In this document: piece after piece, positions 1 through 64,000 of the stretch
Layout of the letters: each line of letters starts with the position of its first letter
Numbering within the stretch: the stretch's first letter is position 1
NCBI RefSeq assembly: GCF_913774235.1
Contig: NZ_CAJYDW010000012.1
Location: 434,001 to 498,000 of the forward strand
Origin: an uncultured Pseudomonas sp.
GTDB lineage: Bacteria > Pseudomonadota > Gammaproteobacteria > Pseudomonadales > Pseudomonadaceae
DNA length: 64,000 nucleotides
Direction: 5' to 3'
Position numbers and translations under genes: made by a program
Notes under the pieces: generated by a model
What the model was told of the DNA's origin: nothing
The model's database searches: none
The model's input: the letters and a program-made list of their open reading frames with translations, nothing else

Positions 1-320
1 TTCACCAGCACCGTACAGGCGCCGCACTGGCCGTGGTCGCAGCCCTTCTTGGTGCCGGTCAGGTGCAGGTTCTCGCGCAGGGCATCGAGCAGGGTGGTGC
101 GGCTGTCGACCTTGAGCCGGCGCGCTTCGCCATTGATCTGCAAGGTCAGCGGCAGTAATTGCGGCAGTCGGGCGGCAATGGCCTTGGGTGTCAGGGGCGC
201 GCCGCCGCTGGCCTGGGCAAAGGCATAGCCGGGAATGGCGCTAGTCGCCACCAGCACCGCGGAGGTGCCGAGGAACTGGCGTCGCGACAGGCGCCAGCGT
301 GCATCGGAGTCGGAGGCCAT
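1..320 (-). CDS. Tat-exported [2Fe-2S] subunit of an aldehyde/isoquinoline-type oxidoreductase (partial)
   Basis: The gene reads leftward from ATG at 318-320 and runs off the left edge, so about 106 codons are visible. The N-terminus carries a twin-arginine signal (SRRQFLG near residues 12-18, then a hydrophobic stretch ending in AFAQA), so the protein should be exported folded with its cofactor. A ferredoxin-like domain follows, with [16 protein letters not shown] at the cut end, the first three ligands of the plant-type [2Fe-2S] cluster. The second cluster domain lies outside the window. Such small subunits pass electrons in xanthine-oxidase-family enzymes; the molybdenum subunit is presumably encoded further left. 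It is transcribed divergently from a second, non-exported set at 639. PaoA of E. coli is a known Tat-bearing relative. Confidence 0.85.
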   Translation of the reverse strand, partial: MASDSDARWRLSRRQFLGTSAVLVATSAIPGYAFAQASGGAPLTPKAIAARLPQLLPLTLQINGEARRLKVDSRTTLLDALRENLHLTGTKKGCDHGQCGACTVLV

Positions 321-638
321 GGTCGGGTTCTCATCGTTGGGGGCACATCACGGGAGTTCTGATGACTGCCCCTTTGCCGATGGGGTTCAGGCCGCTAGTG
401 CGCTAACGGACCAGGGCCCTTTGCCAGATATGTCCATCTCCCAGCAAAAGGCTCTAACGCGGCGCTTTCGCCGTTTAGCTGAACAGGGCTCAACGTAACG
501 TTGAATACCGCTGGGCAGGGGTGCTGAACCGCTACAGGTCGAGGGCAGTCCTTTACCTGAGGTGGCCTTTCGCTGCCACCGCCTGATTCCGACCACGGGG
601 GCAATCTGCACCCCGCGGCTTTAACCGTGAGGTCCGCC
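321..638. promoter_or_regulatory. Divergent promoter region between two oxidoreductase loci
   Basis: These 318 bases separate two divergent [2Fe-2S] subunit genes and hold no convincing gene. They must contain promoters for both directions. The only clear structure is the palindrome at 490-504. Short open frames here have no ribosome binding sites or recognisable products. Confidence 0.6.
490..504. promoter_or_regulatory. Perfect 15-bp palindrome, candidate operator
   Basis: TCAACGT-A-ACGTTGA is a perfect 7-1-7 inverted repeat in the middle of the divergent promoter region. Its size and symmetry suit a dimeric repressor or activator (TetR, LysR or GntR type). No regulator gene is visible beside it, so the binding protein is unknown. 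Confidence 0.45.
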
Positions 639-1169
639 ATGAACGCCACCCCCGCGCGCCAGCTCCCGCCCCTGGCCGAACCCGAGTCCCATACCATCGC
701 CCTGACCCTCAACGGCAAGCAGCTGCAACTCGCCGTCGAGCCCTGGACCACGCTGCTCGACCTGCTGCGCGATCATCTCGATCTCACCGGCACCAAGAAG
801 GGTTGCGACCACGGCCAGTGCGGCGCCTGCACCGTGCTGGTCAACGGCACCCGCATCAACAGCTGCCTGGCCCTGGCGGTCATGCAGGACGGGGCCGAAG
901 TCACCACCGTCGAAGGCCTCGCCCAAGGCGACCAACTGCACCCCATGCAGGCTGCCTTCGTCGCCGAAGACGCCTTCCAGTGCGGCTATTGCACGCCTGG
1001 GCAGATCTGCTCGGCCATCGGCATGCTCAAAGAAGGTCACGCCCACAGCGAAGCCGAGGTGGCCGAGCAGATGAGCGGCAACCTCTGCCGCTGCGGTGCC
1101 TACCGCAACATCCGCACCGCCATCGAGCGGGCCCGCCCGGACTGCCAGCAAGGGGAGGGCCGCGAATGA
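639..1169 (+). CDS. paoA: [2Fe-2S]-binding subunit of PaoABC-type aldehyde oxidase
   Basis: Small electron-transfer subunit (176 aa) of a molybdenum hydroxylase that oxidises aldehydes or N-heterocycles. The first domain has [10 protein letters not shown] plus a later Cys (plant-type cluster); the second has CGYCTPGQ and CRCG, the helical-bundle cluster near the molybdopterin. I chose ATG 639 over GTG 627 because a TGAGG motif lies about 7 bases upstream of it. Unlike E. coli PaoA and the divergent gene at the left edge, no Tat signal precedes the domain, so this enzyme is probably cytoplasmic. The stop overlaps the next start (ATGA), as in a translationally coupled operon. The substrate cannot be told from sequence. 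Confidence 0.85.
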
Positions 1170-2152
1170 ACCGCTTCGGTTACGCCAAGCCCAATGCCGT
1201 CCCCGATGCCATCCGCCAACACGGCCCCCAGACCCATTTCATCGCCGGCGGCACTAACCTGCTGGACCTGATGAAGGAAAACGTCGAACGCCCTGAACAG
1301 CTGATCGACGTCAACGGCCTGCCGCTGCGTGAGGTCGAGACCACTGCCGAGGGCGGACTGCGCATCGGCGCCCTGGTGAAGAATGCCGAGGTGGCCTATC
1401 ACCCCGAGGTACAGCGCCGCTATCCACTGCTGAGCAAGGCGATCCTCGCCGGTGCCTCGCCGCAACTGCGCAACATGGCCTCCACCGGCGGCAACCTGCT
1501 GCAGCGTACCCGGTGCTACTACTTCTATGACGTGGGCACCCCCTGCAACAAGCGCGAGCCCGGCTCGGGCTGCGGTGCCCGCGACGGCCAGAATCGCATC
1601 CATGCCATCCTCGGTCACAGCGAGCAGTGCATCGCCACCCATCCCTCGGACATGTGCGTGGCCCTGGCCGCCCTGGCCGCCCGCGTCGAGGTGAGTGGTC
1701 CCCAGGGTGATCGCGTCATCGACTTCGCCGATTTCCACCGCCTGCCGGGCGATACGCCCGAGCGCGACACCAACCTCGCCGCCGACGAACTCATCACCGC
1801 CGTGACCCTGCCGGCCGAGGGCCTGGCCGCCCACAGTGCCTACCTGAAGATCCGCGACCGCGCCTCCTATGCCTTCGCCCTGGTTTCGGTGGCCGCGGCG
1901 CTGGAACTGGACGGCGAGCGCATCAAGCAGGTCCGCGTCGCCCTGGGCGGCGTGGCCCACAAGCCCTGGCGACTGCCCGAGGCCGAACAGGCCGTCGTTG
2001 GCCAGGTGGCGGACAAGGCCACCTTCGGCCAACTGGCCGAGCTCCTGCTGCAAGGCGCCCAGGGCTTCGCCCATAACGCCTTCAAGATAGAACTGGCCCG
2101 GCGCGCCATCGTACGTGCCCTCACCGAAGCCGCCGGAGGTACCCTGCAATGA
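1166..2152 (+). CDS. paoB: FAD-binding subunit of PaoABC-type aldehyde oxidase
   Basis: Medium subunit (328 aa) of the same enzyme, carrying FAD between the iron-sulphur and molybdenum subunits. [11 protein letters not shown] near residues 29-39 fits the FAD pyrophosphate loop of the CO-dehydrogenase flavoprotein fold. A central insertion has several cysteines ([26 protein letters not shown]), matching the extra [4Fe-4S] cluster described for E. coli PaoB and absent from plain xanthine dehydrogenases. The start ATG at 1166 overlaps the upstream stop. A longer reading of this frame from 803 is Arg/Pro-rich and is rejected. The stop again overlaps the next start. Confidence 0.88.
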
Positions 2153-4374
2153 CCGTCGTCCATCTGCAAAAAGCCGTTCCCCGCGTCGACGGTCCGCTCA
2201 AGGTCACCGGCCAGGCGCTCTATGCCGGCGAATTCAGCGTGCCGGACCTGGCCTTCGGCTTCGTGGTCAACGCCACCATCGCCAAGGGCCGTCTGCTCGA
2301 TCTGGATGTCAGCGAGGCCCTGGCCCAGCCCGGGGTGATCGAGGTGCTCAGCCATCGCAATCGTCCGAAGATGGCCAGCTACGACGAGAGCTACACCGAC
2401 ATGGACGCAGCGGATGGCAAGCCCTTCCGACCGCTGTACAACGACCGCATCCTCTACAGCGGCCAGCCCATCGCCCTGGTGGTCGCCGAGACCTTCGAAG
2501 CCGCGCGCCACGCGGCTTCCCTGATCCGCGCTCGCTACAGCGAGGAAGATCACGCCACCGACCTGGCCAAGGCTCGTGACCAGGCCCATGAAGCGCCCAT
2601 GGAGCTGCCGGACAATCGCGGCGATGCCCCGGCCGCCTGGGCCGCGGCGCCCACGCGCATCGAAGCCGAGTACCACTCCGCGGCGGAATTCCACAATCCC
2701 ATGGAGATGCACGCCTCGACCGTCATCTACCACAAGGACGGCAAGCTGACGGTGCACGACAAGACCCAGGGCGTGCAGAACAGCGCCCAATTCGTCAGCA
2801 ACATCTTCGGCCTGAGCGAGGGCGACGTGAAGGTCATCTCGCCCTTCGTCGGTGGTGCCTTCGGCTCCGGTCTGCGTCCCCAGTACCAGCTGGTGCTGGC
2901 GACCATGGCCGCGTTGCAACTCAAGCGCTCGGTACGGGTGACCCTGACCCGCCAGCAGATGTTCACCTTCGGCTATCGCCCCGAGACCTATCAGCGGATC
3001 AAGCTAGCCTGTGACCGCGACGGCAAGCTGCTGGCCATCGACCACAGCGCCCTGGGCATCACCTCGCGCTTCGAAGACTTCACCGAAATGGTGCTGGTCT
3101 GGTCCGCTTCGCTCTATGCCTGTCCCAACGTCAAGCTGGCTTATCAACTGGCCGCGCTGGACGTCTACACCCCGCTGGACATGCGCGCCCCCGGCGCCGT
3201 GCTGGGGGTCTATGCCCTGGAAAGCGCCATGGACGAACTGGCCTACGCCGCCGACATCGATCCGCTGGAGCTGCGTATCCGCAATTTCACCGACACCGAT
3301 CCGGCCAAGGGCAAGCCTTATTCCAGCAAGGAATTGCTGGAGTGCTATCGCCAGGCCGCCGAGCGCTTCGGCTGGCACCAGCGCAGCATGGCGCCGCGCT
3401 CCATGCGCGACGGCAACCAGCTGGTGGGCTGGGGCATGGCCACTGGCGTCTGGGAAGCAATGCAGCAACCGGCCACGGCCAAGGCGGTGATGAACATCGA
3501 CGGCAGCCTGGTGGTGGCCAGCGCTACCGCCGACATCGGCACCGGCACCTATACGGTGATGACCCAGATCGCTGCCGAGAATCTCGGCCTGCCGCTGGAC
3601 AAGGTCACCTTCAAGCTGGGCGATTCCACCCTGCCCAAGGCACCCCTGGAGGGCGGTTCCTTCACCGTGTCTTCCGTGGGCACCGCCGTGAAGCTGGCCT
3701 GTGATCAGCTGCGCCAGCAACTGCTGGACGCCGCCCAGTCAATGGACGATTCGCCCTTGGCCAAGGCCGAATTGGACCAGGTGGTGTTCGCCGACGGCGG
3801 CATCAGCCTCAAGACCGATCCTGCTAAGCGCCTCGACTTCACCGCCATCCTCAAGGCCTCGGGTTCGCCGTCCATGGAAACCCTGGCCAGCGCCGAACCG
3901 GCGGAAGGGCGTGACGACTACGCCACCGGTACCCATTCGGCGGTGTTCGTCGAGGTGAAGGTGGACGAGGACTTCGGCACCGTCCGCGTCAGCCGCGTCG
4001 TCACCGCCGTGGCCGCGGGCCGTATCCTCAACCTCAAGACCGGTGAGAACCAGGTGGCCGGCGGCATCGTTTGGGGCATCGGCATGGGCCTGCAGGAAGA
4101 GGGGATGATGGACACCACCAAGGGGCGCTGGATGAACCACAGCCTGGCGGAGTACCACTTCCCGGTACAGGCCGACGTCCAGCAACTGGAGGTGATCTTC
4201 GTCGAGGAGCACGACGAGATCGTCAATCCGCTGGGCGCCAAGGGCATCGGCGAGATCGGCATCGTCGGGGTAGCCGCGGCCATCGCCAACGCCATCTTCC
4301 ACGCCACCGGCAAGCGGGTGCGTGACCTGCCCATCACCTTGGACAAGGTCTTCGCTGACGAGCTGTTGCACTAG
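2149..4374 (+). CDS. paoC: Molybdopterin-binding catalytic subunit of PaoABC-type aldehyde oxidase
   Basis: Large catalytic subunit (741 aa; E. coli PaoC is about 730). It begins with the aldehyde oxidase a/b hammerhead domain ([16 protein letters not shown], residues about 13-28), followed by the molybdopterin-binding region with GGAFGSG near residue 240. GAKGIGEIG near residues 698-706 holds the glutamate expected to act as catalytic base in this family. There is no signal peptide, in keeping with the cytoplasmic-looking small subunit. It is the last gene of the operon. A PaoD/XdhC-like cofactor-insertion chaperone, often next in such operons, is not found downstream and may lie left of the window. 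Confidence 0.88.
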
Positions 4375-4452
4375 GAAGGTAGGCTGCCGTTGGGCTTCGC
4401 TGATGGAGCCTTCTCAGCCCAACTAAGCAACACCCGCCTGCAGCAGGCTACT

Positions 4453-4473
4453 CCCTCTCCCTTCGGGAGAGGG
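4453..4473. repeat. REP-like palindromic element
   Basis: CCCTCTCCC-TTC-GGGAGAGGG is a 9-bp inverted repeat with a 3-base loop, followed by TTGTGGTGAGGG. Elements of this look are scattered between genes in many pseudomonads and other proteobacteria. It sits between convergent genes and may act as a mobile or mRNA-stabilising repeat. Only one copy is in this window. Confidence 0.6.
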
Positions 4474-4550
4474 TTGTGGTGAGGGTATGTCGGGGTACCG
4501 CTGAACAGAGTGGCCTTGGGCTTTGCCGTCCGTACCCCATCCTGAAACGA

Positions 4551-4581
4551 AAAAGGCCCGCCTCCAAGAGGCGGGCCTTTT
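4551..4581. terminator. Bidirectional rho-independent terminator
   Basis: A perfect 14-bp stem (AAAAGGCCCGCCTC / GAGGCGGGCCTTTT) with a CAA loop, A-rich on one side and T-rich on the other. It lies between convergent paoC and the small gene at 4611 and should stop transcription from both sides. Confidence 0.93.
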
Positions 4582-4610
4582 TCAGGCAGTCAATCAAGAA
4601 ACCGGTCGAC

Positions 4611-4790
4611 TCACTCCGCGTGCGACGCGCTGTCGTGCTCGATCTGTTCCTTGTATTCGAGGGCAGCGGCCTCGCTCTGGTAGACGCCGACCAGTTCACC
4701 TTCTTGCTTCACGTCCCAGAGATGCAGGCCCAAGCCACGGGCTTCGCGGGACATATGGTCTTCGTCACGTTCGGTTACGGTAATGGTCAT
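4611..4790 (-). CDS. Small conserved hypothetical protein, 59 aa
   Basis: Short acidic protein (MTITVTERDEDHMSREARG and onward) ending SASHAE. The start is set by AAGGAGA about 8 bases before ATG at 4788-4790; a longer frame reaching 4955 has no support. It has no signal peptide, membrane segment or known domain. A strong terminator follows directly, so it is probably a single-gene unit. The function is unknown to me. Confidence 0.75.
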   Translation of the reverse strand: MTITVTERDEDHMSREARGLGLHLWDVKQEGELVGVYQSEAAALEYKEQIEHDSASHAE

Positions 4791-5007
4791 GCTGTATCTC
4801 CTTGATCGAGCCCGCGCTACGGCTGGGCTTGATCCCCATACTAGAGCGTTTCGCTTGGGGACCAAGGCACGTCTCGGCAACAAGCTGTTACAACTTCTGC
4901 GACAATCCGCCGCAGTTTCCGCGGTCGTGGAGAGATAGCCCGGCCTCATCGCCAAGGGTGAAGCCGGCTCCGCGCCTTCGACTTCCTTTACCTTCGAGTT
5001 TCACTCC

Positions 5008-5493
5008 GTGACCACTCAGACAGCCAATGGCCTCCTGCGTCTCGCCACCCTGGCCGACGTGGAGGCCCTCTTCGCCATCCGCACCGCGGTGGCGGACAAC
5101 GCCCTGACCCGAGGGCAACTCGCCGACCTGGGCATCACTCCCGACACCATCGCTACGGCCCTCGCCGCCGAACCCTGCGCCTGGGTGCTGGAATTGGGCG
5201 GGGAGGTGGTGGGCTTCAGCATGGTGGATCTAGCCGCCGGCGAGGTTTTCGCCCTGTTCGTCCGGCCCGACTGTCAGGGGCGGGGCATCGGTAGCCGGCT
5301 GCTGGCCGCCGCCGAGACGGCTCTGTTTCGCCGCCATGCCCTGATCTGGCTGGTCACCGATGGGGCCTCCTCGGTAGGGGCCAATGCCTTCTATGAGGCT
5401 CAGGGGTGGCGACGGGTCGCCCAACTGGAAGGCACGGATGTTCGCTATGAGAAGACCCGCATCCTCGAACGGGATGCCAGCGACATCGCCTGA
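5008..5493 (+). CDS. GNAT-family N-acetyltransferase
   Basis: 161-aa acetyltransferase of the GNAT fold, moving an acetyl group from acetyl-CoA to an amine on an unknown substrate. The acetyl-CoA loop is clear: ALFVRPDCQGRGIGSRLL (residues about 81-98) has the Q/RxxGxG/A motif, and an NAFYEAQGWRRV segment near the C-terminus is typical of motif B. Translation appears to start at GTG 5008; the ribosome binding site is weak. It stands alone, convergent with the DUF3108 gene. Confidence 0.8.
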   Translation: MTTQTANGLLRLATLADVEALFAIRTAVADNALTRGQLADLGITPDTIATALAAEPCAWVLELGGEVVGFSMVDLAAGEVFALFVRPDCQGRGIGSRLLAAAETALFRRHALIWLVTDGASSVGANAFYEAQGWRRVAQLEGTDVRYEKTRILERDASDIA

Positions 5494-5520
5494 AGGACGG
5501 CCATCGCGGGCTGAACCGGC

Positions 5521-5550
5521 AGAAAAGAAAACGCCCTCCGAAGAGGGCGT
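5521..5550 (-). terminator. Terminator of the purM-purN-DUF3108 unit
   Basis: ACGCCCTC-CGAA-GAGGGCGT (5531-5550) forms an 8-bp stem with a tetraloop. On the minus strand it is followed by a T-rich run (TTTTCTTTTCT). It therefore terminates leftward transcription after the gene at 5568, and possibly the acetyltransferase as well. Confidence 0.85.
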
Positions 5551-5567
5551 CGTGGTCAAGACCCGGA

Positions 5568-6281
5568 TCAGTTGGCGCCTTTCACCGTGCGCCCATTGAC
5601 CGTGCCTTCCTTGAGGCTGGTCTGGTATTCCTTGCCGTCGCTCTCCTGCTGGTAGAGACGCACCAGCAGATAGTCCCAGTCCTTGGCGAACCACAGCTCA
5701 GTCTTGCGGCTGCTCTTGGTGGGGTCGCGCACGCGCTCGACCTTGATGGCATCGAATAGGCCCAGCGGCGTACGGATACGCTCCGGACCTATGACGCGGA
5801 AGTCATAGGTATCGATGCTGTCGCCGTCGGCGATCTGGTAGCTCATGCTCTTCTTGCCGTCGGCGACGTCCTGTTGCAGCTTGAGCTGATAGGTCGACTT
5901 GTCCAGCAGGCCGCGATCCAGCGGCAGGGTGACCGGATCGTCCTTGTCCTTGCCGGTGACCTTCTTGGCGGCCCAGTCGAAGGTCAGCTCGCTTTCGCGG
6001 CTCTTGCCCAGCCCACTGCGTTTGTATTGGTAGGTATCCGGCAGGAAGGCGTCGCCCTCATGGCGGAAGGTACTGGACTCGCTAAGGCCGGCCACCAGCA
6101 TGGAGGCCTCGAATTTCAGCTCCCAGCGGCCATCGGGCTCTTTCTCCAGCGAGCGCTCGGCAGAACCGCTGACCGGCATCTGCTTCCAGTCGGCGGTGTA
6201 GCTGGCCGTGAAGGGTTGCAGGTCGAAGGCGAAAGCCGACGCGCTGCAGAAGGCGGCCAGTAGGAACAACAGACGTCGCAT
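5568..6281 (-). CDS. DUF3108 exported protein
   Basis: 237-aa protein with an N-terminal signal peptide (MRRLLFLLAAFCSASAFA), so periplasmic or outer-membrane associated. The mature part looks like the beta-rich DUF3108 fold: FTASYTADWKQMPVSGSAE near the start, then paired strands with YQIADGDSIDTYDFRV. The start ATG at 6281 has AAGGAGAA upstream. It follows purN by only 15 bases and is probably co-transcribed with purM-purN, an arrangement conserved in Pseudomonas. No enzymatic motif is seen; a role in envelope or lipid handling is a guess. Confidence 0.85.
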   Translation of the reverse strand: MRRLLFLLAAFCSASAFAFDLQPFTASYTADWKQMPVSGSAERSLEKEPDGRWELKFEASMLVAGLSESSTFRHEGDAFLPDTYQYKRSGLGKSRESELTFDWAAKKVTGKDKDDPVTLPLDRGLLDKSTYQLKLQQDVADGKKSMSYQIADGDSIDTYDFRVIGPERIRTPLGLFDAIKVERVRDPTKSSRKTELWFAKDWDYLLVRLYQQESDGKEYQTSLKEGTVNGRTVKGAN

Positions 6282-6296
6282 CGAGTTCTCCTTGGT

Positions 6297-6962
6297 TCAG
6301 GAAAGGGAGGCCGTGGCCAGCTCAGGCAGGTTGGCCCCGGTCGGCGGCAAGGCCTGGCCGTCGAGCTCGGCACCCGCGGTGCCCAGCCGTAGACGACCTT
6401 CGGCATAGAGCCGCACGGCCACAGGATAAAGGAGGTGCTCGGCGGCGTGTACCCGTGTCGCCAGGCTTTCCGGCGTATCGTCGACCCGTACCGGCACCCG
6501 GGACTGCAAGGCGACCGGGCCGCCATCCAGTTCCTCGGTGACGAAGTGCACGCTGCAACCATGCCAGGCATCGCCGGCGTCGAGCGCCCGCTGATGGGTA
6601 TGCAGGCCCTTGTACAGCGGCAACAGCGAAGGATGGATATTGAGCAGGCGACCCTGGTAGCGCCGCACGAAGGCTGGCGTGAGGATACGCATGAAACCGG
6701 CCAGGACCACCAGATCGGCGCCCTGGGCATCGATGCTGGCCGCCAGGGCCGCATCGAAGCTCTCGCGGTCGGCATGCTCGCGGTGATCGATCACCGCCGT
6801 GGCGATCCCGGCCTGGCGGGCCCGCTCCAGGCCATAGGCCTCGGCGCGGTTGGCGATCACCGCCGCGATCCGCACAGGCGGCCTCGCGGCGTCGATCAGG
6901 GCTTGCAGGTTGCTGCCGTGGCCGGAGATAAGCACCACCACGGCGCAGTCGGCTTGACTCAT
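6297..6962 (-). CDS. purN: Phosphoribosylglycinamide formyltransferase
   Basis: Third step of purine synthesis: transfers a formyl group from 10-formyltetrahydrofolate to GAR. At 221 aa it fits the family. The substrate phosphate loop is GHGSNLQAL near residues 14-22. The catalytic region has [12 protein letters not shown] (Asn and His) and, about 35 residues on, [12 protein letters not shown] with the catalytic Asp. Its ATG at 6960-6962 overlaps the purM stop in an ATGA junction, so the two enzymes are translationally coupled. Confidence 0.96.
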
Positions 6963-8020
6963 CCGTGCTGTTTCAGATTGTTCAGCACCACCTGATCGGC
7001 TCCCGCGGCGGCCTGTTCGATACGGCCGATCACCCAGGGCTGCTCACCCTCGGCACGCAGTACGTTCAGGGCGCCTTCGACCTGGTCCTGGGCCACGCAG
7101 ATGACCATGCCCACGCCGCAGTTCAGCACGCGGTGCATCTCGGTCTCGTCGACGTTGCCCTGCTGCTGCAGCCAGTCGAATACCGCCGGACGCTGCCAGC
7201 TGGCCACGTCGAGCACCGCCTGGGCACCCTCGGGCAGTACGCGCGGGATGTTGTCCAGCAGGCCGCCGCCAGTGATATGGGCCATGGCCTTGACCGCGCC
7301 GGTGTCCTTGATCAGCTTGAGCAGCGGCTTCACGTAGATGCGGGTGGGCGCCATCAGCAGGTCGGTCAGCGGCTGGCCGTCGAGCTGGATGTTCTCGATG
7401 TCGGCACCCGCCACCTCGATGATCTTGCGGATCAGCGAATAGCCATTGGAGTGCGGGCCGGAGGAGGGCAGGGCGATCAGGGCGTCGCCGGTGGCCACCT
7501 TGGAGCCGTCGATGATCTCGGACTTCTCCACCACGCCGACGCAGAAGCCGGCCAGGTCATAGTCTTCGCCTTCGTACATGCCGGGCATCTCGGCGGTTTC
7601 GCCGCCTACCAGGGAACAGCCCGCCTGCTCGCAGCCGGTACCGATGCCGGTCACCACCTGGGCGGCGACGTCGACGTTGAGCTTGCCGGTGGCGTAGTAG
7701 TCGAGGAAGAACAGCGGCTCGGCACCGCAGACCACCAGGTCGTTGACGCACATGGCCACCAGGTCGATGCCGATGCTGTCGTGCTTGGCCAGGTTCATGG
7801 CCAGACGCAGCTTGGTGCCGACGCCGTCGGTGCCGGAGACCAGCACCGGCTGGCGATAGCCGGCCGGGATCTCGCACAGGGCACCGAAGCCCCCCAGGCC
7901 GCCCATGACTTCCGGGCGGGCGGTGCGCTTGGCGACGCCCTTGATGCGTTCTACCAGAGCCTCACCGGCGTCGATGTCTACACCGGCGTCCTTGTAGCTC
8001 AGCTGGGGTTGTTTGCTCAT
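6959..8020 (-). CDS. purM: Phosphoribosylformylglycinamidine cyclo-ligase (AIR synthetase)
   Basis: ATP-dependent ring closure of FGAM to aminoimidazole ribotide, the fifth purine step. 353 aa, standard length. Family signatures include [21 protein letters not shown] at the N-terminus, [14 protein letters not shown] (ATP/substrate loop), [19 protein letters not shown] and [11 protein letters not shown]. It is the first gene of the purM-purN-DUF3108 unit and is divergent from the DUF2066 gene, so its promoter lies in 8021-8289. Confidence 0.97.
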
Positions 8021-8289
8021 GAATCCTGGCCTTTAGCGAATGGCGAAACGAGCCGGCTGGCGCCAGCCGGCGATGAGGCGGGCGATTTTATCAGAAGCCG
8101 TGCCAAAGCACGCGGTCAGCCGTGGCCTCCGGTCAGGGACGGGATGGCACCCGGCCACCTGGGTGTGGTCACAGCTTGGCTGCCGTGCTCGTGCTCAAGC
8201 GGGTCGTCTTCGCGCTATCGGCGCAGGCACCTTGCCCGCGAGACAGGCGGCTTTTAAGGTATGCCCCTTGCCCTCTCTATGGAATCACC

Positions 8290-9360
8290 ATGCGCCGTCT
8301 CGTCCTTTCGTTGCTCGCTTCGCTGCTGGTCCTGAGTCCGCTGGCCCGCGCCGAGGTGGTCGACAATCTCTATCAGGTCCGCGAGCCCGTGACCTCGCAG
8401 CAGCCGGACGAGCGCAACGCCGCCTTGAAGCGCGCCTTTCAAGTGCTCGCCACGCGACTCACCGGCAATCCCCAGGCCGGCCAGAACCCTGGCCTGGCCG
8501 GCGCCCTGGCCACGCCGGAATCCCTGATCACCCAGTACGGCTATGACGCCGGTCCGCCGGAAGTGCTGGTCGTCAACTTCGACCCAGCTGCCGCCGAGCG
8601 CGCCCTCGGCCAGGCCGGGCTGTCGGTGTGGGGTGCCAATCGCCCGGTGGTGATGATCTGGTGGCTCAACGATGTCGACAGCGGCGCGACCCTGGTCGGC
8701 GATGGCCAGCCCGCCAGTGCCGGCGTGCAGCGCGGCGCCCAGCGGGCCGGCCTGCCGATCCGTCTGCCCATCGCTGACCTGAGCGAGCAACTGGCTGGCA
8801 CTGCCGCCAACATCGACGCCAAGGATCCCACCGCCTTGCGCCAGGCCTCCGAACGCTATGGCGCCAATGCCCTGCTGGCCGTACATGCCAAGCCCCAGGG
8901 CAATGGCTGGCAGGCTCAGTGGCGCCTGTGGAACGGCGGTGCCGCCGAGCAGGGCAGCAGCGAGGCGGCCGACCAGGACGCCCTGGCGGCGACCGTCCTG
9001 CAGGACGTCGCTTCGCGGCTGTCGAAGAAATTCGTCTCCCGTCCGGGCACCACCCAGCCGCTGACACTGGTAGCCGACAACTCCAACTTCGAGCGTTATG
9101 CCCAGTTGCAGAAGATGCTCGAACCCCTGTCGAGTCGGCTGGTGAAGGTCGAGGGCACCCAACTGACCTACGACCTCACCGCCAACCCCGATCAGTTGCA
9201 GGCGCAACTCGGCCTCGCCGGCCTGCAGCCCGCCTCCGCACCGGCTGCTGCTGCGCCTACCGCGCCAGTGGATGCGAATGCCGCTCCGAGCGCCCCTACG
9301 GCCCAGCCGGCCCCGGCTGCCCAACCCGCCCGGACGACCCTGTATTTCCGCTGGCCATAG
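8290..9360 (+). CDS. DUF2066 exported protein
   Basis: 356-aa protein with a signal peptide (MRRLVLSLLASLLVLSPLARA). The DUF2066 region follows, beginning VVDNLYQVREPV and containing a repeated ALKRAFQVLATRLTGN-like helix. The C-terminal 45 residues are Ala/Pro-rich and end in RTTLYFRWP. The longer frame from 8122 is rejected because ATG 8290 directly precedes the signal peptide. It sits between purM and hda, as in other pseudomonads. The function is unknown; it acts outside the cytoplasm. Confidence 0.85.
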   Translation: MRRLVLSLLASLLVLSPLARAEVVDNLYQVREPVTSQQPDERNAALKRAFQVLATRLTGNPQAGQNPGLAGALATPESLITQYGYDAGPPEVLVVNFDPAAAERALGQAGLSVWGANRPVVMIWWLNDVDSGATLVGDGQPASAGVQRGAQRAGLPIRLPIADLSEQLAGTAANIDAKDPTALRQASERYGANALLAVHAKPQGNGWQAQWRLWNGGAAEQGSSEAADQDALAATVLQDVASRLSKKFVSRPGTTQPLTLVADNSNFERYAQLQKMLEPLSSRLVKVEGTQLTYDLTANPDQLQAQLGLAGLQPASAPAAAAPTAPVDANAAPSAPTAQPAPAAQPARTTLYFRWP

Positions 9361-9457
9361 GGGGAAGCCGTTACCGCTGAAGAGGCTGCTGCGAGGGAGC
9401 CGGGTTTTGGTTAGACTTGGCGCCCTCGCGTAACTGCCAAGAGCCGTTCCAGCCGGC

Positions 9458-10162
9458 ATGATGCCTCTACAGCTGCCCCTGGGCATTCGTCTGCGTGACG
9501 ACGCCACCTTCGTCAACTACTACCCTGGCGCCAATGCCGCGGCGCTGGGCTATGTCGAGCGTCTGTGCGACGCCGATGCCGGCTGGACGGAAAGCCTGAT
9601 CTATCTCTGGGGTGGCGCGGGCGCCGGGCGCAGCCACCTGATGCAGGCGGCCTGTCACCGGCTGGAAGAATTGGGTGGCCGAGCCATCTACCTGCCCATG
9701 GGCGAATTGGCCGACTACGGTGTGGAGCTGTTCGACAACCTCGAACAATGCGAGCTGGTCTGCCTGGACGATCTCGACGCCCTGGCCGGCCAGCGCCGCT
9801 GGGAAGAGGCGCTCTTCCACCTGTTCAATCGCCTGCGCGATGCCGGCAAGCGGCTGTTGATCTCCAGTACCGCCGCGCCGCGGCACCTGCCGGTGCAACT
9901 CCCCGACCTCAAATCGCGCCTGACCCTGGCACTGGTCTTCCAGTTGCGCCCGCTGTCCGACGAAGACAAGCTGCGCGCCCTGCAACTGCGGGCTTCCCGC
10001 CGCGGGCTGCACCTGACCGACGAGGTCGGTCGCTTCATCCTCTCGCGCAACACCCGCAGCATGGATGCGCTGTTCGACATGCTCGAACGCCTGGATCAGG
10101 CCTCGCTGCAGGCGCGGCGCAAGCTCACCATTCCCTTCGTCAAGGAAATCATGGGCTGGTAG
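9458..10162 (+). CDS. hda: DnaA regulatory inactivator Hda
   Basis: 234-aa AAA+ protein homologous to the ATPase domain of DnaA. With the DNA-loaded sliding clamp it stimulates hydrolysis of DnaA-bound ATP, preventing re-initiation. QLPLGIRL at residues 4-11 matches the clamp-binding motif at the N-terminus of Hda. The Walker A loop is GGAGAGRSHL, the Walker B is LVCLDDLDAL, and a sensor region reads LISSTAAPRHL. Two adjacent ATGs (9458, 9461) are possible starts. It lacks the DnaA DNA-binding domain, as expected. Confidence 0.95.
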   Translation: MMPLQLPLGIRLRDDATFVNYYPGANAAALGYVERLCDADAGWTESLIYLWGGAGAGRSHLMQAACHRLEELGGRAIYLPMGELADYGVELFDNLEQCELVCLDDLDALAGQRRWEEALFHLFNRLRDAGKRLLISSTAAPRHLPVQLPDLKSRLTLALVFQLRPLSDEDKLRALQLRASRRGLHLTDEVGRFILSRNTRSMDALFDMLERLDQASLQARRKLTIPFVKEIMGW

Positions 10163-10177
10163 CCGCGCCGTCTGTGG

Positions 10178-11127
<950 letters not shown>

Positions 11128-11218
11128 GGGCGGATCCATAGAAGGTAAGATGCCCATTGTAGCGGGTTGGCGGGGAGCGCCGCGCCAGCCCTTGACCGTG
11201 CCTTTCGAGGAACCGCCA

Positions 11219-12472
11219 ATGCCGGCCCGCTTGCGTGAACTGTGGTCCTTCGTGCGCTATCTCGCCGACCGCTTCATCGAGGACCGCGCGCCCAACAATG
11301 CCGCGGCCCTGACCTACACCACCCTGTTCGCCGTGGTCCCGGTGATGACCGTGACCTTCGCCATGCTCTCGGCTATCCCCGCCTTCCAGGGGACGGAAGG
11401 CCAGATCCAGGCGTTCATCTTCCGTAATTTCGTGCCTTCTACCGGGGCGACGCTGGAGGAATACCTGCGCAATTTCATCGAGCAGGCACGACACCTGACC
11501 TGGCTCGGCGTGGCCCTGCTGGCGGTGACCTCCTTCTTCATGCTGGTAACGGTGGAAAAGACCTTCAACGATATCTGGCGGGTGCGTATCCCGCGGCGTG
11601 GGGTGTCTAGCTTCCTGCTGTATTGGGCAGTACTGAGTCTCGGCCCGCTGCTGCTCGGCGCCGGCTTCGCCATGAGCACCTACCTGGCCTCGGTGGCCCT
11701 GGTGTTCGGCTCCTATGGGATGTCCGGCGCCCAGGTGCTGCTCAAGGCGACCCCCCTGCTGTTCAGCATCGCCGCCTTCACCCTGATGTACGCCGCCGTA
11801 CCCAATACCCGGGTACCGTTGCGCCATGCGCTGATCGGCGGCGCCCTCACCGGCGTGCTGTTCGAGGCGGCCAAGAGCCTCTTCGGTCTCTATGTCTTCT
11901 ACTTTCCCGGCTACCAGTTGATCTACGGTGCCTTCGCCACGGTGCCGCTGTTTCTGGTCTGGATCTATGTCTGCTGGCTGATCGTGTTGCTAGGCGCCGA
12001 AGTGGTGTGCAGCCTGTCCACCACCCATCACTGGCGCCGCGCGCCCTTGCCGGCCTTCTTCGTCCTGCTGGCCGTGCTGCGTGCCTTCCTGGAGCGACAG
12101 CAGAGTGGTTCCAGTCTGCATCTGGGACGGCTGCACGATGTCGGTTGGAAGCTTCCCGAGCATGAATGGCACGCGGTGCTGGCCTTTCTGCAACAGGAGC
12201 GGCTGGTGTGCCAGAACGGCAGCGGTCACTGGGTGCTCTGCCGCGACCTGCATGGTTACGCCTTGCTGGATTTGCTGGATCGCTCGCCCTGGGCGCCGCC
12301 GGCGGCGGACTGCTGGCCGGCGGCCGAGCGTTTTCCCGGTGACTGGTATCCGCAATTGCAGGAGGCCTTCGCGCGGCTGCAGGCGGAGCGTTCCCAGATC
12401 CTGGCAGGCAGCGTGGCCCAGTGGCTGCAGGTCACACCGCAATTGGAAGAGCGGGGAGCAACCAGGGGATGA
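11219..12472 (+). CDS. YihY/BrkB-family inner membrane protein
   Basis: 417-aa polytopic protein of the YihY family, once mislabelled ribonuclease BN. The family core spans residues about 1-270 with six membrane segments, including [20 protein letters not shown] and [21 protein letters not shown]. An additional cytoplasmic tail of about 130 residues has a winged-helix-like look ([20 protein letters not shown]). The start at 11219 has GAGG upstream. It overlaps the acylphosphatase gene by four bases. The transported substrate is unknown. Confidence 0.9.
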
Positions 12473-12756
12473 CTAGCTTATTAGCACGGCGTGCCCTGAT
12501 CAGTGGCCGCGTCCAGGGCGTCTACTATCGCGAGAGCACGCGGCAGGAGGCGCAGCGACTGGGCGTCAGCGGCTGGGTACGGAATCTGGCGGATGGCCGG
12601 GTGGAGTGCCACCTGGAAGGTCCGGTCGAGGCACTCACCCCTATGGAGCGCTGGCTCTGGCAGGGGCCAACAGCGGCCTCGGTGACCGAGGTGCTGCTGG
12701 AGGAGGTGGCCTGCGAAGGCCTGACCGACTTCCAGGTCAGGCGCACGGACACCTGA
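12469..12756 (+). CDS. Acylphosphatase
   Basis: Small enzyme (95 aa) that hydrolyses acyl phosphates. The signature [18 protein letters not shown] contains the phosphate-binding Arg, and [12 protein letters not shown] holds the catalytic Asn. ATG 12469 overlaps the stop of the yihY-family gene (ATGA), implying coupled translation. One deviation: the usual FR of VQGVxFR is YR. It is convergent with proS, 16 bases away. Confidence 0.93.
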
Positions 12757-12772
12757 CCTGGAGCGGTAGCCC

Positions 12773-14479
<1,707 letters not shown>

Positions 14480-14572
14480 GGCTAGGCGGTCTGTCGGCAT
14501 CGAGACGGGACCGGCATTGTACGGTGGGGTGGGGCAGGGCGTACAGGGACGCGGGCGGAGCCGGGCGGAAGC

Positions 14573-14605
14573 CGGAAAAGCAACAGCCCGGCGGAAGCCG
14601 GGCTG
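14573..14605 (-). terminator. Rho-independent terminator of the oprD-type porin
   Basis: CAGCCCGGC-GGAA-GCCGGGCTG (14584-14605) is a perfect 9-bp stem with a tetraloop. On the minus strand it follows the porin stop and is trailed by TTGCTTTTCC. It separates the porin from proS. Confidence 0.9.
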
Positions 14606-14634
14606 CTGGATCGTACGAGGTACGCTGGCCTCTA

Positions 14635-15924
14635 TTAGAGGATGTTCAGCGGGTACTCGGTGATCAGGCGGAACTCGTTGACGGTGCCGCCAGTGGTGGC
14701 GTCGCCGCGGTGCCAGGATTGACGAACGCGGAAGGAGAGGTCCTTGGCCGGGCCGCTCTGAATCTTGTACTTGGCTTCGACGTTGGTTTCGCGCTCTTTG
14801 GCGCCGTCTGCGTAGGCACCGTAGACGCCGTTGGTGTCGTCGGTGATGCCGCTACCGTAGACATAACGGGTCATGAAGCTCAGGCCGGGAACGCCCAGGG
14901 TCGCCATGTTCAGATCGTAACGAGCCTGCCAGGATTTCTCGCCAGGTGCGTTGAAGTCCGAGTACTGGATGGAGTTGGCCAGGAAGATGCCGTCGCCACC
15001 ACCTTGGGTCTCAGCTGATGCGTAATCGAAGGGGGTATCGCCGTTGACCTTCTGGAAGCCCAGGGTGAAGGTGTGGGCATCAATGCTGTAGGCAGCTGCC
15101 AGGGAGAAGGTGTTGTTGCTGATGTTGCCCAGCTTGGAGCTGCCGGAATCTTCGGTGTAGTAGTAGTTGGCATCGAAGGTCAGCGACTGGTTGGCACTCA
15201 GCGGCTGAACGTAGTTCACGTTGCCGTAGTACTGGTTCCAGAGGTCCTTCAGCTTGCCGTAGTAGAACGAGGCGGACAGCTGGTCGTTGAAGCTGTATTT
15301 GCCACCGCCATAGGCAGCGGACCGGGCGGTCTCGCCCGAGTAGGAGGTGCCGATGTCGCCGTCGTGGAAGGTCTGGATACCATCACGCGTAGCGGTGAAG
15401 TAACCCGCTTCGAGGAACAGCTTGTCGATTTCTTCGCTGGTCAGCATGAAGCCGGTGCCATTGGCCGGGAACAGGCGGCTGCCACCCAGGGCGAATACCG
15501 GGGAGGTGGGCTGCAGGTTGCCGTACTTCAGGACGGTGTTGGAGATGCGGACTTTGACCGCGGCGCCAGCGGTGGAGTACTCGTCAGCAGGCTCAAGTCG
15601 GCTGTTGCGCGGCAGGTTGCCGGTGCCGGAGGTGCCGGCGCCGCCGTCGAGCTTGAGACCCAGGTAGCCGAAGGCGTCCACACCTACACCCACGGTACCC
15701 TGGGTGAAGCCCGATGCGTAGTTCATCAGGAAGCCATGGCTCCAGTCGATACGATCGTTGGCCTGGTTCTTCAGATCCCGGTTGAAGTAATAGTTGCGGT
15801 TCAACAGGGTCAGCTTGCTGTCTTCGACGAAGCCCTTGGAATCGGACTGCTGGTCGGCGAAAGCCAGTTGAGTGGTCCCTGCAGCTACAGCCAGGGCGAT
15901 AACGCTCCACTTCATCGCTTGCAT
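14635..15924 (-). CDS. oprD: OprD-family outer membrane porin
   Basis: 429-aa substrate-specific porin of the OprD/OccD family, which carries basic amino acids or small carboxylates across the outer membrane. It has a signal peptide ending QLAFA, then a mature start [20 protein letters not shown] typical of the family, and repeated amphipathic beta strands to a C-terminus of [12 protein letters not shown] at 15924 has AAGGAGC seven bases upstream. The position next to proS matches oprD of P. aeruginosa, but substrate specificity within the family cannot be read here. It is monocistronic with its own terminator. Confidence 0.9.
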
Positions 15925-16296
15925 CAGAAATGCTCCTTTGGGTTTTGAGGATCAGCCATCGTGTCAGCCGTGGCTGTTTGTTCTAATGGCGGCACGTATA
16001 GCACCTCTCCGTGAGGGGCGATAGGCCTTGGCAAAAATTTGCGTCTGCGGGCGTTGATTTAACCGGTTCTCTTGAGAGTTTGCCTTAAGAGTTCCTCGCC
16101 GTTCGTCGCGCGTGAATTCCGCTAGCAAGAAGCATGCACAATAGGCGAAGCGGTAGGCAATTCGAGCTATTGCGCGCTTTCGACGAGGCATGGCTGCAGT
16201 GTCGGAAGAGGTGGTTGCACCTTTGTGACACCAAAGGTTTCACTTACGGGTAGTCGTGCACATTTTTAGTGCTGACCTAATTTGGCAGGAGTAGAG
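15925..16296. promoter_or_regulatory. Divergent promoter region of oprD and the HIT gene
   Basis: 372 bases between divergent genes, more AT-rich than the surroundings, especially at 15985-16100 and 16195-16290. I find no credible gene: the minus frame at 15964-16191 has no ribosome binding site or known product. The length would leave room for a long oprD leader and regulatory sites. Confidence 0.5.
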
Positions 16297-16713
16297 ATGT
16301 TCCAACTTGATTCACGGCTGGCCGGCGATACGCTGGAAGTGGCGTCCTTGACGCTCTGCCAGGTGTTGCTGTTCAACGACCGCCGCTACCCCTGGCTGAT
16401 CTTGGTGCCACGCCAAACAGGTGTTACCGAGATTCTCGATCTGTCGGTAGCAGATCAGGCGCAACTGTGGCGAGAGGTGACACTTGTCGCCCAGGTGTTG
16501 CGTCAGGCACAGCCCGGTCTAAAACTGAACATCGGTGCCTTGGGCAACGTGGTCAGTCAGTTGCACGTGCACCTGGTGTTGCGCCACGCGGCCGATCCGG
16601 CCTGGCCTGGGCCGGTCTGGGGGCATTCGCCGCGCGAACCCTACGGCGATGAGGAGGGGCGCACGGCGCTGAAGCTCTGGCGAACATTGCTCGAACAGGA
16701 GGCCAAGTCATGA
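16297..16713 (+). CDS. HIT-domain protein
   Basis: 138-aa nucleotide-binding protein of the histidine triad superfamily. Residues about 87-96 read SQLHVHLVLR where the classic motif is HxHxH: the first His is Gln, while the two following His are kept, a pattern I recall from a proteobacterial HIT subgroup. N-terminal strands (LTLCQVLLFNDRRYPWLILVPR) match the HIT fold. ATG 16297 is preceded by AGGAG. The slyX start overlaps its stop, so both are made from one message. The substrate is unknown. Confidence 0.88.
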   Translation: MFQLDSRLAGDTLEVASLTLCQVLLFNDRRYPWLILVPRQTGVTEILDLSVADQAQLWREVTLVAQVLRQAQPGLKLNIGALGNVVSQLHVHLVLRHAADPAWPGPVWGHSPREPYGDEEGRTALKLWRTLLEQEAKS

Positions 16714-16919
16714 CGCTCGAAGAACGCATCGCCGAACTGGAAGTGCGCCAGGCCTTCCAGGACGACACCATCCAGACCCTCAACGACATCATTGTCGAGC
16801 AGCAGAAGGCGCTCGATCGCTGCGCGGCGCAGATCCGCCTGCTGGCCGAGCGCCAGGCGGAGCTGCAGACCGCCGGTGGCGGCGGCCTGCCGGACGAGGC
16901 GCCGCCCCCTCACTATTGA
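16710..16919 (+). CDS. slyX: SlyX family protein
   Basis: 69-aa acidic coiled-coil protein. The first 50 residues form heptads (LEERIAELEVRQAFQDDTI, LNDIIVEQQKALDR) typical of SlyX, followed by a Gly/Pro-rich tail ending PPPHY. It overlaps the HIT-gene stop by four bases. The cellular role of SlyX is unknown despite wide conservation. Confidence 0.92.
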   Translation: MTLEERIAELEVRQAFQDDTIQTLNDIIVEQQKALDRCAAQIRLLAERQAELQTAGGGGLPDEAPPPHY

Positions 16920-16994
16920 GACCCGTTCCGCAGCTGAATCTTGTTGTCGCCCTGACATACGTGCGTTGACGGAATAGAGGGCTACTCTAGCCGT

Positions 16995-17023
16995 ACTGCA
17001 CTGTTGCACTTTTTTGGTGCAGT
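16995..17023 (+). promoter_or_regulatory. Inverted repeat in the gdhB leader
   Basis: ACTGCAC (16995-17001) can pair with GTGCAGT (17017-17023); a second TGCAC copy at 17005-17009 competes for the same partner across a run of T. The structure lies about 90 bases before the glutamate dehydrogenase start. It could be an operator half-site pair or an RNA switch. No function is shown by sequence alone. Confidence 0.3.
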
Positions 17024-17111
17024 CCGGCCTCGTCCTTCGTGGAACTCGCTCCGGGAGAGGCCTGTCCTCTGCGGAGCGAAGCCCACAGCACCTTCAGGAC
17101 GGAGTACGGTT

Positions 17112-20100
17112 ATGGCGTTTTTCACCGCTGCCAGCCAAGCGGATTTCCAACAACAACTCAATAATGCCCTCGCGGCCCATGTCGAAGGGGCCACCCTCGA
17201 ACAGCTGGAGCGCTTCACCGCCCAGTTCTTCGGCATCGTCCCGCTGGAAGAGCTGACCCAGCGCCGTCTTTCCGACCTGGTCGGCTGCGTGCTCTCGGCC
17301 TGGCGCCTGCTCGACGTCTTCGATCCAGCCGAGCCCCGGGTCCAGGTCTTCAACCCCGATTACGAACGCCACGGCTGGCAATCGAGCCATACCGTGGTCG
17401 AGGTGCTGCACGCCGATTCGCCGTTCCTGGTGGATTCGATCCGCATGGAACTCAATCGCCAGGGCTACAGCGTCCATACCCTGCAGAACAGCGTGCTCAG
17501 CGTCCGCCGCGATGCCCAGGGCCGGCTGCTCGAACTGCTGCCCAAGGGCCAGCAAGGCGAGGGCGTGACCCGCGAAGCCCTGATGTTCCTCGAGATCGAC
17601 CGCTGCGCGGCCAGCAGCGAATTGCGTGCCTTGGAGGCGTCGCTGCAGGAGATCCTCGGCGAGGTGCGCCTGGCAGTGGGTGACTTCGCTGCCATGAAGG
17701 CCAAGGTTGGCGAGTTGCTGGACTGGCTGGAGCAGCGTCCGGCGGGCGTGGAGGACGGGGAGCTGGCCGAGGTCAAGGCCTTCCTCGACTGGCTGCGCAG
17801 CGACCGTTTCACCTTCCTCGGTTACGAGGAATTCACCGTGGCAGGCGAGGGCGAGAACGCCGTGCAGCGCTATGCGCCCGAGTCCCTGCTGGGGCTGTCG
17901 CGGCGGCTCAGAGGCAGTCCGGAGACCGCCACGGTGACGCTTTCCGGCGAGCCGCTGCGCTATCTGCGCGAGCCGGTGCTGCTGTCCTTCGCCAAGGCCG
18001 CCGATCCGAGTCGGGTGCATCGCCCGGCCTATCCAGACTTCGTTTCCCTGCGCGAAGTGGACGCCAGCGGCCGGGTGGTGCGCGAGCACCGCTTCATGGG
18101 CCTCTACACCTCCAGCGTCTACAACGACAGCGTGCGCGAGATTCCCTACATCCGGCGCAAGGTCGACGAGGTACGGCGTCGTGCCGATTTCGACAGCAGC
18201 GCCCACCTGGGCAAGGAACTGGCCCAGGTGCTCGAAGGCCTGCCGCGCGACGATCTGTTCCAGACGCCGGTGGACGAGCTGTTCAGTACCGCCATGGCCA
18301 TCGTGCAGATCCAGGAGCGCAGCAAGGTGCGCGTGTTCCTGCGCCGCGATCCCTACGGCCAGTTCTTCTATTGCCTGGCCTATGTGCCGCGCGACATCTA
18401 TTCCACCGAAGTCCGCCAGCGCATGCAGCAGATCCTCATGGATCGCCTGCACGGTACCGACTGCGAATTCTGGACCTTCTTCTCCGAGTCGGTACTGGCG
18501 CGGGTGCAGTTCATCCTGCGCGTCGATCCGTTGCAGCCCCAGGACGTCGATCCGGCGCGGCTGGAACAGGAGATGGTACAGGCCTGCCGCAGCTGGAAGG
18601 ATGATTTCGCCAGCCTGATGGTGGACAGCTTCGGCGAAGCCCAGGGCACCTCCATCCTGGCCGACTATCCGCTGGGCTTCCCGGCGGGCTACCGCGAGCG
18701 CTTCGCGCCGCACCTGGCCGTGGTGGACATGCGCCACCTGCTGGCGCTGAACGATGAGCGCCGCCTGGCCATGGGCTTCTACCAGCCGCTGACCCAGGTC
18801 GGCGACAACATCCTGCACTGCAAGCTCTACCACGCCGATACGCCCCTGGCGCTGTCGGACGTCTTGCCGATCCTGGAAAACCTCGGCCTGCGCGTGCTTG
18901 GCGAATTCCCCTACGAGCTGCGCCATCGCAACGGCCGCCGCTACTGGATTCATGACTTCGCCTTCACCACCGTGGCCGGCCTGGAGCTGGATCTCCAGCA
19001 GCTCAACGACACCTTCCAGGACGCCTTCGTCCAGGTGGTCGAGGGCCAGGCGGAGAACGACAGTTTCAACCGCCTGGTGCTCACCGCCGGGTTGCCCTGG
19101 CGCGATGTGGCGGTGCTGCGTGCCTATGCCCGCTACCTCAAGCAGATCCGCATCGGTTTCGACATCGGCTACATCGCCGCCACCCTCAATGCCCATGTCG
19201 ACATCGCCCGGGAACTGGTGCGGCTGTTCCGCATGAAGTTCTACCTGGCGCGGCGCATGACCAGCGACGACCTGGACGACAAGCAGCAGCGCCTGGAGCA
19301 GGCCATCCTCAGTGCCCTGGACGACGTCGCGGTGCTCAACGAGGATCGCATTCTGAGGCGCTACCTGGACCTGATCAAGGCGACCCTGAGAACCAACGTC
19401 TTCCAGACCGACGCCGCCGGCAAGGCCAAGGCCTACTTCAGCTTCAAGCTCGATCCCAAGGCTATTCCGGAGTTGCCGCGGCCGGTGCCACGCTACGAGA
19501 TCTTCGTCTACAGCCCCCGCGTCGAGGGTGTACACCTTAGATTCGGCAATGTCGCCCGGGGCGGCTTGCGCTGGTCGGATCGCGAAGAGGACTACCGTAC
19601 CGAGGTGCTGGGCCTGGTGAAGGCGCAGCAGGTGAAGAACTCGGTGATCGTGCCGGTCGGGGCCAAGGGCGGTTTCGTGCCGCGGCGCCTGCCCCTGGGT
19701 GGTTCCCGCGACGACATCCAGGCCGAGGCCATCGCCTGCTACCGCATTTTCATCAGCGGTCTGCTGGACATCACCGACAACCTCAAGGACGGCGAGATCG
19801 TGCCGCCGGCGGCGGTGGTGCGCTACGACGGCGATGACCCTTACCTGGTGGTGGCGGCCGACAAGGGCACCGCGACCTTCTCCGACATCGCCAACGGCAT
19901 TGCCCAGGACTACGGCTTCTGGCTGGATGACGCCTTCGCCTCAGGTGGTTCGGCCGGCTATGACCACAAGAAGATGGGCATCACCTCCCGTGGTGCCTGG
20001 GTCAGCGTGCAACGACATTTCCGCGAGCGTGGCATCGACGTCCAGCGCGACCCGGTGACGGTGCTGGGCATCGGCGACATGGCCGGCGACGTCTTCGGCA

Positions 20101-21959
20101 ATGGCCTGTTGCGTTCGCGCAGCCTGCAACTGGTGGCGGCCTTCAATCACCTGCACATCTTCATCGATCCCAATCCGGACGCCGAGCGCAGCTACGCCGA
20201 GCGCGAGCGACTGTTCAACCTGCCGCGGTCGAGCTGGACCGACTACGACGCCAGCTTGATCTCCCAGGGCGGTGGCATCTTCCCGCGCAGCGCCAAGCGT
20301 ATCGCCATCACTCCCGAGATGAAGGCCCGCTTCGACCTGCAGGCCGACCAGCTGACCCCCACCGAACTCATCCATGCGCTGCTCAAGGCGCCGGTGGACC
20401 TGATCTGGAACGGCGGCATCGGCACCTACGTCAAGGCCAGCTTCGAGAGCCATGCCGACATCGGTGACAAGGCCAACGACGGCCTGCGGGTGGACGGCTG
20501 CGACCTGCGTGCCAAGGTGATCGGCGAAGGCGGCAACCTGGGCATGAGCCAGTTGGCGCGCGTGGAGTTCGGTCTGCAGGGCGGTGCCTGCAACACCGAC
20601 TTCATCGACAACGCCGGCGGGGTGGACTGCTCCGACCACGAGGTCAACATCAAGATCCTGCTGGGCGATGTGGTCTCCGCGGGCGACATGACCGTCAAGC
20701 AGCGCAACACCCTCATGGTCGAGATGACCGATGAGGTCGGCGAGCTGGTGGTCGCCAACAACTATATGCAGACCGGCGCCCTGTCCCTCGCCGAGTACCG
20801 TGCCCGGACCCACCTGGCCGAGTACCAGCGCCTGATCGTCGACCTGGAAAGCCGCGGCAAGCTGGACCGCACCCTGGAGTTCCTGCCCAGCGACGAGGTC
20901 CTGGCCGAACGCGCCGCCAAGGAGCAGGGGCTGACCCGCGCCGAGTTGTCGGTGCTGATCTCCTACAGCAAGATCGACCTCAAGGAGCAACTGCTGGCCT
21001 CTTCGGTGCCGGACGATGAGTACCTCGCCAGGGACATGCAGGGCGCCTTCCCGCAGCGCCTGACCGAGCAATTCCCCGAGGCCATGGCCCGTCACCGCCT
21101 GAAGCGCGAGATCGTCGCCAACCAGATCGCCAACGACCTCATCAACCATATGGGCATCACCTTCGTGCAGCGGCTGCGCGAGTCCACCGGCATGAGCGCG
21201 GCGGACGTGGCCCGGGCCTATGTGGTCATGCGCGACGTCCTGCACCTGCCGCACTGGTGGCGCCAGGTAGAGGCCCTGGATCACCAGGTGCCGGCCGAGC
21301 TGCAACTCCGGCTGATGAGCGAGCTGATGCGCCTGGGTCGCCGGGCGACCCGCTGGTTCCTGCGCAGCCATCGCAGCGGGCTGGACGCCGGTGCCGCCGC
21401 AGCCTTCTTCGGCCCGCGTATCGCCGCCCTGGGCGTGCGGCTGGACGAACTGCTGCAGGGCGAGCCGCGCCAGGATTGGGAAGAGCGCTTCCGCGCCTAC
21501 ACCGAGGCGGGGGTTCCCGAGTTGCTGGCGCGGGTCGTGGCGGGGACCAACCACATCTATACCCTGCTGCCGGTGATCCAGGCGGCGGACGTCACCGCCC
21601 AGGATCCGCTGGAAGTGGCGGCCACCTGGTTCGCGGCAGGCGACGTCCTGGATCTGACCTGGTACCAGCAGCAGCTCAACCAGCTGCCGGTCGCCAATGC
21701 CTGGCAGGCCCTGGCACGGGAAGCCTTCCGTGATGAGGTGGACGTGCAGCAGCGCGCCATCACCGTCGGCATGCTCAATCTCGCCGAGGCGTCCAGCGAT
21801 CCGGAGGCGCGACTGTCGCTGTGGCTGGAGCAGCATAGAGCGGCGGTGGAGCGCTGGCGTGGTCTGCTGGTAGACCTGCGCAACGCCAGCGGCCAGGACT
21901 ACGCGATGTACAGCGTGGCCAGTCGGGAGTTGGCGGACCTGGCCAGCAGCAGCGCCTAA
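17112..21959 (+). CDS. gdhB: NAD-specific glutamate dehydrogenase, large 180-kDa class
   Basis: Oxidative deamination of glutamate to 2-oxoglutarate in amino acid catabolism. At 1615 aa it belongs to the giant L_180 class; P. aeruginosa GdhB is about 1620. The N-terminal two-fifths holds ACT-like regulatory modules (VVEVLHADSPFLVDSIRMEL near residues 95-115). The catalytic core lies at about residues 770-1200, with SVIVPVGAKGGFVPRRLP and LIWNGGIGTYVK. A helical C-terminal domain follows. I start at ATG 17112 (MAFFTAASQ) rather than the longer frame at 17004, giving the usual family N-terminus. In P. aeruginosa the enzyme is arginine-inducible; nothing here proves that. It is monocistronic, with hairpins following. 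Confidence 0.95.
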   Translation: MAFFTAASQADFQQQLNNALAAHVEGATLEQLERFTAQFFGIVPLEELTQRRLSDLVGCVLSAWRLLDVFDPAEPRVQVFNPDYERHGWQSSHTVVEVLHADSPFLVDSIRMELNRQGYSVHTLQNSVLSVRRDAQGRLLELLPKGQQGEGVTREALMFLEIDRCAASSELRALEASLQEILGEVRLAVGDFAAMKAKVGELLDWLEQRPAGVEDGELAEVKAFLDWLRSDRFTFLGYEEFTVAGEGENAVQRYAPESLLGLSRRLRGSPETATVTLSGEPLRYLREPVLLSFAKAADPSRVHRPAYPDFVSLREVDASGRVVREHRFMGLYTSSVYNDSVREIPYIRRKVDEVRRRADFDSSAHLGKELAQVLEGLPRDDLFQTPVDELFSTAMAIVQIQERSKVRVFLRRDPYGQFFYCLAYVPRDIYSTEVRQRMQQILMDRLHGTDCEFWTFFSESVLARVQFILRVDPLQPQDVDPARLEQEMVQACRSWKDDFASLMVDSFGEAQGTSILADYPLGFPAGYRERFAPHLAVVDMRHLLALNDERRLAMGFYQPLTQVGDNILHCKLYHADTPLALSDVLPILENLGLRVLGEFPYELRHRNGRRYWIHDFAFTTVAGLELDLQQLNDTFQDAFVQVVEGQAENDSFNRLVLTAGLPWRDVAVLRAYARYLKQIRIGFDIGYIAATLNAHVDIARELVRLFRMKFYLARRMTSDDLDDKQQRLEQAILSALDDVAVLNEDRILRRYLDLIKATLRTNVFQTDAAGKAKAYFSFKLDPKAIPELPRPVPRYEIFVYSPRVEGVHLRFGNVARGGLRWSDREEDYRTEVLGLVKAQQVKNSVIVPVGAKGGFVPRRLPLGGSRDDIQAEAIACYRIFISGLLDITDNLKDGEIVPPAAVVRYDGDDPYLVVAADKGTATFSDIANGIAQDYGFWLDDAFASGGSAGYDHKKMGITSRGAWVSVQRHFRERGIDVQRDPVTVLGIGDMAGDVFGNGLLRSRSLQLVAAFNHLHIFIDPNPDAERSYAERERLFNLPRSSWTDYDASLISQGGGIFPRSAKRIAITPEMKARFDLQADQLTPTELIHALLKAPVDLIWNGGIGTYVKASFESHADIGDKANDGLRVDGCDLRAKVIGEGGNLGMSQLARVEFGLQGGACNTDFIDNAGGVDCSDHEVNIKILLGDVVSAGDMTVKQRNTLMVEMTDEVGELVVANNYMQTGALSLAEYRARTHLAEYQRLIVDLESRGKLDRTLEFLPSDEVLAERAAKEQGLTRAELSVLISYSKIDLKEQLLASSVPDDEYLARDMQGAFPQRLTEQFPEAMARHRLKREIVANQIANDLINHMGITFVQRLRESTGMSAADVARAYVVMRDVLHLPHWWRQVEALDHQVPAELQLRLMSELMRLGRRATRWFLRSHRSGLDAGAAAAFFGPRIAALGVRLDELLQGEPRQDWEERFRAYTEAGVPELLARVVAGTNHIYTLLPVIQAADVTAQDPLEVAATWFAAGDVLDLTWYQQQLNQLPVANAWQALAREAFRDEVDVQQRAITVGMLNLAEASSDPEARLSLWLEQHRAAVERWRGLLVDLRNASGQDYAMYSVASRELADLASSSA

Positions 21960-21965
21960 GGCGGA

Positions 21966-21996
21966 CGGCGTCATTGGCCAGGTGCCGATGACGCCG
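21966..21996. terminator. First hairpin after gdhB
   Basis: CGGCGTCAT (21966-21974) pairs perfectly with ATGACGCCG (21988-21996) around a 13-base loop, seven bases after the gdhB stop. There is no U-tract, so it may protect the mRNA 3-prime end rather than terminate. Confidence 0.5.
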
Positions 21997-22016
21997 CCGG
22001 TCTGACGGTTCAGCGT

Positions 22017-22050
22017 GAAGGCGGCGTACCCCAGGGGGCGCCGCCTTCTT
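22017..22050. terminator. Bidirectional terminator between gdhB and the hydrolase gene
   Basis: GAAGGCGGCG / CGCCGCCTTC forms a perfect 10-bp stem with a 12-base loop; T residues follow on the plus strand. It ends four bases before the hydrolase stop codon and can serve both convergent genes. Confidence 0.75.
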
Positions 22051-22053
22051 CAT

Positions 22054-23082
22054 TCATGGCGTGGGACTGGCCGAGCGTTCGCTTCGCGGTTTCGCCAGGC
22101 CTTGCAGCAAGGCCTGGTGGAAGCGTTCCGGTGCCTGCATCTGCGGGGCGTGGCCGAGGTCGGCGAATTCCACCAGCGTCGCCTTGGGAATCAGCTTCGC
22201 CGCGGCCTTGCCCAATTCGGGATAGTGGCCCAGGCGCGCCTTGACCTCCGCTGGCGCGGCGTCCTTGCCGATGGCGGTGGTGTCGCGCTGGCCGATCAGC
22301 AGCAGGGTGGGCACGCGCAGCTGCGGCAACTCGTACACCACTGGCTGGTTCTGGATCATGTCGTAGATCAGCGCCGAGTTCCAAGCCACGCGATCCTTGC
22401 CCGGTCCCGCATTGAGGCCGGCGAGCATCTCGACCCAACGTTCGTAGCGCGGTGCCCATTGGCCGGCGTAATAGGTGCTGCGTTCGTAGTCGCGGATGCC
22501 GTCCGCGGTGGTCTTCAGCTCGCGTTCATACCACTGATCCACGCTGCGATAGGGCACGCCCTTGGCCTGCCAGTCCTCCAGGCCGATGGGATTGACCAGC
22601 ACCAGCTGTTCGGTGGTCTCGGGATAGAGGAGGGCGTAACGGGTCGCCAGCATACCGCCCGTCGAATGACCGATCAGGGTCGCCCGGGCGATACCCAGGT
22701 GCTCGAGCAGGGCGTGGGTGTTGGCCGCCAGTTGTTGGAAACTGTATTGATAGTGAGCGGGCTTGGTGGACTTGCAGAAGCCGATCTGGTCGGGCGCTAC
22801 CACCCGATAGCCATTGGCGGCGAGTATGCGGATGCTGTCTGCCCAGGTGCCGGCGCAGAAATTCTTGCCGTGCAGCAGGACCAGGGTGCGCCCATTGGCC
22901 TTGCCGGTCGGGGCCACGTCCAGATAGGCCATCTCCAGGGATTGGCGTTGGGAGGTGAAGGTGAATTGCCGGACGGGATAGTCATAGTCGAAGCCCTCCA
23001 GGCGCTCGCCGTAAACGGCATCCGCCATGGCAACGGGGCTGAGCAGCATAGCGATCAAGGGGAGGACGAGGCGTAGGCGCAT
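22054..23082 (-). CDS. Exported alpha/beta-fold hydrolase
   Basis: 342-aa hydrolase with a signal peptide (MRLRLVLPLIAMLLSPVAMA), so probably periplasmic. The catalytic triad is visible: Ser in LIGHSTGGM, Asp in LLIGQRDTTA and His in DLGHAPQMQ near the C-terminus. The oxyanion region is VLLHGKNFCAGTW. The start at 23082 immediately precedes the signal peptide; the frame extends 120 codons further upstream without support. The ester or amide substrate is unknown. It is divergent from the phytochrome operon. Confidence 0.88.
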   Translation of the reverse strand: MRLRLVLPLIAMLLSPVAMADAVYGERLEGFDYDYPVRQFTFTSQRQSLEMAYLDVAPTGKANGRTLVLLHGKNFCAGTWADSIRILAANGYRVVAPDQIGFCKSTKPAHYQYSFQQLAANTHALLEHLGIARATLIGHSTGGMLATRYALLYPETTEQLVLVNPIGLEDWQAKGVPYRSVDQWYERELKTTADGIRDYERSTYYAGQWAPRYERWVEMLAGLNAGPGKDRVAWNSALIYDMIQNQPVVYELPQLRVPTLLLIGQRDTTAIGKDAAPAEVKARLGHYPELGKAAAKLIPKATLVEFADLGHAPQMQAPERFHQALLQGLAKPRSERSASPTP

Positions 23083-23296
23083 GGTTGAAGTCCGTGAGGG
23101 CAAAACAGTTCCGACCGATGGTGCTGGAGCAAGATTCCTCCTGCAGGTCAGATGAGCGAATGCCCCGGATGTCCAGGCTGCCGTCCGCACCGATTCGCTT
23201 CGCCTCCAGGCCAGGGTCTGATAGTCTGGAACATCGTTTGTTTCGTTCGCGCGCACCTCGTTCCTGCGCTTTTTCCGATCACGAGAGGTCCCCGGT

Positions 23297-25546
23297 TTGG
23301 CGCTTGAGTCCCAGCCCCAGATACAGCCCGATGCCTTGGCCGATTGTGCCAATGAGCCGATCCATATTCCCGGCAGTATCCAGGAACATGGCTTCCTGTT
23401 CGCCGTGGAAGAGCCCGGGCTGCGTATCGTGCAGGCCAGCGCCAATGTGCGCGAATACCTGGGCGTGGGTCCTGACGAGGTCCTCGGCCGGACCCTTGAC
23501 GAGTTGCTGCCGGGGATGGACCTGCCGGCGATGCTCGCGGCCTTGAATCAGGAAGAGCAGAATCCTTCCTACCAGGGCGAGGTGACCCTCGGCCCGGCCC
23601 GGCAGACCTATGCCCTGTTCATGCATCGCTTCGCCGGGGTACTGATCGTCGAATTCGAAGCGCCGGTGGATACCCACCTCGGCCTCAATACCCTGTATCC
23701 CATGGTGCGGGTGTTCATCGAGCAACTGCACCAGGCCGAGACCGTCGACGCCATCGCCCAACTCGCCGTACGCGAGGCAAAGCGGATCTCCGGTTTCGAC
23801 CACATCATGATCTACCGCTTCGACGAGGATGGTCACGGCCAGGTCCTCGCCGAGGAGCGTGATGCTGGCGTGCCCAGCTATCTGGGCCTGAGATTCCCGG
23901 CCTCGGACATCCCCGCCCAGGCCCGCCGGCTGTACCTGGCGAACCGTATTCGCGTGATCGGCAACGCCTACTACCAGCCGTCGCCCTTGCAGCCGCAAAT
24001 CAACCCGCTGACCGCCCAGCCGCTGGACCTGAGCTTCGCCCAGCTGCGCAGCGTCTCGCCGGTGCACCTGCAGTACATGAGGAACATGGGCACCCTGGCG
24101 TCCATGTCCATTTCCATCGTGGTCGGCGATCAGCTCTGGGGCCTGGTGCTCTGCCATGATCGCCAGCCGCAGCGGGTTTCCTTCCAGACGCGCACGGCTT
24201 GCGAGCTGTTCGGTCGGGTGCTGTCCCTGCAGATCGATGCGGCCGAGACCCACGCGGAGGCCGATCGACGTCTCGCCCTGCGCCAATCCATGGTGCAGAT
24301 GCTCTCGACCATGGCCGACCGCGACAGCGTCTGCCAGGGCCTGCTCGACCTGCCGCAGGTGTACCTGGACTTCGCCCGTGCCCAGGGCGCGGCGATCATC
24401 TCGTCCGACGGCACCGAGCTGATCGGCCAGGCACCGCCGCGCGAGCGGGTGGACGAATTGGTCGAGTGGCTGTCGGCCAACGTCAAGGACCACTTCTTCA
24501 CCGACAACCTGGCCAAGGACGTCGCCGAGCTGCCGAAGCTGGCGCAGCATGCGGCGGGCATTCTCGCTGTGCCGATCTCCGAGCTGCATTCCCACTACCT
24601 GATCTGGTTCCGCTCCGAACTGGTGCAGGTGGTGAACTGGGCGGGTCGCCCCAGCAAGGTGGATCAAGGCGACGGTCGTCTGTCGCCGCGCCAGAGTTTC
24701 GCCCTCTGGCAGGAAACGGTACGGGGGCTGTCCCTGCCCTGGTCCGCGTTGGAAGTGGAAAGCGCTCTGGAACTGCGCAACGCGGTGCGCGGCATCGTCC
24801 TGCGCAAGGCCGAGGAGATGGCCGAGCTGGCGGAGGAGCTGCAGCGCAGTAACAAGGAGTTGGCCGCCTTCTCCTATAGCGTGTCCCATGACCTGCGCGC
24901 CCCGCTGCGCCACATCGCCGGCTATGCCGAGCTGCTGGGCGACATCGAGGGCGGCAAGCTGTCCGATCGCGGCCGCCGCTTCCTGGAGAACATCGGCACC
25001 TCGGCCCGCTTCGCCGGCAGCCTGGTGGACAACCTGCTGAGCTTCTCGCAGATGGGCCGGGCGGCGATCCGCTATTCCGACGTCAACCTGACCGCGCTGG
25101 TGGAAGCCATCCGCGAGGAAATGGCGCCGGACTATGCCGAGCGGCGGGTGGAGTGGCGGATCGGTCCGCTGCCCGTGGTCATCGCCGATGCGGCCTTCGT
25201 CCACCTGGCCTTGCGCAATCTGCTGGCCAATGCCATCAAGTACAGCCGCTATGCGGACCCGGCGGTGATTGAGGTTGGTACGCTGCCAAGTGAGTCCGAA
25301 GACGTGGTCTTCGTGCGCGACAACGGCGTCGGCTTCAACATGGATTACGTGAACAAACTGTTCGGCGTGTTCCAGCGCCTCCACCATGCCGACGAGTTCG
25401 AGGGTGTCGGTATCGGTCTGGCCAGCGTCAGACGCATCATCGAGCGCCACGATGGCCGGGTCTGGGCCGAGGGCGCCGTGGGCGAGGGCGCCACCTTCTA
25501 TTTCGCGTTACCCAAACAACGACCGTCGCCGGTGCACAAAAGGTAG
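23297..25546 (+). CDS. bphP: Bacteriophytochrome sensor histidine kinase
   Basis: Red/far-red photoreceptor kinase, 749 aa. Order: PAS (about 17-120) with the biliverdin-attachment candidate Cys17 just before EPIHIPGSIQEHG; GAF (about 135-310) with FPASDIPAQARRLY; PHY (about 320-505); HisKA with YSVSHDLRAPLRH, phospho-His about 531; and an ATPase domain with DNGVGFNMDYVNKLFGVFQ. The HATPase domain belongs to the type usual in phytochromes. The start is an uncommon TTG at 23297 with GAGAGG about 9 bases upstream; it places Cys17 at the expected distance from the N-terminus. It is followed 8 bases later by a response regulator, then a hybrid kinase and heme oxygenase, so the operon encodes both receptor and chromophore supply. 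Confidence 0.95.
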   Translation: MALESQPQIQPDALADCANEPIHIPGSIQEHGFLFAVEEPGLRIVQASANVREYLGVGPDEVLGRTLDELLPGMDLPAMLAALNQEEQNPSYQGEVTLGPARQTYALFMHRFAGVLIVEFEAPVDTHLGLNTLYPMVRVFIEQLHQAETVDAIAQLAVREAKRISGFDHIMIYRFDEDGHGQVLAEERDAGVPSYLGLRFPASDIPAQARRLYLANRIRVIGNAYYQPSPLQPQINPLTAQPLDLSFAQLRSVSPVHLQYMRNMGTLASMSISIVVGDQLWGLVLCHDRQPQRVSFQTRTACELFGRVLSLQIDAAETHAEADRRLALRQSMVQMLSTMADRDSVCQGLLDLPQVYLDFARAQGAAIISSDGTELIGQAPPRERVDELVEWLSANVKDHFFTDNLAKDVAELPKLAQHAAGILAVPISELHSHYLIWFRSELVQVVNWAGRPSKVDQGDGRLSPRQSFALWQETVRGLSLPWSALEVESALELRNAVRGIVLRKAEEMAELAEELQRSNKELAAFSYSVSHDLRAPLRHIAGYAELLGDIEGGKLSDRGRRFLENIGTSARFAGSLVDNLLSFSQMGRAAIRYSDVNLTALVEAIREEMAPDYAERRVEWRIGPLPVVIADAAFVHLALRNLLANAIKYSRYADPAVIEVGTLPSESEDVVFVRDNGVGFNMDYVNKLFGVFQRLHHADEFEGVGIGLASVRRIIERHDGRVWAEGAVGEGATFYFALPKQRPSPVHKR

Positions 25547-25554
25547 TCCTGTTC

Positions 25555-26016
25555 ATGCTCAAGCCCATAGTACTGGTCGAAGACAACCCGCACGATCTGG
25601 AGCTCACCCTGGTGGCTCTGGAGCGCAGCCAGCTGGCCAACGACGTGGTGGTGCTCCGCGATGGCGCCGAAGCGGTCGACTACCTGCTGCGCCGCGCACC
25701 CTATGCCGACCGCGAGCCGGGCAATCCGGCGGTGATGCTGCTGGACCTCAAGCTGCCCAAGGTCGATGGCCTGGAAGTGCTGCAACTGGTCCGCGAAACG
25801 CCGGAACTCTGTAGCATTCCGGTAGTGATGCTCACCTCGTCGCGCGAAGAGCCGGATCTCGAGAAGGCCTATGGCCTCGGCGTGAACGCCTATGTGGTCA
25901 AGCCGGTGGAGTTTCGCGACTTCGTCGCCGCGATCAGCGATCTCGGCGTATTCTGGGCCGTGCTCAACGAGCCGCCACCCGGTTCGCGACGCGTGGCGCG
26001 CCGGACCGGCCGCTAG
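25555..26016 (+). CDS. Single-domain response regulator of the phytochrome
   Basis: 153-aa receiver-only protein. VEDNPHD (acidic pocket), Asp64 in MLLDLKLPKVDG (phospho-acceptor), MLTSSREE (switch Thr/Ser) and VVKPVEF (Lys) give a complete receiver. No output domain follows, so it probably relays phosphate from the upstream phytochrome, as Rcp1/BphR-type proteins do. It starts 8 bases after bphP and ends 3 bases before the hybrid kinase. The partner is inferred from position. Confidence 0.93.
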   Translation: MLKPIVLVEDNPHDLELTLVALERSQLANDVVVLRDGAEAVDYLLRRAPYADREPGNPAVMLLDLKLPKVDGLEVLQLVRETPELCSIPVVMLTSSREEPDLEKAYGLGVNAYVVKPVEFRDFVAAISDLGVFWAVLNEPPPGSRRVARRTGR

Positions 26017-26019
26017 CGA

Positions 26020-28530
26020 GTGAGCAAGATAGATCTACCTCCAGCCCATTCTTCGCGCCAGGCGGACGCTCGCGATCCGGTTTCCCTGAGCGAACAGCTG
26101 CAAGGCCGACGCCCGTTTATGCCTCTCTCGAAGAAGATCAAGATCCTGCTGGTGGAAGACAGCAAGCTCGATGCGGAGCTGATCCTGATCGAGCTGGAGC
26201 GGCACGGCTTCGAACTCCAGTCCAAGATCGTCTACGAGCGCACCGGGCTGACGCTGGCCTTGAGCCAGCAGACCTACGACATCATCCTTTCCGACATCAT
26301 CCTCCCCGGCTTCTCGGGCGCCGAGGCGTTGCGCGTGGCCCGCGCCCTGGCGCCGGGCACGCCCTTCATCTTCGTCTCAGGGATCTTCGGCGAAGTCCAC
26401 GCCGTGGAGATGATGCGCCTGGGGGCCAACGACTATGTGCTCAAGCAGAGCATGGAGTTGCTGGCCAAGGCGGTGGAGCGCGCCCTGCTGGTGGTGCACG
26501 AGCGCCGCGAGCGGCGGCGTGCCGAGGAAGCCCTGCACAGCCTGGAGGTCCGCTCGCGGCTGGCCATGGATGCCTCGCGACTGGGCATGTGGGAGTACCT
26601 GCCCGCCAGCCAGACCCTGATCTGGGACGAACGCTGCAAGGCCATGTTCGGCTTGCCGGCGGATGCCGTGGTGGATCTCAAGGTATTCGCCCGGCTATGT
26701 GGCGCCGATGGACTCGACCGCTTCCTCGACACCGTACGTCAGGCCAGTGCCGACGAGCGCGACGACGATTACCGCAGCGAATACCGCATCCGCCTCGACA
26801 ACGGTGCCCAGCGCTGGGTCGAGACCCGTGGCCAGCCGTTCTTCGACGCCGGGGTCTGCACCCGTTTCCTCGGCGTGATGCTCGACATCACCCAGCAGCG
26901 CGATGCGGCGGAAAAGCTCGAACGACTCAACGTCAGCCTCGGTGAGCGGGTCGAGGAACGGACGCGCGAACGGGACCGGACCTGGGATCTCACCCGCGAT
27001 CTGCTGCTGGTGTGCCGGCCGGACGGCACCCTGGTCGCGCTCAACCCGGCCTGGGAAGAAAATCTCGGCTGGTCGCGGATGCAACTGCTCGATTCGTCCT
27101 TGCTCGACCTGGTGCACCCAGACGAGCGCAGCCTCACCGACAACGAACTCAAGCAACTGGCCACGCGGGCGGCCAGCCAGCGCTTCGTCAACCGGATCCG
27201 CCATTTCGATGGCAGCTATCGCTGGATCTCCTGGACCGCGGTGCCGGATGCCGGCATGACCTATTGTTCCGGCCGGGACATCTCCTCCGAGGTCCTGGCG
27301 ATGGAGGAGTTGGCCGCGGCGAACCGCCAACTGCGTGAGCAGATCGACGAGCGCGAGCGGGTGGAGGCGACCCTGCAGCAGATGCAACGCCTGGAAGCCG
27401 TTGGCCAGCTCACCGCCGGGGTGGCCCACGACTTCAACAACCTGCTCACCGTCATTCTCAGCAGCGCCAGTTTCCTCGAGCGCGACCTGAGCCGCCTGGG
27501 TGCCAGCGACAAGACCCAGGGGCGGGTGCAGAACATCCGCGAAGCGGGCGAGCGGGGCGCCAAGCTCACCGCCCAGCTGCTGGCCTTTTCCCGGCGCCAG
27601 CGCCTGGCGCCCAAGCCGGTCAAGCTCAACGAGACGGTCGAGGGCATGCTCGAACTGCTGCGCAGCACCATGGGCGGCAGTGTCTGGATCGAAACCCACC
27701 TGCGCGCCGACTGCTGGCACGCCCTGGTCGACCCGACCCAGATCGAGCTGATCATCCTCAACCTGGCGATCAATGCCCGGGATGCCATGGCGGTGGGGGG
27801 CACCCTGCGCCTGAGCACCTCGAACCAGGTGATCAGCGAGCCCCCGCAACGGCCCGAAGAACCGGAGCCGGGCGAGTACGTGCTGCTGGCCGTGCAGGAT
27901 TCCGGTACCGGCATGAGCGAGGAGGTGCTCGCCAAAGCCTTCGAACCTTTCTTCACCACCAAGGAAGTCGGCAAGGGCTCGGGACTGGGGCTGGCTCAGG
28001 TTTTCGGCTTCGCCAAGCAGTCCGGGGGTGGGGTACGCATCGAGACGCGGATGGGCTCGGGCACCACGGTGCTGGTCTATCTGCCGCGTACCGAGGCCGA
28101 CGAGGCCCAGGATCCGGTGGGCGTGCCGACTCTGGGGCGCGACGAGCAGGCCGCCGAGCGGCGCATCCTGCTGGTCGATGACGATCACGCAGTCCGCAAC
28201 GTGACCGCGGCGCTGCTGGCCGATCTGGGCTACCAGGTGGTGGAAGCCAGTAACGGCTTCGCTGCGCTAAGTGCCCTGGAGCGCGATCCGCAGATCGACC
28301 TGCTGCTGGCCGACTTCGCCATGCCCGGCATGAACGGCGCCGAGCTGGCGCGCCAGGTGCGCAAGCGGCTGCCACAGCTGCCGGTGGTCTTCATCACTGG
28401 GTATGCCGAGCTGGGCGAACTCGATCCCGAACAGTCCTTCATCGTTCCCAAGCCCTTCCGTGAAGCGGACCTGGCAGCGCGCCTGCAAGCCGCGCTGCGG
28501 GGCGAGAAGCCCCAGCCGTCGCCGGCCTGA
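26020..28530 (+). CDS. Hybrid histidine kinase with receivers at both ends (REC-PAS-PAS-HisKA-HATPase-REC)
   Basis: 836-aa soluble kinase without membrane segments. An N-terminal receiver (about 41-160, Asp92 in LSDIILPG) comes first. Next is a PAS domain around 180-300 (RSRLAMDASRLGMWEY), then a second PAS at about 320-430 (LLLVCRPDGTLVALNPAWEENLGW). The HisKA box is VAHDFNNLLTV with His470, and the HATPase has NLAINARDAM and FEPFFTTKEVGKGSGLGLA. A C-terminal receiver carries Asp765 in LLADFAMPGMNG. The GTG at 26020 gives the longest form; ATG 26119, just before the first receiver, is an equal alternative since neither has a good ribosome binding site. Its first receiver could take phosphate from the phytochrome. 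Confidence 0.92.
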   Translation: MSKIDLPPAHSSRQADARDPVSLSEQLQGRRPFMPLSKKIKILLVEDSKLDAELILIELERHGFELQSKIVYERTGLTLALSQQTYDIILSDIILPGFSGAEALRVARALAPGTPFIFVSGIFGEVHAVEMMRLGANDYVLKQSMELLAKAVERALLVVHERRERRRAEEALHSLEVRSRLAMDASRLGMWEYLPASQTLIWDERCKAMFGLPADAVVDLKVFARLCGADGLDRFLDTVRQASADERDDDYRSEYRIRLDNGAQRWVETRGQPFFDAGVCTRFLGVMLDITQQRDAAEKLERLNVSLGERVEERTRERDRTWDLTRDLLLVCRPDGTLVALNPAWEENLGWSRMQLLDSSLLDLVHPDERSLTDNELKQLATRAASQRFVNRIRHFDGSYRWISWTAVPDAGMTYCSGRDISSEVLAMEELAAANRQLREQIDERERVEATLQQMQRLEAVGQLTAGVAHDFNNLLTVILSSASFLERDLSRLGASDKTQGRVQNIREAGERGAKLTAQLLAFSRRQRLAPKPVKLNETVEGMLELLRSTMGGSVWIETHLRADCWHALVDPTQIELIILNLAINARDAMAVGGTLRLSTSNQVISEPPQRPEEPEPGEYVLLAVQDSGTGMSEEVLAKAFEPFFTTKEVGKGSGLGLAQVFGFAKQSGGGVRIETRMGSGTTVLVYLPRTEADEAQDPVGVPTLGRDEQAAERRILLVDDDHAVRNVTAALLADLGYQVVEASNGFAALSALERDPQIDLLLADFAMPGMNGAELARQVRKRLPQLPVVFITGYAELGELDPEQSFIVPKPFREADLAARLQAALRGEKPQPSPA

Positions 28531-28542
28531 CGAGGTATTTGC

Positions 28543-29112
28543 GTGTCCATCCGTGAAATGTTGCGTGCCGAAGGCGGTGCCCTGCATGGGCAGGTCGATG
28601 CGGCTTTCGGTCGCTATGCGCTGCACAGTCGCTCCGACTACATCGCCTTTCTGCAAGCCCATGCCCAGGCACTGTTCGGTCTGGAAGCCCTGTTGGAGCG
28701 ATCCGGTATCGAGCGGTTGTTACCCGATTGGGCGGAGCGACGGCGTACCCAGGCCCTTGGCATCGATCTGCAGCGCCTGCAGGTCGCGTCTCCGCCAGCC
28801 GAGGTCTTCGAACGGACGCTCGATGAAGGCGAATGCTGGGGTGTGGCCTATGTGCTGGAAGGCTCGCGGCTGGGATCGCGACTGCTGGATCGTCATGCGG
28901 CAGAGAGCCCGGACGAAGGCGTGCGCGAGGCGCGCGCCTATCTCGGTCATGTACCTCCCAAGGGCGCCTGGCCAGCCTTTCTCGAGCGTCTGGACCAAGC
29001 CGGTGATGATCCGGCGCTGCACCCGGCGATGCTGGCCGGCCAGCGTCTGGCCTTCGCGGTCTTCCTGAAGGCAGGGCTGCGCTATGCGCCAAGCACGGCG
29101 TCGCCGTCCTGA
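28543..29112 (+). CDS. bphO: Biliverdin-producing heme oxygenase
   Basis: 189-aa heme oxygenase that opens heme to biliverdin, the chromophore needed by the phytochrome of the same operon. His15 in GALHGQVDAAF is the likely proximal heme ligand, and CWGVAYVLEGSRLGSRLL matches the distal-helix region of bacterial BphO. It starts at GTG 28543 with GAGG upstream, 12 bases after the hybrid kinase. Here it is the last gene of the operon, whereas in many pseudomonads it precedes bphP. Confidence 0.92.
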   Translation: MSIREMLRAEGGALHGQVDAAFGRYALHSRSDYIAFLQAHAQALFGLEALLERSGIERLLPDWAERRRTQALGIDLQRLQVASPPAEVFERTLDEGECWGVAYVLEGSRLGSRLLDRHAAESPDEGVREARAYLGHVPPKGAWPAFLERLDQAGDDPALHPAMLAGQRLAFAVFLKAGLRYAPSTASPS

Positions 29113-29118
29113 GGCCGC

Positions 29119-29994
29119 TCAGAAGCCTCTCAGGTAGCTGATGACCTCGGCGGCACCCAGCCGCTCCAGGCTTTCCGCGAGTATCCGGGTGCCGGCCACG
29201 GCATTGGGTAACAGCAGCCATTCCAGATCCTGTCCCGGCGCCGCCATGGACAGGCGGGCGTAGTCGAGCTTCAGGCCGAGCAGGACCTGGATGAAGTCCG
29301 GGTGATTCCACACGGCATTGGGCAGCGCATAGAGGGTGAAGGCCTCGTGTAGGCGCTCGATGGCCGCCGCCTCGAGCCGCAACTGCTGTACCTGCACCGG
29401 GACTTCCACGGCGATGCCGCGAATCCGCGCGTAGGCCACGATGCTGGCGAAGGCGAGGGTGGTGGCTGCGTCGTTGTCGAGGAAGAAGCGTTGGCCGCGC
29501 CAGTTGGCCTGGCGCAGCTTCAATGGATGCTCGGAGGACAGTGTGGGCAGGGTGCGATAGAGCGCCGCCTGGAAATCGCGGTAACCGATGATGCGGACCT
29601 GCTCGCGGGCCGCCGGCAGGGCTGCCAGTTCCTCGAGGTGCACCGCGTCGTCCGGGAACTGCTCCTGGGGGCGGTGGCAAAGGCCATCCAGGGCGCGCAG
29701 GTCGAACGAGGGCGACTGCAGCGTCTCGGCGACCACCAGTTGGCTCAGCAGCGCATGGGCCGCGCTCTTGATTTCCTGGGTAGGGCCGGACAGGGCCGCA
29801 CGGGGCAGGCCGAGGAGCAGCTGGAGTGGATGTCCGTCATCCCACCAAAGGCTCTCCCGTGGTGGGGGCAGGGGGGTGAAGGCATCGGCCAGACGCTCGA
29901 GGCAGCGCTGGATGCGCCGGCTCGCCAGCGACGGATGCAGATGCAACGCCAGCGAAGACCAGGGGCCGCCCAGGAGGTTGGCGTTGTTGCTCAT
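29119..29994 (-). CDS. Conserved hypothetical protein, 291 aa
   Basis: I do not recognise this protein. It is soluble, has no signal or membrane segment, and is rich in Leu and Ala. Stretches include DGHPLQLLLGLPRAALSG, VRIIGYRDFQAALYRTLP and FFLDNDAATTLAFASIVAYAR. It ends GAAEVISYLRGF. ATG at 29994 is preceded by GGAGA, which decides against the longer frame to 30021. It converges on bphO with a 6-base gap and no terminator between. No function is proposed. Confidence 0.75.
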   Translation of the reverse strand: MSNNANLLGGPWSSLALHLHPSLASRRIQRCLERLADAFTPLPPPRESLWWDDGHPLQLLLGLPRAALSGPTQEIKSAAHALLSQLVVAETLQSPSFDLRALDGLCHRPQEQFPDDAVHLEELAALPAAREQVRIIGYRDFQAALYRTLPTLSSEHPLKLRQANWRGQRFFLDNDAATTLAFASIVAYARIRGIAVEVPVQVQQLRLEAAAIERLHEAFTLYALPNAVWNHPDFIQVLLGLKLDYARLSMAAPGQDLEWLLLPNAVAGTRILAESLERLGAAEVISYLRGF

Positions 29995-30308
29995 GGGGTC
30001 TCCGGCGAAAGGGAACTGCATGACCGATACAGGAGCGGTGGCGCTGGTACTGGCTGCCCGTGAGAGGCGGCGATTCGCGATCCGGTTGGCTTCACCAGTT
30101 CTGGCCCTGCCATGCCTGGCCTTGGCCTACCGGATCGCTACGACTGCACAAGACCGCAGACTAGCGTGGCAAAGACCGCATTATCGTCAAATGATTCCCG
30201 AAAGGTACGATCTTTTGCATGAGCGACCATGCTGCTTGGTGGCGAGCGACGTATGGCAGGTGGCAAGCCTGTATAATGCGCGGTTTCCGAATCGCCTGTG
30301 AGTCCGCC
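29995..30308. promoter_or_regulatory. Promoter region of pyrD and the divergent hypothetical gene
   Basis: 314 bases without a gene. A consensus -10 hexamer TATAAT lies at 30272-30277, 31 bases before the pyrD start, but no good -35 sits at 16-18 bases from it. An AAAGGTACGATCTTTT stretch at about 30201-30216 could be a weak stem. Nothing else stands out. Confidence 0.5.
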
Positions 30309-31328
30309 ATGTACGACGCGCTCCGTCCTTTGCTGTTCAAATTGTCCCCGGAAGGCTCCCACGAGCTCGCGCTGGATCTGATCGGCGCCGCCGGGCGCCT
30401 AGGTCTGACCGGGCTGGGTCGACAACCGGGTCGCCTGCCGGTGCAGGTCATGGGGCTGGAGTTTCCCAATCCGGTGGGCCTGGCCGCCGGCCTCGACAAG
30501 AACGGCACTGCCATCGACGGCTTTGCCGGCCTGGGCTTCGGCTTCGTCGAGATCGGCACCGTGACGCCACGTCCGCAACCGGGCAATCCCAAGCCACGGC
30601 TGTTCCGCCTGGAACAGGCCGACGCCATCATCAATCGCATGGGTTTCAACAATGCGGGCGTGGATGCCCTGATCGAGCGGGTCCGGGCGGCGCGCTTCAA
30701 GGGTGTGCTGGGGATCAACATCGGCAAGAATGCCGATACCCCGGTGGAGCGGGCGGTGGACGATTATCTGATCGGCCTGGACAAGGTCTATGCCCACGCC
30801 AGTTACATCACGGTGAACGTCAGTTCCCCCAACACGCCCGGTCTGCGCAGCCTGCAGTTCGGCGATGCGCTCAAGAGTCTGCTGGAATCACTGCGCCAAC
30901 GGCAGGAAGACCTGGCGGCGCGTCATGGGCGGCGGGTGCCCATCGCCATCAAGATCGCGCCCGACATGACCGACGAAGAGATCGTGCTCACCGCCCAGGC
31001 GATTCGCGATGCGGGGATGGACGCCATCATCGCCACCAACACCACCCTGGGTCGCGAGGGGGTGGAGAATCTGCCCTATGCAGCCGAGGCGGGCGGGCTG
31101 TCGGGAGCTCCGGTGCGGGAGAAGAGTACCCACGTGGTCCGGGTGCTGGCGGGTGAGTTGGGCGGTCGCCTGCCGATCATCGCCGCGGGCGGCATTCTTT
31201 CGGGCGAGGATGCCGCCGAGAAGATCGCGGCGGGTGCCAGTCTCGTGCAGATCTACAGTGGCTTCATCTACCGTGGCCCGGCGCTGATTCGCGAGGCGGT
31301 GGACGCCATCGCGGCGGCTCGGTCCTGA
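30309..31328 (+). CDS. pyrD: Dihydroorotate dehydrogenase (quinone), class 2
   Basis: Oxidises dihydroorotate to orotate in pyrimidine synthesis, passing electrons to membrane quinone. 339 aa. The N-terminal amphipathic extension ([22 protein letters not shown]) is the membrane-association helix of class 2 enzymes. [15 protein letters not shown] binds FMN, and [14 protein letters not shown] contains the catalytic Ser that marks class 2. ATANTTLGRE-like residues and [12 protein letters not shown] complete the barrel. The start at 30309 follows the Pseudomonas family start. It is followed by a G/C hairpin and rmf, the usual pyrD-rmf-rlmKL order. Confidence 0.97.
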
Positions 31329-31333
31329 GGGGA

Positions 31334-31354
31334 GGGGGCTCTTCACGAGCCCCC
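31334..31354 (+). terminator. Hairpin after pyrD
   Basis: GGGGGCTC / GAGCCCCC forms an 8-bp stem with a 5-base loop six bases after the pyrD stop. There is no U-tract. A second small inverted repeat, TGGGAC-CTA-GTCCCA, follows at 31356-31370. Either could end the pyrD message or separate it from convergent rmf. Confidence 0.6.
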
Positions 31355-31443
31355 GTGGGACCTAGTCCCAGATCCTGGAGAGGGATCTAACTGGAAAACC
31401 AGACTGTCATGGAAGCCCTGGGGCTTGCCCTAGTGAAATCGAA

Positions 31444-31659
31444 TTAGCCTGCGGCCTGAAGTTGATTCATGCGTTGAAGACCGGCGGTGCCCACGTAGCC
31501 GTCCCATTGGTCGCTACGGCCCTCGCGCCAGCCACTGAGCCAGGCCTGCCGAACGGCGTCCTGAGTGAAGGGACAGAGATCCCGGGATTTGCCCACAATG
31601 CCGTGCTGATAACCACGTTGGAAAGCTCGTTCCATTGGATCACGCTTGAGTCTTCTCAT
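31444..31659 (-). CDS. rmf: Ribosome modulation factor
   Basis: 71-aa basic protein that dimerises 70S ribosomes into inactive 100S particles in stationary phase. The RMF pattern is clear: MRRLKRDPMERAFQRGYQHG, then SRDLCPF, then RQAWLSGWREGRSDQWDGY. It lies between pyrD and rlmKL, as in other pseudomonads, in its own orientation. The Shine-Dalgarno is poor, so expression may be controlled after transcription. Confidence 0.95.
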   Translation of the reverse strand: MRRLKRDPMERAFQRGYQHGIVGKSRDLCPFTQDAVRQAWLSGWREGRSDQWDGYVGTAGLQRMNQLQAAG

Positions 31660-31978
31660 AGGGTAGTGCCCTCATCGGTTGACTTGCAGATTGTCCATGG
31701 CCCGTTGCAGGCCTGGATGCCAGAGCCGGCTTCCTGACATCCGCCCCGTGCCTGAGCAGCGCGGGTGATCAATTACTAACCAATGAAACGTGACCTGGGA
31801 ACGACCATTTAGCTATAAGCCGTAATCAGATCGAAATGAAAAGGCGATATGTCGTCGCCAGAATGCCGCCACTGCGGCTTGTTGAGACGCAGTCAAACTT
31901 TCTTCGAGGGGGTATTTTCCGCCCGGTAATCCGACCAAAGGCAGAAAAGTTCCCGCCCTCCTACCTATGGATTCAAAG
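31660..31978. promoter_or_regulatory. Divergent promoter region of rmf and rlmKL
   Basis: 319 bases, clearly AT-richer than neighbouring DNA between 31760 and 31930. They must hold the growth-phase-controlled rmf promoter and the rlmKL promoter. I see no gene and no strong hairpin. Confidence 0.45.
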
Positions 31979-34150
31979 ATGTCCGCGATGCACTCACTCA
32001 TCCTCACCTGCCCCAAGGGCCTCGAGACCCTGCTGTTGGAAGAGGCCCAGGGCCTCGGCCTGCAGGAGGCACGCAGCCAGACCGCGGCGGTGCGTGGCGA
32101 GGCCAGTCTCGCGGATGCCTACCGCCTGTGCCTCTGGTCACGCCTGGCCAACCGAGTGCTGCTGGTACTGGCCCGCTTCCCGGTGGAAGACCCCCAGGCA
32201 CTCTACCTGGGCGTGCATGGCGTGGAATGGGAAGAGCACCTGGCGCCTACGGGTACCCTGGCGGTGGGCTTCAGTGGCCAGGGCGCGGGTATCGACAACA
32301 CCCATTTCGGCGCCCTCAAGGTCAAGGACGCCATCGTCGACCGCCTGCGCGAGCGCACCGGGCAACGGCCCACCGTGGACAAGATCGCCCCTGACCTGCG
32401 GGTCCACCTGCACCTGGAGCGCGGTCAGGCCATTCTCTCGCTGGATCTTTCCGGTCAGAGCCTGCACCAGCGTGGCTATCGCCTGCAGCAGGGCGCGGCG
32501 CCGCTCAAGGAAAACCTGGCGGCCGCGGTACTGATCCGTGCCGGCTGGCCGGCCCTGGCCGCGGCCGGTGGCGCCCTGGCCGACCCCATGTGCGGGGTGG
32601 GCACCTTTCTGGTCGAGGCCGGCCTGATGGCGGCGGACATCGCCCCCAACCTGCGCCGCGAGCGCTGGGGCTTTTCCGGCTGGCTGGGCCATGTGCCTGC
32701 CCTCTGGCAGCAACTGCACCAGGAGGCTGAAGCGCGAGCCGCTGCGGGCCTGGCCAGGACGCCGTTGTGGATCCGCGGTTACGAGGCCGATCCGCGGCTG
32801 ATCCAACCGGCGCGCAACAACATCGAGCGGGCCGGGCTTTCCGAGTGGATCAAGGTCTACCAGGGTGAAGTGGCTAGCTTCGAGCCGCGCCCGGACAAGG
32901 GCCAGACCGGCCTGGTGATCTGTAACCCGCCCTATGGCGAGCGGCTGGGCGACGAAGCCAGCCTGCTGTACCTCTACCAGAATCTCGGCGAGCGGCTGCG
33001 CCAGGCCTGCCTGGGCTGGCGCGCGGGGGTATTCACCGGCGCGCCCGAATTGGGCAAGCGCATGGGCATCCGCAGCCACAAGCAATACGCCTTCTGGAAC
33101 GGCGCCCTGCCTTGCAAGCTGCTGATGTTCGAGGTCGAGTCCCGTCAGTTCGTGACCGGCAGCCGCAACGGCGAGCGCCCGGCGGCGACCGCTGCCGCCG
33201 AACCCGCGAAGCTCAGCGAAGGTGGACAGATGTTCGCCAATCGTCTGCAGAAGAATCTCAAGCAGCTGGGCAAATGGGCGCGCAACCAGGGCGTGCAGTG
33301 CTACCGCCTCTATGACGCCGACATGCCCGAGTACGCCGTGGCCGTGGACCTCTATGGCGATCGCGTCCATGTGCAGGAATACGCACCGCCGCGCTCCATC
33401 GATCCGGAAAAGGCCCAGGCGCGCCTGCTCGATGCCCTGGCGGCCATTCCCCAGGCGCTCGGTGTCGATCCCTCGCGGGTGGTGGTCAAGCGCCGCGAGC
33501 GGCAGAGCGGCACCAAGCAGTACGAGCGCCAGGCCGCCCAGGGTGAATTCCTGCAGGTGGAGGAAGCCGATGCCAAGCTGCTGGTCAACCTCACCGACTA
33601 CCTGGACACCGGTCTATTCCTGGATCACCGCCCGCTGCGCCTGCGGCTGCGTCAGGAGGCCCAGGGCAAGAGATTCCTCAACCTGTTCTGCTACACCGGC
33701 GCCGCCACGGTGCAGGCCGCCGTGGGCGGGGCGCGCACCACCACCAGCGTGGATCTCTCGCGGACCTATCTGGATTGGGCACGGCGCAACCTCGCACTCA
33801 ACGGTTTCTCCGAGCGGCATCGCCTGGAGCAGGGCGACGTGCTGCACTGGCTGGAGAATGATCGCGGTGAATACGATCTGATCTTCGTCGATCCGCCGAC
33901 CTTCTCCAACTCCAAGCGCCTGGAAGGGGTGTTCGACGTCCAGCGTGACCACGTCGGGCTGATCGATTCGGCCATGGCTCACCTGAGCCGTAACGGGGTG
34001 CTGTACTTCTCCAACAACTTCCGCAAGTTCGAACTCGACGAAGGCTTGACCCAGCGCTATCGCGTCGAGGAGATCACCGCCAGCACCCTGGACCCGGATT
34101 TCGCCCGCAATCCGAAAATCCATAGAGCCTGGCGCCTCACCCTGCAGTGA
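31979..34150 (+). CDS. rlmL: Bifunctional 23S rRNA methyltransferase RlmKL
   Basis: Methylates 23S rRNA at G2445 (N2, RlmL half) and G2069 (N7, RlmK half), using S-adenosylmethionine. About 723 aa in three parts. A THUMP RNA-binding domain spans about 45-155. The RlmL methylase spans about 160-390, with ADPMCGVGTFLVEA and catalytic NPPYGERLGD. The RlmK methylase spans about 450-723, with LNLFCYTGAATVQAA and DPPTFSNSKR. I choose ATG 31979 (MSAMHSL) because homologues start just before the LTCPKGLE segment; 31967 and 31988 are also possible and no ribosome binding site decides. Confidence 0.94.
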   Translation: MSAMHSLILTCPKGLETLLLEEAQGLGLQEARSQTAAVRGEASLADAYRLCLWSRLANRVLLVLARFPVEDPQALYLGVHGVEWEEHLAPTGTLAVGFSGQGAGIDNTHFGALKVKDAIVDRLRERTGQRPTVDKIAPDLRVHLHLERGQAILSLDLSGQSLHQRGYRLQQGAAPLKENLAAAVLIRAGWPALAAAGGALADPMCGVGTFLVEAGLMAADIAPNLRRERWGFSGWLGHVPALWQQLHQEAEARAAAGLARTPLWIRGYEADPRLIQPARNNIERAGLSEWIKVYQGEVASFEPRPDKGQTGLVICNPPYGERLGDEASLLYLYQNLGERLRQACLGWRAGVFTGAPELGKRMGIRSHKQYAFWNGALPCKLLMFEVESRQFVTGSRNGERPAATAAAEPAKLSEGGQMFANRLQKNLKQLGKWARNQGVQCYRLYDADMPEYAVAVDLYGDRVHVQEYAPPRSIDPEKAQARLLDALAAIPQALGVDPSRVVVKRRERQSGTKQYERQAAQGEFLQVEEADAKLLVNLTDYLDTGLFLDHRPLRLRLRQEAQGKRFLNLFCYTGAATVQAAVGGARTTTSVDLSRTYLDWARRNLALNGFSERHRLEQGDVLHWLENDRGEYDLIFVDPPTFSNSKRLEGVFDVQRDHVGLIDSAMAHLSRNGVLYFSNNFRKFELDEGLTQRYRVEEITASTLDPDFARNPKIHRAWRLTLQ

Positions 34151-34319
34151 CGCTCAACGGCTGAACTGGCGCTGAACGGGGTCGGCATCCACCGGCCCAG
34201 GGTGTGACCCCGTGCAACCCAGCCTGCCACGGCTGCCGCATGAGCTGCCCGTGCCGTCCAGAATGACGGCGCGGCGCTTGGCCGTGTTCGAGCGGACGAC
34301 AGGAGGGGCGCGTTTTTCC

Positions 34320-35354
34320 ATGCTGGTTTCCTTGCAGGCACTCAGGGCCCTGGCCGCCTGGCTGGTGGTTTTCCATCACTTCATGCAGGTGTTCTTCGAT
34401 TTCCACGCCGACAGCCTCGGCGGTCATCTGCTCTCCACCCGTGGGCAGGTCGGGGTCGACATCTTCTTCGTCCTCAGCGGCTTCGTGATCCAGCTGTCCA
34501 CCGCAGGCCGTCCGATCCGGCGCAGCACCTTTCTCTGGCAACGCATCGCCCGTATCGCCCCGGCCTACTGGCTGTATACCGCGGTGACCGCGCTGATCCT
34601 CTACCTCGCCAGCGATGTGATGCCGGTCTATGGCCTGGCGGCGCGCGAGTTGCTGCTCTCCCTGTTCTTCATCCCCAGCGAGAATCCCGCGGGTTTCGGC
34701 CACTATCCGATCCTGCCGGTAGGCTGGACGCTGAACTTCGAGATGTTGTTCTACCTGCTCTTCGCGCTGTCCTTCGGGGTGGCCGAGCGCTGGCGGATCG
34801 GGGTGGTCAGCCTGCTGGTGATCCTGGTCAGCCTGGTACTGACGCGCGAGTCCTTCGTCAGCAACTTCTACCGCAATCCGATCATCTTCGAATTCCTCCT
34901 GGGCGTAGGCCTGGCGGCGCTCTACCGGCGCGGCGCGCTGCAGGGTTCCAAGCCCATGGCATCGTTGGCCGCGTTGCTGGCGCTGGCTTGCCTGGTCGCC
35001 TTCCCGGCCGATCATCCCTGGCGCTTGCTGACCTGGGGCGTGCCCAGCGCCGTGCTGGTCGGCGCCTGCGTCATCCTCGAACCCTGGTTCGCTGGATCGC
35101 GGCTGTGCAAGGCCCTGGGGGACTGGTCCTACTCGGTCTACCTGGTGCACGTCATCGTGCTCTGGCTGGGCGACTACTGGCTGCATCAGCAATGGGGCCT
35201 CACCCCTTACCAGACCCTGGCGGTGTGCCTGCCGGTGATCCTGCTGCTGGCCTGGGCCAGCTACGAATGGATCGAGCGGCGGCTCTCGCGGATACTGCGC
35301 CAGCTCGGCGAACGCCTGCTGGTCAAGCGTCCGCACTGGGCGAGCAGTCAGTAG
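34320..35354 (+). CDS. Acyltransferase family 3 membrane protein
   Basis: 344-aa polytopic inner-membrane protein of the acyltransferase-3 (OafA-like) family, which acylates surface sugars. About ten hydrophobic segments are present. Family marks are LRALAAWLVVFHHFMQ at residues 9-24 with the catalytic-type His pair, GVDIFFVLSGFVIQ, and WQRIARIAPAYWLY (R-x-x-R region). The AGGAGGGG upstream of ATG 34320 supports this start over 34212. It shares its last bases with the convergent oxidoreductase gene. The target polysaccharide is unknown; no glycan cluster surrounds it. Confidence 0.88.
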   Translation: MLVSLQALRALAAWLVVFHHFMQVFFDFHADSLGGHLLSTRGQVGVDIFFVLSGFVIQLSTAGRPIRRSTFLWQRIARIAPAYWLYTAVTALILYLASDVMPVYGLAARELLLSLFFIPSENPAGFGHYPILPVGWTLNFEMLFYLLFALSFGVAERWRIGVVSLLVILVSLVLTRESFVSNFYRNPIIFEFLLGVGLAALYRRGALQGSKPMASLAALLALACLVAFPADHPWRLLTWGVPSAVLVGACVILEPWFAGSRLCKALGDWSYSVYLVHVIVLWLGDYWLHQQWGLTPYQTLAVCLPVILLLAWASYEWIERRLSRILRQLGERLLVKRPHWASSQ

Positions 35355-36406
35355 GCCGAGCGCTCGGCGTCGTCGAGTTCGGGCGCCAGGGCGCGACCTT
35401 CCCTCGACGAACGCTGCGCCGTTTCCAGCAAGGCCATGAGGGCGCAGGCCTGGGCTGGCGGAACGGGATTGGCCGCGCGGCCGGCGAGGGCCTCGACCAG
35501 CGCCAGGTAGTAACGCCGATGATCGCCCGCCGGAGTCGGCAGTGCCTGGCGTTCGCCGTCGGCCGCGATGAGCCAACCCGGATCGGGATCCTGACCCCAG
35601 TCGGGACCGCCCGGGCGAACACCCGCTTTGAGGGCGTCTTCCTGGCGATCGGCGCCCAGCTTCAGCCAGCTGGCAGCGGTGCCCTGGGCGAGGAAACGCG
35701 GGACGCCGCCAGCCGCCAGCATGCCGGCTCTCAGGGTGACCTGGAGTGCCCCATAGTCCAGCTGTACCTGGAACCAGTCGTCGGTGCGGGCGCCCGGGCG
35801 CTGGCGCACCAGGCTGGCCTGCAGATGCTGCGGCAAGCCGAACAGGCAGAGCGCCTGATCCAGCAGGTGCGGCCCCAAGTCGAACCAGAGGCCGCTGCCG
35901 GGCAGGTCGGCTTCGCGCCAGCGATCCCGTACCTGGGGGCGGAACCGCTCGATGCGTGATTCCAGGCTGGTGACGTCGCCCAGGGCGCCGCTGGCGAGCA
36001 CTGTCTGCAGCCCGAGGAAATCGCTGTCCCAACGCCGATTCTGGAACACCGACAACAGCCGGCCCGCTGCTTCGGCTTCCTGGGCCAGTTGGCGGGCTTC
36101 GGTAAGGGTCACGGTGAAGGGCTTGTCGACCACCACGTGCTTGCCAGCGGCCAGGGCGGCGCTGGCGAGCGGAGCGTGGGTCTGGTTGGGTGAGGCGATG
36201 ACCACCAGGTCGATGGCTGGATCGCGCACGGCTGCCGCATAGTCCGCGCTTACCCGTACCCCGGGCAGATCGGCCTGGACGCGGGCGGCGTCGCGCGAGG
36301 CGACCAGCCTCAGGCTCAGGCCGGGAATCGAATTCAGCAGCGGGCCATGGAAGGTCTGGCCGACGAAGCCATAACCGATCAGGGCGACGCGGAAGGGGGC
36401 GGACAT
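35348..36406 (-). CDS. Gfo/Idh/MocA-family oxidoreductase
   Basis: 352-aa NAD(P)-dependent oxidoreductase acting on a sugar or polyol-like substrate. The N-terminal Rossmann fold is VALIGYGFVGQTFHGPLL (residues about 7-24). The cofactor-face motif HVVVDKPFTVTLTEARQL carries the conserved Lys-Pro, and FQNRRWDSDF matches the YdgJ/YvaA subgroup. The C-terminal domain includes LWFDLGPHLLDQALCLFG with the expected Asp and His. Its stop overlaps the end of the convergent acyltransferase gene by seven bases. Confidence 0.9.
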   Translation of the reverse strand: MSAPFRVALIGYGFVGQTFHGPLLNSIPGLSLRLVASRDAARVQADLPGVRVSADYAAAVRDPAIDLVVIASPNQTHAPLASAALAAGKHVVVDKPFTVTLTEARQLAQEAEAAGRLLSVFQNRRWDSDFLGLQTVLASGALGDVTSLESRIERFRPQVRDRWREADLPGSGLWFDLGPHLLDQALCLFGLPQHLQASLVRQRPGARTDDWFQVQLDYGALQVTLRAGMLAAGGVPRFLAQGTAASWLKLGADRQEDALKAGVRPGGPDWGQDPDPGWLIAADGERQALPTPAGDHRRYYLALVEALAGRAANPVPPAQACALMALLETAQRSSREGRALAPELDDAERSAY

Positions 36407-36427
36407 GCGTTGATCCTTTTGCCGACG

Positions 36428-36464
36428 GGAAAAAGACCGAGGCCGCTCGGTGAGCGGCCTCGGT
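36428..36464 (-). terminator. Rho-independent terminator of the HPF-like gene
   Basis: ACCGAGGCCGCTC / GAGCGGCCTCGGT (36436-36464) is a perfect 13-bp stem with a 3-base loop. On the minus strand it is followed by CTTTTTCCC. It closes the gene at 36489 and isolates it from the oxidoreductase. Confidence 0.93.
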
Positions 36465-36488
36465 AGGAAGAGCGAGCTTAGCGCAGCA

Positions 36489-36926
36489 TCACTTCAGCTG
36501 CTGTTCCTGGGCTAGTTGCTCCCGCTCGAGGAATTCGTCCTGGAGCAGGGAATCCTTGAATTCGTCGGAGTCCTCCAGAGCGATGGGATCATTGAGCTCG
36601 CCGCCGGACAGGCGCTTTTTCTCCAACTTGCCGGAAAGGTTGCTAATGGCCCGCAGCAACTTGTCGGCCGCGCCGTCCACTGCCTGGTCCAGCGACTCGG
36701 CCTTGTGCGTCACCGACAGCGGCTGGTGGCCCTTGATGCGGGCTTCCATCTGGCAGCGCTTGTCCTGGGCACCGGCCTTGGCGGCATTCTCGTCGCTGAG
36801 GTGCACCTCGACCCGAGTGAGGAGTTCGTCGAAGCGGTCGAGGCGGTCTTCCACCACCGACGCTACCCAATTCTGCATGCCGGCACTGCTTTCGATGTGG
36901 TGATTGCTGTTGACTTGAACTTGCAT
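36489..36926 (-). CDS. HPF/RaiA-family ribosome-associated protein
   Basis: 145-aa relative of ribosome hibernation factors. Residues 1-105 follow the HPF/YfiA beta-alpha-beta fold: MQVQVNSNHHIESSAG, LDRFDELLTRVEVHLSDEN, MEARIKGHQPLSVTHKAESL, VDGAADKLLRAISNLSGKLE. The last 40 residues are acidic and Gln-rich, which neither short HPF nor long HPF (S30AE-C dimer domain) has in this form. ATG at 36926 has GAGGAAG upstream. It is not the rpoN-linked hpf copy. It probably binds the 30S decoding region, but the acidic tail makes its exact role open. Confidence 0.85.
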   Translation of the reverse strand: MQVQVNSNHHIESSAGMQNWVASVVEDRLDRFDELLTRVEVHLSDENAAKAGAQDKRCQMEARIKGHQPLSVTHKAESLDQAVDGAADKLLRAISNLSGKLEKKRLSGGELNDPIALEDSDEFKDSLLQDEFLEREQLAQEQQLK

Positions 36927-37150
36927 GAGGCTTCCTCTATGTGACGGGCCTGCTAATTGGATGAGGCCGGTAGAGCCGAGGTTCAAGGCTGTTCGTCTGG
37001 AGGACGTGTCACGACGTGTTTCCATCTGGCACTGTCCATTCACGTCGTTCTTAGCGAAAAACGGCGCTTGCGCCTTGGGGTGCTGGCAATTTGCCGCGGT
37101 CCCCCGATAATGCGCGGCTCGCCTATCGCTTGTTGCAGTGGGGTTTTCTG

Positions 37151-38215
37151 ATGCCGGATGTGCTCGCCCGTGGCCGCAGCTTCGCTCGAAGACTCTGGCT
37201 GCCCCGGGCTATCGGCCTGATCCTGAGTGTGATCTGCATCCTGTCGGTCCAGATCACCCAGCACGTCTCCGCCTGGCTGTGGCTGCTGTTGCTGGCCAAC
37301 GGCCTGCTGTGGTCCCCCCTGGCCTACCTCTGGGCAATCCGCTCGAAGGATCCCTACCGCACGGAGTTGCGCAACCTGCTGCTGGATTGCGGATCGGCCG
37401 GATTCTGGGCCGCCAGCATGGGCTTCAATCTGCTGCCCAGCGTGACCCTGCTCGCCATGACCGGCATGAACATGCTGGGCGCGGGCGGCATGCGCTTCTG
37501 GCGCCGCGGCTTGTTGGCGCAACTCGCGGGTATCCTCGTCGGGCTGGTGGTGCTGCGGCATCCCGTGGCCACCGAAACTACCACTACGCAGATCTATGCC
37601 TGCCTGCCGATGATCGTCGGCTATCCCTGGGCCCTGGGTTGGGTGAGCTACCGATTGGCGCGGGAACTGTCTCGCCGCAAGCAGGAACTGGAGCTGCTCA
37701 GCAAGCAGGATGGCATGACCGGGCTGCACAATCGCACGCATTGGGATCAGTTGCTGCAACGGGAATTCGCTCGCTGCAAGCGTAGTGGCGCCACGGCCAG
37801 CCTGGTGATGATCGATCTGGACAACTTCAAGACGATCAACGACCGCTTCGGCCACCAGGCAGGAGACGAGATGCTCCGCCAGTTTTCCAGTCTGCTGGCG
37901 CGGACCATCCGTACCAGCGACCTTGCCGGTCGTTTCGGCGGCGACGAATTCGGTATCCTGTTGCCCGATACCTCCCCCGAACAGGCCCTCGAACTGGTCC
38001 GACGGCTGCAGGAACGGCTGCGTGATCTGCAGGCGGGCGGACCGGGTGATCGGCAGAATGAGCGCGTGGGGCTGAGCTGCGGCATCGCCGGCTTCGAACG
38101 GGTCTACGATGACGTCGCCCACTGGCTGCAGGCCGCCGATTTCGCGCTCTACCGAGCCAAGGCCCAGGGCCGCGGGCGGGCGGAGGTGGCCGATCCCCAA
38201 GGAGTGCTGGCATGA
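37151..38215 (+). CDS. MASE2-GGDEF diguanylate cyclase
   Basis: Membrane-bound enzyme that makes cyclic di-GMP from two GTP; 354 aa. The first about 170 residues are a MASE2 sensor region with hydrophobic segments (IGLILSVICILSVQI, WLWLLLLANGLLW, LAGILVGLVVL), as in AdrA/DgcC. The GGDEF domain (about 190-345) has DGMTGLHNRTHW, DLDNFKTINDRFGH and the intact active site FGGDEFGI. Start 37151 (MPDVLARG) is favoured over 37091, which has no known N-terminal domain. It overlaps ybaK by four bases. Confidence 0.93.
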   Translation: MPDVLARGRSFARRLWLPRAIGLILSVICILSVQITQHVSAWLWLLLLANGLLWSPLAYLWAIRSKDPYRTELRNLLLDCGSAGFWAASMGFNLLPSVTLLAMTGMNMLGAGGMRFWRRGLLAQLAGILVGLVVLRHPVATETTTTQIYACLPMIVGYPWALGWVSYRLARELSRRKQELELLSKQDGMTGLHNRTHWDQLLQREFARCKRSGATASLVMIDLDNFKTINDRFGHQAGDEMLRQFSSLLARTIRTSDLAGRFGGDEFGILLPDTSPEQALELVRRLQERLRDLQAGGPGDRQNERVGLSCGIAGFERVYDDVAHWLQAADFALYRAKAQGRGRAEVADPQGVLA

Positions 38216-38682
38216 CCCCCGCGATAGAATTGCTCAAGAAGAGCAAGGTGCCCCACGAAGTCCTGAGTTACCACCATGATCCCAAGGCGGCTTCCTACGG
38301 CCTGGAAGCTGTCGAAAAGCTTGGCCTGGCGCCGGCGACGGTGTTCAAGACCCTGCTGGCCGCAAGCGAAAAGCAGGAATTGCTGGTGGCCATCGTGCCC
38401 GTTGCCGGCACCCTGGATCTCAAGGCCCTGGCCCAGGCGGCTGGGGTCAAGAAGCTGGAGATGGCCAAGCCCGACCAGGCCCAGCGCAGCACCGGCTACC
38501 TGGTAGGGGGCATCAGCCCGCTGGGGCAGAAGAAACGGCTGCGGACCTTCATCGATGAGTCCGCGGCGGAATTGCCGACCATCCATGTCAGCGCCGGTCG
38601 CCGCGGACTGGAAGTGGCTCTGGCACCAACGGACCTGGCGCGCCTGCTGGACGCCCCCTTCGTGCCGATCGGCAAGGCTTGA
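38212..38682 (+). CDS. ybaK: Cys-tRNA(Pro)/Cys-tRNA(Cys) deacylase YbaK
   Basis: 156-aa editing enzyme that hydrolyses mischarged Cys-tRNA-Pro in trans; it works alongside ProS, which is encoded at 12773. Family features: TPAIELLKKSKVPHEVLSY, VFKTLLAA with the conserved catalytic-site Lys, VGGISPLGQKKRLRTFID. The start overlaps the diguanylate cyclase stop (ATGA). The two functions are not obviously related, so the coupling may be a matter of expression only. Confidence 0.95.
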   Translation: MTPAIELLKKSKVPHEVLSYHHDPKAASYGLEAVEKLGLAPATVFKTLLAASEKQELLVAIVPVAGTLDLKALAQAAGVKKLEMAKPDQAQRSTGYLVGGISPLGQKKRLRTFIDESAAELPTIHVSAGRRGLEVALAPTDLARLLDAPFVPIGKA

Positions 38683-38696
38683 GCTGTTGCATCAGG

Positions 38697-38740
38697 TAGG
38701 GTGGAAAACCGCGTAGCGTTTTCCACCGCATCCCACCGCT
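38697..38740. repeat. Pseudomonas-type intergenic palindrome
   Basis: GTGGAAAAC (38701-38709) and GTTTTCCAC (38718-38726) form a perfect 9-bp inverted repeat with flanking TAGG and CCGCATCCCACC. This GTGGAAAAC-GCGTAGC-GTTTTCCAC pattern recurs between genes in many Pseudomonas genomes. It lies between convergent ybaK and the xylulokinase gene and may serve as a weak terminator. Confidence 0.6.
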
Positions 38741-40235
38741 AGGCTACCCCATAGCTCTCCCGCAACTGCTGCCGATAGCGCTGGTAGGCCGCCTCGTACT
38801 GGGCGACCCGCGCGGCATCCGGTTCGGCGCGGCTGGCTGGGTCCAGGTGCACGCAGCGCTCGGTGAGGCTGTCCAGCGACTCCGGGCGGCCCTGCTCGCG
38901 ACTCCAGCACCAGGCGGCCTGCAGGGCGCCCCCTAGGGCCGCGGCTTCGCCATGGACCGGGCAGACCACCGGGGTGTTCATCAGATCGGCGATCAGTTGC
39001 CGCCACACCGGGCTCTTGGCGCCGCCACCGATCAGTCTCAGGGTATCGCCGGGCATGCCCAGGTCGCGTAGCAGATCGAAACCGTATCTCAGGGCGAAGC
39101 TCACCCCCTCGACCACCGCCCGGCACAGATTGGCGCGGGTCAGGTTGGTAGCGGTCAGGCCGTGCAGGCTGGCGGTGGCGGTCGGCAACGCCGGTACTCG
39201 TTCGCCATTGAGGAAGGGCAGCATCAGCACCCCCTCGGCACCGACCGGCGACTCGGCCACCAGACGGGTGAACTCGGCCAGGTCCAGGCCGAGCAACTCG
39301 CGGATCTGGCCGCTGGCGTTGGTCAGGTTCATGGTGCAGATCAGCGGCAGCCAGCCGCCATTGGACGAGCAGAAGCCCGCGACGGCAGGATGGTCACTGA
39401 TGCGGGGTTCGTCGGAGTAGCCATAGAGGGTGCCCGAGGTGCCCAGGCTCAGGGTGATCTGGCCGGCGCGGCTGTTACCGGTGCCCAGGGCCCCCATCAT
39501 GTTGTCGCCGCCGCCGCTGGAGACCAGTGCCTGGGGATTGATACCCAGTTGGCTGGCGACTTCCGGACGCAGACGCCCGACCGGCTGGTCGGCGTCGATC
39601 AGGGCCGGCAGGGCGCGCTCCAGGCGACCGCTGGGATCGATATGGCGCAGCAGCTCCAGGTCGTACTGGCGCGTCCGCACGTTGAAATAGCCGGTACCCG
39701 AGGCGTCGCCGTATTCGGCCACGGCCCGCCCGGTCAGCCAGAAATTGAGGTAATCGTGGGGCAACAGCACCTGGGCGATCTGAGCGAATACCTCCGGGTG
39801 TTGCTCCTTGGTCCAGAGTAGCTTGGAGACGGTATAGCCCGGGGCGATGGCCAGGCCCAGGCGCTCGATGGAGCCCTCTACGCCGCCCAGGTGTTCCAGG
39901 AGCCGCTGGTTTTCCGGGGTGGATTCGGTATCGCACCAGAGCTTGGCCGGACGCAGCACCTTACCGCTGTCGTCGAGCAGCACCAGGCCATGCTGCTGGC
40001 CGGAGACGCCGACGCCGAGGATGTCCTGGCCATCGCTGCCGGCCTGGGTCAGGGCAGCGCGGGTGGCCGCCACCAGCGCCCGGATCCAGTCCGCCGGATT
40101 CTGCTCGCGGCAGCCATTGGCGCCCTCGGTCAGGGGGTGAGGCGCACTGCCTTCACCCAGGACCACACCCTGCTCGACATCCAGGATCACCGCCTTGGTG
40201 CCCTGGGTGCCGCAGTCTATCCCGAGAAACTTCAT
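38739..40235 (-). CDS. mtlY: Xylulokinase of the polyol operon
   Basis: 498-aa FGGY-family kinase phosphorylating D-xylulose made from arabitol by the neighbouring dehydrogenase. N-terminal phosphate-1 motif FLGIDCGTQGTKAVILD; substrate motif SGQQHGLVLLD; FGGY signatures around GGGDNMMGALGTG and LIGGGAKSPVWRQLIADL. ATG at 40235 follows AAGGAGC. It is the last gene of the leftward operon, in the position called mtlY in P. fluorescens. The fructokinase mtlZ often found next is absent here, leaving fructose from mannitol to be phosphorylated elsewhere. Confidence 0.92.
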   Translation of the reverse strand: MKFLGIDCGTQGTKAVILDVEQGVVLGEGSAPHPLTEGANGCREQNPADWIRALVAATRAALTQAGSDGQDILGVGVSGQQHGLVLLDDSGKVLRPAKLWCDTESTPENQRLLEHLGGVEGSIERLGLAIAPGYTVSKLLWTKEQHPEVFAQIAQVLLPHDYLNFWLTGRAVAEYGDASGTGYFNVRTRQYDLELLRHIDPSGRLERALPALIDADQPVGRLRPEVASQLGINPQALVSSGGGDNMMGALGTGNSRAGQITLSLGTSGTLYGYSDEPRISDHPAVAGFCSSNGGWLPLICTMNLTNASGQIRELLGLDLAEFTRLVAESPVGAEGVLMLPFLNGERVPALPTATASLHGLTATNLTRANLCRAVVEGVSFALRYGFDLLRDLGMPGDTLRLIGGGAKSPVWRQLIADLMNTPVVCPVHGEAAALGGALQAAWCWSREQGRPESLDSLTERCVHLDPASRAEPDAARVAQYEAAYQRYRQQLRESYGVA

Positions 40236-40306
40236 GCCTGGCCGCTCCTTGTTGTTGTTTGGGCTCGTATGAATCATCGACGCTGACCAGGCAGCTTTTG
40301 CCAAGG

Positions 40307-41782
40307 CTAGTCGCCGAGCAGGGTCTGCAAGGTCGTGCTGACCCCATGGGTACGCAAGTTGTACAGCTGCCGCTCGAAGGCGGCAACGAAGGCCGCGGAT
40401 TTCGGGATGTGCTTACCGAAGATTTCCTCGGCACCCAGCAGGCGTTCGGTGAGGTTCTTCTGATCCTGCACCAGCTCCTCGCAGTAGTTGGCCCGCGGAT
40501 CGGGGATGCGATAGGTCGCCCCGGTCTCGTCGACACCGCGCAGATAGACCGCCCAGGCGGCCACCACCAGGGCGGCGCGATCCAGGTCCTTGCCATCTTC
40601 GATCAGCCGATTGATGGTCGGCACGGTGAACTTGGGAAACTTGGAGGAGCCGTCGGAGCAGACCCGCTCCAGCTGGTCGGCGATGGCGCGGTTGGAGAAG
40701 CGCTCGATCAGGGTGTCCTTGTAGTCGCTGAGGTCGATCCCGGGTACCGGTGCCAGCTGGGGCGTGACGTCTTCGTCCATGTAGGTGCGGATATAGCGCA
40801 CGAACAGCGGATCGGCCATGGTCTCGTGGACGAAGCGGTAGCCCTTGAGGAAGCCCAGGTAGGTGAGGGCCAGGTGGCTGCCGTTGAGCAGCTTGATCTT
40901 CATCTCCTCGTAGGGGGTGACGTCGTCGGTGAACTGGACACCGACATCCTGCCAGGCCGGACGGCCAGCGACGAACTTGTCTTCCAGTACCCACTGCAGG
41001 AAGGGCTCGCAAACCACCGGCCAGGCATCCTCGACGCCGTGTTCGGCCAGCAGCGCCTCGCGATGGGCCGCGCTGGTCATGGGGGTGATGCGGTCGACCA
41101 TGGCATTGGGGAAGCTGACGTGTTCGGCGATCCAGCCGTGCAGCTCTTCGTCCACCAGGGCGGCATAGGCCAGCAGGGCCTTGCGGGTGACCTGACCATT
41201 GTGCGGGAGGTTGTCGCAGGACATCACGGTAAAGGGCCCGGTGCCCTCGGCGCGGCGCTTGGCCAGGGCCGCCAGCAGGAAGCCGAAGACGCTGCGCGGA
41301 TCGCCCGGATGCTGCAGGTCGTGCTGGATCTGCGGTAGCTTGAAGTTGAATTCGCCGGTGCTGTCGTCCATGCAGTAGCCGCCCTCGGTGATGGTGAGGG
41401 AGACGATGCGGGTGCTGGGGTGAGCCAGCTTGTCGATCAGGGTCTGGGTGCCGTCCTCGGCCAGCAGCATGCCGCTGATGGCGCCCACCACCCGCACCTC
41501 GGTGTCCGGCTCGTCGGCCAGCACCACCTGGGTGTAGAGATAGTCCTGGCCGGCCAGGGCATCGCGCATGGCGCGGTCTTCGGCGCGCAGGCCGACGCCG
41601 CAGATGCTCCAGTCCAGGTCACGGCCCTGGTTGAGCAGGGCTTCGGTATAGATGGCCTGGTGCGCGCGGTGGAAGCCGCCAACGCCAATGTGGACGATGC
41701 CCTGGCGCAACTCGCAGGCGGCGTAGGCGGGCTTGGCGATGTAGTCGGGAAGCTGGTCGAGATTTTGGCGATTGAGTTTCAT
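40307..41782 (-). CDS. mtlD: Mannitol 2-dehydrogenase (polyol dehydrogenase)
   Basis: 491-aa long-chain polyol dehydrogenase, NAD-dependent, oxidising D-mannitol to fructose and often D-arabitol and D-sorbitol as well. The nucleotide-binding segment is IVHIGVGGFHRAHQAIY. The catalytic region is KIKLLNGSHLALTYLGFLKG, with the Lys-Asn-His set typical of the family. The start at 41782 (MKLNRQNLD) suits the family. It lies between the ABC ATPase and the kinase, about 70 bases from each. Confidence 0.94.
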   Translation of the reverse strand: MKLNRQNLDQLPDYIAKPAYAACELRQGIVHIGVGGFHRAHQAIYTEALLNQGRDLDWSICGVGLRAEDRAMRDALAGQDYLYTQVVLADEPDTEVRVVGAISGMLLAEDGTQTLIDKLAHPSTRIVSLTITEGGYCMDDSTGEFNFKLPQIQHDLQHPGDPRSVFGFLLAALAKRRAEGTGPFTVMSCDNLPHNGQVTRKALLAYAALVDEELHGWIAEHVSFPNAMVDRITPMTSAAHREALLAEHGVEDAWPVVCEPFLQWVLEDKFVAGRPAWQDVGVQFTDDVTPYEEMKIKLLNGSHLALTYLGFLKGYRFVHETMADPLFVRYIRTYMDEDVTPQLAPVPGIDLSDYKDTLIERFSNRAIADQLERVCSDGSSKFPKFTVPTINRLIEDGKDLDRAALVVAAWAVYLRGVDETGATYRIPDPRANYCEELVQDQKNLTERLLGAEEIFGKHIPKSAAFVAAFERQLYNLRTHGVSTTLQTLLGD

Positions 41783-41850
41783 GACGACGATCCTGGAAGG
41801 CGGCGTCCCTGCCACTGGGGGCGGGCAGGGGCGGGAAAGGGAGATGACGG

Positions 41851-42948
41851 TCAGGCGGCCTGGCGCAGCAGCGGTGCCACGGCGCGGCCCTGCTCATCGA
41901 ACAGGTGGCAGAACTCCACATCCAGCGCCAGGCGCTGGCGCTCGCCATAGGCCACGGCGCAGTCGCCCGGCACCCGTACGGTCAGGGGTTCCTCGGCCTC
42001 GGTGACCATATGGCAATAGGTGTCGCTGCCCAGCCGCTCGGCCACGTCGGTGATCACCGGCAACTGGCCATCGGCGGCCAGGCGCAGGTGTTCCGGGCGG
42101 ATGCCCAGGGTCACCGGACTGCCGACCGCCAGGCCATCGCCCCGCCGCGGCAGACGCAGGCGCGGGCCGGCCTCCAGCGCCACCTCGACGCCCTGGGCGT
42201 CGGTGGCGGCCACCTTGCCCTTGAGGAAGGCCATCTTCGGCGTGCCGAGGAAGCCGGCGACGAAGAGGTTGGCCGGATGGTGATAGAGCTCCAGGGGCGA
42301 ACCGACCTGCTCGATGCGGCCACCGTTGAGCACCACCACCTTGGTCGCCAGGGTCATGGCTTCCACCTGGTCGTGGGTCACGTAGATCATGGTGGCCTGC
42401 AGCTCCTGGTGCAGCCGCGCCAGTTCCAGGCGCATCTGCACGCGCAGGGCGGCATCCAGGTTGGAGAGGGGTTCGTCGAACAGGAAGATCTTCGGCTGGC
42501 GAACGATGGCCCGGCCGATGGCCACCCGCTGGCGCTGGCCACCGGAGAGCTGGCGCGGCTTGCGTTCCAGCAAGGGCGTCAGCTCGAGGATGCGCGCGGC
42601 ATCGCTGACCTTGCGCTCCACTTCCTGCTTGTCGACCTTGGCCAGGTCCAGGGCGAAGGAAAGGTTCTTGCGCACGCTCATGTGCGGATAGAGGGCATAG
42701 GTCTGGAACACCATGGCCAGGTCGCGCTTGGCCGGCGAGACCTCGGTGATGTCGCGTCCGTCCAGTTCCAGGGTGCCGCTGGTGACTTCCTCCAGGCCGG
42801 CGATGAGGCGCAACAGCGTCGACTTGCCGCAACCGGACGGGCCGACGAAGACCACGAATTCGCGGTCGTGGATGTCCAGGTCGACACCCTTGATGATCTC
42901 GATGGCGTCGAAGCCCTTGCGCAGGCTGCGGATTTTCAGATTGGCCAT
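41851..42948 (-). CDS. mtlK: Polyol ABC transporter ATP-binding protein
   Basis: 365-aa MalK/UgpC-type ATPase that powers the importer. Walker [10 protein letters not shown], signature [10 protein letters not shown], Walker [14 protein letters not shown] and the H-loop [10 protein letters not shown] are all intact. The C-terminal third is the TOBE/MalK regulatory region ([16 protein letters not shown]). It starts at 42948, 19 bases after the permease. Confidence 0.95.
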
Positions 42949-42967
42949 GATGGGAATCCTCTTGTTC

Positions 42968-43801
<834 letters not shown>

Positions 43802-43811
43802 GATGGGGTCC

Positions 43812-44744
43812 TCACTGTTGGGTCAGGTTCTTGCCGAGCATCCGTACCAGGATGATGGCGGCGATGTTGGCGATGAGTACGGCGATCAGGCCGCCGGCGG
43901 AGGCCAGGCCGACGTCGAATTGCAGCAGGGCCTGGTTGTAGATCAGGTAGGCCAGGTTGGTGGAGGCGAAGCCCGGACCGCCGCTGGTGGTGGTGTAGAT
44001 CTCGGCGAACACCGACAGCAGGAAGATGGTCTCGATCATCACCACCACGGCGATGGGGCGCGCCAGGTGCGGCAGGGTCAGGTGCCAGAAGATCGCCAGC
44101 GGACCGGCGCCGTCCAGGCGGGCGGCTTCCTTCTGTTCCTGGTCCAGCGACTGCATGGCGGTCATCAGGATGAGGATGGCGAAGGGTAGCCACTGCCAGG
44201 AGACGATCAGGATGATCGACAGCAGCGGATGGCTGGCCAGCCAGTCCACCGGGGTGGCGCCGAACAGCTTCCATACCGCGGCGAGGATGCCGGAGACCGG
44301 GTGGAAGATCAGGTTCTTCCAGATCAGGGCGCTGACCGTGGGCATGATGAAGAAGGGTGAGATCAACAGGACGCGCACGAGGCCGCGGCCGAAGAACTCA
44401 CTGGCCTCCAGCAGCGCCGAGATCAGCACACCGAAGACCACGCTGATCGCCAGCACGCTGCCCACCAGCAGCAGGGTGTTGGTCATGCCGGGCCAGAAGC
44501 CGGCATCGGTGACGAAGTATTCGAAGTTTTCCAGGCCGACGAAGGCGTGCTCGCCGGGATACAGCAGGTTGTAGCGGATCAGCGAGAACCAGATGGTCAT
44601 GCCCAGGGGCACCAGCATCCACACCAGCAGCAGGGCGACCGAGGGGCTGATCAGGAACCAGCCCGGGCTGGCGCGGCGGCGTTGACGGCGCACAGGGGCG
44701 GTGGGGGTATCGACGACGGGCGTCTTGAGCGTAGAAGTCTGCAT
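43812..44744 (-). CDS. mtlF: Polyol ABC transporter permease 1
   Basis: 310-aa CUT1 permease and partner of the one at 42968. It has a Arg-rich cytoplasmic N-terminus, then WFLISPSVALLLVWMLVP as first membrane segment. The EAA loop EAARLDGAGPLAIFWHLTLP is clear. I start at ATG 44744 because CGGAGC lies just upstream; the TTG at 44759 is less likely. Confidence 0.94.
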   Translation of the reverse strand: MQTSTLKTPVVDTPTAPVRRQRRRASPGWFLISPSVALLLVWMLVPLGMTIWFSLIRYNLLYPGEHAFVGLENFEYFVTDAGFWPGMTNTLLLVGSVLAISVVFGVLISALLEASEFFGRGLVRVLLISPFFIMPTVSALIWKNLIFHPVSGILAAVWKLFGATPVDWLASHPLLSIILIVSWQWLPFAILILMTAMQSLDQEQKEAARLDGAGPLAIFWHLTLPHLARPIAVVVMIETIFLLSVFAEIYTTTSGGPGFASTNLAYLIYNQALLQFDVGLASAGGLIAVLIANIAAIILVRMLGKNLTQQ

Positions 44745-44865
44745 GGCAATGCTCCGCAAGGCAGGGGCCGAGGCGGGTCCCTGGCGTCTCGCGAGGCCAG
44801 GGGCGGTTCAGGCGGGAAAGGCCACGAAGCCGGGTACCGCGCGTGGCGGTACCCGGCGCCGAGGA

Positions 44866-46191
44866 CTACTTGGGATAGCCGGCGCGCTTCATTTCCCGAG
44901 CGGTGGACTGCTGCGCGGCCTGCAGAGCTTGTTCGACCCCCATCTGCCCGGTAAGGGCGGCGGCGAACAGCTTGCCGACCGAGGTGCCGATGGCCTGGAA
45001 CTCGGGGATGGTCACGTACTGGATCCCCACGTAAGGCACCGGCTTGGCCGAGGGATGCGCCGGATCGGCGTGCTGCAGCATCTCCAGCGACACCTTGGCG
45101 AAGGGCGCCGCATCCATGTAGGCCTGGCTGTAGGTGGACTTGCGGGTGCCCGGCGGCACGTTGGCGATGCCGTCCTTGTCCGCCACCAGCTTGGCGTAGT
45201 CCTTGGAGGTGGCCCAGGTAACGAAGGTCTTGGCCGCGTCCTTGTGCTTGGACGTCGCCGGGATGCCCAGCGACCAGGCGTACAACCAGGACGAGCCCTT
45301 GTCGGTGACCTCCCGCGGCGAGGCGGCGAAACCGACGCTGTCGGCGACCTTGCTCTGGCTCTTGTCCATGGTGAAGGAACCGGCCACGCTGGCATCGACC
45401 CAGATGGCGCACTTGCCGCTGTTGAACAGCGCCAGGTTTTCATTGAAGCCGTTGCTGGAGGCGCCGGGCGGGCCGTACTTCTTCATGTTGGTGACGTAGT
45501 AGTTGGCCGCCGCGGTCCACTCCGGACCGGTGAATTCCGGTTGCCACTTCTCATCGAACCAGCGCGCGCCGAAGGCATTGGCCATGGTGGTGACCAGTGC
45601 CATGTTCTCGCCCCAGCCGGCCTTGCCCCTCAGGCAGAGACCGTATTGGTCCTTGTCCGGCTGGTGTAGCTTGCCGGCGAATTCGGCGATCTGCGTCCAG
45701 GTGGGCTGGGCGGGCATGGTCAGGCCGGCCTGTTTGAACAGATCCTTGCGGTAATAGGTGATGGAGCTTTCCGCGTAGAAGGGCAGCGCATAGAGGGTGC
45801 CCTTGACCGACAGGCCTTCACGCACCGAGGGGAAGAGATCTTCCAGGTCGTAGTTGGCGGGCAGATCCTTCATCGGCTCCAGCCAGTTCTGGGCGCCCCA
45901 GAGACCGGTTTCGTACATGCCGATGGTGAGGACGTCGAACTGGCCGCCCTGGGTGGCGATATCGGTGGTCAGACGCTGGCGCAGCACGTTTTCTTCGAGC
46001 ACCACCCAGTTGAGCTTGATGTCGGGATGCTGTTCTTCGAAGGTCTTGGACAGCCGCTGCATGCGGATCATGTCGCTGTTGTTGACCGTGGCGATGGTGA
46101 CCGTCTCGGCCGCCTGCAGCGATAGCGAGAAGGTGATACCGGCAGAGAGGGTGACCGCGGACAACAAAAGCGCTTTTGGTGTTGTTTTCAT
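44866..46191 (-). CDS. mtlE: Polyol ABC transporter substrate-binding protein
   Basis: 441-aa periplasmic binding protein, first gene of the operon and expected to be its most abundant product. Signal peptide MKTTPKALLLSAVTLSAGIT to LQAAE. Mature start ETVTIATVNNSDMIRMQRLS, then the CUT1 binding-protein pattern (FEEQHPDIKLNWVVLEENVL). ATG at 46191 follows GGAG. The long frame to 46359 is not used. The MtlR regulator known to control this operon in P. fluorescens is not in the window; the promoter must lie in 46192-46405. Confidence 0.94.
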   Translation of the reverse strand: MKTTPKALLLSAVTLSAGITFSLSLQAAETVTIATVNNSDMIRMQRLSKTFEEQHPDIKLNWVVLEENVLRQRLTTDIATQGGQFDVLTIGMYETGLWGAQNWLEPMKDLPANYDLEDLFPSVREGLSVKGTLYALPFYAESSITYYRKDLFKQAGLTMPAQPTWTQIAEFAGKLHQPDKDQYGLCLRGKAGWGENMALVTTMANAFGARWFDEKWQPEFTGPEWTAAANYYVTNMKKYGPPGASSNGFNENLALFNSGKCAIWVDASVAGSFTMDKSQSKVADSVGFAASPREVTDKGSSWLYAWSLGIPATSKHKDAAKTFVTWATSKDYAKLVADKDGIANVPPGTRKSTYSQAYMDAAPFAKVSLEMLQHADPAHPSAKPVPYVGIQYVTIPEFQAIGTSVGKLFAAALTGQMGVEQALQAAQQSTAREMKRAGYPK

Positions 46192-46405
46192 CGTGCACTC
46201 CGCGTCCTGTGCAAAAGCAGCGGACGTCTTTCTTGTTGTTGTAACCCACCGCGCAGCCCGTGGTGACGGCCTTTGCAGCGGAAGCCATGGATGGATTACA
46301 GCCCGATGGCGCGTGGGAAACAAATGCTCGAAGACACCAAAAACTGTACTTTTTTGCACCTCAAGCAGGAGGGTTTGCTATAGAGGGCTATCAGTCGCGA
46401 CCCCG

Positions 46406-46723
46406 TCAGAGGCTTTGCGCCTTCACCTTGGTGATGCCGTCTTCGCGATACAGCTGCAAGGTGCCGGGCGTGGATTCGATTACCCGCTCATTCTCGATCA
46501 GGAAGGAATAGACGGGCGTGGCACTGCCGGGCGCACGCAGGTTGCGGTACTCATAGACCATCAACGAATCCAGTTGCGATACATGCTGAGGCGTCCCAAA
46601 ACTTTGCCTGAGCTGCGCCTGGGAGCGACCGCTGAATTGAGAGGGGTCAGCTGGCGGGGACGGGGGCGCCGAGCTGCAACCCGACAGAACGACGAGCGAC
46701 AGTACGAAGGATAGGCGTTTCAT
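46406..46723 (-). CDS. Small lipoprotein with SmpA/BamE-like look
   Basis: 105-aa lipoprotein: signal MKRLSFVLSLVVLSGC, with the lipobox cysteine at residue 16. The mature part contains FSGRSQAQLRQSFGTPQHV and VYEYRNL, reminiscent of the helix-strand pattern of SmpA/OmlA-type folds where a short helix precedes GxP. That similarity is weak. The C-terminus is KVKAQSL. It stands alone, upstream of mtlE and in the same orientation, so readthrough into it from mtlE is not possible. Confidence 0.75.
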   Translation of the reverse strand: MKRLSFVLSLVVLSGCSSAPPSPPADPSQFSGRSQAQLRQSFGTPQHVSQLDSLMVYEYRNLRAPGSATPVYSFLIENERVIESTPGTLQLYREDGITKVKAQSL

Positions 46724-46876
46724 GGCAGCTCCAAGGGCACGTCAAAAAGGCAGTTCGAATAGACTGCCTATAGATCCAGACGGACCTGCAAAAAAACGTT
46801 TCATTCCAACGACAGGAAGAAAAATAGGCGAAGCGCCGTGTCATTCGTCGGCAACTACCTGCCCGGGCGATGGCGC

Positions 46877-47122
46877 TCAGAAAACCCAGCGCTGTTCCTG
46901 GGCTAAAGGCAGGCGCTCGTTGAGCCAGCGCGCCTCATCGGTAACCGACTTGTCGCCAGCGGCACGCGAGTCGGCGCCGGGAACGATGGCATGGGGGAGG
47001 GCGGTGTTGGCCTTGAGGCCGAGATCGGCGAGCCTGGGCTGGGGCACTGACGGAAGAGTGGCCGCCTGAGCATCGAAGGTGATGAAAAGGGCGAAGGCGC
47101 TGGCCAGTGTGCGAATTCCCAT
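46877..47122 (-). CDS. Small exported hypothetical protein, 81 aa
   Basis: Signal peptide (MGIRTLASAFALFITFDAQA) followed by about 60 polar residues (TLPSVPQPRLADLGLKANT, ending LAQEQRWVF). The start has AGGAG nine bases upstream. No cysteine, so not a lipoprotein, and no domain I recognise. It is probably periplasmic. The function is unknown. Confidence 0.65.
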   Translation of the reverse strand: MGIRTLASAFALFITFDAQAATLPSVPQPRLADLGLKANTALPHAIVPGADSRAAGDKSVTDEARWLNERLPLAQEQRWVF

Positions 47123-47284
47123 TCCTTGGGTCTCCTGGTGGATCTGAACCGCGACTCTACCATTCCATGTAGGTTTTGGTTCCCCAATAGTTATACCTTA
47201 ATGCACAAATGTGACCTGCTTTCCACTCCGGATCGCTAGGTTGTCACACCGCTGGCGATCCGGAGCGAACAGGGCGCTAGTGCT

Positions 47285-47725
47285 TCAACAGACCGGTGCG
47301 GCCTCGCTGTGCTGAGCGGCCAGGTAGGCGAACAGGGCGGTGCTGTCCGAAACCAGGCTCAGCAACGTCCGACTGCCCTGGGGTTCCTGACGTAACAACA
47401 CTTTTTCACCGCGGTTGTTCAGATAGAGGGTGTATTCCGGCGTGCTGGACTGTGCCTTGAAACCTTCGCCCATGAGGGCACTGCCCAGCGCCATGCGCTG
47501 CGGCATGTCGCCTGTGCCTTGCCATTGGAAGGCGCGGATACCGAGGTTTTCCAGGGTTTCGGCAACGGGGCAATCGATGACCAGCGGAGGGTGATCGAAC
47601 AGCGGGAACTCTTGGGCCAGCAATTCGAGATGCCGCTCCAGGTTTTCGAAATGTTTTCTGGGAATCAGTCGGCGCAGCTGCTGCAGCTGACCATTGCCTT
47701 GGAAAAGCGACGTTTGGGCGGTCAT
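47285..47725 (-). CDS. Conserved hypothetical protein, 146 aa
   Basis: Soluble protein of unknown function. N-terminal half is helical (LRRLIPRKHFENLERHLEL); the C-terminal half has short strands (EYTLYLNNRGEKVLLRQ) and ends with AAPVC. ATG at 47725 is set by GGAGG five bases upstream. The frame stays open far to the right over the antisense of the inositol-phosphatase gene, but that extension is a shadow. It is a single-gene unit. Confidence 0.7.
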   Translation of the reverse strand: MTAQTSLFQGNGQLQQLRRLIPRKHFENLERHLELLAQEFPLFDHPPLVIDCPVAETLENLGIRAFQWQGTGDMPQRMALGSALMGEGFKAQSSTPEYTLYLNNRGEKVLLRQEPQGSRTLLSLVSDSTALFAYLAAQHSEAAPVC

Positions 47726-47992
47726 GGCGTCCTCCGGGTACATCGAGCGCTCAAGGATTCTGACCGGCTGCCAGCGGATTTGGTGCGATCCACTGACGCA
47801 TTTCGCCGTATCGACTGTAGGTAACCGACAGACTGCATTAGGGAGATGACATGGGAATGACCACGGCCTTAAGTCAGACTTCACTGTCGCGGCCAGCGGG
47901 ACCGCTGCGTTGCTTGGCCTCTCGGCCCGCGAGGGATTCTTTTCCCTGCGTCGAGCTGGCACCCTGGTCTCTTTATCGCCACAGGAACGCCC

Positions 47993-48802
47993 ATGACCAC
48001 TCTCGATCCCGCCATCGCCGCCCGCTACCTTGCCGTCCAGGAAATCGCCCGGGAGGCGGCTCAGCGCGGCCTCGATTTCTATCGGCAGCGCGGCGCCCTC
48101 CAGGTGGATCACAAGGGCGATGATTTGCAAGACGTGGTCAGCATCGCCGACAAGACCCTGGAAGACCTGATCCGCCAGCGCCTGAGCGAACGCTTTCCCG
48201 AGGATGGGCTGCTGGGCGAAGAGGGCGGCGCCACCGACCTGAGCGCACCCTATCTGTGGGTCATAGATCCCATCGATGGCACCGCGCCCTTTCTCAATGG
48301 CCTGCACAACTGGTGCGTCTCCATCGGTCTGATGCGTGACGGCGAGCCGTTGCTCGGTGCCATCGCCGACCCCAATCACGGCGAACTCTTCCATGGCCTG
48401 CGCGGCCACGGCGCCTTCGTCAACGACCAGCCGCTGCGTGTCCATGCCGCCACCGACATCCGCCAGGGCCTCACCGGTCTGGGCACTACCCACCGCCGCG
48501 GCAAGGAACACTTCCTGCCCTTCGTCACCGGCCTGCTGGCCGAGGGCGGCCAATTCTTCCGCAACGGCTCGGGTGCCTTGATGACCGCCTACGTGGCGGC
48601 CGGACGCCTGATCGGCTACTACGAAACCCTCATCCATGGCTGGGATTGCCTGGCCGGTCTGGTCCTCATCCAGGAGGCTGGGGGCCGCCGCAATGCCTTC
48701 CTGCGCAACGACGGCCTGGTCAACGGCAATCCGCTGCTGGTAGCGGCGCCCGGCGTCTACGACCAGCTCGCCGCCCTGGTCGGTCCCTCGCTGGACGGCT
48801 GA
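47993..48802 (+). CDS. Inositol monophosphatase family protein
   Basis: 269-aa Mg-dependent phosphomonoesterase of the IMPase/FBPase fold. Metal-site motifs: LGEEGG (Glu), WVIDPIDGTAPFLNG (two Asp and the lithium-sensitive loop) and a late GWDCLAG region with the third Asp. DDLQDVVSIADKTLEDLI is the N-terminal signature. Candidate substrates are inositol phosphate or histidinol phosphate; the sequence does not decide. It has its own AGGA ribosome binding site. It is not part of the his operon. Confidence 0.9.
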   Translation: MTTLDPAIAARYLAVQEIAREAAQRGLDFYRQRGALQVDHKGDDLQDVVSIADKTLEDLIRQRLSERFPEDGLLGEEGGATDLSAPYLWVIDPIDGTAPFLNGLHNWCVSIGLMRDGEPLLGAIADPNHGELFHGLRGHGAFVNDQPLRVHAATDIRQGLTGLGTTHRRGKEHFLPFVTGLLAEGGQFFRNGSGALMTAYVAAGRLIGYYETLIHGWDCLAGLVLIQEAGGRRNAFLRNDGLVNGNPLLVAAPGVYDQLAALVGPSLDG

Positions 48803-48888
48803 GGGCGCCGGGACCTCCCACCGCTGTGGGCAGGACGATCGCCGCAGCGGCTGGTCCAAATCCGCAACATTCGCAGGGGGAGACGACG

Positions 48889-49272
48889 ATGAACGCCAGG
48901 CTGATGGGTACGCTGTTGGCTACCGTCTTGGTGTTGCCCGGCTGGGCCCAGGCGGCCGAGGCGAAGGGTTGCGCCGCGAAGCGGCTCGACCTGGAGCGCC
49001 AGATCGCCGCGGCCGAGGCGCAAGGCAACCGCGGGCGGGTGGCGGGGTTGCGCCGGGCGCTGAGCCAGGTGCAGGCGACCTGCACCGATGACGGCCTGCG
49101 TCAGCAGCGCCTCGACGACATCCAGGACAAACTCCGCCAGGTCGGCGAGCGCGAGCGGGAGTTGCAGGAAGCCCGCGCCGAGGGCGACGCCGACAAGATC
49201 CAGAAGCGCGTCGACAAACTGAGCGAGGCTCGCCGGGAATTGGCGGAGGCGCGTGCCGAACTGCAGCGCTGA
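48889..49272 (+). CDS. DUF1090 periplasmic coiled-coil protein
   Basis: 127 aa: signal peptide to GWAQA, then a mature protein almost entirely made of charged heptads (KRLDLERQIAAAEAQGN, LDDIQDKLRQVGERERELQE). Two cysteines in the mature part (KGCAAKRL, ATCTDDG) are spaced as in DUF1090 and may form a disulphide. YqjC of E. coli is a relative. Ribosome binding site GGGGGAGA. The role is unknown. Confidence 0.85.
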   Translation: MNARLMGTLLATVLVLPGWAQAAEAKGCAAKRLDLERQIAAAEAQGNRGRVAGLRRALSQVQATCTDDGLRQQRLDDIQDKLRQVGERERELQEARAEGDADKIQKRVDKLSEARRELAEARAELQR

Positions 49273-49278
49273 GCGGCT

Positions 49279-49845
49279 TCAGCGCTGGTCCTGGCGATAG
49301 ATGCTCGGCTGCCAGTAGTCCTTCAGCAGCAGATGCAGAGGGCCACGCCAGCCGCGCTTGCGCAACTGCCAGGCGATCAGCACGTTCATGATCCCGTGGC
49401 CCATCAAGAGCACCGAGCCGTGCCGCTCGGCCAGTTCGATTAGTCGCTCGGCCGCCTCGCTCGCCCGTACGGATGATTTGCCGATGGACTCGGTATGGGC
49501 GGCGAAGCCTAGGAACCACGCCGAACGAAACAGCAGGCGCCAGGCCTTGACCGGCAGCCGGGGGGCGTCCACTTCCAGATAGGGCAGGTGCGCTTCCGCA
49601 TAGACTTCATCGGTCGGACTGTTCGGGTGGCCCACCAGATACTCCAGCGAACGTACGCAACGACTGATCGGACTGCTCAGGACCTGACCCGCCTGCTGCG
49701 CCAGTTGGCGTGTCTCGCTAGGCACCTGGTCACCGGGTACCGGGGCCTGCTGATAGCGGGCTACCCACTCCTTCATCTCCCGGGGCGTGCAGCGAGCCTT
49801 GCTGGAGAGATCGGGTTTGCCGTGGCGGACCAGGATGATGTGCAT
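49279..49845 (-). CDS. Histidine phosphatase family protein
   Basis: 188-aa phosphatase of the phosphoglycerate-mutase-like branch. The phospho-His motif is ILVRHGKPDL with His8, SSPISRCVRSLEYL supplies the second Arg, and LLMGHGIMNVLIAW the second His. No signal peptide. The substrate is not predictable from sequence. It converges on the DUF1090 gene with a 6-base gap. Confidence 0.88.
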   Translation of the reverse strand: MHIILVRHGKPDLSSKARCTPREMKEWVARYQQAPVPGDQVPSETRQLAQQAGQVLSSPISRCVRSLEYLVGHPNSPTDEVYAEAHLPYLEVDAPRLPVKAWRLLFRSAWFLGFAAHTESIGKSSVRASEAAERLIELAERHGSVLLMGHGIMNVLIAWQLRKRGWRGPLHLLLKDYWQPSIYRQDQR

Positions 49846-50117
49846 GACGCCTGCCTTGAGAAAGATGGCTTCTAGACCGCAGCCACGGCTTTTCGTCTCG
49901 AACGGGTACGAAGGCTGACGATGATGTCAATGTGCCACTCATACCCTTTGACCTGCCGCTTGGCTTTTTTAACTACAAAAGGTGACATGCATCACGAAAA
50001 TGGCGACATAGAGGCTGTTTACGGATCGCTGTCCCGGCCAGACTCTTGGCTCTCCGCCGGTCACGGGCCTAAGCCCGTGAGCCGCGCCGAGCCCCTCTGT
50101 CTTGGGACAAGGACGCC

Positions 50118-50564
50118 ATGAGAAGACCTTCGCTCGCCTCGTTGTTGCTGCTGTTGTGGATGTTGGCAAATCCTTTGTTCGCTGCCGAAGACGGCCATGT
50201 GGCGCTGATCAAGAGTCTTTCCGGCAGCGTCAAGATAGAGCGTCAGACGACGACCCTCGATGCCCACGCCGGAGACACCCTGCAGGTCTCGGACCGGCTG
50301 CAGGCCGGGCCCGAGGCTACCGCGGCCATCGTCTTCGTCGACGGTACCTTGCTCACCCTGGGCAGCGGCGCTGATATCCAACTGCGTGATTACGTCTTCG
50401 AGCCGCGCAGCAGCCGCTATGGCTTTTCGCTCTATCTGCACAAGGGATCGGCGATCTACTCCTCCGGCAAGATCGGCAAGGTCGCCCCGGATTCGGTGAA
50501 GATCGAGACACCCACCGCCACCATAGGCGTGCGCGGCACCCGTTTCCTGGTCCAGGCGCAATGA
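50118..50564 (+). CDS. FecR-domain exported protein
   Basis: 148-aa secreted protein: signal peptide MRRPSLASLLLLLWMLANPLF to A, then a FecR domain across nearly the whole mature part. Marks are VALIKSLSGSVKIERQ, LQVSDRLQAGPEATAAIVFVDGT, YLHKGSAIYSS and VKIETPTATIGVRGTRFLV. Unlike anti-sigma FecR proteins, it has no cytoplasmic N-terminal domain and no internal membrane segment, so it should be a free periplasmic ligand-binding or scaffold domain. It overlaps the OmpA-type gene by four bases and heads an operon with a CHASE2-HD-GYP protein. A sensory or partner role for that protein is inferred. Confidence 0.87.
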   Translation: MRRPSLASLLLLLWMLANPLFAAEDGHVALIKSLSGSVKIERQTTTLDAHAGDTLQVSDRLQAGPEATAAIVFVDGTLLTLGSGADIQLRDYVFEPRSSRYGFSLYLHKGSAIYSSGKIGKVAPDSVKIETPTATIGVRGTRFLVQAQ

Positions 50565-51190
50565 AGGCTTCCTTCCTTTCCGGGCTTTCCTCCCGCGCTC
50601 GCCTGGCCAGCGTCCTGTTGCTGGCCCTGCTGACGGTGGGCTGCGCCAATCAACCACAAACGCGCGTGACGCTGATGCCTGACGAAGACGGCCACGTCGG
50701 GGCGGTCACTGTCCGCAATGCCGGTGGGCAGCAGTCGATCGATCAAGGCTTCGCCGAAGTGACCGTTGGCCGCGTGGGTGAGGCGCCTACGCCTCCGCAG
50801 GCAGTGGGACAGCCGGCCTTCGAACAGCAGCATCGCGCGGTACTCGCGGCTCAGCCTTCCCCACCCAAGACGTTCATCCTCAATTTCCTCTCCGACAGCA
50901 TGGAGCTCACCGCGCAATCCAAGGCGCTGCTGCCCGAAGTGCTGGAGACGGCGCGCCAGCGGATGCCTACCGAAATCTCGGTGTTCGGTCATGCCGATGC
51001 GTCCGGGACCGCCGCCTACAACCTCGATCTCTCTGCCCAGCGTGCGCGCAAGGTCGCCGGTTTGCTCCAGCGTCTCGATCCCAAGCTGCCCATCAACGTC
51101 GAATTCTTCGGCGACAAGGTTCCGCTGGTACCCTCTCGCCCTGGCAAGTCCGAGCCGCGCAATCGACGGGTCGAGATCCTGATCCTCTAG
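50561..51190 (+). CDS. OmpA-family lipoprotein
   Basis: 209-aa lipoprotein: signal ending LLALLTVGC (lipobox Cys at about residue 27). An unstructured middle region follows. The OmpA C-terminal domain spans about 105-209: FLSDSMELTAQSKALLP, ISVFGHADASGTAAYNLDLS, QRARKVAGLLQ and EPRNRRVEIL with the Asp/Arg pair that binds diaminopimelate in peptidoglycan. It should anchor an outer-membrane lipid to the cell wall. It is coupled to the FecR gene, with the CHASE2-HD-GYP gene 10 bases downstream. Confidence 0.9.
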   Translation: MKASFLSGLSSRARLASVLLLALLTVGCANQPQTRVTLMPDEDGHVGAVTVRNAGGQQSIDQGFAEVTVGRVGEAPTPPQAVGQPAFEQQHRAVLAAQPSPPKTFILNFLSDSMELTAQSKALLPEVLETARQRMPTEISVFGHADASGTAAYNLDLSAQRARKVAGLLQRLDPKLPINVEFFGDKVPLVPSRPGKSEPRNRRVEILIL

Positions 51191-51200
51191 AGGCCGATGC

Positions 51201-53195
51201 ATGAATTCCGTCGCCTCCGTGCTGCGTCGCCGGGCTCCCTGGATGTTCGCCCTCAGTCTCGGGCTGTCCCTGGTCTTCGGCATCGGCGCCCTGCTTGACG
51301 TCGCTCCGCTGCAGTATCTCAATCGACTCTCCTACGACCAGCTCAGCCGGCTCTTCACGCCGGATCGGGACGCTACCCGGGTCCAGGTGGTGAGCATCGA
51401 TGAAGCCAGCCTCGCGGCCCTTGGCCAATGGCCCTGGCCGCGCTATCGGGTGGCCGAACTGTTGAGCCGGATCGCCGAAGCCCAGCCGGCGGCGATTGCC
51501 GTCGACATCCTCTTCAGCGAGCCCGACCGGACTTCGCTCAAGGCCTTGCAGCAGACCTTCCAGGACGATTTCGGCGTGCAGCTGAGCTTTTCCGGCGTGC
51601 CCGTGGACCTGCAGGACAACGACGGCTACCTCGGCCACGTCATGGACCAGGTAGGCGCGGTCGGCGCGCGCTTTTTTGCCCTCGATAAAAGCCTCCCCCC
51701 CACCAGCGGTCTGCGTACCGGTGTCGGCTTCGAGGGGGCGCTCGATACTCTCCGCCTGCCCACGGCCAGTGGCGTGCTGGACAGCGTCCCCGCCATCGCC
51801 AGCCAGACGCGATTCAGCGGCTTCATCAACAGCCAGCGCGACAGCGACGGCGTCGTGCGCCGGGTACCCCTGCTCATGAGCCATCAGGGCATCGTCCATC
51901 CGAGCCTGGCGCTGGCGGCTACCATGCGGGCGCTCGGCTTGACCCATGGCGTGATCGAGTCCGGCCCCATCGGACCGACCCTGCTGCTTGGTAGTCTGCG
52001 CCTGCCCATCGACGACCAGGGCCAGGCCTTACTGCGATTGAATGCCGATGCCGAACGCTATCCGCGCTCTTCCGCGCTGGATGTGCTCAGGGGCGCCCTG
52101 CCGGACGGCGCGCTCCGTGGGAAAATCGTGCTGGTCGGCGTCTCGGCGGCGGGCTTCAACGATTTCCATGCCACGGCACTCGGGCAGATCTTTTCCGGCG
52201 CTCGCTTGCAGGCGGCCCTGGCCCAGGATCTGCTGGATGCCACCCTGGTGCGGGTCCCGCAATTCGCCGGTCCCTTGCAGCTGGCGCTCTGCCTGCTCTG
52301 CGGTCTGCTGCTGTCGGCCGGCTTCTTCGTCAATCGCAGCCAGGGCCGCTTCGCGCTGCTGGCCGTTACCCTCATCGTCGCGCCCCTGCTGATCGGCGCC
52401 TGGCTGTTCGGGGCGCACGGCATCTTCATGCCCCTGGCCGGCCCGCTGCTGCTGGTGGTGGTGCTCTCCGGCCTCGCCATGGTGACGCGGATCGTGGTCG
52501 CCCAGCGTCACGAACAGCGCTGGCGCAAACGCCTGGAGCGCTCGCGCCAGGTCACCATCGAGTCCATGGCTGCAGTGGCCGAGACCCGTGATCCCGAAAC
52601 CGGCGCCCACATCAAGCGCACCCAATACTATGTGCGCGCCATCGCCGAGGAGCTGCACCGCACGGGCCAGGATCCTGACCTGCTGACGCCGGAATACATC
52701 CAGCTGCTGTTCCTCTCCGCGCCCTTGCACGACATTGGCAAGGTCGGAGTGCCGGACGCCATCCTGCTGAAACCGGGCCGACTCACTCCGGAAGAAATGG
52801 CGGTGATGCAGAAGCACGCCGAATTCGGTCGCCAGATCATCCTCAATACCGCCAGCCACCTGGAGGACGACAACTTCCTTGCCCTGGCCGCCGACATCGC
52901 CGGTACCCACCATGAAAAGTGGGATGGCACGGGGTATCCGAACGGGCTGGCCGGGACCGACATCCCCCTGGCCGGGCGCATCATGGCGGTGGCCGACATC
53001 TACGACGCCCTGATCAGCCGGCGCTGCTACAAGGAGCCCTTCAGCCACGAGCACTCCCTGGAGCTCATGCGAGAGTTGAGCGGCAGTACCTTCGAGCCGC
53101 GGATACTGGATGCCTTCCTCGCCATCGAGCCGCAGATCCTGGCCATCGCCAAGCGTTTCCGCGACGAAAGCAGCGGCACCCGCCGCCTGCTCTGA
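51201..53195 (+). CDS. CHASE2-HD-GYP membrane protein, probable c-di-GMP phosphodiesterase
   Basis: 664 aa. One N-terminal membrane helix (MFALSLGLSLVFGIGALL), then a CHASE2 extracytoplasmic sensor domain (about 40-330; VQVVSIDEASLAALGQWPWPR, AIAVDILFSEPDR). Three more membrane helices lie at about 350-430 (LQLALCLLCGLLLSAGFF onward). The cytoplasmic HD-GYP domain (about 450-650) has HDIGKVGVPD with His510, HHEKWDGTGYP with the GYP at 578-580, and MAVADIYDAL. Metal and substrate motifs are intact, so it should degrade c-di-GMP. CHASE2 is more often joined to adenylate cyclases or kinases. The upstream FecR and OmpA genes suggest it reads a cell-envelope signal. Confidence 0.92.
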   Translation: MNSVASVLRRRAPWMFALSLGLSLVFGIGALLDVAPLQYLNRLSYDQLSRLFTPDRDATRVQVVSIDEASLAALGQWPWPRYRVAELLSRIAEAQPAAIAVDILFSEPDRTSLKALQQTFQDDFGVQLSFSGVPVDLQDNDGYLGHVMDQVGAVGARFFALDKSLPPTSGLRTGVGFEGALDTLRLPTASGVLDSVPAIASQTRFSGFINSQRDSDGVVRRVPLLMSHQGIVHPSLALAATMRALGLTHGVIESGPIGPTLLLGSLRLPIDDQGQALLRLNADAERYPRSSALDVLRGALPDGALRGKIVLVGVSAAGFNDFHATALGQIFSGARLQAALAQDLLDATLVRVPQFAGPLQLALCLLCGLLLSAGFFVNRSQGRFALLAVTLIVAPLLIGAWLFGAHGIFMPLAGPLLLVVVLSGLAMVTRIVVAQRHEQRWRKRLERSRQVTIESMAAVAETRDPETGAHIKRTQYYVRAIAEELHRTGQDPDLLTPEYIQLLFLSAPLHDIGKVGVPDAILLKPGRLTPEEMAVMQKHAEFGRQIILNTASHLEDDNFLALAADIAGTHHEKWDGTGYPNGLAGTDIPLAGRIMAVADIYDALISRRCYKEPFSHEHSLELMRELSGSTFEPRILDAFLAIEPQILAIAKRFRDESSGTRRLL

Positions 53196-53629
53196 GCGAA
53201 TCCCAGGCTTCGCCGGCTCTACCTAGCTGTTCTTGCGTGCCTCTAAGCCTTTCCGCAAGGGGAGGCGGCTGCGCCTGGTTCCCAGGGGACTCCTACACTG
53301 GCCGGTTGAGCCTGCAGAGCCGCGACCGCCAAAGGCTACTTTCATCCAGCGCTGTGCCGCTGCTTCTCGCAACATCTTCTTGAAAATACGGCGAAAATTT
53401 TGACCGATGGCCGCTGGCCGGAAAGTCGCGTTCTTGAGCGGTCCGCGGCGAACAAATGAATATATGGTGTCACTTATGATATTAATTTGCATTTACATAC
53501 GCATTGGAGTTGCTTAGCCTGCGTCCGCCGCGCAAGACGGCATCGGCTGCCGGTCCCTGGAAAGCCTCCAGCGAGTCCTTACGTGGGGTACGGACGGGTC
53601 GGTAGCCTCTCGATAGGACGACCAACGAC
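53196..53629. promoter_or_regulatory. Promoter region of the TonB receptor
   Basis: 434 bases with no gene. The right part (53440-53510) is notably AT-rich and holds the Fur-box candidate at 53477-53491. The left part shows only short hairpins such as CCTTTCCGCAAGG. The receptor transcript probably starts near the AT-rich block. Confidence 0.5.
53477..53491. promoter_or_regulatory. Candidate Fur box
   Basis: TGATATTAATTTGCA matches 11 of the 14 defined positions of the 7-1-7 Fur consensus TGATAAT-N-ATTATCA. It is the only such AT-rich palindrome near the receptor gene and lies about 140 bases before its start. Iron repression of a siderophore receptor by Fur would be expected. Confidence 0.45.
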
Positions 53630-56032
53630 ATGCAGCTCTTTTCCGTGCGCATCCTGGCGCTCTCCGTTTCGCTCGGCGTGGCAGCGCTCGCCCAGGCCGC
53701 CCCCGTTTCGTTGTCACAACCCGCGCAGCCGCTCGCCGATGCCTTGCAGAGCTTCGCGCGCGCCAGTGGCCTGCAGGTGAACTACGATCCTGCCGCCCTG
53801 GCGGGCAAGCGTGCGCCGGCGCTAGCGGGTCGGTTGGAGCCGGAAATCGCCCTGCAACGCCTGCTGGCCGGCAGCGGCCTGGCCGCCTCGGTCACGGGCA
53901 ACGTCGCCACCGTCGCCCCGGTGGCCAGCCAGGCGGCGTCGGGGAGCCTGGCCCTTGACGCCACCACCATCACCGCCGACGACGGCTCGCTCAGTGGCCG
54001 GGCGACCACCGAGGGCACCCATTCCTACACCACCGGGGCCATGAGCACCTCCACCGGCCTGCCGCTGTCCATCCGCGAGACGCCCCAGTCGGTGAGCGTC
54101 ATCACCCGGCAGCGCATGGAAGACCAGGGCATGAGCGACCTCAACGACGTCGTGCGCTACGCCCCAGGGGTGACGCTGAACAAGTTCGGTGGCGATCGCC
54201 AGGAATTCCTCTCGCGCGGCTTCCGCATCGACAACATCATGTACGACGGGCTGCCTACCACCGCGGGTACCTTCACCCTGGACACCCTGTCCTCGGCGGA
54301 CCTGGCCCTCTACGATCGCGTCGAAGTGGTGCGCGGCGCCACCGGCCTGATGACGGGCGCGGGCGATCCTTCGGCCACCCTGAACCTGGTGCGCAAGCGG
54401 CCGACCGCCTTCCCGCAAGTCAGCGTCACCACCAGTGCCGGCAGCTGGGATCGCTACCGCACCGAGGTCGATGCCTCCAACAAGCTGAACGAAGCCGGTA
54501 CCCTGCGCGGCCGGGCCGTCGCAGCCTATGAGGACGGGCACAGCTTCCAGGACGTACGCGAGCGCCAGCGGCAGACCTTCTACGGCGTGCTCGAAGCCGA
54601 TCTCTCCGATAGCACCACCTGGACCATAGGCGCGTCCAAGCAGCGCGAGGACAAGACCTCCGACTGGGGCAGCCTGCCTAGCGGACCCAACGGCGAAGAC
54701 CTGCACCTGTCACGCTCCACCTTCCTCAGTGGCGACTGGTCCTACTGGGATCAGGACACCTACACCCTGTTCTCCGACATCACCCACACCTTCGACAATG
54801 GCTGGAAGGCCAAGCTGGCGGCGCAACAGGTCTGGGCGAATTCCGATACCTTCTCCAACTACCTGACCTCCACGGCGGCGGATTACAGCTACACCTCCGT
54901 CAGCGACCTCGGCACCGCCTCCGGCGCCTACCGCACCGATTCCGACCAGCTCAATCTCGATGCCTCGGTCAGCGGCCCGTTCCAGTTGCTGGGGCGAGAA
55001 CACGAGCTGGTAGCCGGGATCAGTCGGCGCCAGGAAAAGTTCTATCAACGGGGGGGCTATTCGGGCGTGACTCCGGTCGACATCTTCAACTTCCGGCCCA
55101 GCAGCGTCGTCAAACCGGACAAGGCCGCGTTGACGCCCTACGCCAGCAAGAACACCACGACCGAAGAGGCGGTGTATGCGGCGGCGCGCTTCAACCCCGT
55201 CGATCCGCTGCACGTCATCGTCGGCGGCCGCGTCAGCTGGTACGACTTCGATAACCTGTACAGCGACAACGACTACAAGGCCACACGCGAAGTCACCCCG
55301 TACGCCGGCATCATCTACGACCTGAACGACACCTACTCGGTATACGCCAGCTACACCGAGATCTTCAAGCCGCAGAGCGAACAGAATGCCGCTGGCTCGG
55401 TCCTGGCGCCCATGACCGGCAAGAGCTACGAAATCGGTCTCAAGGGCAGCTACTTCGAGGGTGCGTTGAACGCCTCCGTCGCCCTGTTCGATACCCTCCA
55501 GGAAAACCGCGCCTACCTGCCGGCCAACCAGGCCACCTTCTGCCCCGGCTATCCGGCGCAGAGTTGCTACAGTGCAGCCGGCGAAGTCCGCAGTCGTGGC
55601 ATCGACGCGGAAATTTCCGGCCAACTGGCGCCCAACTGGCAGGCCTCGGCCGCCTATACCCTGTTGTTGAGCGAATACACCAAGGATGTTCAGTTCGAGG
55701 ATCGTCGCTTCGCACCGGATCAGCCCAAGCATCTGTTCAAGGCCGCCACCAGCTATCAATTGACGGGTGCCCTTAACAAATGGCGGATCGGCGCGGACAT
55801 GCAGGCGCAGAGTGAGACCTTCCAGCGGGTCGGCAACGGCGAAGCCAAGCAGGACAGCTATGCCGTCATGGGTTTGATGGCGGGTTATCGCTTCAACGAG
55901 CACTGGGATGGTCGCGTCAACCTCAACAACGTCTTCGACGAAAGGTACTGGCAGGGTATTCCGGAAGGCACTGGTCAGGGCGTCTACGGCGATCCGCGCA
56001 ACGTCATGCTCAGTCTGAAGTGGACCCTCTGA
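53630..56032 (+). CDS. TonB-dependent siderophore receptor with STN domain
   Basis: 800-aa outer-membrane iron-siderophore receptor. Signal peptide to ALAQA; STN (secretin/TonB short N-terminal) domain at about 30-100 (QPAQPLADALQSFARASGLQV); plug domain at about 140-245 (RETPQSVSVITRQRMEDQG, DRVEVVRGATGLMTGAGDPS); 22-stranded barrel to the end, finishing VMLSLKWTL. The STN domain is the part that talks to a FecR-type anti-sigma factor in cell-surface signalling, but no sigma/anti-sigma pair is adjacent. The FpvA/FoxA type is likely; the siderophore is not identified. Confidence 0.92.
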   Translation: MQLFSVRILALSVSLGVAALAQAAPVSLSQPAQPLADALQSFARASGLQVNYDPAALAGKRAPALAGRLEPEIALQRLLAGSGLAASVTGNVATVAPVASQAASGSLALDATTITADDGSLSGRATTEGTHSYTTGAMSTSTGLPLSIRETPQSVSVITRQRMEDQGMSDLNDVVRYAPGVTLNKFGGDRQEFLSRGFRIDNIMYDGLPTTAGTFTLDTLSSADLALYDRVEVVRGATGLMTGAGDPSATLNLVRKRPTAFPQVSVTTSAGSWDRYRTEVDASNKLNEAGTLRGRAVAAYEDGHSFQDVRERQRQTFYGVLEADLSDSTTWTIGASKQREDKTSDWGSLPSGPNGEDLHLSRSTFLSGDWSYWDQDTYTLFSDITHTFDNGWKAKLAAQQVWANSDTFSNYLTSTAADYSYTSVSDLGTASGAYRTDSDQLNLDASVSGPFQLLGREHELVAGISRRQEKFYQRGGYSGVTPVDIFNFRPSSVVKPDKAALTPYASKNTTTEEAVYAAARFNPVDPLHVIVGGRVSWYDFDNLYSDNDYKATREVTPYAGIIYDLNDTYSVYASYTEIFKPQSEQNAAGSVLAPMTGKSYEIGLKGSYFEGALNASVALFDTLQENRAYLPANQATFCPGYPAQSCYSAAGEVRSRGIDAEISGQLAPNWQASAAYTLLLSEYTKDVQFEDRRFAPDQPKHLFKAATSYQLTGALNKWRIGADMQAQSETFQRVGNGEAKQDSYAVMGLMAGYRFNEHWDGRVNLNNVFDERYWQGIPEGTGQGVYGDPRNVMLSLKWTL

Positions 56033-56123
56033 CCCCGCTGCCGACCTAGGCAACTCTCGCTTCGCCCTTGTCCACGCCTCGGACCTGGGCGAAGCTGCGG
56101 GCTTCCGCGAAGGAGTGCCGCCC

Positions 56124-56624
56124 GTGTCCCGTCCCGCCATCCACCTCGAACGCTATGCCGACCGCCATGCCGAGGGCTTGGCCGCCCTCTATGGCGATCC
56201 GGCCGTGGCCCGCCAGGTGCTGCAGCTGCCCTACCAGACCGCCGAGCAATGGCGGCAGCGCCAGAGCGGTGAACGCGAGGGGCGGGTAGCCCTGGTCGCC
56301 CTGCTGCAGGAACGGGTAGTGGGCAGCGCCAGTCTCGAACAGCAGCCACGCATCCGCCGCCAGCATTGTGGTGCCCTCGGCATGGGCGTCGCCCGGGATT
56401 GCCAGGGGCAGGGCATAGGTAGCCAGCTGCTGGCCGCGCTGCTCGACCTCGCCGACAATTGGATGAACCTGCAGCGAGTGGAGCTGACCGTCTTCAGCGA
56501 CAACGAGCCGGCCCTGGCGCTGTACCGCAAGTTCGGCTTCGAGGAGGAGGGCCTGCTGCGCCGCTATGCGTTGCGCGATGGCGTCTTCGTCGATTGCTAC
56601 AGCATGGCACGCTTCAAATCCTGA
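56124..56624 (+). CDS. GNAT-family N-acetyltransferase
   Basis: 166-aa acetyltransferase. Acetyl-CoA motif ALGMGVARDCQGQGIGSQLL at about residues 88-107, followed by VELTVFSDNEPALALYRKFGFEEEG, typical of the YhhY/SpeG-like branch. I start at GTG 56124 because AAGGAG lies nine bases upstream; the in-frame GTG at 56115 sits too close to it. The substrate is unknown (a polyamine, amino acid or protein N-terminus are possible). Confidence 0.85.
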   Translation: MSRPAIHLERYADRHAEGLAALYGDPAVARQVLQLPYQTAEQWRQRQSGEREGRVALVALLQERVVGSASLEQQPRIRRQHCGALGMGVARDCQGQGIGSQLLAALLDLADNWMNLQRVELTVFSDNEPALALYRKFGFEEEGLLRRYALRDGVFVDCYSMARFKS

Positions 56625-56703
56625 CAAGCCGCTGTATGAGAAAAACTTGAGTTCTATACAAGAAACCTGAGTTTGTCTCATGTGTCCCGTGATAGGACAA
56701 TCG

Positions 56704-56725
56704 GCACCTCGTTAGTTGGAGGTGC
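56704..56725 (+). promoter_or_regulatory. Hairpin covering the ribosome binding site of the MetE-like gene
   Basis: GCACCTC (56704-56710) pairs perfectly with GAGGTGC (56719-56725) around an 8-base loop. The second arm contains the GGAGG ribosome binding site four to ten bases before ATG 56729. In this folded form translation should be blocked, a sign of possible translational control. About 60 bases upstream lies a TGAGTT direct repeat (56648-56653 and 56668-56673) spaced 20 bases. Confidence 0.5.
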
Positions 56726-56728
56726 GCG

Positions 56729-57805
56729 ATGGTCAGGCTTCATTCCCAAGGTTCTGGTTGGCTCGAACGCGATGGCGAAGGCCCCTTGGCGACCAGGCCG
56801 CATCCCGGTCGCGCCGTGGCCGATCTCGTCGCAGCCGGCCGCCAGCAACGTCAGCAGGCCTGGCGCGCCCAACAGGCGGCGGGCATCGAGCTGATCGGCG
56901 TCGCTGACTTCAGTTGGGGCGATCGCATCCTCGCCCATTCCTATCTGGTCGGGCAGGTGTCCGGGGGCGAAGCGCTCGAAGCGGCTAACCAGGTCCGGCA
57001 AGTCCGGGCGCCCTGGTTCTTGGGCGAGCTAACCTACCGGATTCCCGAATTCAGCCGTGACCAGGCCTTCGCGCTCGGTTGGGATCAGCTGTTCGCCGAG
57101 GTGGCCGAGGCCCGTGCCTTGGGCCTCGCCGTCAAGCCGGTGATCCTTGGGCCGCTGAGTTACCTGTGGCTCGGTCGCTCCCTCGATCCCGCCTTCGACC
57201 GGTTGGAGCTGCTCGAGCGGCTGCTGCCGGTCTACGGTGAAATCTTCGCCCGGCTGGCCTCCCAGGGCGTGGAGTGGGTCCAGATCGACGAACCCATCCT
57301 CAGCCTGGAGCTGCCGCTCGCCTGGCGGACCGCCTTCGAGCGGGCCTACAACCTGCTGCAGCGTGAGCCGCTCAAGAAGCTCTTGGCCGTGCGTGACGGT
57401 GAGCTGAGCGATAATCTGGGGCTGGCGACCGGCTTGCCGGTCGAGGGCCTGCACGTCGACTGGCCCGCGACCGTCCAGGTCCAACAAGGTCTCCTCGACC
57501 GCTTGCCGGCCTACAAGACACTCTCCCTTGGCCTGATCGAGCAGCATGACGCGGACGGCAGCGCACGGGAGCGCCGGTTGCAGTTCGCCCGCCAGGCCGG
57601 TGAGCGTCTCAAGGAGCGCCTTTGGCTGGCAGCTGACCAGGCGTGGTCGACGGCTACGCAGGCGGCATTCGGAGAACTGGTCCGGGCTGCCCGTGCGGCT
57701 GCGGAAGCCAAGCCGGCAGTGGCGGGCAACCAGGACAGAGCCTGGTCGGCGATAGAGGCAGCCCTGGCGAAACTGGGCGCCCAGGCCGGACTCGCCGCTC
57801 GCTGA
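56729..57805 (+). CDS. Standalone MetE N-terminal domain protein
   Basis: 358-aa protein matching only the N-terminal barrel of cobalamin-independent methionine synthase. Evidence: RQQAWRAQQAAGIELIGVADFSWGDRIL near residues 41-68, KPVILGPLSYLWLG near 138-151, WVQIDEPILSLELP near 193-206 and YKTLSLGLIEQHDA near the end. Full MetE is about 760 aa, and the zinc-binding His/Cys residues lie in the C-terminal half, which is missing; no C-terminal partner follows. The end falls cleanly at a domain boundary, so it looks like a real short protein rather than a broken gene. It cannot be a methionine synthase alone. A role in folate or methyl binding, or in a two-protein enzyme, is open. Confidence 0.8.
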   Translation: MVRLHSQGSGWLERDGEGPLATRPHPGRAVADLVAAGRQQRQQAWRAQQAAGIELIGVADFSWGDRILAHSYLVGQVSGGEALEAANQVRQVRAPWFLGELTYRIPEFSRDQAFALGWDQLFAEVAEARALGLAVKPVILGPLSYLWLGRSLDPAFDRLELLERLLPVYGEIFARLASQGVEWVQIDEPILSLELPLAWRTAFERAYNLLQREPLKKLLAVRDGELSDNLGLATGLPVEGLHVDWPATVQVQQGLLDRLPAYKTLSLGLIEQHDADGSARERRLQFARQAGERLKERLWLAADQAWSTATQAAFGELVRAARAAAEAKPAVAGNQDRAWSAIEAALAKLGAQAGLAAR

Positions 57806-57819
57806 GGACGGCGAGCTCG

Positions 57820-58449
57820 CTAGCGGTGGGCGGTCAGCAGCAGCCCACCCGCGCTGGCGAAGAACGCCCCGGTGGCCTGGTTGAGGCGACGGATGCCCCG
57901 CGGGCCGCGGATGAAGCGGCGGATCTGCCGCCCGAACAGCCCATAGACGAAGGCCGCGACCAGCTCTGCGAACAGATGGGTCCCGCCTAGGTAGACGAAC
58001 TGCTGGGTAGTGGGCTGGTTGGGATCGATGAACTGCGGGAAGACCGCGGCGAACAGCAGGATCGCCTTGGGGTTGCTGATGCCGATGAGGAATTCCTGCA
58101 GCATCAGCCGGTGCAGCGGGCGCGGCTGCGCATTGCCCGGCTCGTCCAGGTCCAGGCCATCGAAGGCCCGGCTGCGCCAGCTCTTCACACCCAGGTAGAG
58201 CAGATAGAGCGCGCCGATCCACTTGATCACCGTGAAGGCCGTCTCCGAGGCCAGCAGCATGGCACCCAGGCCCACCGCCGAGATCACCAGGAACACCACG
58301 AAGGCCAGGTCGCGCCCCAGGGCAGCCAGCCCCGCGGTGACGGCGCCATGGCGGATGCCGTTGCTCAACGAGCAGAAATTGTTCGGGCCGGGCGTCAGGG
58401 CGATGAGCAGGGCGACCGGAAAGAACAGCAGGGCATCGACGAGATTCAT
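57820..58449 (-). CDS. LysE/RhtB-family amino acid exporter
   Basis: 209-aa inner-membrane protein with six hydrophobic segments, exporting amino acids or their derivatives. The family signature is LIALTPGPNNFCSLSNGIRHG (residues about 15-35), and a later FLIGISNPKAILLFAAVFPQF segment is conserved. I start at 58449 (MNLVDALLFF). It converges on the MetE-like gene with a 14-base gap and no clear terminator. The substrate is unknown. Confidence 0.9.
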   Translation of the reverse strand: MNLVDALLFFPVALLIALTPGPNNFCSLSNGIRHGAVTAGLAALGRDLAFVVFLVISAVGLGAMLLASETAFTVIKWIGALYLLYLGVKSWRSRAFDGLDLDEPGNAQPRPLHRLMLQEFLIGISNPKAILLFAAVFPQFIDPNQPTTQQFVYLGGTHLFAELVAAFVYGLFGRQIRRFIRGPRGIRRLNQATGAFFASAGGLLLTAHR

Positions 58450-58497
58450 GGCGGTCGCCTGGGGCGCCACGCAGGCGCGAAGGAGGAGGGTGGTGCG

Positions 58498-59316
58498 CTA
58501 TTTAAACCGCCTTTCCACCCCTTTCTCCACCAGAATCTTCGCCGAGATTTCCTCCACGGAAAAATGCGTGGTGTTGATGAAGGGGATGTTCTCGCGGCGG
58601 AACAGACTCTCCACCTCGCGCAACTCGAATTCGCACTGGGCAAAGCTCGCATAGCGACTGTTCGGCCGGCGTTCGTGACGGATCGCGGCCAGGCGCTCGG
58701 CGTCGATGGTCAGACCGAACAGCTTGTCGCGATAGGCCTTGAGCGATGCAGGCAGTTGCAGGCGCTCCATATCCTCTTCGGTCAACGGATAGTTGGCCGC
58801 GCGGATGCCGTATTGCAGCGCCATGTAGAGACAGGTCGGCGTCTTGCCGCAGCGCGAGACCCCCACCAGGATGAGATCGGCCTGCGCATAGTGGGTGGTG
58901 CGGGCACCATCGTCGTTTTCGAGTGCGAAATTGACGGCCTCGATGCGCTCCATGTAGTGGCTGTTGTGCATGATCGAATGTGACTTCCCTACCGAATACG
59001 AAGATTCGGCGGAAAGTTCCCGTTCGAGTGGGGATAAAAAGGTCGAGAAAATGTCGATCATGAACCCGTTCGACTGGTCCAGGATGGCCCGGATGTCACG
59101 GTTGACGATGGTATCGAAGATGATGGGCCGCGCGCCGTCCTGCACGGCCGCGGCATTGATCTGCTGTACCATGGCCCTGGCCTTGTCCAGCGTATCCACG
59201 TAGGGTCGCGTGACCTTCCTGAAGGTGATGTCCCCGAACTGGGCCAGGAGGCTCTGACCGAGGGTTTCGGCCGTGATGCCGGTACCGTCGGAAATGAAGA
59301 AGGCGGTTCGTTGCAT
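58498..59316 (-). CDS. ppsR: PEP synthetase regulatory protein (kinase/phosphorylase)
   Basis: 272-aa enzyme of the DUF299 family that inactivates PEP synthase by ADP-dependent phosphorylation and reactivates it by Pi-dependent dephosphorylation. P-loop GVSRCGKT at residues 152-159; N-terminal [35 protein letters not shown]. It is divergent from ppsA, its target, with a 127-base shared promoter region. ATG 59316 is taken; the frame reading back into ppsA is a shadow. Confidence 0.96.
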
Positions 59317-59443
59317 GGCATGGACGTCCTGGTGGCGTACGGAGCAGGGATCGCTGCACTGTAACCCACCGCCGTCCACTGTCCATGGGGCGAGCGCCGA
59401 GGCGTACTGCTTTCCCACAAAGACACAAGATGGAGAGAAGACC

Positions 59444-61813
59444 TTGGACGAATATGTAATTTCACTGGAGCAGCTCGGCGTGCATGACGTCGAGCGTGTG
59501 GGCGGCAAGAACGCATCCCTCGGCGAGATGATCGCCAACCTGGCCGGCGCGGGCGTCTCCGTTCCGGGCGGGTTCGCCACCACGGCCCAGGCCTACCGCG
59601 ATTTCCTCGAGCAGAGCGGCCTGAACGATCGCATTCATGCGGCCCTCGATGCGTTGGATGTCGATGACGTCGTCGCCCTGGCCAAGACCGGCGCCCAGAT
59701 CCGCCAGTGGGTGATGGACGCTCCCTTCCCTGAGCGTCTGGATAGCGAGATCCGCAAGGCCTTCGCCGAGATCTCCGCCGGCAACCCCAACCTGGCCGTC
59801 GCCGTGCGTTCCTCGGCCACCGCCGAAGACCTGCCCGATGCCTCCTTCGCCGGCCAGCAGGAAACCTTCCTCAACATCCGTGGCGTCGACAACGTCATCC
59901 GCGCGGCCAAGGAAGTCTTCGCCTCCCTCTTCAATGACCGCGCCATCGCCTACCGCGTGCACCAGGGCTTCGATCACAAGCTGGTCGCCCTGTCCGCCGG
60001 GGTGCAGCGCATGGTGCGCTCCGAGACCGGCGCCGCCGGCGTGCTCTTCACCCTGGACACCGAGTCCGGCTTCCGCGATGCAGTCTTCGTCACCGCCGCC
60101 TATGGCCTGGGCGAGACCGTGGTGCAGGGTGCGGTCAACCCGGACGAATTCTATGTCCACAAGCCCACCCTGGAAGCCGGTCGCCCGGCCATCCTCAGAC
60201 GCAACCTGGGCAGCAAGGCCATCAAGATGGTCTATGGCGAAGAAGCCAAGGCGGGTCGCTCCGTGCGTACCGTCGACGTCGAGCCCGCCGACCGTGCCCG
60301 TTTCTCCATCACCGACGCCGAGGTCACCGAACTGGCCAAGCAGGCGCTGATCATCGAGCGTCACTACGGTCGCCCCATGGACATCGAGTGGGCCAAGGAT
60401 GGTGACGACGGCAAGCTCTACATCGTCCAGGCCCGCCCCGAGACCGTGAAGAGCCGCGCCAGCGCCACCGTCATGGAGCGCTACCTGCTCAAGGACAAGG
60501 GCCAGGTGCTGGTAGAGGGTCGTGCCATCGGCCAGCGCATCGGTGCCGGCAAGGTCAAGATCATCCGCGACGTCAGCGAGATGGATCGTGTCCAGCCCGG
60601 TGACGTCCTGGTTTCCGACATGACCGACCCCGACTGGGAGCCGGTGATGAAGCGCGCCAGCGCCATCGTCACCAACCGCGGCGGTCGCACCTGCCATGCC
60701 GCCATCATCGCCCGCGAGCTGGGTATCCCGGCGGTGGTCGGCTGCGGTAACGCCACCAGCCTGCTCAAGGATGGCCAGACCGTCACCGTCTCTTGTGCCG
60801 AGGGCGATACCGGCCTGATCTACGAAGGCGAGCTGGACTTCGACATCCGCCAGAGCTCGGTGGATGCCATGCCCGAGCTGCCGTTCAAGATCATGATGAA
60901 CGTCGGTAATCCCGACCGCGCCTTCGACTTCGCCCAGTTGCCCAATGCTGGCGTGGGGCTGGCGCGCCTCGAATTCATCATCAACCGCATGATCGGCGTG
61001 CACCCCAAGGCCCTGCTCAACTATGACAGCCTGCCCTTCGACGTGAAGGAAAGCGTCGACAAGCGCATCGCCGGCTACTCGGATCCGGTCGGCTTCTATG
61101 TCGAGAAGCTGGTGGAAGGGGTCTCCACCCTGGCCGCCGCCTTCTGGCCGAAGAAGGTCATCGTGCGCCTGTCGGACTTCAAGTCCAACGAGTACGCCAA
61201 CCTCATCGGCGGCAAGCTCTACGAACCCGAGGAAGAGAATCCCATGCTGGGCTTCCGCGGCGCCTCCCGCTACATCAGCGAGAATTTCCGCGACTGCTTC
61301 GAGCTGGAATGCCGCGCCATGAAGAAGGTGCGCGAGGAGATGGGCCTGACCAACGTCGAACTCATGGTGCCCTTCGTGCGCACCCTGGACGAGGCGGCGC
61401 GCGTGGTCGAGCTGCTCGGCGAGAACGGTCTCAAGCGTGGCGAGAACGACCTGCGCGTCATCATGATGTGCGAGCTGCCTTCCAACGCCCTGCTGGCGGA
61501 CGAGTTCCTCGAACACTTCGACGGCTTCTCCATCGGTTCCAATGACCTGACCCAGCTTACCCTCGGCCTGGACCGCGACTCCGGCATCATCGCCCACCTG
61601 TTCGACGAGCGGAATCCGGCGGTCAAGAAGCTGCTGGCCAATGCCATCGCCGCCTGCAACCGGGCCGGCAAGTACATCGGCATCTGCGGTCAGGGCCCCT
61701 CGGACCACCCCGACCTGGCCAAGTGGCTGATGGAGCAGGGCATCGAGAGTGTCTCGCTGAACCCCGACTCCGTGCTCGACACCTGGTTCTTCCTGGCCGA
61801 AGGCAACGCCTGA
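59444..61813 (+). CDS. ppsA: Phosphoenolpyruvate synthase
   Basis: Makes PEP from pyruvate and ATP, giving gluconeogenic flow from pyruvate or lactate. 789 aa, near the family standard of 790. N-terminal ATP-grasp domain ([31 protein letters not shown]). Swivelling phospho-His domain ([19 protein letters not shown]) with catalytic His418; the conserved Thr two residues before the His is the site PpsR modifies. C-terminal PEP-binding barrel ([28 protein letters not shown]). Translation starts at TTG 59444 with GGAGAG about seven bases upstream; no in-frame ATG is near. ppsR is divergent upstream. Confidence 0.96.
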
Positions 61814-61818
61814 TCCCA

Positions 61819-61851
61819 GGGTCACCCCGCTGCCGAAGGGCGGGGTGACCC
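61819..61851 (+). terminator. Strong hairpin after ppsA
   Basis: GGGTCACCCCGC-like arm (61819-61830) and GCGGGGTGACCC-like arm (61840-61851) give a 12-bp stem with a 9-base loop six bases after the stop. There is no U-tract, so termination may be incomplete. Confidence 0.7.
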
Positions 61852-61950
61852 CTCCAGGGATCAAACCATTCATTTTTCCCCGGACGCGGCCGTTGCGCTC
61901 ACAGGGCCGCGTCCACCGGATCGCCTGGCGATCCCTGCAAGAGACGCCAG

Positions 61951-62952
61951 ATGCAGCAGTACGACAGCGATGTGGAACAGGGCCTGATCTATGGCTATCT
62001 CCTCGATGGCCGTGGCGGTGGTCGCCGCCTGAGCCGGCGCGAACTGGCTGATGTAGAACCCGCACCCAATGAAACCCTCTGGTTGCACTGGGACCGTAGC
62101 GTCCCCGAGGCCCAGGCCTGGCTGCGCCAGTCCAGCGGCCTGAGCGAGTTCGCCTGCGACCTGTTGCTCGAAGAGGCGACCCGTCCACGCCTGGTCAATC
62201 AGCCTGACGACAGTCTGCTGCTGTTCCTGCGCGGGGTGAACCTCAACCCCGGTGCCGTCCCCGAAGACATGGTCTCGCTGCGGGTGTTCGTCGACCGACG
62301 TCGAGTGATCTCCCTGCGCATGAGACCCATGAAGGCCGCTGCCGAGGTCCAGGAGGACCTGGAGGCGGGCATCGGTGCCCAGAGCGCCGGAGACCTGGTG
62401 CTCTACCTCGCCAGCTACATGACCAGCCGGGTCGACGATCTGGTGCGGGGTCTCTCCGATCAGCTCGATGGTCTCGAAGAGCAGGTCGACCAGGACGAGA
62501 GCAGCCTGCCCGATCACGCCCAGGTGCTGACCCTCAGGCGCCGGGCGACCGGACTGCGGCGCTACCTGGCCCCGCAACGCGACATCTACGCCGATCTCGC
62601 CCGCGGCAAGCCCGCCTGGTTCGTCGAGGCGGACAGCCAGGGCTACTGGAGCGAACTGCACAACAGCCTGGTACGCAATCTGGAAGAACTCGAGGTCATG
62701 CGCGAGCGGGTCGCGCTGCTGCAGGACGCCGAACAGCGGGCGACCACCGAAAAGACCAATCGCACCCTTTATCTGCTCGCCATCATCACCGGCTTCTTCC
62801 TGCCCATCAGCTTCATCACCGGCCTGCTGGGGATGAACATGGGCGGCCTGCCGGGATCCTCGTCACCCTTCGGCTTCGTAGCCGCTTGCCTGCTGATCGC
62901 CGCGGTGTCGCTCTTCCAGGTCTGGTTGTTCCGGCGACTGCGTTGGCTGTGA
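61951..62952 (+). CDS. cmaX: CorA-like/ZntB-family inner membrane transporter CmaX
   Basis: 333-aa member of the CorA metal-ion transporter superfamily, ZntB-like. A long cytoplasmic domain with coiled-coil stalk (DDLVRGLSDQLDGLEEQVDQ) leads to two C-terminal membrane helices. The pore loop is GMNMGGLPG, the GxN signature in its ZntB form. In P. aeruginosa the gene order cmaX-crfX-cmpX-sigX-oprF is known, and the next two genes here match it, so I use the name cmaX. The transported ion is not established by sequence. Confidence 0.9.
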   Translation: MQQYDSDVEQGLIYGYLLDGRGGGRRLSRRELADVEPAPNETLWLHWDRSVPEAQAWLRQSSGLSEFACDLLLEEATRPRLVNQPDDSLLLFLRGVNLNPGAVPEDMVSLRVFVDRRRVISLRMRPMKAAAEVQEDLEAGIGAQSAGDLVLYLASYMTSRVDDLVRGLSDQLDGLEEQVDQDESSLPDHAQVLTLRRRATGLRRYLAPQRDIYADLARGKPAWFVEADSQGYWSELHNSLVRNLEELEVMRERVALLQDAEQRATTEKTNRTLYLLAIITGFFLPISFITGLLGMNMGGLPGSSSPFGFVAACLLIAAVSLFQVWLFRRLRWL

Positions 62953-63000
62953 CCCGCTTCCACCTCGCTGCGTCAAGAGAACACGACCAGCGAGGTGCCT

Positions 63001-63261
63001 ATGCACGATCCCTTCGAAGCGTCCCTCAAGGCGCTCCTCAATACCCCGGCGCAAGCCCAGGACGAGGAGGGCGATGATCAGGCCCGATTGCATCGGGTGC
63101 TCAAGACCGCCAACCGCCAGGTCGGTGCCGGCGCGCTCTTCGATCTGATCGGCCGCCACTGGATGTCGGCGCTGCTGATGGCGCTGGGCAATGGCGCCCC
63201 TCATCTGAAGCCGCGGTCCCGTCGCACCGGGCGGACCGATCCTTCTTCGCGGAGATCCTGA
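63001..63261 (+). CDS. crfX: CrfX small protein
   Basis: 86-aa hydrophilic protein between cmaX and cmpX, the position of crfX in P. aeruginosa. It begins MHDPFEASLKALLNTPAQAQ, has a short amphipathic helix (LFDLIGRHWMSALLMALG) and a basic tail (PRSRRTGRTDPSSRRS). The ATG at 63001 follows GCGAGG; the GTG at 62995 is too near it. The function is unknown in detail; identity rests on position and length. Confidence 0.8.
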   Translation: MHDPFEASLKALLNTPAQAQDEEGDDQARLHRVLKTANRQVGAGALFDLIGRHWMSALLMALGNGAPHLKPRSRRTGRTDPSSRRS

Positions 63262-63266
63262 AGTAG

Positions 63267-64000
63267 ATGGAATTCGATATCTGGACCCAAAGCCTGCTGT
63301 CCGCCATGACCACCCTGTGGAGCAAGGTGGCGGGCTTCATTCCCAATGTGTTCGGCGCCCTGGTGGTGATCCTGGCCGGTTTCGCCGTCGCCAAGATCCT
63401 CGATACCGTACTCTCCAAGGTGCTGGCCAAGCTCGGCCTGGACCGGGTACTCGCCGGCGCCGGGGTCACCAAGCAACTGGCCAAGATCGGCATCCGCATG
63501 CCGGTCACCACCTTGATCGGCCGCATCGTCTACTGGTTCGTGCTGCTGGTGTTCCTGGTCTCGGCCGCCGAGTCCCTGGGTCTGCAGCGCGTCTCTTCCA
63601 CTTTGGATGTCATGGCGCTCTATGTGCCGAAGATCTTCGGCGCGGCCCTGGTGCTGATCGTCGGTGTGCTGCTGGCACAGCTGGTCAGCGGCCTGGTCCA
63701 TGGCGCGGCCGAGGGCGTCGGCCTGGACTACGCCGCGGGCCTGGGGCGTCTCGCCCAGGGCCTGGTGATCATCATCTCGATCTCGGTCGCCGTCGGCCAA
63801 CTGGAGATCAAGACCGAACTGCTGAACATGGTCATCGCCATCGTGCTCACCGCCTTCGCCCTGGCCGCGGCCCTGGCGTTGGGGCTCGGTAGCCGGGGGC
63901 TGGTCTCGCAGATTCTGGCCGGCATCTATGTGCGCGAACTCTATGAAGTGGGCCAGTGGGTGACCCTGGCGGACGTCGAAGGCGAGATCGAGGAAATCGG
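63267..64000 (+). CDS. cmpX: CmpX, small-conductance mechanosensitive channel family (partial)
   Basis: The reading frame runs from ATG 63267 to the right edge with no stop, 244 codons visible. It begins MEFDIWTQSLLSAMTTLWSK and shows hydrophobic segments AGFIPNVFGALVVILAGFAV, ALYVPKIFGAALVLIVGVLL and later LVIIISISVAVG and MVIAIVLTAFALAAALALGLG. The cut end begins the MscS-like beta domain (YEVGQWVTLADVEGEIEEI). Position after crfX supports CmpX, a cytoplasmic-membrane protein reported to affect biofilm and c-di-GMP traits in P. aeruginosa. sigX and oprF should follow beyond the window. Confidence 0.9.
   Translation, partial: MEFDIWTQSLLSAMTTLWSKVAGFIPNVFGALVVILAGFAVAKILDTVLSKVLAKLGLDRVLAGAGVTKQLAKIGIRMPVTTLIGRIVYWFVLLVFLVSAAESLGLQRVSSTLDVMALYVPKIFGAALVLIVGVLLAQLVSGLVHGAAEGVGLDYAAGLGRLAQGLVIIISISVAVGQLEIKTELLNMVIAIVLTAFALAAALALGLGSRGLVSQILAGIYVRELYEVGQWVTLADVEGEIEEI

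Follow-up and report, generated by a model that had tools for sequence, protein, structure and literature searches.

Three adjacent genes on the + strand of an uncultured Pseudomonas sp. contig, at positions 50118-53195 of the 64,000-nucleotide stretch analysed here (the window), encode a FecR-domain protein, an OmpA-type lipoprotein and a CHASE2-HD-GYP receptor. Because related FecR-OmpA pairs adjoin receptors with other outputs, FecR and OmpA belong with CHASE2 rather than with c-di-GMP. The two proteins are very probably a dedicated input of CHASE2, and we lean slightly towards the whole reading, in which this input reports on the envelope and is converted by HD-GYP to c-di-GMP hydrolysis. 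The features of the locus are as follows.

50118..50564, + strand: small, secreted FecR-domain protein of 148 aa without an anti-sigma part (Pfam; 10 invariant columns)
50118..50183, + strand: probable cleavable signal peptide, residues 1-22 (read by eye)
50292..50555, + strand: FecR domain, residues 59-146, ending two residues short of the stop (Pfam)
50561..51190, + strand: OmpA-domain outer-membrane lipoprotein of 209 aa (Pfam; PDB profile search)
50642..50644, + strand: lipobox cysteine C28, TVGC-AN (read by eye)
50660..50767, + strand: family-specific N-terminal segment of the lipoprotein, residues 34-69, candidate partner-binding part (conserved residues)
50885..51166, + strand: OmpA domain of the peptidoglycan-binding type, residues 109-202, with D146 and R161 (Pfam; alignment)
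51201..53195, + strand: CHASE2-HD-GYP receptor of 664 aa (Pfam)
51297..52307, + strand: CHASE2 domain, residues 33-369, expected to be periplasmic (Pfam)
52254..52508, + strand: C-terminal membrane segments of the receptor, residues 352-436 (hydropathy)
52527..53168, + strand: HD-GYP domain, residues 443-656, with complete metal and GYP motifs (Pfam; alignment)

An earlier note, made from the sequence alone, had described tightly packed genes for a FecR protein without the parts of an anti-sigma factor, a peptidoglycan-binding outer-membrane lipoprotein and a receptor with all HD-GYP motifs for c-di-GMP hydrolysis, and each of these descriptions was borne out. Open reading frames, strand and spacing agreed with the packing, the FecR gene stop (50564) and the OmpA gene start (50561) sharing a 4-base overlap (ATGA) and the OmpA gene end (51190) lying 10 bases from the CHASE2 gene start (51201). 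FecR was the sole Pfam family detected in the first protein (PF04773, E=1.9e-10, residues 59-146 of 148), and 10 columns were invariant among 75 aligned sequences, namely the window protein and those of 74 of 76 loci (alignment A3; L002 and L052 were excluded for short or split frames). Signalling FecR proteins have an extra C-terminal part beyond the FecR domain; the 148-aa protein has the FecR domain alone, with neither the cytoplasmic anti-sigma part nor the membrane helix of FecR anti-sigma factors, and is not one of these. The second FecR protein of the genome (L201) precedes, by eye, an STN-type TonB receptor.

The lipoprotein contains an OmpA domain (PF00691, E=2.7e-12, residues 109-202 of 209) and was aligned with those of 73 of the 76 loci (A4; L003, L004 and L005 were excluded because the chosen start was too short). 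The lipobox position was Cys in 62 of the 74 sequences, His in 2 and a gap in 10, the gapped rows probably reflecting a chosen start too far downstream. The Asp/Arg pair of OmpA/Pal domains is taken as peptidoglycan-binding, and its counterparts D146 and R161 were kept in 72/74 and 73/74 sequences, respectively; together with the lipobox, read by eye, these features suggest a Pal/OmpA lipoprotein that would bind peptidoglycan. Conservation extended to the N-terminal segment (L38 in 71, P40 in 72, G44 in 72 and G47 in 72 of 74). Pal was the top match in a PDB profile search, with YfiB also among the matches, and YiaD was the top NCBIfam match; every NCBIfam match fell under its cut-off, that to the YfiB model scoring 47.7 bits (cut-off 128), so that the protein appears to resemble YfiB without being YfiB. 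OmpA domains are common.

The receptor combines CHASE2 (PF05226, E=3.4e-53, residues 33-369) with HD_5 (PF13487, E=4e-30, residues 461-634 of 664), and is the single CHASE2 match in its genome. Hydropathy placed one membrane segment on the N-terminal side of CHASE2 and a cluster on its C-terminal side (352-436), the arrangement that defines CHASE2 receptors. In the alignment of the window receptor with those of 73 of the 76 loci (A5; L039 and L069, with split frames, and L050, at a contig end, were excluded), H470, H510, D511, K514, H539, H570 and D599 were present in all 74 sequences, E466 in 70, Y579 in 73, P580 in 72 and H571 in 69 (Gln in 5), with the full motif H[HQ][ED]xxDGxG[YF]P in 64. 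For the glutamate associated with a third metal, E461 was considered and set aside: the PDB alignment indicates E466, opposite which PmGH (4mcw) also has Glu and 4r8z has Pro. HD, metal ligands and GYP motif are thus all in place for a predicted HD-GYP phosphodiesterase.

Conservation of the gene order beyond close strains was among the checks that the earlier note had itself put forward, and here the order was intact in 76 of the best-matching 80 CHASE2-HD-GYP loci and spread over seven phylum labels. This degree of conservation argues that the arrangement is not due to chance. Two of the four exceptions were truncated by contig ends; CHASE2-HD-GYP genes without an adjoining FecR-OmpA pair were found in L036 and L079. 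A search blind to the neighbourhood returned FecR and OmpA upstream at all five places outside the window's own genome, one of them in the same genus. Full-length CHASE2-HD-GYP was detected in 10 of 13 genomes of the genus, against none of 235 other genomes of the family, and the operon likely entered the genus horizontally. A CHASE2 tree was built from 79 rows, of which 29 came from the 76 HD-GYP loci, 48 from the 80 others and 2 from orphans. Its 29 HD-GYP rows formed one group with an SH-aLRT of 98; the tree serves as support only, because these rows had been selected for their resemblance to the window protein and many of the rows for kinases are full of gaps.

When the search started from FecR, the same lipoprotein family occurred in the region at all 20 places inspected. 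The N-terminal segment was common to all, with a [DE]G core recognisable by eye in a profile alignment that spans the segment in 20/20, against 7/20 matched by a regular expression for the motif. CHASE2 lay within the fetched stretch at 11 of these places and was absent from it at nine, of which L252, L257, L260 and L263 were cut by contig ends. The outputs beside the pair comprised, besides HD-GYP, GAF-HD-GYP (L258, L262), a histidine kinase (L217, L256), a nucleotide cyclase (L254 by Pfam and six further by motif), a SpoIIE phosphatase (L192) and, in L264, no output domain. The pair may also stand convergent to the receptor gene (L121, L139, L192 and others), which argues that the linkage is not just operon inertia. 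The earlier view of the locus as an envelope-to-c-di-GMP operon was partly supported, and needs amending where it ties the pair to c-di-GMP. FecR distances tracked CHASE2 distances with r=0.89 and those of the OmpA domain with r=0.81 (69 sequences, without permutation test); at fixed CHASE2, partial correlations with HD-GYP were 0.27 for FecR, 0.08 for the OmpA domain and -0.01 for the OmpA N-terminal segment, values that can be weakened by the higher conservation of the HD-GYP domain. Genes, domains, motif conservation, the conserved neighbourhood and the exchange of outputs were established directly.

A reading that we consider unlikely gives FecR and OmpA a wall-anchoring or structural role in the envelope and no more than co-expression with a CHASE2-HD-GYP receptor whose CHASE2 senses a small molecule by itself. 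It accords with the pairless genes of L036 and L079 and with a both-strand survey of 80 regions holding other kinds of CHASE2 gene, in which FecR was matched in 25, OmpA in 6 and neither in 53. This survey overturned our same-strand count, which had suggested that OmpA is absent beside other CHASE2 outputs. Five giant genes headed by FecR, located near CHASE2 cyclases, had no OmpA-family match in their region. Mere co-expression is, however, at odds with a pair that remains with CHASE2 despite changed output and gene orientation, and with the presence of CHASE2 in all 18 checked genomes that carry the FecR-OmpA places, compared with 186 of 299 genomes in a Pseudomonadota sample.

Two further alternatives concern the HD-GYP domain, and both seem improbable. 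It could be a c-di-GMP receptor through which CHASE2 controls periplasmic FecR and OmpA, inside-out as in LapD/DvhD. The FecR profile does resemble part of an adhesin, and the available part of PMC13090378 describes DvhD of Desulfovibrio as an HD-GYP c-di-GMP receptor with a proposed action on the periplasm; yet the metal and GYP residues are retained, as expected of an enzyme, and the cyclases, kinases and phosphatase found with related pairs are outputs. Equally doubtful is a substrate other than c-di-GMP, such as 3'3'-cGAMP: a cGAMP-specific HD-GYP was the third PDB match and many carriers belong to deltaproteobacteria-type lineages, some of them cGAMP producers (PMC13090378, available part), but the best two PDB matches were the c-di-GMP phosphodiesterase 4r8z and PmGH (4mcw), and the genome has 48 GGDEF matches. 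Cell-surface iron signalling, with FecR relaying siderophore occupancy from the downstream TonB-dependent receptor (53630-56032) to CHASE2, is very improbable and was rejected: that receptor carries an N-terminal STN signalling domain (PF07660, E=1.2e-8), and its gene comes next after the operon in L003, L004, L006, L007 and L008 and lies farther downstream in L005, but 434 bases separate it from the operon, different genes occupy its position in the closest relative (L002, 95% identity), and the FecR protein lacks an anti-sigma part and stops right after its domain. Among 73 loci outside this Pseudomonas group, only L026 and L043 had any match to the receptor at E<=1e-8, in both cases a distant one at another place in the locus.

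For the favoured reading, a dedicated envelope input of CHASE2, we infer binding, direction and signal of the FecR-OmpA-CHASE2 relay as follows. The lipoprotein would have its anchor in the outer membrane and its hold on peptidoglycan, and the small FecR protein, free in the periplasm, would partner the CHASE2 ectodomain directly. Depending on the condition of outer membrane and wall, the conserved N-terminal segment of the lipoprotein would catch or release FecR; CHASE2 and the joined HD-GYP domain would then switch state, and the output would be c-di-GMP hydrolysis. Capture of FecR by the lipoprotein in the manner of YfiBNR we hold at about even chances, and this sequestration step is an analogy because no YfiR homologue is involved.

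The best reading of the operon is a YfiBNR-like logic built of mostly non-homologous parts. The YfiBNR gene order is unlike the FecR-OmpA-CHASE2-HD-GYP order. In the available parts of the papers on the P. aeruginosa mechanism (PMC3375315, PMC4887326), YfiBNR is likewise a three-gene unit of a small periplasmic protein, an OmpA-like peptidoglycan-binding outer-membrane lipoprotein and an inner-membrane c-di-GMP enzyme (PMC3375315). The window operon shares such a lipoprotein, whereas FecR, CHASE2 and an HD-GYP phosphodiesterase stand in place of YfiR, PAS and the GGDEF cyclase YfiN, and its enzyme would destroy the c-di-GMP that YfiBNR makes. YfiR (PF13689) had no match anywhere in the window genome or in any of the 13 genomes of the genus, and was matched in 39 of 235 others of the family. 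The idea that the operon replaces YfiBNR was dropped, since all 13 lack YfiR whether or not they carry the operon, as do 196 of the 235.

Other published systems, described here from the available parts of the sources, share single elements. The BiofilmReg operon of Burkholderia and relatives, whose described insertion mutant had lost biofilm, has a periplasmic FecR-domain protein directly before a CHASE2 receptor and a peptidoglycan-binding module; it differs in its histidine kinase and response regulator, in lacking an OmpA lipoprotein and in bearing LysM on the FecR protein itself (PMC5192318). FecR and CHASE2 likewise share one tight gene set in the window, with the OmpA gene intervening, and Pfam found there no LysM on FecR, histidine kinase or response regulator. 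Campylobacterota adenylate cyclase clusters also combine a FecR-domain protein with a CHASE2 receptor, but have a cyclase output, a TPR protein and a cAMP phosphodiesterase, and the available part of PMC9239204 makes no mention of an OmpA lipoprotein. In S. meliloti, the CHASE2 receptors CyaD1, CyaD2 and CyaK are activated via the outer-membrane protein NsrA, unlike the window operon a beta-barrel with a plant protein signal and cAMP output (PMC13001267). The Magnetospirillum mtxA cluster has an exported-protein gene directly before a CHASE2 cyclase gene, the protein being TPR/Ig-like and neither FecR nor OmpA (PMC4439547). Lap/Dvh adhesin control couples an HD-GYP membrane protein to periplasmic events, through a dCache-PAS-HD-GYP receptor that, together with a protease, is believed to work inside-out (PMC13090378).

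The FecR-CHASE2 partnership is itself already published, for the Burkholderia kinase operon (PMC5192318) and the Campylobacterota cyclases (PMC9239204); the OmpA/HD-GYP form and a cassette common to several outputs were not found in open-licence literature. The factors that CHASE2 recognises were described as not known in 2016 (PMC5192318, available part). With CHASE2 as widespread as the Pseudomonadota sample indicates, a two-protein envelope cassette that accompanies it across outputs is a concrete candidate for its input, and related pairs beside receptors with several outputs hint at what CHASE2 listens to. Tentatively, CHASE2 may be a reader of FecR-domain proteins, with the FecR domain as common periplasmic ligand, its attachment or captor (a giant surface protein, a wall-binding LysM domain, or an OmpA lipoprotein bearing the conserved N-terminal segment) setting what is sensed, and the output exchangeable. 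If the reading of the window operon is true, c-di-GMP breakdown would gain an envelope-sensing counterpart to YfiBNR, a driver of c-di-GMP synthesis.

The FecR, OmpA and CHASE2-HD-GYP genes described in the earlier note as a tightly packed operon were confirmed with that layout, and each named domain was found by Pfam. The operon and its flanks comprise the following features:

49982-49995, GTGA-N6-TCAC palindrome (GTGACATGCATCAC), between a divergent phosphatase gene and the FecR gene
50118-50564, + strand, FecR-domain protein
50561-51190, + strand, OmpA-type lipoprotein
51201-53195, + strand, CHASE2-HD-GYP receptor
53630-56032, STN-type TonB-dependent siderophore receptor, directly 3' of the operon, with FauA and FhuE as nearest NCBIfam models, below cut-off

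A genome contig scan confirmed at least 567 receptor relatives, and in the best 80, a sample skewed toward the receptor's close relatives, the FecR, OmpA, CHASE2-HD-GYP order expected from the earlier note was kept on one strand at 76 loci carrying seven phylum labels. These labels, taken from record titles, many of them of metagenome-assembled genomes, were Pseudomonadota (37), Thermodesulfobacteriota (28), Myxococcota (5) and, at one locus each, Bacteroidota (a 3.6-kb contig), Deferribacterota, Nitrospinota and Nitrospirota, with two loci unlabelled. Split frames affected the receptor in L039 and L069 and FecR in L052; the four exceptions were cut by contig ends (L031, L059) or had different upstream genes (L036, L079). 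In a second sample, blind to neighbours, the receptor profile was run against 398 Pseudomonadota genomes at E<=1e-130; six passed, own genome included, and FecR and OmpA adjoined the receptor in all five others, one of them of the same genus. At one locus of this sample (L217, which cuts off the receptor end), the output is GAF-PAS-HisKA and the CHASE2 receptor otherwise similar. Eight more loci from the genus (L082-L089) contain all three genes. The three genes form a real, conserved unit.

By its receptor relatives, the host is a Pseudomonas of the oryzihabitans group. Among the matches listed, the closest named record was Pseudomonas sp. EpS/L25 (95% receptor identity), followed by six records at 76-78%, four of P. 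oryzihabitans and one of P. rhizoryzae. Full-length CHASE2-HD-GYP proteins occurred in 10 of 13 genus genomes versus none of 235 other family genomes, a distribution which argues that the unit probably came into the genus from outside; in the CHASE2 tree, it sits by Rhodanobacter and Pseudoxanthomonas rows. The three genus genomes lacking a CHASE2 match were G002, G004 and G005. Two relatives, L002 (10162-11661, - strand) and L005, encode a further CHASE2 protein of about 490-500 residues, without evident output domain, about 2 kb downstream of the operon. Profile matches in the window's own genome numbered one for CHASE2, two for FecR, two for HD_5 and 48 for GGDEF; the other FecR match (L201) appeared by eye to be an ordinary FecR preceding an STN-type TonB receptor.

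In a receptor alignment of 74 sequences, the window's among them, the residues H470, H510, D511, K514, H539, H570 and D599 were invariant, E466 was retained in 70 and H571 in 69, and the whole HD-GYP motif (HHE..DG.GYP, scored as H[HQ][ED]xxDGxG[YF]P) was present in 64. In PmGH (4mcw), E466 lines up with a Glu, four residues ahead of a conserved His, that we take to go with a third metal; the corresponding residue is Pro in 4r8z, presumably PA4781. The lipoprotein alignment retained D146 in 72 and R161 in 73 sequences and, within the N-terminal segment (residues 34-69), L38 in 71 and P40, G44 and G47 in 72 each of 74, while ten columns were invariant among 75 FecR proteins. Over 69 sequences including the window, distances correlated with those of CHASE2 at r = 0.89 for FecR and 0.81 for the OmpA domain, and with those of HD-GYP at 0.85 and 0.75, all as coefficients without permutation test. 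Partial correlations with CHASE2 at fixed HD-GYP were 0.47-0.55; those with HD-GYP at fixed CHASE2 were 0.27 (FecR), 0.08 (OmpA domain) and -0.01 (N-terminal segment).

The FecR-OmpA pair was also sought beside other receptors, at 80 CHASE2 loci that were hand-picked across families among the strongest matches listed for 299 Pseudomonadota genomes. By motif, none of these 80 loci had a plain HD-GYP output. Searches of both strands, from about 3.5 kb before to 1 kb past the receptor gene, gave a FecR match in at least 25 regions, an OmpA-family match in at least 6, both in at least 4 and neither in 53, the FecR and OmpA counts being lower bounds because several regions stop in or near these genes. 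HD-GYP-like and GAF proteins were common upstream neighbours of these receptors (HD_5 match in 12 of 73 upstream ORFs and GAF in 11 of 73, tallied separately). Starting from FecR, the profile matched 153 of the 398 genomes at E<=1e-12, and we took 20 of the 21 best places (E<=5.1e-33) ranking after the six linked to the receptors of the second sample, omitting G069:C42. All 20 regions had an OmpA-family match, adjacent to FecR in most; it lay past the CHASE2 gene in L255, divergent from FecR in L257 and L260, and about 0.5 kb off in L263. In all 20 OmpA relatives the N-terminal segment could be aligned and, by eye, showed a hydrophobic stretch as well as a [DE]G core (weakest in L266). CHASE2 fell within 11 of the 20 regions and was present in all 18 genomes involved. 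Receptor outputs by Pfam were a cyclase (L254), a histidine kinase (L256), GAF plus HD_5 (L258, L262), SpoIIE (L192) or none (L264), and six more loci had a cyclase by motif. Beside the pair in L266, a region without CHASE2, lies a small protein (5194-5607) that by eye looks similar to an RsbW-type anti-sigma kinase.

FecR also occurs with other attachments. Thirteen FecR proteins were encoded no more than 400 bases ahead of a CHASE2 gene and in the same orientation; of the ten scanned for domains, three carried LysM (E<=1e-4; L149, L168, L173), one TPR (L164), and the remainder showed FecR by itself or together with weak Ig-like matches. Five regions of one family (L268-L272), chosen for the closeness of FecR to CHASE2 and thus examples rather than a rate, contain frames of 1465-1788 residues with FecR near the N-terminus, upstream of a CHASE2 gene on the same strand, directly adjoining it in four and about 3 kb off in L271. 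Their CHASE2 genes have cyclase outputs by motif, and none of the five regions has an OmpA-family match. L120, part of the L268 giant gene, contains bacterial cadherin/Ig repeats (Pfam). In the PDB, the FecR profile hit 5ix9 (E=4e-5), a chain labelled antifreeze protein, which we take to belong to an ice-binding adhesin of Marinomonas. For the window's FecR, NCBIfam matches, all far under cut-offs, were to a LapA retention model (weak, E=0.004) and Leptospira Lsa33 (E=4.6e-11). These varied attachments beside CHASE2 and the adhesin-type matches suggest, at the level of sequence, that the FecR domain itself may be CHASE2's partner.

The palindrome upstream of FecR, which we take to be CRP/Vfr-like, may connect cAMP with the operon or with the divergent phosphatase gene. 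It was exact in six of eight aligned group members and one base off in L003 and L006; two such sites occur in the window, where 0.65 would be expected, and at least two in 15 of 100 shuffles.

The three-gene unit is best read as an envelope-sensing system. The closest worked-out logic is that of YfiBNR, in which YfiB keeps YfiR off YfiN and requires peptidoglycan binding and an outer-membrane anchor (PMC3375315; PMC4887326). By analogy, FecR would stand in for YfiR, which had no match in a whole-genome profile search of the window's genome, and FecR capture could turn phosphodiesterase activity up or down. In our searches of the open-licence PMC literature, covering titles, abstract openings and selected passages, we found no description of the FecR, OmpA and CHASE2-HD-GYP triple, an absence that is weak evidence. 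Our best reading is that FecR-CHASE2 signalling, already known, appears here with a YfiB-like lipoprotein and a predicted c-di-GMP phosphodiesterase output, and the point of specialist interest is a FecR-OmpA cassette common to several outputs.
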